Both the position numbers and the translations under genes were made by a program. Below, one piece after another: positions 1 to 39,032 of a stretch of 39,032 nucleotides of DNA. Numbering within the stretch: the stretch's first letter is position 1; each line of letters starts with the position of its first letter. Below the pieces are notes generated by a model that did no database searches, was not told where the DNA came from, and was given only the letters and a program-made list of their open reading frames with translations. This DNA is from Rhizomucor pusillus (lineage: Eukaryota > Mucoromycota > Mucoromycetes > Mucorales > Lichtheimiaceae), in contig FWWN02000155.1 of assembly GCA_900175165.2 (NCBI GenBank), forward strand, positions 1 through 39,032, in the 5' to 3' direction.

Positions 1-1102
1 GTTCTTGGAGAAGGAGACACTCACGACCAGAATTAATGAAGCATGCAATCGTATAAGTTTGAGTGATTTCGAAGGGTTTGTCTCGCACTCTCATAAATGC
101 TTAGATAAATGTCGCAACAGAGAGCACTTGTGATGTGGGTGTCACAGTAAGTCGATGGCATACGACAGATAGATAGGATACACATTTAAACACGCATTGA
201 GAAAATGAGTAACAGGTATTCAGTAAGTGTCATTCTTTTCCTATAATATGTTCTTAATGCTCACCATCTGAACTATGCAGTTGACCGGAGGAGCTCGGCA
301 TGGCTTTGTCACAATTCTAGACAGGTTTGTGAAATGCGTCAATATCAAACTTCGGCAACGCGATAACTAATGTCGTTTATTAGCGTCATGCTTAGCTTCG
401 CAAGTCCGCCAAATGCATCTGCAAAACGCGACTTTATTTTTCGGAAATACAGTATACCAGATTGCAGAAGATTGAGAACCGAAACTTAAATCATTAAAGT
501 TTCAACTAAATAATTTGCTGAATCTTCAAAAGTAAGGTCAAAATACGATTCTAAATTTCTAAAAGTAACTCGTGCATATTCGACCGACGGAGCTTTCTGA
601 CACTATGAAAATAATACTTTGCCATTAACAGACTTCAAAATGAATGGGCATACAGCTGAATCTTTCAGTGGTCTCCATCCAAGGCTGCATTGCAGTAAAC
701 AGCTGTAGTAACGACATCGTTGTGGCAGAAACTGAAGGATATGTAAACAGGATATCATGTACTCTCAGTAAGCTCTATAATTTAAAATCCATGGTCGGGA
801 TAGATCGTCCGTGAGGTTGCATGCCAATTACCAAGCGCACGTGCTTAGGGATTAACTATGTATTGATAATACTTATTCAGAGAATGTGCAGGTTAGCAAA
901 CTCCCAGCTGCAGACTTCAATAATTCCAGTTTTAGATTTGCAAGTAAAGGGAGGTTGGAACGTTATTAAAGACAATTTTACACTGAATGTCAATTCTATA
1001 TCGACGAAACAAAGACTTTGAATAATCTTGAAGAAGGCTTTTATTAAACTTAAAGCTTGCTCTCAAGAATGACTCGAATATGATGAGCAAAATCTACTCG
1101 AA
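1..1102. other. intergenic, no gene recognised
   Basis: About 1.1 kb without a convincing coding region. The only ATG-started open stretch of note (821-1021, plus strand, 66 codons) has no signal peptide, motif or nearby promoter-like element and looks like chance. The segment ends in the promoter of the secreted-protein gene that starts at 1147. Confidence 0.6.
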
Positions 1103-1110
1103 TATAAATA
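1103..1110 (+). promoter_or_regulatory. TATA box of the 1147 gene
   Basis: A TATAAATA stretch lies about 37 nt before the ATG at 1147. Similar TATA-like boxes precede the other small secreted-protein genes of the window, so this placement supports the start codon chosen. Confidence 0.6.
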
Positions 1111-1146
1111 TGCGGTAGGAGCGAAACTATTAGGAACTCACAAAAG

Positions 1147-1473
1147 ATGCGTTTCGCAGCTACTCAGCTCTTTGCACTTTTTATCGTGGCTTTCTGTTGG
1201 CTCACCGTAACGGTCAACAGTACCCCAGTGTCAGAGAAGTCCAATGCAATCTCAAGAGGGTCTCTATACATGAAGCGTAGCATTCTTCAAGACCGGGGAC
1301 TCACTGCCGGTGCTATCACTGCCGACGCGCAGCCTGCTGCAAACGACAGCGGTGACAACCTTCATGGTGACGACAAGGAAGCAACTGAGCATGAAGGAAA
1401 ACATGGTGCAGAACATGCAAAAGAAGCCAGCCATGAGATGCGAGAGCATGCCAAGGAGCAACGCGAGAACTAG
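1147..1473 (+). CDS. small secreted charged protein (108 aa), unknown function
   Basis: Single-exon gene for 108 residues. Residues 1-25 form a clear signal peptide (Met-Arg start, hydrophobic core, cleavage likely after VNS). A Lys-Arg pair at 43-44 is a candidate Kex2 site. The C-terminal half (about 68-108) is very hydrophilic, rich in Glu, His, Lys and Ala, and probably helical or disordered. Mature cysteines are absent. A TATA box about 37 nt upstream supports the start. I do not recognise a family. It shares its plan (MR-type signal peptide, basic processing site, charged tail) with the genes at 4070, 7249, 12285 and 24153. The function is unknown; an extracellular or cell-wall role is inferred only from the signal peptide. 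Confidence 0.7.
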   Translation: MRFAATQLFALFIVAFCWLTVTVNSTPVSEKSNAISRGSLYMKRSILQDRGLTAGAITADAQPAANDSGDNLHGDDKEATEHEGKHGAEHAKEASHEMREHAKEQREN

Positions 1474-2023
1474 ATAGTTAGAAAAAAAACATAGTTACAC
1501 GTTATAGCATTCCGTACTCGTATGCATATTCACAAGAGCATGATTCATTGTTGAGTGATCGAAAATGAAGCCACTACGTTCAATTTTTTTTCCAATTTGA
1601 AGTAACTGTAATGGGAACGAACACTGCATTGTTGAACGTCTCTACTCTAGCAGTATACATATGCAGCGCCATCTAAAAGCATGGGGTAGTCCTGTCACAG
1701 TCATCCTCCTAGCAAATACTGTAACTTGAAGTTATCGTCTTCCAGTACGCTCATGGCAGCTGCGCAAGTATACTCAAATGGAGATCTTTTAAAGTAGATG
1801 TAGCACTTGAAAGATTCGTCGCTGGTTTTTTTTCACTATCATTAGCTCTCTACAAGGTTGACTACATAAAACCGATTGAATGGAATCCACAGCTACTGAT
1901 TCTAGGGAAGCAGGCCGCATACAAAGATGGTCCTCTCTTTAAGACCCCAATCATTCCCCGCATTTGGAAACAAGCGTGGTGCTCTGTGCGAGAGCTGTCT
2001 TTGTTACTAATCTACAAAGGACA
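1474..2023. other. intergenic between secreted gene and GPI8
   Basis: No coding region seen. It holds the 3' flank of the 1147 gene and the promoter of GPI8. A TTACTAAT then CAAAG string just before the GPI8 ATG looks like a branch site and acceptor, so a 5'UTR intron or upstream leader exon is possible but unproven. Confidence 0.5.
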
Positions 2024-3392
2024 ATGAGGCGATTGGCAAGGCTTTACGGCTTTTCACTCCTTTCACTGTTATGTATAAGCATTCTTTCCTTTGTGCATGG
2101 CCAGGCGGCAGAGAATCAAGCAGAGGAATTCTTCAGCAAAAGTGGACACACCAACAATTGGGCCGTTTTGGTGTGCACATCACGATTCTGGTTCAATTAC
2201 AGGCACATTGCCAACACACTTTCAATGTATCGCACTGTAAAGAGATTAGGAATTCCTGACTCCAATATTATCCTCATGCTTGCGGACGACGTTTCTTGCA
2301 ACCCTCGCAACAAATACCCAGCTACGGTATACAACAATGCAGCTCGATTTTTGGATCTTTATGGCGATAATGTCGAAGTCGATTATCGTGGTTATGAAGT
2401 TACTGTTGAAAATTTCATTCGTATGCTTACGGGTCGAGTATCTCCTGATACACCACGCTCCAAACGCCTTCTATCTGATGACAGATCCAACATCCTTGTT
2501 TATATGACCGGGCACGGGGGCGACGAGTTCCTAAAATTTCAAGATGCCGAAGAAATTAGCGCATACGATTTGGCCGATGCTTTCAAGCAAATGTCTGAAA
2601 AGAAGCGATACAACGAGATCTTCTTCATGATCGATACCTGCCAGGCGAATACAATGTATAGCAAGATCGATTCGCCAAATATTTTAGCAACAGGAAGCAG
2701 TGAACTAGGCGAAAGCTCCTATTCGGTAGTGTAACGACGTACAACGTGTACAGCCACGACGTTTATCAGCTAATGCCATGTAGCATCACACCGACCATGA
2801 ATTAGGTGTTGCCATCATTGATAGTTTTACATACTATAACTTGGAGTTCTTAGAGAAAATCGACATGACAAGCAACAAGACCCTACAGGATCTCGTGAGT
2901 AGGAGAGAAGCAAACGCCCTGCATATGTATTCTGGGAATTCTCAATTTCTTCTGTTTAAGTTCAACTCGTACGATCCAGCACTAATCGCCTCTCATCCTG
3001 GTATCCGTTCCGACCTGTTCAAACGGCCATTGGACAGGGTCAAGGTGACTGATTTCTTCGGCAATGTTCAAAATATCGAGCTTACTCGGCAGCAATACCC
3101 TTTAGCTGAGGGTTTCGAGGTACGACAACAGGTTAGCATTTCAATTGATGCGTGTATTACCGCGTACTCAACAAAGTTTATTGGGAAGAATGAAAATGTT
3201 TCCATCGAAGATCAATCGGTGTATACCAATGTTAGCAAGGAATCCGAGCCTCAACGACGAACTTTCAATGTGAGGAGAGTCAATGGATTAGATCATTGGC
3301 TACAGAGTAGCTTTTTTAGCCCTGCATCCTTGGCGGGTGCTGCGATAATATTAGGTATATGCTACGCCATTTCTTCTGCATTAAAAGCCTAA
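2024..3392 (+). CDS. GPI8: GPI-anchor transamidase catalytic subunit (GPI8/PIG-K)
   Basis: Cysteine protease of peptidase family C13. It cleaves the C-terminal signal of proproteins in the ER lumen and attaches the GPI anchor, as part of the GPI transamidase complex. Two exons, 2024-2725 and 2784-3392, joined across a 58-nt GT-AG intron (phase 0), give 436 residues. Residues 1-26 are a signal peptide. The catalytic His lies in T-G-H-G-G (His164) and the catalytic Cys in I-D-T-C-Q-A (Cys206), the same numbering as in human PIG-K. The conserved A-T-G-S-S motif runs up to the intron and Y-Y-x-L-E-F follows it. A C-terminal hydrophobic segment (about 412-434) is the membrane anchor. The open frame runs upstream of 2024 only from a TTG, and the ATG at 2024 is the one that begins the signal peptide. 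The length fits the family. Family assignment is essentially certain. Confidence 0.96.
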
Positions 3393-4069
3393 GAGCATCT
3401 CCACTGTCCGAATCTGCATACCGTGCTGCCACATTGTAACAGGAGTTGAAAACGTGCTGCAGGCATTGAATCGAAATAGAAATTCCCAGTTGCATTCTCG
3501 TTCTTTTCCACATGGTCCTATCAATCACATAGTTGCTGATCCAACCAATAAGGTCCTCGTCGGTAATAGCAACTGCAGGATAAAGTTTTGCCACCGACAG
3601 CATGGACGCACATTGCTTTGGGTTGCGTTAGATGACTGCAGAGCAGGAAAACCTTCAGGAGCGTTCCATTTTTCCGGGAGAAAAAGTATGCACTGCACAC
3701 CATGGTTACGGGCGTGTAGCGCGCAGGCGATCATAGATGATCGAAAGAACAGCACCTGAATACTCAATAGGAGAGGCGACAGATCCAAAACAGATATTTT
3801 TACTCCTCAAAGCCATCTGGAAAAAAGGGAGGTAGAGGTAAGCAAGCTTCCCTGAAAAGTTGGAAACATGCTGCCATGCAGCACTGTGTGCTTTTGCAAA
3901 CGAAAAAGGTTCTTCTCCGTAAGAAAGAGGGGTTTGGTAACAAGACGGATAAGGAGCATGGAGCGACAAGTCTAGGCCATGCAATAGCAAGGTATATAAA
4001 CCATCGAAGAATAAGAGTCTAAAACGATACTTCCCAATCCACCTTCTATACTCCACTCGTAATTTCGTA
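3393..4069. other. intergenic upstream of module gene 4070
   Basis: No coding region that I can support; overlapping short open frames on both strands have no recognisable content. The last 80 nt contain the TATATAAA box of the 4070 gene. Confidence 0.5.
3993..4000 (+). promoter_or_regulatory. TATA box of the 4070 gene
   Basis: TATATAAA about 70 nt before the ATG at 4070. Confidence 0.6.
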
Positions 4070-4873
4070 ATGCGCGCCATACTCACTACTTCCATTGCAG
4101 CCTTTTTGGCTACTATGTCTGTTGTCTCTGCCGTGCCCGGTGGCTACTCCAGTGGTGGTGACACTGCCTACATCGATAATTCCAACACCAACAGCCCTCA
4201 CTTGGTGAATGCTCCAGTCACCGCTCCTATCAAGGTCGATGGTGATGTTAAAGTGAAAGCAAACGTCGCAAGTCCCCATAAAGTCAAGCGTTGCAACAAG
4301 AGCCACGAGAACGTCAAGAAATTGTTCCCTCAAGGCAAATGCGGTGACGGACAGGTCTACATTGATAACTCCAACAAGAACTCCCCCAGCCTTATCAATG
4401 CTCCTGTCAACCTCCCAGTCGATGCTTGCGTTCCTATTGAAATCATTGCCAACGTCCTGAGCGGCAAGATCCAGAAGCGCTGGGATGGCCAAGATAACGA
4501 CGGCGAAGGCGATCCAAAGGATAGCGACGAAGGCGAGGAGTCCCACGACGACGGTGACCACCAAGGGGGCAGCGGTCATCAAGGCGGCGGCAGCAACGGT
4601 GATTATCCCGGCCATGGCGGTAGCGGCTACAACGGCGAAGGTTCCGGTCCTTGCCCTCCAGGCTTCGCCTATGTCGATAACTCGAACACAAACTCCGGTC
4701 ACTTGGTCAACCTTCCAGTCACCGCGCCTGTCAAAGCTTGTGTTCCCGTGAAAGCCGACGTCAATGTTCTCAGCAAGCGCAAAGAGAAATCGGAACACGA
4801 AACTGACGAAAATGAAAAGGACGAGAACGAAAAGGATGAAAAAGAAAATACCAAGAAAGATGATGAGCAGTAA
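4070..4873 (+). CDS. secreted three-module precursor with Kex2-type sites (267 aa)
   Basis: Single exon. Signal peptide at residues 1-21. Three copies of a module starting Y-I/V-D-N-S-N lie at about 34-66, 97-130 and 201-235. Each is followed by a Lys-Arg pair (73-74, 136-137, 236-237), so Kex2 cleavage would release one module per peptide. Modules 2 and 3 contain P-V-x-x-P-V-x-A-C-V-P, with Cys120 and Cys224. Other cysteines are at 75, 91 and 195. Modules 2 and 3 are separated by an acidic, Gly/His/Ser-rich linker (about 138-195). The tail (237-267) is Glu/Lys/Asp-rich. The module is the same as the one repeated four times in the 5911 gene, so the two are paralogues. I know no named fungal family with this module. 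Resemblance to chaplin domains (L-V-N/Q-x-P-V-x-x-P-V-x-x-C) and to Kex2-processed repellents suggests surface-active or assembling peptides; that is inference. Confidence 0.8.
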   Translation: MRAILTTSIAAFLATMSVVSAVPGGYSSGGDTAYIDNSNTNSPHLVNAPVTAPIKVDGDVKVKANVASPHKVKRCNKSHENVKKLFPQGKCGDGQVYIDNSNKNSPSLINAPVNLPVDACVPIEIIANVLSGKIQKRWDGQDNDGEGDPKDSDEGEESHDDGDHQGGSGHQGGGSNGDYPGHGGSGYNGEGSGPCPPGFAYVDNSNTNSGHLVNLPVTAPVKACVPVKADVNVLSKRKEKSEHETDENEKDENEKDEKENTKKDDEQ

Positions 4874-4962
4874 ATAGTGTGTCATCTCCATCTATTTTTC
4901 TGACGCTGTATGTCGAGTTTTCTCTCCTTCTATCTTCCACTTGTTTCAAGTAATCCTTTTTA

Positions 4963-4968
4963 AATAAA
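4963..4968 (+). terminator. poly(A) signal of the 4070 gene
   Basis: AATAAA about 90 nt after the stop codon at 4873, in an AT-rich stretch. Confidence 0.4.
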
Positions 4969-5531
4969 TATAATGTATCAAGGTCGCGAATAATTAGATC
5001 ATTCAATCATATTTTTATGCTTTGCTAAAGGTAACAACTTGTTTGTTCATTGGAATGTAAACAACCCAGATCTGTATGCTTAATTGTTTGAAAAGTCAAT
5101 CCTCCGAATCGTCTGTGTTCTTTGTTCACCAATGCCAAGCCAATGATTTGTGACACTAGAGAATAGAGGAAGAGAAACGTGCGCCTCCTTTTTTTAAAGC
5201 TCAAACAAGGAGGCAACAGAGCGTCTATCCAATGTATTTCTTGTGTAATGTCGTTACTCTAATACAATAACGAAAATGAACGAGGTCTGGCATATAGGAG
5301 GTCAGCAATGAGCCCGATGGGTCTTCTTCGCCTCTCCTTCCTTGCATCCAGAGGAACAGAAGTAATCAACAAACAATGATTTACAATCTTATGGTATACG
5401 GATCTCCGACTATTTTGTGCAAGCTTTAATGTAGATTGGTAACAGCATATTAACGCCAAAGATGGCGCACACAAGCTTCTATTCTGAATTTCTGGGTGTT
5501 TGAATATTGTTGCCCCTTATTTCTTCTTTAC

Positions 5532-5605
5532 CCCTGTCCTCCGTGGATGACAGGGCGCCAGTAAGAGTTCCAGAAGCGATCTTAACCCTCAACGCAGGGG
5601 TTAAG
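5532..5605. other. two adjacent hairpins, unknown role
   Basis: A 7-bp stem (5532-5538 with 5549-5555) and an 8-bp stem (5581-5588 with 5598-5605), about 25 nt apart. They lie some 300 bp before the 5911 ATG. They could be chance, a remnant of a mobile element, or part of an unannotated RNA. Confidence 0.3.
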
Positions 5606-5812
5606 AAATGTTCGAGCTGGGTTCAGTAGTTGGATCCGTGCATGCATAGCCATGACAACAAGAAAAGCTGCTGAGAAGAAAGGAGTATGGCTCTTTCTGC
5701 ACCCGCTGAAATGTAGATATCTGCAAGAGATGTGAGCACAAAGAAACGCAGCTCCGTAGGATGGAGTTCTTCAGGGCAGGGGGTTATTATCGGTACTTCA
5801 GGATACTGCAGC

Positions 5813-5820
5813 TTTAAATA
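5813..5820 (+). promoter_or_regulatory. TATA-like box of the 5911 gene
   Basis: TTTAAATA about 90 nt before the ATG at 5911. A second AT-rich stretch (TATAAT) touches the ATG itself but is too close to act as a TATA box. Confidence 0.45.
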
Positions 5821-5910
5821 CTCGAATATTTTGGAGGCTATCCTGCAAAATCACCATCGTTTCCTTGTACACAAGTTTTACTGTTCTTATCCACAAATAT
5901 ACCCTTTATA

Positions 5911-6522
5911 ATGCGTTTTGTTACTATCACTTGCGCTATCTTGACTACTCTTTCTGCCATTAATGCTTTGCCAGTCCCTCAAGAAGGCGATTCCCTGGTT
6001 GTCGATAACTCCAACAGAAATTCCCCGCATCTTGTGAATGCTCCATTAAATGCACCCATCAAGATCGTTCCTGAGGTTGATGCCGATGTCAACTTGCTTA
6101 GCAACAAGCAGAACAAGCGCGACTCTCTGGTTGTCGATAACTCCAACAGAAATTCCCCGCATCTTGTCAATGCTCCATTAAATGCACCCATCAAGATCGT
6201 TCCTGAGGTTGATGCCGATGTCAACTTGCTTAGCAACAAGCAGAACAAGCGCGACTCTCTGGTTGTCGATAACTCCAACAGAAATTCCCCGCATCTTGTC
6301 AATGCTCCATTAAATGCACCCATCAAGGCCGTTCCTGAGGTTGATGCCGATGTCAACTTGCTTAGCAACAAGCAGAACAAGCGCGACTCTCTGGTTGTCG
6401 ATAACTCCAACAGAAATTCCCCGCATCTTGTCAATGCTCCATTAAATGCACCCGTCAAGCTCAATCCTGACGTTGATGTCAAAGCCGATATCCTAAGAAC
6501 TGAACATCAGGCGACGCATTAG
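5911..6522 (+). CDS. secreted Kex2-type repeat precursor, four tandem 44-aa modules (203 aa)
   Basis: Single exon. The signal peptide is residues 1-19 (Met-Arg start, cleavage likely after INA). Four tandem modules follow at 27-70, 71-114, 115-158 and 159-203. Modules 1-3 end in N-K-Q-N-K-R, so Lys-Arg pairs at 69-70, 113-114 and 157-158 would let Kex2 cut the precursor into four almost identical peptides. Modules 1 and 2 are identical in protein. Module 3 differs by one residue (I to A). Module 4 diverges after the P-V-K step and lacks the terminal KR. Each starts D-S-L-V-V-D-N-S-N and contains S-P-H-L-V-N-A-P-L-N-A-P. The mature peptides contain no Cys. It is paralogous to the 4070 gene. 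I infer a secreted peptide precursor (surface-coat or signalling peptides); the function is unknown. Confidence 0.85.
   Translation: MRFVTITCAILTTLSAINALPVPQEGDSLVVDNSNRNSPHLVNAPLNAPIKIVPEVDADVNLLSNKQNKRDSLVVDNSNRNSPHLVNAPLNAPIKIVPEVDADVNLLSNKQNKRDSLVVDNSNRNSPHLVNAPLNAPIKAVPEVDADVNLLSNKQNKRDSLVVDNSNRNSPHLVNAPLNAPVKLNPDVDVKADILRTEHQATH
5989..6474 (+). repeat. tandem 132-bp coding repeat, about 3.7 copies
   Basis: Units start at 5989, 6121, 6253 and 6385, each 132 bp (44 codons). Copies 1-3 differ by only a few bases, including third positions, which indicates recent duplication or ongoing homogenisation. The fourth copy matches for about 70 bp and then diverges. Confidence 0.9.
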
Positions 6523-6647
6523 AAAGAACAATAGGAGAGAAGAAAGACGGCGATGCTTTGACATCCATGTATTCTTTTCTCGATTTTTTTCTTTGTTTTG
6601 AGTATCAATATTATCTATACAACATGTCAGTAATAGCAATTGCAAGT

Positions 6648-6653
6648 AATAAA
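6648..6653 (+). terminator. poly(A) signal of the 5911 gene
   Basis: AATAAA 126 nt after the stop codon at 6522, in AT-rich sequence. Confidence 0.35.
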
Positions 6654-7200
6654 AATCAGTTTTTGGCGACCATATAAGACCTCCAAGTTTATTATTAATG
6701 TCTGTTATGATATTACCCGCTGTCTACAACGAACTACTGGCAGACATACCCTGCTCTCCAAACATCTGGCATTGCTGGTTTCATACTACTTCATGACAGA
6801 TGCCATCAGTTAGCCTGTTTACATGCACTGTCACGTAGGAGTGTACCGCGGTACGAAAATACAACCCTGTGAATGCAAGAAATTCTGATCAAGTCGAGCG
6901 ACCTGCACCTTATAGGGCTCTCAAATCTGCATACACATGCTATCACCTACGATTAAATCAGCTGCGCCTAGACTGCATATTGATCAACGCCGAGGTTAGT
7001 GGTGCGATGCTATAGCTATATTTCTAGGAGTGAGCGGAGCCAGCGTTCTAGGATGGTTCTCCGATATAAATGTATGTCGTGATGCATGCATCAGTGAGGT
7101 ACCTGTATGAATACACACGTTATCCCTTGACCGTGTAGTACGAAAGGTATCCTGGCATTCAGGAGCAAAAAGGAGAGTACGTTCTCGCGGTCTCCGACAA

Positions 7201-7208
7201 AATAAAAG
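7201..7208 (+). promoter_or_regulatory. TATA-like box of the 7249 gene
   Basis: AATAAAAG about 41 nt upstream of the ATG at 7249, the same spacing class as in the 1147 gene. Confidence 0.35.
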
Positions 7209-7248
7209 GGCTTTCAGATGTATACAACTATCAATATCTGAAAAAGAA

Positions 7249-7653
7249 ATGCGTTACAAAGCCAGTATCTTCATCATCGCTTTCATCGAAGGACTTTTGG
7301 TGCTTGCCAATGCTCATCCTGGCCCTAAAGCAACAGAGAAAGATCATCAATTACAGCAGCAATCAGATCCAAATGCAGTTGGCGCAGTCTCTGATGCAAA
7401 TGCAGCCCTGGATGTGGCCCAAACCGCCACCGGCAGTCTTCCTGGCGGAAACGCTGTCAGCATCGCTCATACTACAGTAGAACATGTAGCCAAAGACGGA
7501 GGAGGATTGAAGACTAGAGACCTATCTGGTGGTACCGATGAAAACGAACCAGACGAGGACGAACCGGATGAAAACGAACCCAGAGAGAAGCCACACGATG
7601 AACATGATCAAGCCGATGAGAACAACAGCAATGCGGAGCAAGCACAGCCGTAA
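7249..7653 (+). CDS. small secreted protein with acidic Pro-Asp-Glu tail (134 aa)
   Basis: Single exon. Residues 1-22 are a signal peptide (Met-Arg start, cleavage after ANA). The middle (about 30-85) is Ala/Val/Gly/Thr-rich and uncharged, with N-A-V-x-x-V-S-D-A-N-A-A features. A short basic site (K-T-R, 88-90) precedes an acidic tail with tandem D-E-N-E-P / D-E-D-E-P repeats at about 97-111 and then His/Asp/Glu-rich sequence. There is no Cys. The layout (signal peptide, neutral core of about 60 residues, basic site, acidic tail) matches the minus-strand gene at 24153-23827, although sequence identity is too low to claim homology by eye. AATAAA at 7700 supports the 3' end. I do not recognise a family and assign no function beyond likely secretion. 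Confidence 0.7.
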   Translation: MRYKASIFIIAFIEGLLVLANAHPGPKATEKDHQLQQQSDPNAVGAVSDANAALDVAQTATGSLPGGNAVSIAHTTVEHVAKDGGGLKTRDLSGGTDENEPDEDEPDENEPREKPHDEHDQADENNSNAEQAQP

Positions 7654-8553
7654 TACGATCTCTAGCATCATTAATTGGCATCGGTCATTTCTTGCTCTCA
7701 ATAAATAATAATTTCAACTTGTTTGCTGTCCAGCAATCACTGTTCCCAAGGAACTTATTGCTCTTGATAGTCCCTAATATTTCCACAGTGAAGGTGCTCC
7801 TTGCAGATAGCTTTTTGAAAGACGCATTGTTAACAAGTCTGAGACCGATCAATCATAGACTTATTTTCGTCTAGAACAGATTTTATGTAGAAATTATTAT
7901 GTTTCAAAGATGCTGATTTCAGATCTATGCTAGCAGAGACCTTTCTATATGATCATGTGACAAGCGAATGCATTATGCGTTATAAATGGATACAATAATC
8001 ACGTTTGATAAAGATTTTATACTCGTGTTCAATCAGAGAGCTTCTAAGTAACAAATTTGTATATTATTTTCGCTGTTTTCTTTGGATATCTCCCTCTCCT
8101 GAATAGCTTATTTGCAGCAGCCTACTTAAGTGATGCAAGTATACTACAGTGTGCATATGTCATATATCTCAAGCTCGGGAAAGCATATCGTTATGTTGAT
8201 CACTACAGCGCGAAGAAAAACCTTGACTTTTGAACTTGTCTCCGCAGAATTTTAGTTATCGAATCTAGACAGGGCATGTGCTCCAATGACTGGACATCCA
8301 AGCCAGATAAAATATATTCGAACCCGCATTTGTGCATCTATATAAGATGCAAGAGAAGATCGCATATATGGTTTTGGATTTAGGTAGACACTCGGTGGGA
8401 AGTGTATAAGCTCAAACCGGGAGCTATGATGGACGGACAGTGTGTGTTACCATAACGACTCTGAATCTGAGTCTCCCTTTCTCGCAGCCTTAAGATGCTG
8501 TCTCCTCTCTTCCAACTCGAACCACTCAAACTTGGTTAAAACATTGTCATTCA
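7654..8553. other. intergenic between 7249 gene and UCH gene
   Basis: No coding region I can support. It contains AATAAA at 7700-7705 (47 nt after the 7249 stop) and the promoter of the UCH gene. A TATATAAG at 8339-8346 is about 208 nt before that ATG and may or may not be used. Confidence 0.5.
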
Positions 8554-10045
8554 ATGACAACAAATAACAACAGCAAATGCTCCACAACCTCTCAAAAACG
8601 GTCATTGGATGATTTCGAGGGCCAAGACTGGTGTCTCATCGAATCCGATCCAGGTATAATAAAGCTACTCTTTCGTAATCGATCCGCTTGACGCGTGCAT
8701 TAATAGCGATCTTCACCGATATGTGTAAGACATACGGTGCAAAGGATGTCAAGGTTGAGGAAGTTTACGACACAGACCTGATTAAAGAGTAAATAAACCG
8801 AACAAAGAAACCGAACTAAAGCGTATTTCTTGGTGCGCTTACCATTCTGGTTCTAGGACATCCTATGGCTTAATTCTGGCGTCTCAGTATAAGGAAGATG
8901 AACCGATACCCGATAATATCCATATGGAACAAGGATTATCCCAAGTATTCTTTGCATGCCAAGTTAGTTTTATGGCTTGATTGCAAACACAAGGAGGATT
9001 CTTATGTGTACATGTTTGAATTTCAGGTGATTAACAATATGTGCGCAACTATTGCATTGCTAAGCGTTTTGTTCAATATTTCGCACCTCGTTGACATTGG
9101 AGAACATCTTTTAAATCTCAAGAATATACTATCAGATGTGGATTCTGTATTGAGAGGCACTGCACTAGGAAATGACAAGCTTCTACGACAAACTCACAAC
9201 AGCTTTGCAAGGTAAGACTCTTGGGGTAAAACGAGACACGTGAGAATAACTGTCAGCTTTGCAGTGCTCAAACGAAATTCAGAGCGAAACATCCGCACAG
9301 ACCTACAAAAAAGACAAGAGGAAGAAAACCACAAACCATTGTAGACGACACCAATATCCATCATTACACCGCCTATGTGCCTGTTGGAGGCTTTATATGG
9401 GAGCTGGATGGCATGAAACGATATCCAGTGAAGGTGGCGTCTATTCTGAAAGGCAAAAGTTGGGTCGAGACGATAAAACCACTGCTGCAGAAACGGATGC
9501 AACAATCGTAAGTTGATCAATCGACAGTATGACCAATTCTGCTTACGTACAAATACTCGATTTGCAGTGATAGCTTTGACTTTAGCATGATGTCCGTGGA
9601 ACCTGCACAGTCACAGCTCTCAGATGACAGAAATGAGAAAGTGGATAGGATAATCAATCAGATAGATTTGCAGCTTAACAGTATGAATCACGGAGAGTTG
9701 GATCGATCCATCGATCTGGATGTAATGCTCGATGGCCGTGAAGAAATGATTCCCCGCCAGCTTGTAAAACTCGAGATGGAACGTGCGGCACGCGACAGGC
9801 TACTGATACTAAAAGAAAAACTGCATGCGAAGAAGAGTACAAAGCATGCAGCGCAAGCAAGCAATGAATTTGACGAGGTAAATTCCGCTTATCCGATCTT
9901 GGGAGGAGGATGGCCAGCATGACTTACCGATCATGTGTTTTAGCTTTCAATAATCCGACGGAAACACGATTATCTACCATTTTTACAAACGTTATTATAC
10001 AAAATATGTAAAAACGGCAAGAAAGATGTGTTATTTTCTCGATAA
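8554..10045 (+). CDS. ubiquitin C-terminal hydrolase, UCH37/UCHL5 type
   Basis: Cysteine deubiquitinase of family C12. UCH37 orthologues work on the 26S proteasome (via Rpn13) or with INO80. Seven exons: 8554-8653, 8707-8788, 8857-8962, 9027-9211, 9265-9507, 9568-9877 and 9944-10045. They are joined by six GT-AG introns of 53-68 nt, all in frame, giving 375 residues. The N-terminus has the UCH signature D-W-C-L-I-E-S-D-P. Gln96 and Cys102 sit in C-Q-V-I-N-N-M-C-A-T, His191 in H-H-Y-T-A-Y-V-P, and Asp206 in W-E-L-D-G-M, so the catalytic set is complete. The crossover-loop region before His191 carries a Lys/Arg-rich insertion (about 164-181). The C-terminal I-I-R-R-K-H-D-Y-L-P-F is the UCH37-specific ULD/KEKE-type tail, which separates it from UCHL1/UCHL3. 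The long tail makes it larger than human UCHL5 (329 aa). Confidence 0.95.
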
Positions 10046-10339
10046 TCTGCATTAAAATCAAAAAGTTGGCAAACCTGCAAATCCGGTAAATGATCGCCAT
10101 ATCGGGGCATACACTAGGCTCCTATTTACAGTCGAAAGTATAGATCATTTGCGTTGATCCTTTGTTTACATTTGCATTCTGAAAATTTGTTGCATACAAA
10201 CCGATTTTGTCATGTTTGTATTATGCATGAATTCGACCAGATCGAACTCTTGTTCAAGCGCGCGTACGTGGCATCCATGCGTTGACGATACAAACATTTA
10301 AAAGGAGCATATGCCGCTTACTGTCCCTACTACATACAT

Positions 10340-10370
10340 TCTTTCTTTTTTTCTTTCTTTCTTTCTTTAT
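10340..10370. repeat. TTTC microsatellite
   Basis: A pyrimidine tract of TTTC/CTTT units read directly from the sequence. It may be part of a core promoter or only a simple repeat. Confidence 0.6.
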
Positions 10371-12214
10371 CATTCCATTCATCTATCATGTATCTGCTGA
10401 AATCTTTGAGTGCAGACCTGGATGTTGTATCTGACTAACCGCATCAATATTTCCGTCACACATGACTTGTTTCAACGGCGAATTTCTTGCTTTGATAACA
10501 TTATCCTTCGCCTATGGACAGCTCTATTTTGTCGAAATGTAAAAGAAATTGTCTCTGATACATAATTATCATCATACAATGAGAATACGAGCGGAGGGAG
10601 GGAGGGAGGGCCAGCCAGACATACTACCTTTGTGGACTCAGTTAATAGAGATAGACTTCCACCCTATGGCCTCAGCCGAAAGACTATTAAAAACGGCGGC
10701 TGACCATATCTTGGTATTCGCCTCAAATCAACATTATAAAATATGTTCGATCGTCTAACATGTGAAACAAGTCATTGATTGGCTGCCCGCAGAAGCATAC
10801 ATTTCTTCTCCCTCAAGGCTTTGTTACATAACATGCTCACATGCTTTATTTAGGAGTGGTAAGCATTGAAGATGATATAACTTAACTACCTATGGCTCAC
10901 CACGTATTTGTGCTCTCGCTGCCTGGGGCATTCTTTGCACTGAATGCACATCATTGCGCGAATATCGCAAGTCTCAAAACCCTATACATCATGACCGCAA
11001 AATCTAAAGGTGGCACCGCAATTGTCTCTTTCCAGGCCGCAAAGTGCATTATTATACAGCGCAAGTATTGTCTGAAGCAGCGCAAACATTTTCTCAAAAT
11101 CCAGTATTACTGCAGTAGATAGCAGTCAATGTCGGAGCAGTAGAACGATGACGAGAAGTTATCGTTGACAAAATATTGTGTGCACACTCCTGTTCTAGAT
11201 GTGAAAATAAACGTTTTGCTCGCAATGCTTCCATTCTTTTCCTTGTATATGAATCAGATAGCCTGACCCCGGAATAAAGGCCTGTAGTTGCTGTTCCCTG
11301 GGATGCAATCGACCGATTCGCTAGCGGTTCTTCAGGTCATATCTTGAGAGTTGCTTAAAAATGCTGAATACAATCAGTAAATGTTAAGTGATTTTTGCCC
11401 GTATTGCGTGATTGGTTTGTTCTACAGTTGAGATTAATGGTTTTGGCAGCATTCTCCGCAAGTCAATGCACCCTTGCAGGGCTGACATCAGATGATTACG
11501 ACCACTATAACAACACGGTGTAGGTAAAAAGAAATTTCAGAAACATGTATGCATTCCATTCTCCTCGATGCAAAGACATCCGCCAAGCATATTCTCGTGT
11601 ACAGTGGACATTGATGGCTACTTGCATAAGAAATAGAGACAGAGGAGGGGGAGGGCGCAAGGTTCGAGGAGGCAGAATATTGCTGTTCGTCGTTGCGCAC
11701 GCAATTTACATATCCAAAATAAAGTAACGAGCATTCTCGGTAGATATTCATTAAATTGATCGAGTTTGCAAGTGATCCCCGATGTGAAAAACGGTGGGAG
11801 TGGTTCTAACTTTCAATCAATGAATCAATGTTTAGCGAACTTATTAGTCTGGTCTGCGTTTGCCTCATTATCCTCTGTACAACCGCATTTTTTTTTTCAT
11901 GGCAAGTCTCCTTGATGATGTGCACTCTTAGATGCATATGCTACGTTCAACACTTGATCATTTACTATTTTAATACTCTCACCGAAAAAAAAAGAGGTTT
12001 ATGAATTTGAGTAACAGTGCCTTTCATTGTTCACCGTAGGCAATCACATGTGTGATTGGGTGCAGCTCATAAAAATCGAGTATCCAACAGCTGGTTTGTG
12101 AGAAGCAGTGAGCAGTGACGGCAGTGCCAGTAGTATCTCCCTTCTGCAAGGAATATGAAATAAAGGAGCAGTTGTATAGTCTCCCATTTGCCAGCCCTTA
12201 GGGGATGCTTACTG

Positions 12215-12222
12215 TTTATAAA
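12215..12222 (+). promoter_or_regulatory. TATA box of the 12285 gene
   Basis: TTTATAAA about 63 nt before the ATG at 12285. Confidence 0.55.
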
Positions 12223-12284
12223 GCAAATGGATACATCTTTCATTTCATGAACTGTTCCTACGCTCGTTTTCATTCCCTGATACA

Positions 12285-13472
12285 ATGCGTCTATTCATTC
12301 CTATTTCTCTTGCAGCCTTGGGCCTTTTAGCAGCTGTTCAATCTCATCCAGTGCATATTGCACAGTATGACTCGCAAGGCGTCATCTACAAACGTGAAGA
12401 CAGCAGCGCTGCACCCTCGCCTTCGTTCGATGCCTCTGGATGCACCCTTGTTCCAGACAAGAACAATACTTACACTTTCTCCTGCAACTCTACAGCCGCA
12501 GGTTCACAGCAGAGTAAGAAAAAGGCCGAAGATGATCAAGATGATGATGACAATGACGATGATGACGATGATGATGACGAAGAAGATGACGATAACGACG
12601 AAGAAGACGATGACGAAGACAAGGACGATAACGAGCCCGAGGAAGAGGACCAGGATGACGACGAAAACGGGGGTGGAAGTGAGGCTGGTGGAAGCAGTGA
12701 CGCTACTGCCAGCAACACGCCACAAAGTGGTGGATCGATTCTTGACGTTTTGAATGCGTTACGCAAGCGTAGTGGTCAAGAATCCGAAGAAGTGCAAACG
12801 TCACCAGAGCCTTCAGCTAATGACAGCGACAAAGACAAGTCTGATAAGAAAGCCAAAGAAGAAGAGCGCAAGGCGGCAGAGAAGAAATCTGAAGAAAGCA
12901 AAAAGGAAGATAGCAAGACTGGTGACAAAAGTTCCAAAGAAACCAAGGGCCAGGATCCCAAGTCTGATGACCGGGCTCCAGAAAGCAAAACTGATAAAGA
13001 CAAGAAAGCCGAAGTCCAGGAAAGCAAGGATGACGAGGCAAAGGTGCAGGATAAGCATTCTCCTAACGTGGAAATGAAGATTGCGGATCCCGCTCAAGCT
13101 GAAGCCACTGAGAATTCTGATCAAGCAGAAGCTACACCTGCCAACAAGTCACTGCACGAAGCCAAATACGTAGATAACACCGAAGAAAGCGCAACTGCTG
13201 GTCAGGACGAGGAAAAAGAAAGTGCACCTGCCGGTAAAGCAGAGGAAGAAGAAAACGGTACCGTTGACAATGGACAAGACGCTTCCTTGCCGGACTCAAC
13301 TACCGATGAGAGCGACAATGCAGAGAGCTCTGAAGAAGCAAATGACCAGCCAGAAGGTGATGAAGAGGAAGGTGACGATGATGACGATGACGATGACGAT
13401 GGCGATAACGAAGAAGACGAAGAAGAAGAAGACGAGGAAGAGGAGGATGAAGAAGATGAAGATGAAGATTAG
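12285..13472 (+). CDS. secreted hyper-acidic low-complexity protein (395 aa)
   Basis: Single exon. The signal peptide is residues 1-20 (Met-Arg start, cleavage after VQS). A Lys-Arg pair at 36-37 comes before a short segment with two cysteines (C-T-L-V-P ... T-F-S-C-N-S-T) and N-glycosylation sequons (N-N-T-Y, N-S-T). From about residue 84 an almost pure Asp/Glu run extends to about 127. A basic R-K-R site follows at 160-162. Then comes a Lys/Glu/Ser/Asp-rich central region (about 163-290), probably disordered, and a second Asp/Glu-only tail (about 363-395). No enzyme domain is visible. Such composition fits a polyanionic extracellular or wall-associated protein that could bind cations or basic proteins; that is inference. 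It shares the MR signal peptide and dibasic-site plan of the genes at 1147-7249. Low-complexity composition makes distant homology claims unsafe. Confidence 0.75.
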   Translation: MRLFIPISLAALGLLAAVQSHPVHIAQYDSQGVIYKREDSSAAPSPSFDASGCTLVPDKNNTYTFSCNSTAAGSQQSKKKAEDDQDDDDNDDDDDDDDEEDDDNDEEDDDEDKDDNEPEEEDQDDDENGGGSEAGGSSDATASNTPQSGGSILDVLNALRKRSGQESEEVQTSPEPSANDSDKDKSDKKAKEEERKAAEKKSEESKKEDSKTGDKSSKETKGQDPKSDDRAPESKTDKDKKAEVQESKDDEAKVQDKHSPNVEMKIADPAQAEATENSDQAEATPANKSLHEAKYVDNTEESATAGQDEEKESAPAGKAEEEENGTVDNGQDASLPDSTTDESDNAESSEEANDQPEGDEEEGDDDDDDDDDGDNEEDEEEEDEEEEDEEDEDED

Positions 13473-13594
13473 ATCGTTTTGCATCCATTCCTATCCATTC
13501 CTTTCCCATACATGATACACAGCATATTTGTTTTGTTTAGTTGCATCTGCGTTTCTTTTATGTTCTAGCTTAAATTAATACTTTTTCTTGATGA

Positions 13595-15294
13595 TCAGAG
13601 AATGTTCAAGTTCGATACATAAAAGTTCAAATCTTCCTTGTCTGTAAGAACTAATTCTTGTCTATTATGACGGGAAGGGGGAACTTGACCACCCTCACGC
13701 ATTTGGCGTCGACGTCGGTTTTCCCGCACAGCACGCCAGCAAACGTAAAGGAAAATGACTGCAGATAGCAAAGATGCGGCTGCGTTCGTGATCATGGCCG
13801 TTGGGTATCTTGGCTTCTCTTTCTCCATCATAAGGAGTGGCCCTACAAAATTTCCTACACAGTAGGCTACAACAATAGCTGCATTGTAGAATATCTTTTT
13901 CGTGTATCCAGCTACGTTATTTGCAACAGATGTGAAACCAAGGCATAGGCTGGCCCAGAGCCACATAGATACAAGCCAGCGAGCTGGGATCCGCCAAACG
14001 GCAAGGTCAATTAAGAGGATATTACCGATAAATGGTACGAGCAGGTATATCGCGGCAACGTATGCAACTTCGCTGTATCGACGACTGAGCCACATGCCAG
14101 GTGCTAAAAATCCAGCGTTGACAATGGATGCTGGGATGCCTAAAAGTATGGCATGTAGATTCTATTATGTGCCAAGGCGATTGATTTTTAGTTAGCAAAA
14201 GAGGATCAATATCTTTAGCAATACAATACGCGGAAGCTGATATTATGCAAATACCCCGAAACTAAGCCAGGATAATCTGTGACTTGAAAACGCTCATGCT
14301 TCCATTTTCAAGATTGATCAACAAAGCCAAGAGAGTATGGCAGTATGTCGAGACTCGGTGACTGCTTCCTTAATATGGGACAATTTGAATTCCTTGTTTC
14401 GCACGACAACATTCTCTCGTATTCTTTCTTCAGCAATTGCGCGTTCTGCAGATGATAGCCGAAAACTCCTCGATGTCGGCTTGTCCGGCAAGAACAGGAA
14501 CGAAAGTATACCTAGGACAATAGTGATACCGCCCCACAAAATCATGCACCTGTAATTGATGTTCAAAGGTAGATATCTTCTAGTTTACGAAAAACTTTGC
14601 ATAATTGATTTTGTCATTTCCGTTTTACGAACCATTCCCAGGCACTGATACCTAGTGCTCCATCAATGTATCCCAAGCCATACACGATGAAGCTCCCTGT
14701 GACAATAGCTGCATCGCTAGTGATGAAGATACCCAAGCACCAAATCACTTGCTCCGACCGCCTGTACAGAGTGCTAATAAGCAGGAAGATGCACGAATAG
14801 ATGGGCGCTTCAAATGCACCGAGTAACATTCGAAGTGCAACCAATTGTGGAAAGGTTCAGCACAGCGCCGTGCACCCAAGGACGGTGCCCCAACCGATCA
14901 GAATAAGACCAAGGTATTTTGATATTTCGAATCGTTGCATCAGCAGTGAATTGGGAATCTAATATGCTCCAAGGATCGTCAGTTGGAAATGCCTATCAGT
15001 TCGTAGTTTGTTCTTCATCTTTTTGCTTGCCTGGGCCGCCAAATATCCTACGTAGAATGTAGCACCTAACCAACTGAACTGCCCCATTGTAATGCCTGTG
15101 TCTCGAAAAATGCCGAGCACAGCTGAGTAATTGAGGGTCGCTTTATCAATAAGCTAAGGTGTTGCTTTTAGACACATAAACACACCTGATTGGATTGCAT
15201 TCAAAAGTGGCATCGTAGTCCAATTGATTTTTCGCACCAACTTCGACTCTGCAATGGAAGCATCTACGTCCGTGGTTTGGCCTTTTTCTTCCAT
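13595..15294 (-). pseudogene. decayed MFS transporter, allantoate permease (Dal5/ACS) type
   Basis: Minus-strand pieces match the anion:cation symporter branch of the major facilitator superfamily in order. They are an N-terminal R-K-I-N-W, then I-D-K-A-T-L-N-Y-S (about 15150), F-Y-V-G-Y-L-A-A-Q, a helix with R-M-L-L-G-A-F-E-A, F-L-P-D-K-P plus E-E-R-I-R-E-N (about 14480), and a long last exon 13595-14095 with V-A-N-N-V-A-G-Y-T-K-K and Y-C-V-G-N-F-V-G-P. The frame is broken several times. An in-frame TGA lies at 14859-14857 inside otherwise continuous homology. The frame shifts near 14330, so that L-A-L-L-I-N-L-E-N-G continues in another frame. There is a TAG just after that, and a gap near 15160-15185 that only a 30-nt intron could bridge. 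I therefore call a pseudogene, although assembly errors cannot be excluded. It is divergent from the MBOAT gene, with 178 bp between starts. Confidence 0.75.
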
Positions 15295-15472
15295 ACTCTC
15301 TGTTTCTGAGAAAATGTGCAAGAGAAGAGAGGAAGAGAGGAAGAGAGATAATAGGATGCAATCAACACGCACGATAAGCATTTTGCATTTGCAACTCGTT
15401 CCAGGGACTGCATGATTTACGCCGTCCGATCTTTGCTACAACCATTTTTAATACGACGATTATTACAAGCTT
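15295..15472. promoter_or_regulatory. divergent promoter region with GA-rich tract
   Basis: 178 bp between the start of the MFS pseudogene (minus) and the MBOAT gene (plus). A purine tract of GAGA/AGAGG units (about 15318-15350) is the only notable element; no clear TATA box is visible. Confidence 0.4.
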
Positions 15473-16645
15473 ATGGCCCAAGATCGTCTCGGCTTGTATA
15501 CGACTTGTGCAATCCCGGCCGTCTTGTATTACTTGCTCATACATCGCAGGTCATCTCCTCCATCAGCTCTTATCTTTTACAGCATCGTCCTACTAGAGCT
15601 CGCTGTACCTGTTTTGCACAATGGGCAAGGCGGCAAGAAATTTGACCGCGCCGTCGTTGGTGTCGCAGGATGCTTTGTGGCTATCGCCATGCTGCTCACA
15701 GGCCGTCGCGCAGGCGCTTCCTTGTCATCGCCATTTACAGACGCTGCAGCGCAGTGGCAGGAAAAACGCGCAGAAGAAAAGAAGAACGACGAGAAGGTCA
15801 TTGATGTTTCCAAGATACGCAAGCAAGGCTTTCGATGGTTTATCCAAGGAGTCGTACTTGTTCTGCTCTCAGTTCCAACCATGGCATTACTCGATGGATT
15901 TCTTCGTGTATGCAAGGAACCTCCGTCAGTATCACGAGAGCACAATCTAGCCTACATTGCTTCCTACTATTACTATTACAGCTTTTTTGGAATTGCCATG
16001 GTCATGCACGTGGCAATTTTGTCAATTTACCGGCTTGTCTTTGCATCAACACGTCTTTTGATACAGTCTGTGGGTATCAAAGACAGCAACGATGGCAAGG
16101 AAAAGAAACGGCTTTTGAGCAAGTCTTTTACGTCCTTGCGCGACCAACCGCCCATGTTTGATAGTCCATGGTTGGCACGCTCAGTGCACGAACTGTGGTC
16201 AAAACGGTGGCATCAATTACTACGTCGTGCATTCAAAATATTTGCATTCACACCTGTGAAAGATATGTTCAGTAACGAAAGCCTTGGACATATCGCCGGC
16301 ACGTTAGCAGCATTCACGTACTCGGGTCTCGTTCACGAATATATTATTATGACCATCGTCGGTTACACCGAGTATATCCATCGTCCAGGCGTTTTCATGC
16401 GACAAACCATCTTCTTTCTCCTCCAAGGTGTGGCAACCATATTGTCAAATCCCCACACAAACTCTTATCGTCTGCCTATTTGGCTTGGCCGATTACTCAC
16501 TTTGGCGTTCATGATCATTACTGCACCCTTATTTCTAGAACCATTCTTACGCATCGACCTTCACCTTGACGCTGAGCTTCCCTTGTATCCAAAATTCCTC
16601 GATCCCCACGTCGGTATCATTTGCCCATTTGGTGCAAAAACATAA
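15473..16645 (+). CDS. MBOAT_2 / wax-synthase-domain acyltransferase (390 aa)
   Basis: Intronless gene for a multi-pass membrane protein, with hydrophobic segments at about 12-30, 33-52, 60-77, 125-142, 163-190, 275-300, 315-333 and 340-360. The hallmark of the fungal wax-synthase-like domain (membrane-bound O-acyltransferase subfamily) is F-D-S-P ... S-V-H-E-L-W-S-K-R-W-H-Q (about 229-248). The conserved Asn/His-region residue is His247 in R-W-H-Q, and the putative catalytic His288 lies in S-G-L-V-H-E-Y. Family members transfer acyl groups from acyl-CoA to alcohols, sterols or terpenoid hydroxyls at the ER membrane; the substrate here cannot be read from sequence. The ATG at 15473 opens directly into the first hydrophobic segment. 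The stop codon is 39 bp from the stop of the convergent alpha-COP gene, so the 3'UTRs must overlap. Confidence 0.85.
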   Translation: MAQDRLGLYTTCAIPAVLYYLLIHRRSSPPSALIFYSIVLLELAVPVLHNGQGGKKFDRAVVGVAGCFVAIAMLLTGRRAGASLSSPFTDAAAQWQEKRAEEKKNDEKVIDVSKIRKQGFRWFIQGVVLVLLSVPTMALLDGFLRVCKEPPSVSREHNLAYIASYYYYYSFFGIAMVMHVAILSIYRLVFASTRLLIQSVGIKDSNDGKEKKRLLSKSFTSLRDQPPMFDSPWLARSVHELWSKRWHQLLRRAFKIFAFTPVKDMFSNESLGHIAGTLAAFTYSGLVHEYIIMTIVGYTEYIHRPGVFMRQTIFFLLQGVATILSNPHTNSYRLPIWLGRLLTLAFMIITAPLFLEPFLRIDLHLDAELPLYPKFLDPHVGIICPFGAKT

Positions 16646-16684
16646 ATGTGTAAACTATATTTTTTCTTTCGTTTCAAATCTAGA

Positions 16685-19600
16685 TTATATCATTACTCGC
16701 AATCCAGTCGCATTTGCGCCAATTTGAGAAACTTCACAGACAGTGCAGAGTTTGCCTTCGCATTCAGGTTTGTAAGAAGCATGGCAGAAAGGACATTCAG
16801 ACTTGGGCGATCCTTTGTAGATAGGTTCAAATGTGATTGTGCAGACGACAAATGGGTTGTATTGGTCATAGTTGATATCAATTTCATCCCGTAAAGTGCG
16901 TTCGGCGACACTTTGAATTTGGCGCGCTTCGTCGGCAACCGTCTTCGGTGGTGCAAGCTCCAATAATCGACGAGCGAATTGAGAAGCTGTGCTAAAGTTC
17001 TTGACCTTGAACGCTTGTTTGCTGGCTTGTCGAAGAGCCAACTGAAGATGAGGTGTCTGTAGTTGACAGTGAGTGAAGTATGCTGCAAGTTCGAGCGCAT
17101 GCTTAACATCGGATGTTTGCGTACGGCGTCTTTGTTCCAGAGCGAGACCAACAATGTATTCTCGGCAGATATCAATCAACTGGTCCACTTCGTCAGCTTC
17201 AGACTTGTTGGAAACAACTGTAAATAAGACGGAACGAAGAATCGTCTTGAATTGCGTTGCAGCCGCTGCCAGACGACCAGCCGTGAAAGATTTGTATCCA
17301 AGCTGCAATTGCTTGTTGACAATATTTTGGAAGTCAAAAACGACAGCAGGCAAACTGGCTCTAGCATTCGATTCCTCCGGGTTGCGTCTGATATTTGCGG
17401 AGAGAGACGGTGTGGAAGCAATTGCTGAAACTTGGATGCGTGACGCCTGATATATAGAAAGGAAGTGTGTTTTGAGTGGTTCAAAGTTGACAACACCAAC
17501 TTGACGGTTCAAGGTCTGCATAGCACTTTCGAATGATCCAGCAGCAATGTGATCGGCGGCCAATGGTGAATTTTGTGTCCAGACGGTGCTTTCGTTGGTA
17601 CCTGGAGTCGGTGCAACGAAAGATGCTGTTTCTTGCGCAGCAGCTTGACTAATTTCGGCGTCCAAGTCTGCCTTGATATCATCGTCCATATCCCATCCTC
17701 CACCTTCTTCATTCTCCTCATTGGCTTCTTGTTCGTTACCGAGCAAGTCGTCCTCAGCTGGTTTGGTGCTAATACCAAACGTATCGTCTTCATCTGCTCC
17801 CCAATCTCCGCCAGCTTCTTCAATGTTATCGATCTGGTCGTCGTACGAAAACGCAGGTGGTGCTGCAATGGGGTTAGCACCATTTCTTTCAGCAGCGAAG
17901 GCGCCCTCAAAGAAGCTTTTAGAAACAGTCAACAGAGGCCAGTTGGGATCATCCAATTTAGCTTTAGGTTCTGGCAAGCCTGTCACCTGTTCACCCGGAG
18001 ATGGTAATTGGACGTCCTCCTCTGTTTTGCCGGCAGCTTCCAATATTTCCTTGGCCTTTTCATCTAGACCGCGAGACTTAGCTGCCAGATAAGCAAGAGG
18101 ACCTGCGATGAAGAGTAAGTAAGCGTCTATAAGCTAGTATAGCTGACAATCCGGACTCACTTTGATCAACATCTTGAAGCAAGCGAACACGTTCAGCCGT
18201 ATCCCCAAGATACAGTGCATTCTGGAAGCGAGATACAGGATCACCTCGAAGCTCAGCAATCTTCAACATCTGGCGGAGATTTGTTTCATTGCCGGTGATA
18301 AGGTACAAGAAGGAAAGGCTGTCGTAATTCTTTGTGCGTTGATACGCCATTTCCACGATCTATGAAATATCCCTTAGCTCTGGTTATTTACTGGCAAATA
18401 TAAAACGTTTTTACCTTGAAATTGCCTTGACGCAAGGCCTCATTTGCAAGCTTCTTCCAGCATTCGTCCTTGTCGATCGCCTTTGCAGTTTCCAATGCAA
18501 TATCAAGGTTACCACATTCAAGAGCAAGTTCGAAACGGGTCTGGTTATCCCGGACAAAATGAAGGGCAATCTCTGGATAGGACTTCTTTTGAAGGTAAGC
18601 AATAATTGCTTGACCTACAAGATTGGAGTTGCGAATGATATGGAGGACTTCTTCGTACTGCTTCTTAACAAGCGCAAGCTTGAAGCGATATTCCGTAGGA
18701 TCTATCAAAACGGTCTTTGCTCTTCCGTCTCGATCAAGTACGTACAAATTCTTTCCTTTGATGCGGGTCAGGTAGACTGGTTGTTCCAGAGTGCGAATGA
18801 TACCATTGTCGCTAGATGGATATGGTTACTTAAAATGCATGCTGACCGGCTGATCTCATCATGAATGGCTTACCCCTGTGGCAAGGCATATTTAATATGA
18901 TTCAAAGTGCAGTAGACAAATACTCCTGAATCATCCCATGTACCACTCTTGATGCGGATAGTCTCATGAATTTGACTCTTTTGCTGCAAGTTCTTATCGG
19001 CAATTGTGATAGCTGTAAAGCATTCCATGTGAGTATCAGCTAATGATACAATCATTGCAATTCATACCATGCTTGCTAAGGAGAGCCACCATGGTCATGT
19101 CGGAAGACCATACAGCATACTTCACGGATGCAACAGATAATTCGGCAGCGACGCGTCTTTGCTGGATATCGAACAAGATGACGGACGTCGGTGTAGACAT
19201 GAGCAGATTACCAGTACCAGCATAAAATATTTCGTTGACTTGTCCAGGCGTCTTGAACGATTTGGTAACCGTATTTGTTAAGTCACGTATCTGGATTTGT
19301 TGATTGACCTTGTCCAAAACAGCAAATCTGTTGCGTGCAATGAAAATAGCACAGTGGCCTGTTCCTCTCTTTGATTCGTCAGAGGGCTCCTTGAGAGTGC
19401 CTGTAAAGTTTCTTGGGAGCGCATACAATTCATAGATACCGCCTTCGTGAGGCTACGGAGGACAATATGGTCAATAAATTTGGCAGATGTCAGAAGATGT
19501 AAGCTGAATGTGACTCACCGATGAAATTAAAACTGCACGCTCTGCAGGATTGTAAGACAGCGTACGAGGATTCGTGTACTGAGAACCAAGCTGACGGACG

Positions 19601-20984
19601 CTTATAAGTTCTTGATCAGCGCTGCTTGCAAAGTCATGCACATGAACAATCTTGTTCTTGACATAGAATAGCTGGTTCTGATAAACTTGATGCGCTGGAC
19701 GCTCTCTTTCCAGCTTGAAGACGATCAGACCGCTGTCGTGACCTGGCCATATAATGAGATTTATGCAAGTCATATATAATTCAACTGAGCATTGCTTACC
19801 TGCAGCGAACAAATTTAATTCTGGATGAGCTGCGAGACACCAGAAACGATCATGGTCTCTGCGGAAAGTGGCAACAGAAGTGCGCTTTGTCATGTCCCAC
19901 ACTCGGATTGTTTTATCTTCTCCGTTCGAGAGTATCAGTTCGTGCCTAGGGTGGAACACAGCGCTGGAGACGTTGTTAAAGTGTCCTCGACAACTGTCAA
20001 CTTCCCATGCCTTGGTATCTGACGGAATAATAAGTAAAAGCTCCTAATATCAATACCATCCAGATATGCGCAAGCTCACCATTCATTCTCCATAGCTTCA
20101 CCTGGCGATCGTCACCGGCAGAGACAATAAGAGGTAGAGTCGGATGAAATGCTGCCCAGTTTACACCTTGGTCATGACCTTCAAGGACGTATTTGACCAT
20201 GACATCGGTGGATCCGAATAGATCTGCCTGGGAATTCTGTCGGGCAAAGGGATCTTCGAATGTCATGGGTGTAGGTGCCTGGCTTTTCTTACGCAGGGCT
20301 GTGACATTGCAAGGAACAAATTAGGTACGGCCATAGATGCTTCAAACTACTGCCTCTTTGGCTTACCAGATACGTCCCACACACGAACCGTTTGATCCAT
20401 CGATGCTGATACAACAAGGTCGTTCTTTGGATGGAAAGCAGCACTCATGACGTAGTGACTGTGTCCGGTCAACAAGGCGATGCAAGTTCTCGACTGCCAG
20501 TTCCAAATACGAATGGTCTGATCGTCCGAAGCTGACAGAATCCAGGGATACTCATGGTGGAAACAAACCGTGCGAACGTAGTCAAGATGGCCGTTAAGCG
20601 TGAATAGGCATCGACGTGTCTTATAGTTCCAGACTTTAATTTTATAGTCGTCACCTCCCGAGACAAACAGCGGTTGCGTTGGATGAAATGCGATACCGCG
20701 TACAGGACCTGTTGTATTGATGTTGAGAATGACGCGTTTGTATTCAGAGTAGTGGGAATTGCTTTACCATCGTGTTCGTCAAAGCGTTCGAGGAGTGTGC
20801 CCATGCGGTAGTCCCAGAGCTGGATGGAGCCATTATGCAACGAAGCTAATATCCACGGACGTTTTGGGTGGAATGCTAATCCCTTAACCCGATTGCTTTT
20901 GGATTCAAACTATTGTTGCCAACTTTCAGTTCATCTCTTTACGTGTAACAGTGTTAAGTTTGCGTCCTGTACCTTTGTAAGCAT
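16685..20984 (-). CDS. COP1: coatomer subunit alpha (alpha-COP)
   Basis: Scaffold subunit of the COPI coat, which carries retrograde Golgi-to-ER and intra-Golgi traffic and binds dilysine cargo signals. Eleven exons in transcript order: 20984-20973, 20909-20768, 20708-20367, 20298-20080, 20018-19800, 19742-19519, 19452-19068, 19012-18874, 18811-18415, 18359-18161 and 18102-16685. All ten introns are GT-AG, 55-68 nt, and every phase closes. The product is 1231 residues, against 1224 in human COPA. The first exon encodes only M-L-T-K. The N-terminal WD40 propeller (about 1-320) shows repeated [11 protein letters not shown] and [10 protein letters not shown] blades. A second propeller and helical solenoid follow (Y-Q-R-T-K-N-Y near 700), then an acidic linker (about 820-900). 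The C-terminal epsilon-COP-binding domain includes a C-P-F-C and C-T-V-C pair near 1190-1215. The gene is complete with no sign of decay. Confidence 0.97.
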
Positions 20985-22362
20985 CTGCATTTTAAAGTGA
21001 CATGCGACTGCAAGAAAAACGTCAAAGATCAAATTGCGAGATGCTCACATTTTGAAGGACATACCCCGAGATTTCCTGCAAGAAGGAGCGGCTTCTGATC
21101 TAGAGTGGCAAGATGAAGCTCTTCCTGGAGCGGCTGCAACGTGGAGCTGTATCAGTAAATTCAAAGGCCGGTCGCGTCTCCCCGGCTCATGCTGACAGAC
21201 AGATGTGTACTTCCAGGCCATGTATGTATTTCAAAGTTCTGCGTGCACCTTTGTCACAATCAGTATCATTATATTACATGAGAGTTACCCGTAAGAATCG
21301 ATCTCGTTATTATTCTCATAATAACATTAATATATTTAATATCGCACTTGTTATTTAGAATTCTCTGGATCAAATTGTATTGTTTCAAGCAAGACACTAG
21401 AATGCATTTTATCACTACATTAGGTGAATCCTAGCTGCTGTTGCGTTTGCACCTTATTCCATCGAAAATCAGAGAAAGATTACATCATTATATTCTATCC
21501 CTATGGTATAAACAGCATTCTTGCATAGAGTTAGCTTGTTATCCTACGTGGAGATGCTTCATTGACGCTAGATCTTGGCTTTTTCACTGTCACAAAGATA
21601 TGCAGTACACAAGTTGCGCGGTGGATGGACTTTGTTGTACATAGCTTAAATATTATGTACTGTTTTGCAGAATATAAAAAGAGTAGAGCAAAGGAGAGAT
21701 GAAAAGAGAAACAGACAGAAGGAGGCACGCGTCAGTCTTTTTACTTTTGCCTTTCTTCAGTAGAATCCATAAGTCTAATAGTATACAAGGTCTTCATAAA
21801 TTCTGTACAGGTCTCCTAAATCTGTCATCAGCTATGCAAGATTTCCTTACTTATTATCTTGGCAATAAATGCTATGTACGGAGGACAAGTCGGTAGTAAG
21901 ATCTTATGTTTCTTGCCATATGCAGCGTGGAAAGTCTCAGACCTTGAGTAACGTGCTAGCCCATCTGTTGATGTTTTATTTACATGCAGAAAAGAAGAAG
22001 CATCCATACATTCACTGTACAGTGAAGGAAGAGAATGAAAAAAGAACCCAAACATCATGATGATCGCATATGAAAAATGTATAAAGTTATGAGTATGTGT
22101 GTGTGTAAGGCGTGGGATGTATGTGAGAGAGAGCAAAAAGAAAATAAAGAACCATGTAAAGGCAGCGAGGGAAAGAGGGGAGTGATTGATTGATTAATTG
22201 GTCCGGTTATCCAAATATCAATATTTTAAGCAGTAAACTTTTGTTGTTCTTGTTGTTGTTCGTTTCGAAAGGAGTGACGTCGTTTATGTTGAAAGCCATG
22301 AGACAAGCTGGGTAAACGTCTCGATGTGCTTATTCAAACAGCTGCAGAGTGAGATACAACTT
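20985..22362. other. gene-poor stretch upstream of alpha-COP
   Basis: Contains the alpha-COP promoter and AT-rich sequence. There is a short GT microsatellite (about 22094-22107) and TGAT repeats near 22185-22195. Open frames of 60-100 codons on both strands show no motif; I see no gene. Confidence 0.5.
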
Positions 22363-22540
22363 TCATTTCAGAAGTGGACAACTTGATCTCTTGTGTCCGT
22401 ATTTGCCACACCAAGCGCTATTGTGTTGACAGCTAAAAGTCAGCAACCTTTCCACAACTGGCGTGCAGACATATTTCTTTCTACTCTTACCACTGGCCAC
22501 CTTCGAGGTTCAAGGGCTTAATTGTGATTAAATGATTCAT
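22363..22540 (-). CDS. possible spliced micro-ORF with zinc-knuckle-like end (39 aa)
   Basis: On the minus strand a TATATAAA box (22625-22618) lies about 78 nt before an ATG at 22540. Exon 1 (22540-22491) ends at a strong GTAAGA donor. The 58-nt intron has a GCTGAC branch site and TTTTAG acceptor, typical of this window. Exon 2 (22432-22363) continues in frame to a TGA. The 39-residue product ends in W-C-G-K-Y-G-H-K-R-S-S-C-P, which looks like a CCHC zinc knuckle whose first Cys is replaced by Ser. It may be a genuine microprotein, the 5' end of a longer gene, or a relic of a Gag-type zinc knuckle. No family is assigned. Confidence rests on promoter and intron signals only. Confidence 0.25.
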
Positions 22541-23826
22541 GGATACGTGACAACAAGAGTGAAAGATGTCTTGCAGAGGAAAGAAGGAGGGAGATCGCTT
22601 TTGAATAACAGATCAGATTTATATATGTTGTCGCGAGAAGATTGGCTTTTTTTTAGATCACAACTGATTTGCATGTTCCCGACTTTATCCAAAATAGACT
22701 TTGTTCTTTAGATCCATGAGGGTCGCGCGTGGAGTAGACGGTTTCTCCCCGAAAGAATCCGTGCAAGTAGTAAGGGACCAGATTTCTAATGGGGACTAGA
22801 GCTCTGGGGGTGCCACGGGAGGGATGAACGCTGAAGTGTACGTGAGTACCATCCTGTCAACCTGCAGGTATTAACAGGAAGCACGTTTCCCATGACCTGC
22901 TCAACGACGGATCTCTTGCTCATCCTCGTGGCGCCCATTCCGCTAATTGCCTTGAATCTTTCTAATCCTCAACTTGCTCGGGGACGAATGCTAGGTCTCC
23001 TAAGAAGCTTGTCTTTATTTTAGTTTATCCCGTGGTTTGCCCCCTGTTTCACGATCCTGCATAGATCCCCCGGACGTCAAGGGTTGCTTAATCATGCTTC
23101 CTGTCACCACACTCCTCGTGCTCTCAGCGCATCGCGAAAGGTAACATGTATATCCGATGTAAATAATGTGTACGTGCGATTATCGTGCGACTAGGGAAAG
23201 AAAGACTAAAATGTTGATCAGATACAAATATCGTCACACGCGGCAGAATCTACGCAACTATGCATATCACAGCCTGTATTACTACTGCACTATCCTGGTA
23301 GATTACTTTTTATTTTTTGAAAAAAAAAAAAAGGTTAAGAGGCGAGTCCCTCATTGTTCCGGGTGATCGGCTTGCCGCACATTAAGTTGTACAGTCACGA
23401 GGTTGCCAAATACGATCTATAAAGACCGCTGCAATCAAGCTCAAAAACTGCGTACAAGCGCACGAACACAGTCTGTCAAAGGCACATAGTTTATTTTGAT
23501 AGCAGGTAACACAAAGCGTGCTCTTGCTGTGCTTTACAACATGTGGGCCAGAAATGGATTAGCTTTGCTTGCAAGCTCACAATGTGCTAAACAGGTGTTG
23601 CATAGCATAGCGTCCCTATAATAACAAATCTTCGACATGCACGGCACAGTGCCCCGGCAGCGACAGCAGCGAACCACACCGAAAAGGTTGCTATGCTTCC
23701 AGAGGAACTTTATGTACTGGCCTACTACTTGGTAGAGTTTATTAATAGTTTCGAACGTCAAGGATTAATAGAGTCTTGCTGATCTCCCTAAGCGGAGTAG
23801 CTGCCTAATGTACGTTCTGTAGATGT
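22541..23826. other. gene-poor stretch, partly GC-richer
   Basis: Apart from the TATA box of the micro-ORF there is nothing I can call. About 22700-23100 is visibly richer in G+C than its surroundings but has frequent stops in all frames. A minus-strand frame at 23761-23534 encodes a Cys-rich sequence, but its only start is internal and no promoter is evident. Confidence 0.45.
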
Positions 23827-24153
23827 TTACACTTCGTCGTCTTCTCCTTCATCGTCATCTTCATTTTTGTCTTTGTCTTCTTCTTTATTTTTTTGCATTT
23901 CTTCTACGTGCTCGTCCCCATCTTCGTCCTTGTCGTCTGTTTCGCGTCTACGAAGCGCTTGCACTTCGTCCTTTTGGCTAACGGCATCCGCAATAGATTG
24001 AACAGTAACGTCTTTATTTTCTCGGGATATGATGGCAGCGGTGCGACCGTCTTTGGGAACATTAAGTTTTCCGCTAGTTTTGGTGATAGGTTTTGCTTGG
24101 ATCAAAACCGCTTGAAGGAGTGCAAGAATGATCAACGAGCGAAGGAAACGCAT
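23827..24153 (-). CDS. small secreted protein with acidic tail (108 aa)
   Basis: Minus-strand single-exon gene. I start at the ATG at 24153, where the product begins Met-Arg-Phe-Leu-Arg plus a hydrophobic core, with signal peptidase cleavage after residue 20. An in-frame ATG eight codons upstream (24177) would put polar residues in front of the signal peptide. Residues 21-66 are neutral to basic, a triple Arg (68-70) is a candidate processing site, and 71-108 are an Asp/Glu/Lys tail ending in an almost pure Asp/Glu run. There is no Cys. A TATAAAAA box lies about 70 nt upstream of the ATG. The plan and tail composition match the genes at 7249, 1147 and 12285, so I place it in the same group; true homology needs alignment. 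Function is unknown. Confidence 0.65.
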   Translation of the reverse strand: MRFLRSLIILALLQAVLIQAKPITKTSGKLNVPKDGRTAAIISRENKDVTVQSIADAVSQKDEVQALRRRETDDKDEDGDEHVEEMQKNKEEDKDKNEDDDEGEDDEV

Positions 24154-26144
24154 GTCGATAAGCTGAAGAGCGTGCAACTGTATACGGATGTCGATGAAGA
24201 GATTATTAAGGTAAATATGCGCTTTTTATAGCCACATCTAATGTAAAATTTGTGTGCTTGAGCTTCGCTCAACTAGGTAAAGGACATTGTGCTGAGCAGT
24301 ATACACAATCTTTCGACTCCTTGCGAGAATAATATAAAGTAGATGACCCATAGCCAGACGAATAAGGAACAGCAGTAGAGGAGTTCTAGCAACAATACAT
24401 TCTCCTGAAAATTGACAGCAATTTCGATCAAACTAATCTTGAAGGAGATTAATACATCTTCAAGAATAATTATCTCTGCAATCAAACAGTATTGCCGATT
24501 CTAAGTCGATATGCTATCGGATGAAGCACCCGTATCGTGAATTGCTAGTGTTGAAAGTCCAACGGATTCATGGGGTGCTAAAGATATCCATCTCCTTGGA
24601 CACTGACGTTAAACTTGCAATTCATATTATCCCATCTCCTCAATGCGATTTATACCTAACGTACGTATCTTCTCCTATATTGCGAACCAATGACAAGCTT
24701 CCCTTTTCCGCATAGCAAAAGATGAACACAGCGAGCTCTGGGAACCGAATGCCATCCGATCCAACCAAAAAGGAAGTAGCCATGCTGTGGCTCCCGACTT
24801 CCGCTAGTGAGAGCATCGTCAAGGGCGGATGAGTCCGAGAATTTTACCACAGGAAGCATCATCTGGATTCCAAAACGAGTGCAGATAGCGCAAGCCCTAA
24901 TTCATTTATCCTACACAAATATTCAGTGACTTTAAAGCACTTTAAATTTCTGCAGGCAGCAAACTATTGGTATCACACATCACAAAGGAGGTTCCATTCC
25001 GATGGATAAATAACTTTGTGCGCATCATATTGTCAGGCATAAAACCGCTCTTGCCATTTTTCTCGTCATCCAATATATTGAGGTTTTCTTGGAGTGTGAG
25101 CAGTGTGAGCTTTTTGTTAAGTGCCTCTGCCGTTTCATCGAAGTAGGTCTCGGATCGAGGTGTTTATCGATTAAACCAATCGGCTTCAGCACCATCGCCA
25201 AACTTGAGTTGAGCTAGGAATTTGCAAGACCTTATTGAGCATAGGAACTCATGCTGTCATCTTCAGTTATAGCTTACCCATCTGCAAAATGTGAGCGGTT
25301 TTTCTCCCAAAAAGCTTCATCGATTTGCGACAACGCCTTTACATTCGTTATTGGTGGCGAGCGTGCTTATCAATGTGCATTTGTCTGCCATGAAAGACCT
25401 GCTCAGGTCTCGAACGCCGAGCGTCAACGGTTAAAACAGTGTCTTCCTATACCAGATCAAATCTCTTCCTAAGTTTGTACCTACTACGTTTTGTTTAGAT
25501 CTGGGTCTACTCGCCCCTCTAATGTTGTTAGCGTTGGTATTGTTGCAAGTCTGCACGGCAGGCTGAGGAACAGCATCGTGAGAACCTTCGTACTTCAAGC
25601 CACAACACCCAGAAGAAAAATGTAATTAGGAAAAGTTTCAAAAGGTGATCTCGAACTTCTTCGTGGCTCCTTCCACAAATTCTTACTGAGTCATTCCAGA
25701 GATACTGGTGACAAGCGCGTTCAAGTCCATGAAGCCCTCTAAGGCTTTGAGGATACCACCTTTTTAAGGAATTTAAGCACAACAGAGACTCTAGCATTGA
25801 TGCAGCATAGCAGCAGTTGAATGACTTGATAGGCGACTATTGGCATTAAAAAGTTTATAATTGTGCAGATCAAAGGGTCTTCCTTTTTTGATCAAGACTC
25901 AGAACCAGGCTTTATTGCTTTGTGTAGCTAGCCAGACAATTTGTGAGACGAGATCCACGATGCGTAGTATCATAATGGATAACAAAAAACCTAACGTCCA
26001 ATACTGTTCCGCTAAAGGTGCTCCTCGTAAACAAGATGAGTCCTGCGTTTACACGGTACTTGAAAGTTGTGCAGCTTGACAAATACACACTCTGCATATG
26101 AGTATGCGTGGATTCAGCTATACAGGTCATGAATATCATGATCC
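24154..26144. other. gene-poor stretch between secreted gene and PRA1
   Basis: It starts with the TATAAAAA promoter (24223-24230, minus) of the preceding gene. The rest, about 1.9 kb, has only short open frames on both strands. Those at 25251-25472 (plus) and 25797-25528 (minus) are the longest without stops, but neither has a recognisable domain. A faint C-x-R-S-H-E-E-V-R-D-H-L-L string in the latter is not enough to call a retroelement. Confidence 0.45.
24223..24230 (-). promoter_or_regulatory. TATA box of the 24153 gene
   Basis: Read on the minus strand as TATAAAAA, about 70 nt before the ATG at 24153. Confidence 0.5.
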
Positions 26145-26156
26145 TATATATATAAA
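26145..26156 (+). promoter_or_regulatory. TATA box upstream of PRA1 gene
   Basis: TATATATATAAA about 190 nt before the PRA1 ATG at 26344 and about 55 nt before an upstream ATG at 26211. Confidence 0.5.
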
Positions 26157-26343
26157 GATCCACAGACACGGGAAACCCAAGCAATACTTATTGCAAATCA
26201 ACTGATCGCAATGTATGCCCTTGGCGTTGTCCACGCGTGCCTGAGTTTCTGTGGACAATGCTTGGCGACAAGAGCGAGTCCATTTCTGGACTTGGCAAAT
26301 TTGAATTCCTCACCTTTGTTTCACCAGAACACACGTCCACCCA

Positions 26344-27085
26344 ATGTCAGAACCACTGTTATCCGGAGCAGCTGCGCAACACATTGGCAATGCTGTCGCT
26401 TCTGAAGCACAATCGCGTCTTGCATTTTTGCAAAAGTTTCGCGAAGAGAAGCTCAGCAACTTGAGACCCTTGGGCGACTTTTTCGACAGGAACCGGATTA
26501 GTTTCACCACCAACTTTGGAGAGATCAGCAGGCGATGGAAGTAAGTGTACACTTGAACCAACAGTGTAAGAGAAGTGCGCAACTCAAACTGCAAGCTAGT
26601 TATAACTTGCAATACTTTGGTGCCAATTATTTGCTCATCATTATTGGTCTCTCGATCTATGCTGTGTATGTCTTATACGGTTATCCATTTGTGTAGCTTT
26701 AACTTGCGATGTCTGACACGGCATGTTTGGATAGCGTGACAAACTGGTGGCTCTTGTTTACCATTGCTTTTATTGTTGGCGGATTTGCACTGATTTCACG
26801 GCTTAACGGACCATTGTCTATCGGTGGTGCTACTCTGTCTCCATCATCGCTGTATGCCGGTTACGCTGGAGCTTCATTGATCCTTTTGCTATTTTCTGGC
26901 GCAACTGGTGCAGTGTTTTGGATCATTGGTAAGTGCAAATGGAGGTGTGACTGATCCAGGCTGGCACAGGAGAAACTCACTCGTTCCTTCCCTATCTAGG
27001 TGCTGCTGCTATAATCATTCTTGGACATGCCGCATTGTTGGAACCTGGTCTGGAAGGCGAATTCGGCGCAGATGCCCAAGTGTAA
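26344..27085 (+). CDS. PRA1 family protein (Yip3-like prenylated Rab acceptor)
   Basis: Four-helix membrane protein of the ER/Golgi that binds prenylated Rab GTPases (yeast Yip3/Pra1). Four exons: 26344-26540, 26600-26665, 26735-26928 and 27000-27085, with GT-AG introns of 59, 69 and 71 nt. The product is 180 residues, close to yeast Yip3 (176). Family marks are the N-terminal L-R-P-L-G-D-F-F-D and F-G-E-I block, then Y-N-L-Q-Y-F-G-A-N-Y directly before the first hydrophobic pair. A second hydrophobic pair starts at about 118 and holds W-I-I-G-A-A-A and G-H-A-A-L. The tail is acidic. At the first junction only the acceptor ending at 26599 (CTAG) keeps the frame and the family spacing; the nearer CAAG does not. 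An overlapping upstream ATG frame (26211-26405) may reduce translation. Confidence 0.93.
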
Positions 27086-27457
27086 GAAAGTAAAAAAGCG
27101 ATCTAGAAAGCAGACAGACACTCGTACACTCCATTATCCTTTCTTGCCTTTATGTTTTCCTATGGCTCTCTTTTTATTCATACATCTCGTACATATACTA
27201 TTCCTTTTTTAGATTAAAGCGGTAATTTACCGTTATTCCTTGAATTACACACCTGATAAGACAGGGTTATCGTACGCTCTCATTTTATAAGTATGCATGT
27301 ACAACCGCATTCAAAAGCCTTTTTTCCCATCCTTTCCGAATCCTCGGGTGACGTCGCTAAAAACGATTCTATTCCGCATTTTCCTACTGGTCGCTTCCAT
27401 ATGTAAAAGGCTCAGCAGCAACTGCGCAGCTGCATTCTTTCAAATTATTTGATATAC
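27086..27457. other. intergenic PRA1 to agmatinase
   Basis: No gene. It contains the PRA1 3' flank (a T-rich tract at about 27160-27210) and the agmatinase promoter, with a TTTATAAG at 27284-27291. Confidence 0.5.
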
Positions 27458-28710
27458 ATGCGCATCCTCCACACAGCAGCAAACCTGATCCATTTGACAA
27501 CTTTGACGACTATCACCGTGGCACGACCCGGACAGCGATACATTGAACACGAGAATGACTATACAGAGCTGGAAGAAATGGAAAATGTCTTCGGCGGCAT
27601 AGGCACGTTTGCGCACTTGCCACATGTACAATGTGTTAAGAACGCGTCCGCTGAATTTGACATCGCGTTTTTTGGATTTCCATTCGATACAGGTTGGGTA
27701 TCTAGAGAAAAAGTCGGAGGAACGTGTATTCAAGGTAGATTTTTGTTTTTTTCGCTGCAGCTGTCAGTTACGACCGGGAGCTCGATTCGGTCCAACGGGT
27801 ATTCGTGAAGGATCTCGTCGAAGGACACTGGTGGGCGGATACAATATACCACAGGCAGTAAACCCTCTGGACAACTGGGCTACAGTGGTCGACTGCGGCG
27901 ATGCCTTTATCACGCAAGTAGTATACTTATTACTTTTCGGGTTCGCAGGATGTCTGCTAACACACTGTTATTTCGCATGCAGACCGTATGACAATGCCGC
28001 GGCTTTATCGCAGATGCAGCGAGCATATGAACGGGTGCTGTATCGATCACCAGTAGACCTGAGCCGAGGTAAATATCTACGCATTATTTCCCTCGGCGGC
28101 GACCACACCATCACCTTGCCTATACTTCGAGCTTTGAAATCTGTTTACGGCCCTGTCTCAATCATCCACTTTGATTCTCATTTGGATACATGGCGTCCAG
28201 AACCACTGCTTGATAGCAGCGGCTCCATTGCTGATATCAACCACGGTACTTATTTTTTACCATGCATCACAAGAAGGCTTGCTTGTGAAGGGCGCATCGG
28301 TGCACGGCGGAATCCGTACAAAGCTTATTAGCTTAAAGGATTATGAAGATGATGAAGAGTTTGGGTTCCGAGTGATTGAGGCTCGCATTATTGACGATAT
28401 TGGCACCAAGGGGATCATTGAAAAGATCAGACAAATAGTCGGCGACAACTTGGTTTACTTATCGATTGATATCGATACTCTGGATCCTGCATTTGCACCA
28501 GCAACAGGCACACCAGAGACTGGCGGCTGGAACACTCGCGGGTTCAGGACGATCCTGCAGGGTCTAGAAGGATTGAAATTGATCGGAGCAGATCTCGTCG
28601 AGGTTTCCCCTGCTTACGACACAAATGCTCAAGTCACATCGCTGGCTGCGGCCGACATATTGTTTGAAGTCTTGTCCTTAATGGTCCGAGATCCAGTATA
28701 TGCGAATTAA
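27458..28710 (+). pseudogene. agmatinase/ureohydrolase family gene with two apparent frameshifts
   Basis: The product matches Mn-dependent ureohydrolases of the fungal agmatinase type (agmatine to putrescine plus urea), with a possible N-terminal signal sequence (about 1-22). Exons are about 27458-27692, 27761-27913 and 27983-28710. The second intron is 69 nt with a GC donor (GCAAGT) and is in frame. Metal-binding motifs are present: G-G-D-H-T (about 28095), D-S-H-L-D (about 28173) and S-I-D-I-D-T-L-D-P (about 28462). Two breaks occur. After canonical splicing the first block lacks one base at about 27770, where related proteins read S-Y-R-P-G-A-R-F-G-P. Alternative sites (donor 27698, acceptor 27767) would restore the frame with a changed junction. 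At 28253-28258 a run of six T carries one T too many for the frame that continues A-S-Q-E-G-L-L. It may be a recent pseudogene or homopolymer assembly errors. Confidence 0.8.
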
Positions 28711-28779
28711 TGTAGTAGTAATAAAAAAGCAGAGCTATATTTCCTGTAGCACTACAGATTCAACAAAGATATTCCCCAT

Positions 28780-30643
28780 TCACAGTTTGTCCTTGAAGCA
28801 GAAACTCTGATCCGGATCTTCATCCACAGTACCGGACGTCGGCTCTACGTGCACCACGTCGCAGATAGCAGCACTCTGCGGATACAGACCACCCAGAGGG
28901 AATGCTCGGTATTTTAACACGCCTCTAACGACTAATCCGTAGCGATGCCTCACGATGCGTGACCATCGATCGTTCCCGCTTCTGTCCGCACCCGGTGACT
29001 TTATACGGATCTGAGTGCTATCTTCGGCCAATTCGCCTGAAAACAAAGATGATGGAAAAACTAGCGGCTCATCAAACTTGTAAAAACTGCCCAAGTACTC
29101 GGCCGGGTCCACGCCTGTCCCGTTATCCGTGTCAGCTGATATGGTGCATAAAGAGTCCGCTTTGTATCTTACCTTCAATGGCAGTGTCGTTTGATGTCGA
29201 AGATAGAGCAAGTTGACTGAAAGCAAACACACTGATATCAGCCTCATCAACATGGATCGTCCACCAGTTTGGATTCCTCGCTTTGAGGTGCAAATCGAAT
29301 ATCAGCTCTTTATCGGATGCCAGCACCCGACTCATGTCTGCATAGATATCCGTCAAGGGCCTAACTTGTGACAAGACCAGAAATGCTGAGCAGGGTACCA
29401 GGATCATAATGACCAGTAGAACATTGCAGAGAATTCGGGGCCTAGTGAAATTCAGCAACACGTGAGACTCCTTCCATTCTGACTTGTACAATACATGAGA
29501 GGCATTTTAATACCATAGCCGCCTCCTATTTCGCCTGCCAGATCTGAGACGTGATTTTCTATGGTACAAAAGCGGTGCATCTTCGTCATCGCTGATGTAA
29601 CCATCACCATGGTATAACTCGGGATAAATCTTTGGCCTTGTTCGTGACAGCCCAGGACCCTGCACTTTGGCACCATTTTTCTGATCTACCTTGTTTTGCT
29701 TGTCATACCATGGCCATGATTCGGTGCCGGGTGATTGTTCTGGTTGCTGCTGCTGCTGCTGCCTATGATCCATCACATAGGTCCGAAGTTTAGGTCGGTG
29801 ATGTTGCTGTGGAGGATTCTGGTGGTCATCCGGGAGGGAAGGCGACGGTCGACGGCGGAAAATGTCGTTCAAAAACGTATTGTTGAGCGGGTTAAGTCTA
29901 CCGGCATTGTAGACAGCGGATAAGCCGGAAGAAGATGGGGAGCGATAGCCGTATCCCGATTGCTTTTGGCCGTATGGATAAACGTATCGTTCGTTTTCGT
30001 CCGAGTCTAATTTTATTTTTCCGGGTAAGCCGATATGCTCCTTCATAAAATTTGATAACCGCCATTGTTACCATCAACGTTAGATACAGCATCGATCAAG
30101 TTACGATGGAATACTTCGGATGGAGTTGCTGTTCCGCTCATAGGAGGTCGTGCTCGTTTACGTTTTTTGACCGCTGAACGTCGATCAGCCTAATTTTGTT
30201 GTCATTTGATGAACGAATACATTACTCAACACTTGCCATTTGCTCAATTATCTTACATTCTTCTTTTGCTTTTGCTGCGAGGCTTTTCCCACCAAATTCG
30301 TGAAGGAAGCTTCGCTGCGTGGAGTCGTCGCTTGCGATGAATCATCGGCAGCCTCAGCAGACGGATTGTGTGGGCGTGGTTCGAATCGTGCCCTCTCAAC
30401 CGTCAAATTACGATCAAAGTTTGTCAACGGGAAATCTCGAGTAAGCGTTTGCGGATAAATATCAGCGTGGATCGTTGCAAATTTTGACAGAGGGCGTCTC
30501 TGTTGGTGCATCCTGACATTCTCTGCGGATTGCGACTTGGCATCTGGGATTGGATCATGGCTCTCCTCCGATCGCTCTTTTGACGCATCGTTCATCGTCG
30601 ACTTTACGGAGCTGTCAGCCATGGATCCGTTGGGGATCGGCAT
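28780..30643 (-). CDS. Vac7-like vacuolar membrane protein (PI(3,5)P2 regulator)
   Basis: Fungal Vac7-related proteins activate the Fab1 PI3P 5-kinase complex at the vacuole. Five exons in transcript order: 30643-30257, 30189-30072, 30006-29514, 29441-29173 and 29135-28780, giving 540 residues. Residues 1-330 are polar and disordered, with a poly-Gln run, basic patches (K-K-R-K-R-A-R) and a Ser/Pro-rich part. One membrane span lies at about 334-357. It is followed by a luminal LEA-like domain with N-P-N-W-W, V-D-P-A-E-Y-L-G-S-F and F-D-E-P-L-V-F-P (about 431-455) and V-R-G-V-L-K-Y, which are the family marks I recognise. Introns 1-3 are 65-72 nt. Intron 4 is odd: the strong GTAAGA donor gives only 37 nt, and a weaker GTCAAC donor (29217) would give 82 nt and 525 residues. 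The stop is 69 bp from the convergent agmatinase stop. Confidence 0.85.
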
Positions 30644-31377
30644 CGAATGAGAGAGCCTTGTCGTAGACAGTATTTATCAAAGGACGTTGTAATGGTTGGA
30701 GCAATTGTGGGCAAGGAAAGAAAAGAGCAAAAGGCAAGGTTAGCAAAGGGAAAGGAAAAAATTCAAAATCATGCCGAAATCATCCTGTGTAAAGGACCCA
30801 GCTCTAGGCCTGCCCTTTCCATCACTCCATCGCTCCTGCCTGGGACCCATCCCTTGGACCTCCTACCCGCTCATTCCCAAGAAAGAGGAAAGACCGTCGT
30901 TAGTTATCTGCATGCTCAGTAGTGTTACTGCGCTGCGAGCGCACTTAACAATTCTTATGAGTATGATCCTTTTTTGAAAGTCTTCTGGGCAATTCCACTC
31001 GAGCTCAATTGATTTGCTGCAAGGGTCAGTGTGCAAGGTATATCACAGGATACCGAGACAGAATGTCAATAATCCTATTCGTTCTTCAAACCGACGGATT
31101 GTACTTTATTTCTCGAGGTGATTGATTGCCATTGTTTGTTTGGGCAGGTGTGATCCACACCGGGAAAAAAGGACAAGCACATGCAAATCACGCTTTTTCA
31201 AATGCTTGCACCAAACTAGAACTTTTGCAGTTTTCAGATGTCAACAAAAGCGATTGCATTAAGATCAATGGGGGGAGGATAGAAAAGCACAAAAGATACG
31301 ATACGGGTGATCGGGAGGACTATATTATATACGTTGATAAAGAAGAGAGGGCGTTTTGTTTGCTTGCTTTAGAGTAT
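30644..31377. other. intergenic upstream of Vac7-like gene
   Basis: About 730 bp with the Vac7-like promoter at one side and the 3' flank of the mitochondrial-type gene at the other. Short open frames only; no gene called. Confidence 0.5.
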
Positions 31378-31677
31378 TTACTCTGCATCGATCTTATCTT
31401 TTTTAACCCTCTCTTTAGCTCCTGCTGCTACTCCATCCCAACGACTTACACTTGGAGCTTGATCCCGGTATTTGCCAGGCTCTGTCTTCCAGAAATCACC
31501 ACTGACATGTTCTCCTTTGCTCTGAAACTCGATTTCAGAGTCTTTGAGCTGATCCAAGTATCGCAGGGTTTCATTGTTGCCTGCTCGGGATGCAGTGTGC
31601 TTTGCTGGTTCGGTGGAGTAGGCGCGAGCACCCACAATAGTTTTCAAGACTGATCTGCGCATGGCTTGTGGAAGCAT
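31378..31677 (-). CDS. small mitochondrial-type protein (99 aa), unknown function
   Basis: Single exon, minus strand. The N-terminus (about 1-22) has the make-up of a mitochondrial presequence: Arg/Lys, Ser and hydrophobic residues with no acid, ending R-A-Y-S-T. The mature part is hydrophilic, with N-N-E-T-L-R-Y-L-D-Q-L and a W-containing block (G-D-F-W-K-T-E-P-G-K-Y-R-D, about 60-72; S-R-W-D-G, about 78-82) and a Lys-rich end. There is no membrane segment and no Cys. I cannot place it in a family; the ordered, non-repetitive Trp/Tyr-containing block makes it look like a conserved small protein rather than a chance frame. A TATATA lies about 83 nt upstream (31760-31765). A longer plus-strand frame covers the same bases but lacks coding character. 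Confidence 0.6.
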   Translation of the reverse strand: MLPQAMRRSVLKTIVGARAYSTEPAKHTASRAGNNETLRYLDQLKDSEIEFQSKGEHVSGDFWKTEPGKYRDQAPSVSRWDGVAAGAKERVKKDKIDAE

Positions 31678-33764
31678 ATTTTCTTGTTTCAGATATGAGG
31701 GAAGAAGAGGGGTAGAGGAAAAGGAATTGAAACAAGTCCTAAAGCCTCACATACATCAATATATAGCATGATTTTTTGTTTGTCATCAGCATGATTTCAA
31801 AGAGCCCGCGGAGATTGTCCAACCAAATGGAGCAATCTGTGGATGATTATCAACAAGGTTTTTGACTTCTGCACGTTTCCTCTCACGCTAGAGCCACATA
31901 TGTCTTGAAGCCGAGGGTGTGTGCCAAATTGCTTGAAGTCGCTATATTCCTATAGATATGACCGAAGATCCGCCTTATCTGATCCCCCTCATAATCTGAC
32001 TGGTGATTTCTTCTAAGAGAAGAATGATGGAATGGATGGCGTTGCGTCCGTTGGAGCGCGACTTATCTCCCCGCACATCCAATACTTCTTTTTTTCCGAC
32101 TCAGACATGGGGTAAAATTATAGGACAGTGGAAAGAACAACGTAAAGGAAAAGGAAGGGAAAATAGAAAAGTTTTCCTTGCTGTCTAGCGTCGACCCAAT
32201 TTTTAAGGAAAGGATCAAGGACTGAAACAGCACAAATTCGTTGTTAATCCTGCCTTTTCCCGGGCGGGAAATTGAAGGGCAAACATGCTTATCAAAGATA
32301 AATCGTTCGCTTTCCACTGGGATAAATGACGAGGACTCCAGAAGTAAGAAAAAGTTATTTTACAATTTGTCCGAGAACCTGGTGTCAAAAGAGAAACCAG
32401 TTTGAGTGTGGGTACATCCCACTTGCTGCTTGCAGTGTGCGTTGGCGGTATAGTTTAGCCACCTTGCCGCTGGTTGTATGTGCACGGAACGAGTTCGCCA
32501 AAAAGTTTCAAGACGCCACATATTACGCACGCAAACAAGTTACGAGAATGGAAGGATGGACCAATTCTCCTAACTACAAACATACATACACATCTTATAT
32601 GCATATAAACATAAAGTTGTTAGGAAGAAAGAGCTGCCAGGGCTAAAGTTGAAATCAAGAATATTTCATTGTGAAACGCGAACTTTGCTTAAACTAAAAA
32701 AATATGACGAGAGTCCGGCTTCTTATTTATCGCTGCTTCCTGAATACAAGATCGGGCGGATCACAATATGACCTCTGGACTACACGTGTTGCCTTAATAT
32801 AGTGCGAGATTCTGCAGCAATGTATGTCGCTATCAGCGGATGCAGCTGATAAGGTACTCACTTATGTGCGGCATCGACAGGGCTGGGCCCCTCCCAGGAA
32901 TGCAGTGATGAGGTGTATTCGAAGGTTCCATCTTTGCAAACCGCCACAATGCATCTATCACGGTCTTCTCTCCATTTCTCGTCCCCTTTTATCTTGCGTT
33001 TCTCAGGAGAGTGCGTCTAGGTACAAATACGGCAAGCAGCGAATGTGTGAACAACCTATTTCAACATTGTACACAGTCGCGATGTGCATGAAATTAAGCT
33101 TTGGCCTTTTCCAGATCTTCTACAAAGGCGATTTGTTGGAATGGCTGTTGCTACCGATGGTTTTGCGTTGCGGGGTCAACGAGGGCACTAACCCCTCATT
33201 CAGAAAATCCGTTCGGAAAACATTTGACCCACTCTAAAAACTTTTTTCCACGTAGATCAGAAAAAGCAGAAGCAGGCATGGGGACGGACGGGGAACCCAC
33301 GGAATGGAAGCGAAGAAAAAAATATTATATATCAAGTCGATAACTTAGACCATTCCTACGCGCGCGTGTTCAGGTGAAGAGTTGTGTGTGACATGCCAAA
33401 GGGGAAAGTGCTCCTCCTGTGTCTGACGTTGTTGCAGATTACGAAGTTGGGATATATGATTTGCCCGACAAGTTGTTTGTGCTCCAACGCTATTGCGCTC
33501 GCTAAGCTCTCTCTCGGGTCGGCCGGCTGTGGGAAAAGGATTGACCGTAAAAAATTTTAAACGTCCTCGTCGGGACAATGTTTGTTATCCAGTAGGATGA
33601 GCTTGTCGGAGCGAGATCGACATCATCTCGCTGGACAATTCGACTTTTATGGTGCGGAAGCGACTGCATCTGGTTAGTGTGGTCTCAAATGCGGGATTTT
33701 TTTCCAGTCGCCGCTTGACCAGTCAACGTGCTGTGTCTGTCTCTTCGGGGAAACAGCCGGATGC
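31678..33764. other. gene-poor stretch upstream of the H+-ATPase
   Basis: About 2.1 kb without a supported gene. Frames at 32326-32646 and 32824-33237 (plus) are the longest, but they have no signal peptide, motif or intron signals. The last several hundred bases probably form the extended promoter of the H+-ATPase gene. Confidence 0.5.
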
Positions 33765-33770
33765 TATAAA
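33765..33770 (+). promoter_or_regulatory. TATA box of the H+-ATPase gene
   Basis: TATAAA about 173 nt before the ATG, followed by long pyrimidine tracts (about 33798-33910). CT-rich leaders of this kind are typical of strongly expressed fungal genes. Confidence 0.6.
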
Positions 33771-33942
33771 GTCTCGAAAATTTTGCCCGTAACAGTAACT
33801 TTCCTCTTTTTTTTCCCTCTTACCTTACCGTCCCTATTCACCGTTCATTCTTGAAAGGTTTCCTTACTTTCTAACCAACCAACCCCTCTCTTGATCTTCC
33901 TTCCCTTTCGCTTCTACTAATCGCCCCATTTGGTCTCGCACC

Positions 33943-36900
33943 ATGGCTGAGGAAAAAAAAGAAGTCGACGTTGTCGGCGACGCACCCGTCCAGACGAAAA
34001 CCGAAATTAACGGAGACATCAAGACGCTCACCGTCGAAGAGCTCTACGATAAGGACAGATTCGACTTGTCCACTATGGAGTGCGACGACGTTTTGAAGCT
34101 CTTGCAGTGCGTAATCAAACATTCCAACTTTTTTTCCGCCCGAAAAATTTTTGTGATCTGACTTGGTGATTTTTAGAACCTCCCCTAACGGTCTTACTTC
34201 GACTGAAGCCGCTGCCCGTGTTGAGAAGTTCGGCTACAACAAGCTCGAACAGAAGGAGGTCAATGCCTTCTTGCAGTTCTTGAGCTTCATGTGGAACCCT
34301 CTCTCGTGGGTCATGGAAGCCGCCGCTATTGTCTCCATCGCTGTGGCTAACGGTGAAGGCAAACCCCCGGACTACCCGGATTTCATTGGTATCGTCCTCT
34401 TGTTGCTCGCCAACTCCCTCATTGGTTTCTATGAGGAACGTCAGGCTGGTAATGCTGTCAAGGCTCTTATGGAATCGCTTGCTCCTGAATGTAAGGTCAA
34501 GCGTGATGGTGAATGGAAGACTATGGAAGCTGCCGAGTTGGTTCCCGGTGATGTTATCAGCATCAAGCTCGGTGATGTCGTTCCCGCTGATGGTCGCTTG
34601 CTTACTGTAAGTGTCGAAGCTGCTGCTGTCGTGCTTCATCAATCCAAGTTTGCCTAGGATTCTCACACACACATGACGTTTTTAGGCCCACGGTTCCGTC
34701 TCTATTGATCAGGCTGCTCTTACTGGCGAATCTTTGCCTGTCGGCAAGGATGCTGGTGATGAAATCTTCTCTGGCTCTACTGTCAAGCAGGGTGAAGCTG
34801 AAGCTGTCGTCACTGGTACTGGTTTGAACACCTTCTTCGGTCGTGCTGCTAAGCTTGTTGGTGATGCTGGTGATGAAATGGGTCACTTGCAATCCATTTT
34901 GGCCAAGATTGGTAACTTCTGTTTGGTCTCCATTGGTATCTTCCTTGTCGTCGAAATTTTGGTCATGTACGCTGCTTTCCGCTACAACTACCGTCGTGGT
35001 ATTGATAACCTCTTGGTCTTGCTTATTGGTGGTATTCCAATTGCCATGTAAGTTAAATTTGAAATTAGCGCAATTTTGTCGTTGCACATGGACTGACTCC
35101 AATTTAGGCCTACTGTGTTGTCGGTCACCTTGGCTATCGGTGCTAAGCAATTGGCTGAACACAAGGCTATCGTCACGCGTATCACTGCCATTGAAGAAAT
35201 GGCCGCTGTCACCATTCTCTGCTCCGACAAGACTGGTACCTTGACTCTCAACAAGCTTATTGTCGACAAGCCCACCATCAAGACCTACGCTGAGTTCAAC
35301 GGTGATGAGATCATCCAACTCTCCGCCTACGCCTCCCGCACCGAGAACCAGGATGCTATTGACTTCTGCATTGTCAACTCCCTTCCCGATCCCAAGTTGG
35401 CTCGTGATGGCATTACCGAACTTGATTTCCAGCCTTTCAACCCTGTCGTCAAGCGTACTCAAATCACCTACCGCCGCGAGTCCGATGGTAAGATCCTTCG
35501 CGTCACCAAGGGTATGTCCCACACCATTCTGGACCTTTGCACCCGTGACAAGACCGAGGAACAAATCAAGGCTCTTAACGACGATGTCGATGAATTCGCC
35601 CGCCGTGGTCTCCGAGCCTTGGCTGTCGCTGTCGATGAAGTTCCCTCTGGTGGTGTTGAGGATGAAGGCCTTGGCTTCCGTCTCATTGGTCTTTTGCCCA
35701 TCTACGATCCTCCTCGCTCTGACACTAAGGAGACTATTGACCGCTCCATTGCTCTTGGTGTCCAAGTCAAGATGATTACTGGTGACCAGCTTGCTATTGC
35801 CAAGGAAACTGGCCGTCGTCTTGGTATGGGTGACAACATGTTCTTGTCCAAGGCTCTTAAGGATGGTCCTCCCGCTGGCTCTGGTTACACTAGCATTGAC
35901 GACATGGTCTTGCAGGCTGATGGTTTCGCCGGTGTGTACCCTGAACACAAGTACGAGATCGTCGAACGTCTTCAAGCTCTCGGCCACATGACTGCCATGA
36001 CTGGTGATGGTGTCAACGATGCTCCTGCCCTTTCCAAGGCTAACGTTGGTGTTGCCGTCGCTGATGCATCTGATGCCGCTCGTTCCGCTGCCGATATCGT
36101 CTTGACTGAACCTGGTCTTTCCGTCATTGTCGAGGCCATCATCGGTTCCCGCCAGATTTTCCAACGTATGCGCAACTATGCCATCTACGCTTGCTCTATC
36201 ACCATTCGTGTTGTTGTCGGTTTCTCCATTCTTTGCTTTGCCTTCCAGCACGATTTCCCTCCATTCCCTGTCTTGATTGTCGCTGTCTTGAACGATGGTA
36301 CCATCATGACCATCTCCACCGACCGCGTCAAGCCTTCGCCATATCCTGACCAGTGGAACTTGAAGGAAATTTTCTGCTATGCCATCATCTACGGTTTGTA
36401 CCAGGCTGCTTCCACTCTTGTCTTTGCTGCTGTCATGTTCCACACCACCTTCTTCAAGGACAAGTTTGGTGTCGAGCTTCCTGAGGATGTCAACGACCAC
36501 ATCTACCACTCTATCATCTACTTGCAAGTCTCCACCATTTCTCAGGCCTTGATTTTCATCACCCGTTCCCGCAGCTGGTTCTTCATGGAGCGTCCTTCTA
36601 TCTTCTTGATGTGCGCTTTCGTTGTTGCTCAGCTTGTCGCTACTTTCATTGCCGTCTACGCCAACTGGGGTTTCACCTACATGCGTGGATGCGGTTGGGA
36701 CTGGGCTGGTATTGTCTGGATCTGGAACATCGTCTGGTTCGTCCCTATGGACTTCCTCAAGTTCGCTATGCAATTCGTCTTCACTCCTAAGAACACTCTC
36801 AAGGAATCCAAGACTCCCATGGCTGGTGGCCAGTCTCGCCGCGCTTCTGCAGTCTCTGGCGCTTCTTCTGCCCGCTACTATGCCAACCGCACTCGCTCTC

Positions 36901-37040
36901 TCAAGTCCATGGAGCAGCCCCGCAACTTTGGCAAGCGCTTGTTGGGTAAGAAGTTGGGCATGGACAAGAAGGAGATGCGCCGCTTCTCTTCTGCACAGGC
37001 CAATCAAGCCGCGCAAGTCTTGAATAGCAACAACGCATAA
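33943..37040 (+). CDS. PMA1: plasma-membrane H+-ATPase (P-type, IIIA)
   Basis: Electrogenic proton pump that energises nutrient uptake at the plasma membrane. Four exons, 33943-34106, 34177-34606, 34686-35047 and 35108-37040, with GT-AG introns of 70, 79 and 60 nt, give 962 residues. Motifs: T-G-E-S at 211-214 (actuator), C-S-D-K-T-G-T-L-T with phospho-Asp359, K-G-M-S-H in the nucleotide domain, and G-D-G-V-N-D-A-P near 618-625. About ten hydrophobic spans. The N-terminus is acidic, as in fungal Pma1. The C-terminal tail after the last span (about 70-90 residues) is long and basic, with R-R-A-S and R-R-F-S sites that could be kinase-regulated autoinhibitory elements (inference). Codon use is strongly biased (GGT, GCT, TTC, AAG), unlike the other genes here, indicating high expression. 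An 804-codon open frame on the opposite strand is a by-product of this bias. Confidence 0.98.
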
Positions 37041-37299
37041 ATAGAGTATCTTATGTACATTAAAATCTAATTCCCGGTATCCGCTTATTATTTTATCGGG
37101 ACCAGTTTGTTCATTTTACAGCTTTTTTGTTCATTTTCTTTTGCTCATAAAGTCCGTTTTCATTTACTGAAAAATATTAAACTTTTCTGATGATGTTTTC
37201 TGAATGAGAACATTCATTTCATGCGGCCCGGTACACTTCCCATGTGCATGATTTTCGTTTACCAAATTATACCGAAATCGGTGCAGCTGTAGAACTTAA
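37041..37299. other. 3' flank of the H+-ATPase gene
   Basis: AT-rich 3' region; no coding content. It ends at the first copy of the TIR element. Confidence 0.5.
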
Positions 37300-37399
37300 C
37301 ACTTTTTCCCAAAAGTAATGTCGGATTTTTGTGATATTTTATAATGCATTTATACACCAAATCGACAAATTGCAGCGACAATAATTTTTGGAAAAAGTG
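37300..37399. mobile_element. MITE-like TIR element, copy 1 (100 bp)
   Basis: Begins CACTTTTTCCCAAAAGTAAT and ends with the near reverse complement (...ATAATTTTTGGAAAAAGTG), giving terminal inverted repeats of about 26 bp with a few mismatches. It is too short to code. TA follows on the right; the left flank reads AA, possibly a mutated TA. The TA target and the size suggest a non-autonomous Tc1/mariner-type element. It is about 90% alike to the copy at 38873 by eye. Confidence 0.75.
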
Positions 37400-37509
37400 T
37401 ATCAAAGCAACAAAGATAAACTCCCCTCTCCTTTCCAACAAATCGCTTTTTATCTCCTCTCGTTCTTATCATTACTCCCGATGGGTCGGCCGAATCTAAC
37501 AAATACAGT

Positions 37510-38010
37510 TTATCTAGTGTTTTTGGCGCCATACGTAATCACGGAAGGAGCACCCACTTCATCTACAGTACTGTCTGTATCTTGCGTGGCTTTTGAAATC
37601 AACCCTGGAAGGCATAACCCCGCAATTCTATCTGCTGTGTCGGTCTGGGAAAGATTTCCCCTATTTATTGACGCTGCATCGAAAAGACATGTCAGAGTGA
37701 CAAGACATTGGGTGAGGAACTGAGAGGGACGAGCAATGTCATCTGTACACACAAGCTGGTCTTCGGCAATTTCGCATGCTGCGAGTTCGACAGCTTGTCA
37801 AATATGCATGTTGAACTATTGCTGACAACTTTTACGAAGGTATCGAATACACCACTTGATAATAGCTTCTCACAGACACCGGTTGCTTGGACTCGCTGAA
37901 GTTGCAAAATTACTTCTAGCGAACACAATCATTCTGTGATCCGACCGGCTTGTACTATACGAAAGAGAAGATGCCATTTTCTTCTCCTTTCCGCAGACTT
38001 GCTTTCATCC
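37510..38010 (-). pseudogene. coding-like relic, probably helical-repeat protein
   Basis: Read on the minus strand from about 38010, a coding-like sequence begins E-R-R-R-K-W-H-L-L-F-R-I-V-Q-A-G and runs into an in-frame TGA near 37940. It continues in the same frame with L-E-V-I-L-Q-L-Q, E-K-L-L-S-S-G-V-F-D-T-F-V-K-V-V. It then needs a one-base shift near 37790 to go on as V-E-L-A-A-C-E-I-A-E-D-Q and C-L-V-T-L-T-C-L-F-D-A-A, stopping at 37510. The alternation of amphipathic helices looks like a HEAT/ARM-type protein. I cannot name the parent gene. The two breaks suggest a decayed fragment; a chance arrangement is possible. Confidence 0.3.
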
Positions 38011-38872
38011 TACAATGTAATTTCCAATTGTGAGTTTATAGTAAGCATCCATGGAGACACATAAATGTATCGTAAGCGATATTGCAGTCATGTACACCTC
38101 ATTTCATAATCAGCACACGACATTAATCAGGACATTAACCTGTTTCTAAGAGCTTTTTGAAATCTAGGATTGATATAGTTTTAAACATTTTCTTCTTGTC
38201 GCTATTCCTGAAAGGCAGTGACAAAGGATACATATCTTGTTTACAGGTAGCTGGGCTATCTGCATCTAGAATGTATTCTTGTATCATGATACACAAATTC
38301 ACAACAGGATGCAGAGAAGGATCGATGGAAAGGCTGAGCATTTTCTTTTTGCTTACTGTATTTCTTTTCTGTGAAAGTCTGCAAAGTTTAACTGGAACAG
38401 GTACGCAATGTTGCGCGAGCTGGAACAACCAGTCCAGAACCGTTGTGATCATTGCAATTGGATATCAAGTTGTTGGTTGCAGCTTCGATTCAACCTATTT
38501 AGGATAACAAATAAATTGCGCACTGTACGCATGATGCTAACTGCCTAACTTGGAAAAGCGAGAGCATTGCTTTGTACGAATAACAGAAGCATACAAGGAC
38601 GATATGGCGAAGATCCCTAAGTCGACTCCAAGACAGCAGGCTTTGCATTGCCTTACATCTGATAGATAGATCTCGAGTCAACTGTCAGATCGATGCGTGA
38701 GTGTCGGGGGTATGCATATAGGCTTGTCTGCTACTGTAAGTATGACCAGCTGCGTGCGGATGTAACAGTTGCTACTGCAGCCAGCAGGTCAATGACCTCC
38801 ATGGTATGTGATACAGACCGTTGTTACGCTACACGGATCATCGGGCACGGCTAAGCATATGGGGGAGTTATA
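38011..38872. other. intergenic, no gene recognised
   Basis: Short open frames on both strands with no motif. It ends at the second TIR element copy. Confidence 0.5.
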
Positions 38873-38970
38873 CACTTTTTCCCAAAAGTAATGTCGGATT
38901 TTGTGAAATTTTTAATGAATTTATACACCAAAACGACATGTTGCAGCGACATTAATTTTTGGAAAAAGTG
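38873..38970. mobile_element. MITE-like TIR element, copy 2 (98 bp)
   Basis: Same element as at 37300-37399: CACTTTTTCCCAAAAGTAAT at the left end and CATTAATTTTTGGAAAAAGTG at the right end, with CGACA near the inner edge of the right repeat. It is flanked on both sides by TA, as expected of a Tc1/mariner target duplication. A 10-bp direct repeat (TATGGGGGAG) also lies just outside, at 38858-38867 and 38975-38984. Confidence 0.8.
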
Positions 38971-39032
38971 TACCTATGGGGGAGAGGAGGTACCATGACT
39001 TTCAAAGTAGAGCTGTATATACTATTTTTTTT

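Follow-up and report, generated by a model that had tools for sequence, protein, structure and literature searches.

KEX2-processed repeat proteins (KEPs) carry a secretory-type N-terminus and at least three similar repeats separated by Lys-Arg (KR) pairs, and the repeats extend over most of the protein (PMC6339444, PMC7329392). As defined in PMC6339444, a KEP gives at least four fragments when cut after KR and contains at least three similar repeats, which make up at least 15% of the protein. The census in PMC7329392 (Umemura) covers 1461 strains, 1345 of them with KEPs, and arrives at 7878 of these proteins, sorted into 838 types and 2560 stand-alone ones, with 9.15 KEPs per Mucoromycota strain. 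Besides pheromones and mycotoxins, KEPs give rise to peptides whose function is unknown (PMC6339444, PMC7329392). Peptides of 9-24 residues are the commonest in most Dikarya, and Mucoromycota and Chytridiomycota also show larger ones (PMC6339444). Rep1 of Ustilago maydis is a repetitive secreted precursor from which amphipathic Kex2-cut peptides of 35-53 residues are released that form amyloid-like fibrils (PMC4617103). When kep genes were knocked out in Coprinopsis, no phenotype could be detected (PMC9769878), so a structural role is not general among KEPs.

The chaplins of Streptomyces are secreted modules of about 40 residues (PF03777; PMC3079736). Since one of them, ChpE, lacks both Cys (PMC3079736), membership in this family cannot be judged by the Cys pair alone. 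In the ascomycete Venturia, a chaplin-like secreted protein with 120 residues in its mature form and four Cys is reported to match chaplins with an e-value of 1e-17 (PMC5412055). Like the proteins described here, it is fungal, small, secreted and likened to bacterial chaplins, but the available part of its description does not mention a repeat precursor, which sets it apart (PMC5412055). The accessible portions of PMC3079736 and PMC4255298 contain nothing to the point on chaplin-like proteins in fungi.

The stretch of DNA analysed here (the window, 39,032 nucleotides of Rhizomucor pusillus) carries two adjacent genes for module-bearing proteins, the 5911 gene and, upstream of it, the paralogous 4070 gene, with the following features:

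4070..4873, plus strand: coding sequence of the paralogous precursor, a 267-residue protein with three diverged modules, five Cys and an acidic tail at its C-terminus
4160..4291, plus strand: module n1 of the 4070 gene, with KR at its end (4286-4291)
4343..4480, plus strand: module n2 of the 4070 gene, with KR at its end (4475-4480) and a Cys in the chaplin position
4655..4780, plus strand: module n3 of the 4070 gene, with KR at its end (4775-4780) and a Cys in the chaplin position; the best chaplin-like module
5911..6522, plus strand: coding sequence of the four-module precursor (ATG open reading frame, 203 residues, stop at 6522)
5911..5967, plus strand: probable signal peptide, residues about 1-19, from inspection and hydropathy only
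5989..6120, plus strand: module m1, residues 27-70, with KR at its end, from module comparison
6115..6120, plus strand: Lys-Arg site 1, residues 69-70
6121..6252, plus strand: module m2, residues 71-114, with KR at its end, from module comparison
6247..6252, plus strand: Lys-Arg site 2, residues 113-114
6253..6384, plus strand: module m3, residues 115-158, with KR at its end, from module comparison
6379..6384, plus strand: Lys-Arg site 3, residues 157-158
6385..6519, plus strand: module m4, residues 159-203, identical over its first 23 residues, then divergent, without KR

The first-pass annotation had described the 5911 gene as a precursor with a signal peptide that would release four near-identical 44-residue peptides. 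Its 203-residue frame was found exactly at 5911-6522 on the plus strand with an ATG start, and translation placed KR pairs at the three positions that had been given. The signal peptide stays a probable one: the N-terminus (..LSAINALPVPQ) is hydrophobic and signal-like by inspection and hydropathy, with a maximal 10-residue hydropathy of 2.20. Besides the three KR pairs, against 0.49 expected from composition, the protein has no further KR, RR, KK or RK pair. At the DNA level, the array is a 132-bp tandem unit in 3.7 copies with 96% matches, and its Tandem Repeats Finder score of 914 is the highest among 17 entries for the window, the other 16 of which score at most 88. As 132 bp corresponds to 44 codons, the repeat stays in frame and places a KR at each junction.

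The modules m1, m2 and m3 differ from one another by 0-1 residues and 2-5 nt, so for these three the description as near-identical stands. It does not extend to m4, which is 64% identical to m1, differs from each of m1-m3 in 16 of 44 residues and lacks the KR. The precursor would therefore yield three near-identical peptides and one that is half different, and the first fragment would be longer than 44 residues unless trimmed, as it keeps LPVPQEG or similar at its N-terminus. The DNA of m4 equals that of m2 and m3 over 69 nt, after which 27-28 of 63 nt differ; this sharp boundary is likely the trace of unequal crossing-over or gene conversion. We considered positive selection on m4, since dN/dS between m1-m3 and m4 exceeds 1, and rejected it because every difference lies beyond the identical 69 nt, a distribution that fits crossing-over or conversion. 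On the minus strand, an open frame of 114 residues (5979-6323) lies opposite the 5911 gene and mirrors its repeats, and one of 281 residues (4046-4891) lies opposite the 4070 gene; both are probably by-products of codon use.

Module comparison confirmed that the 4070 gene encodes three related modules, which are 43-54% identical to m1. Its three KR pairs (residues 73-74, 136-137 and 236-237; 0.34 expected from composition) follow one after each module, and the linkers between the modules bear no resemblance to anything in the 5911 protein. Over the last 40 residues of the protein, 40% are D or E. All seven modules of the two genes share the invariant pattern D-N-S-N-x-N-S-x-x-L-x-N-x-P-x-x-x-P, and six of the seven, the exception being m4, end in KR despite the unrelated linkers. 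The distance from the conserved Ser to the KR is four residues in m1-m3, n1 and n2 and zero in n3. Between m and n modules, dN/dS amounts to 0.18-0.53 (NG86, 32 codons, 12 pairs; rough values, as dS of 0.87-2.15 is saturated), indicating that the protein sequence of the module has been kept. Together with the KR spacing, these ratios are the strongest sign in the sequence that selection has maintained both the module and the position of the KR. Elsewhere in the window, four open reading frames (1147-1473, 7249-7653 and 12285-13472 on the plus strand, 23827-24153 on the minus strand) have N-termini that look signal-like by eye and acidic C-terminal tails; they span 108-395 residues, with 30-88% D or E over the last 40, and three of the four contain KR or RR. 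The gene at 7249 had no paralogue in the R. pusillus genome at E 0.01.

A kexin is encoded in the same genome. The open reading frame on contig C93 contains a P domain (PF01483, 97 bits against a cut-off of 21) and the C-terminal part of a subtilase domain (PF00082, profile positions 230-288 of 288), followed, as judged by eye, by a region rich in Ser and Thr, a membrane-spanning segment and a tail of acidic residues. A second proprotein-convertase P domain lies at C232:46824-47142 in two pieces, with a stop within the first, and this gene likely contains an intron. In the presence of a kexin, R. pusillus resembles organisms that bear KEPs. Cutting the 5911 protein after KR would give four fragments, three with near-identical modules and one with a half-identical module, and the repeats occupy residues 27-203 of 203. 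The claim of a Kex2-type precursor is thus supported by the KR architecture kept in a diverged paralogue and by the kexin gene, and it is highly probable, from the sequence, that the 5911 gene encodes a KEP precursor. The additional claim of an undescribed system was overstated, since Kex2-processed repeat proteins, the coat-forming Rep1 included, have already been described; on the sequence data, this is a known precursor class with a module that could be assigned to no family.

Searches for relatives covered the genome of R. pusillus (24.45 Mb in 353 contigs, among which the window is contig C175) and several databases. In three genome searches, modules were found only in the 5911 and 4070 genes, counts that are lower bounds because copies may be concealed by introns and scoring was confined to the top candidates. 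A single 43-residue module used as query at E up to 10 recovered all seven modules and nothing further, and the 5911 gene itself was the sole full-length match to its protein. Neither protein exceeded any cut-off in Pfam or NCBIfam. The best Pfam match listed for 5911, DUF6466 (22.7 bits against a cut-off of 25, E 0.00014, residues 133-162), was read as a repeat artefact because module m1 alone matches no family, and a match to MapA (16.7 against a cut-off of 300) was set aside in the same way. The PDB, searched by sequence with the 4070 protein, gave 0 matches. In a set of 5.8 billion proteins, the 5911 protein found only P0001, which comes from another data source, possibly the same organism, and agrees with the 4070 protein in 266 of 267 residues, and the module profile A3 found none among 2308 candidates. 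A second copy of the 5911 protein was not returned from this set, so this assembly is the sole source for the repeat array; as the set may hold few fungi, these results are only weak evidence of orphan status. As it stands, the module family could not be matched to a described one from its sequence, and the two genes appear as an orphan KEP pair among many. To our knowledge, no KEP with a repeat of the 5911 type is known.

The alternation of hydrophobic and polar residues, put forward earlier as a sign of beta-rich assembly, is real in the three modules examined: the 180-degree hydrophobic moment, one of five angles tried, was matched by only 12 of 3000 shuffles for m1, 5 for n2 and 4 for n3, tests that are not independent because the modules are homologous. 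By GRAVY, m1 (-0.37), m4 (-0.58) and n1 (-0.35) are hydrophilic, and n2 (0.22) and n3 (0.32) are mildly hydrophobic. AlphaFold2 was uninformative, with mean pLDDT of 36.0 and 54.9 in two models and a pLDDT below 50 for every strand drawn in the 203-residue model. By sequence, the peptides are not hydrophobin-like, in line with the first-pass annotation. Fungal hydrophobins have an eight-Cys pattern, and there are five Cys in the 4070 protein and none after residue 8 in the 5911 protein. A search of the genome for the hydrophobin family PF01185 was empty and equally silent in all 14 control genomes.

Taken together, we favor the reading, at a rough probability of 0.45, that the two genes encode Kex2-processed secreted precursors whose peptides coat the hyphae in the manner of Rep1; once the KEP class is accepted, a coat function would have about an even chance. 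Both adjacent genes would encode secreted precursors from which the signal peptide is removed. The kexin would then cut after every Lys-Arg, and a Kex1-type carboxypeptidase would strip the KR. The 5911 precursor would thereby give one peptide of 45 residues and three of about 42, the foremost of which would carry a few extra residues at its N-terminus; the 4070 precursor would give three larger fragments with one module apiece plus the acidic tail. These linear, alternating peptides would most likely assemble as beta-strands on the surface of the hyphae or at an air-water interface, where the Cys-bearing and more hydrophobic n2 and n3 may anchor or nucleate the assembly and the 5911 peptides may make up its bulk.

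The coat reading draws support from the released size, which fits the Rep1 repellent peptides, from the alternation beyond shuffles in m1, n2 and n3, from the positive GRAVY of n2 and n3, and from the resemblance of the N-terminal module half to the amyloid-forming chaplins, which exceeds that of shuffles. It is weakened by the hydrophilic character of m1, m4 and n1, unlike the chaplin cores, by the failure of AlphaFold2 to give a confident structure, by the lack of 180-degree alternation in the chaplin core compared, and by the kep knockouts in Coprinopsis that showed no phenotype (PMC9769878). The likeness to Rep1 lies in alternating peptides from one repetitive secreted precursor, here of 42-45 residues and thus within the Rep1 size range, although the GRAVY of m1 is negative; Rep1 has 12 imperfect repeats and forms amyloid-like fibrils (PMC4617103), whereas the precursors described here have four and three modules and are known from sequence alone.

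The strongest competitor, still an unlikely one, is that the Kex2-released peptides are soluble and act as signals or as agents against competing microbes or the host, with no coat being formed. The range of functions among KEP products (PMC6339444, PMC7329392) is in line with this, as is the polar and acidic nature of m1 (pI 4.75), and the copy number and homogenization of m1-m3 would fit the dosage of a single product. At 42-45 residues, however, the peptides exceed the 9-24-residue class of most Dikarya, though larger ones also occur in Mucoromycota (PMC6339444), and the alternation and the chaplin-like core point to assembly. The dipeptides following the KR are DS at each 5911 site and CN, WD and KE in the 4070 protein, so the XA/XP typical of STE13 processing is absent. 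In agreement with the earlier statement that the module is not a known pheromone, the sequence is not pheromone-like, and the peptides are long.

Rather improbable is a second alternative, compatible with a coat, in which the modules are diverged chaplins, acquired by transfer from bacterial domains or sharing their origin with fungal chaplin-like proteins. For the 4070 protein, Pfam lists a single family, ChpA-C (PF03777), whose score of 9.2 bits stays below the cut-off of 21. Module n3 alone reached 13.2 bits, also below the cut-off, and the 5911 protein had no PF03777 match and so fails the Pfam gathering test for the chaplin family. For closer comparison, a chaplin set was assembled from bacterial records, namely one annotated plasmid gene and the 80 best among 375 related loci, with Streptomyces in the title of all except one. 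Cores were taken from the 80 of these 81 with an SPG start and enough length; 79 were distinct, and the GRAVY of the cores compared was 0.30 to 0.88. The modules n2 and n3 align with chaplins without gaps, as seen for SGHLVNLPVTAPVKAC (n3) with SGNLVQAPIHIPLNVC (P0002, a Streptomyces chaplin), and share SxxLVxxPVxxPVxxC with the Cys in register, the register having been chosen by eye.

In this by-eye register, the 28 columns gave z values of 5.2 for n3, 4.6 for n2 and n1, 4.0 for m1 and 3.7 for m4. The signal lies in columns 1-16 (SGNxVQxPxxxPxNxC), a short motif for which 0-3 of 5000 shuffles scored as high in each of the five modules, again with the register set by eye. Columns 17-28 did not rise above shuffles in four of five modules (n1 143 of 5000, the others at least 603 of 5000). 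The chaplin C-terminal half, CGNTVxVIGLLNPxFGNxC, is unrecognizable here, with n2 and n3 keeping its first Cys only, and, unlike most chaplins but like ChpE, the 5911 modules are free of Cys. When modules and chaplins were aligned with hhalign, the score of 19.86 was reached by 0 of 300 column shuffles, but the probability was 28%, the best shuffle scored 19.14 and the reversed alignment 15.49.

Profile searches gave a similarly divided picture. With a chaplin HMM, the 4070 protein ranked second of 743 open reading frames from the window and four loci (8.0 bits), behind the frame in L005, a locus preselected by PF03777 (19.9 bits); an unrelated-looking 62-residue frame reached 6.6 bits, and the 5911 protein was outside the 12 best of the 743. 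Per 2000 shuffles, 1 scored as high as n3, 6 as n2, 8 as n1 and 34 as m1. In the opposite direction, a module HMM scored a median of 9.0 bits over the 79 chaplins, matched by 1 of 1580 shuffled chaplins. The P0002 core does not alternate at 180 degrees (749 of 3000 shuffles as high), so alternation and chaplin likeness are not one signal.

The PF03777 search of the R. pusillus genome pointed to one place, C229:191779-191838 (19.4 bits, E 0.025). It falls in L005, where an 86-residue frame (1330-1587, about 191608-191865 on C229) has a signal-like N-terminus and a later part, KVCGDTVDVVSLLDPTAREKC, with a chaplin C-half (VCGDTVDVVSLLDPTAREKC) that scores 20.1 bits in Pfam against the cut-off of 21 (E 0.0006). 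In the 5.8-billion protein set, this frame found only its own near-copy P0003 from another data source. A signal-bearing frame of this kind in the genome would suit a chaplin origin, as would the Venturia protein (PMC5412055) and the dispensability of Cys in ChpE (PMC3079736). L005 matches the opposite half of the chaplin domain from the modules; the two, however, did not find each other in searches of the genome. Nor did the Streptomyces chaplin P0002, in a run without control, find anything in this genome, L005 included. Since PF03777 also gave a below-cut-off match in E. coli among the 14 control genomes, weak scores such as that of L005 may be due to chance.

We therefore regard the chaplin likeness as a short pattern that appears real in the sequence, most marked in the n modules that bear Cys and faint in those of 5911; it remains a lead, and it fits descent or convergence alike and does not decide between them. 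Improbable, on present evidence, is a fungal counterpart of chaplins produced via Kex2, in which Cys-bearing 4070 peptides would anchor a bulk of Cys-free 5911 peptides in an amyloid hyphal coat, in a fungus that may lack hydrophobins, whether by convergence or by descent. We know of no chaplin that is released from a Kex2 repeat precursor.

That the proteins remain uncut, as intact repeat proteins of the wall with incidental KR pairs, is quite improbable. Cleavage is a prediction, and the KR counts behind it are small, but the recurrence of KR after six of the seven modules in both genes, between linkers that are unrelated, and the kexin encoded in the genome argue against it, and by eye no wall-anchor motif was noticed. 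Ustiloxin cores are short and those of the 5911 and 4070 genes long, which speaks against a ustiloxin-type RiPP precursor with cores cyclised by UstYa-type enzymes, the least probable explanation by far; UstYa (DUF3328) was not listed among the 15 Pfam-scanned of the 39 window frames of at least 100 residues, and a genome search for PF11807 was empty, with equally silent controls. Its attraction is the precursor architecture common to KEP-type RiPPs (PMC7329392).

Should the likeness to chaplins go beyond convergence, it would connect the coats of streptomycete and fungal aerial growth. If, as we favor, the peptides of the two Kex2-type precursors coat the hyphae, they would represent one more case of the Rep1 strategy and offer a testable answer to how water-repellent aerial structures arise in a fungus without obvious hydrophobins.
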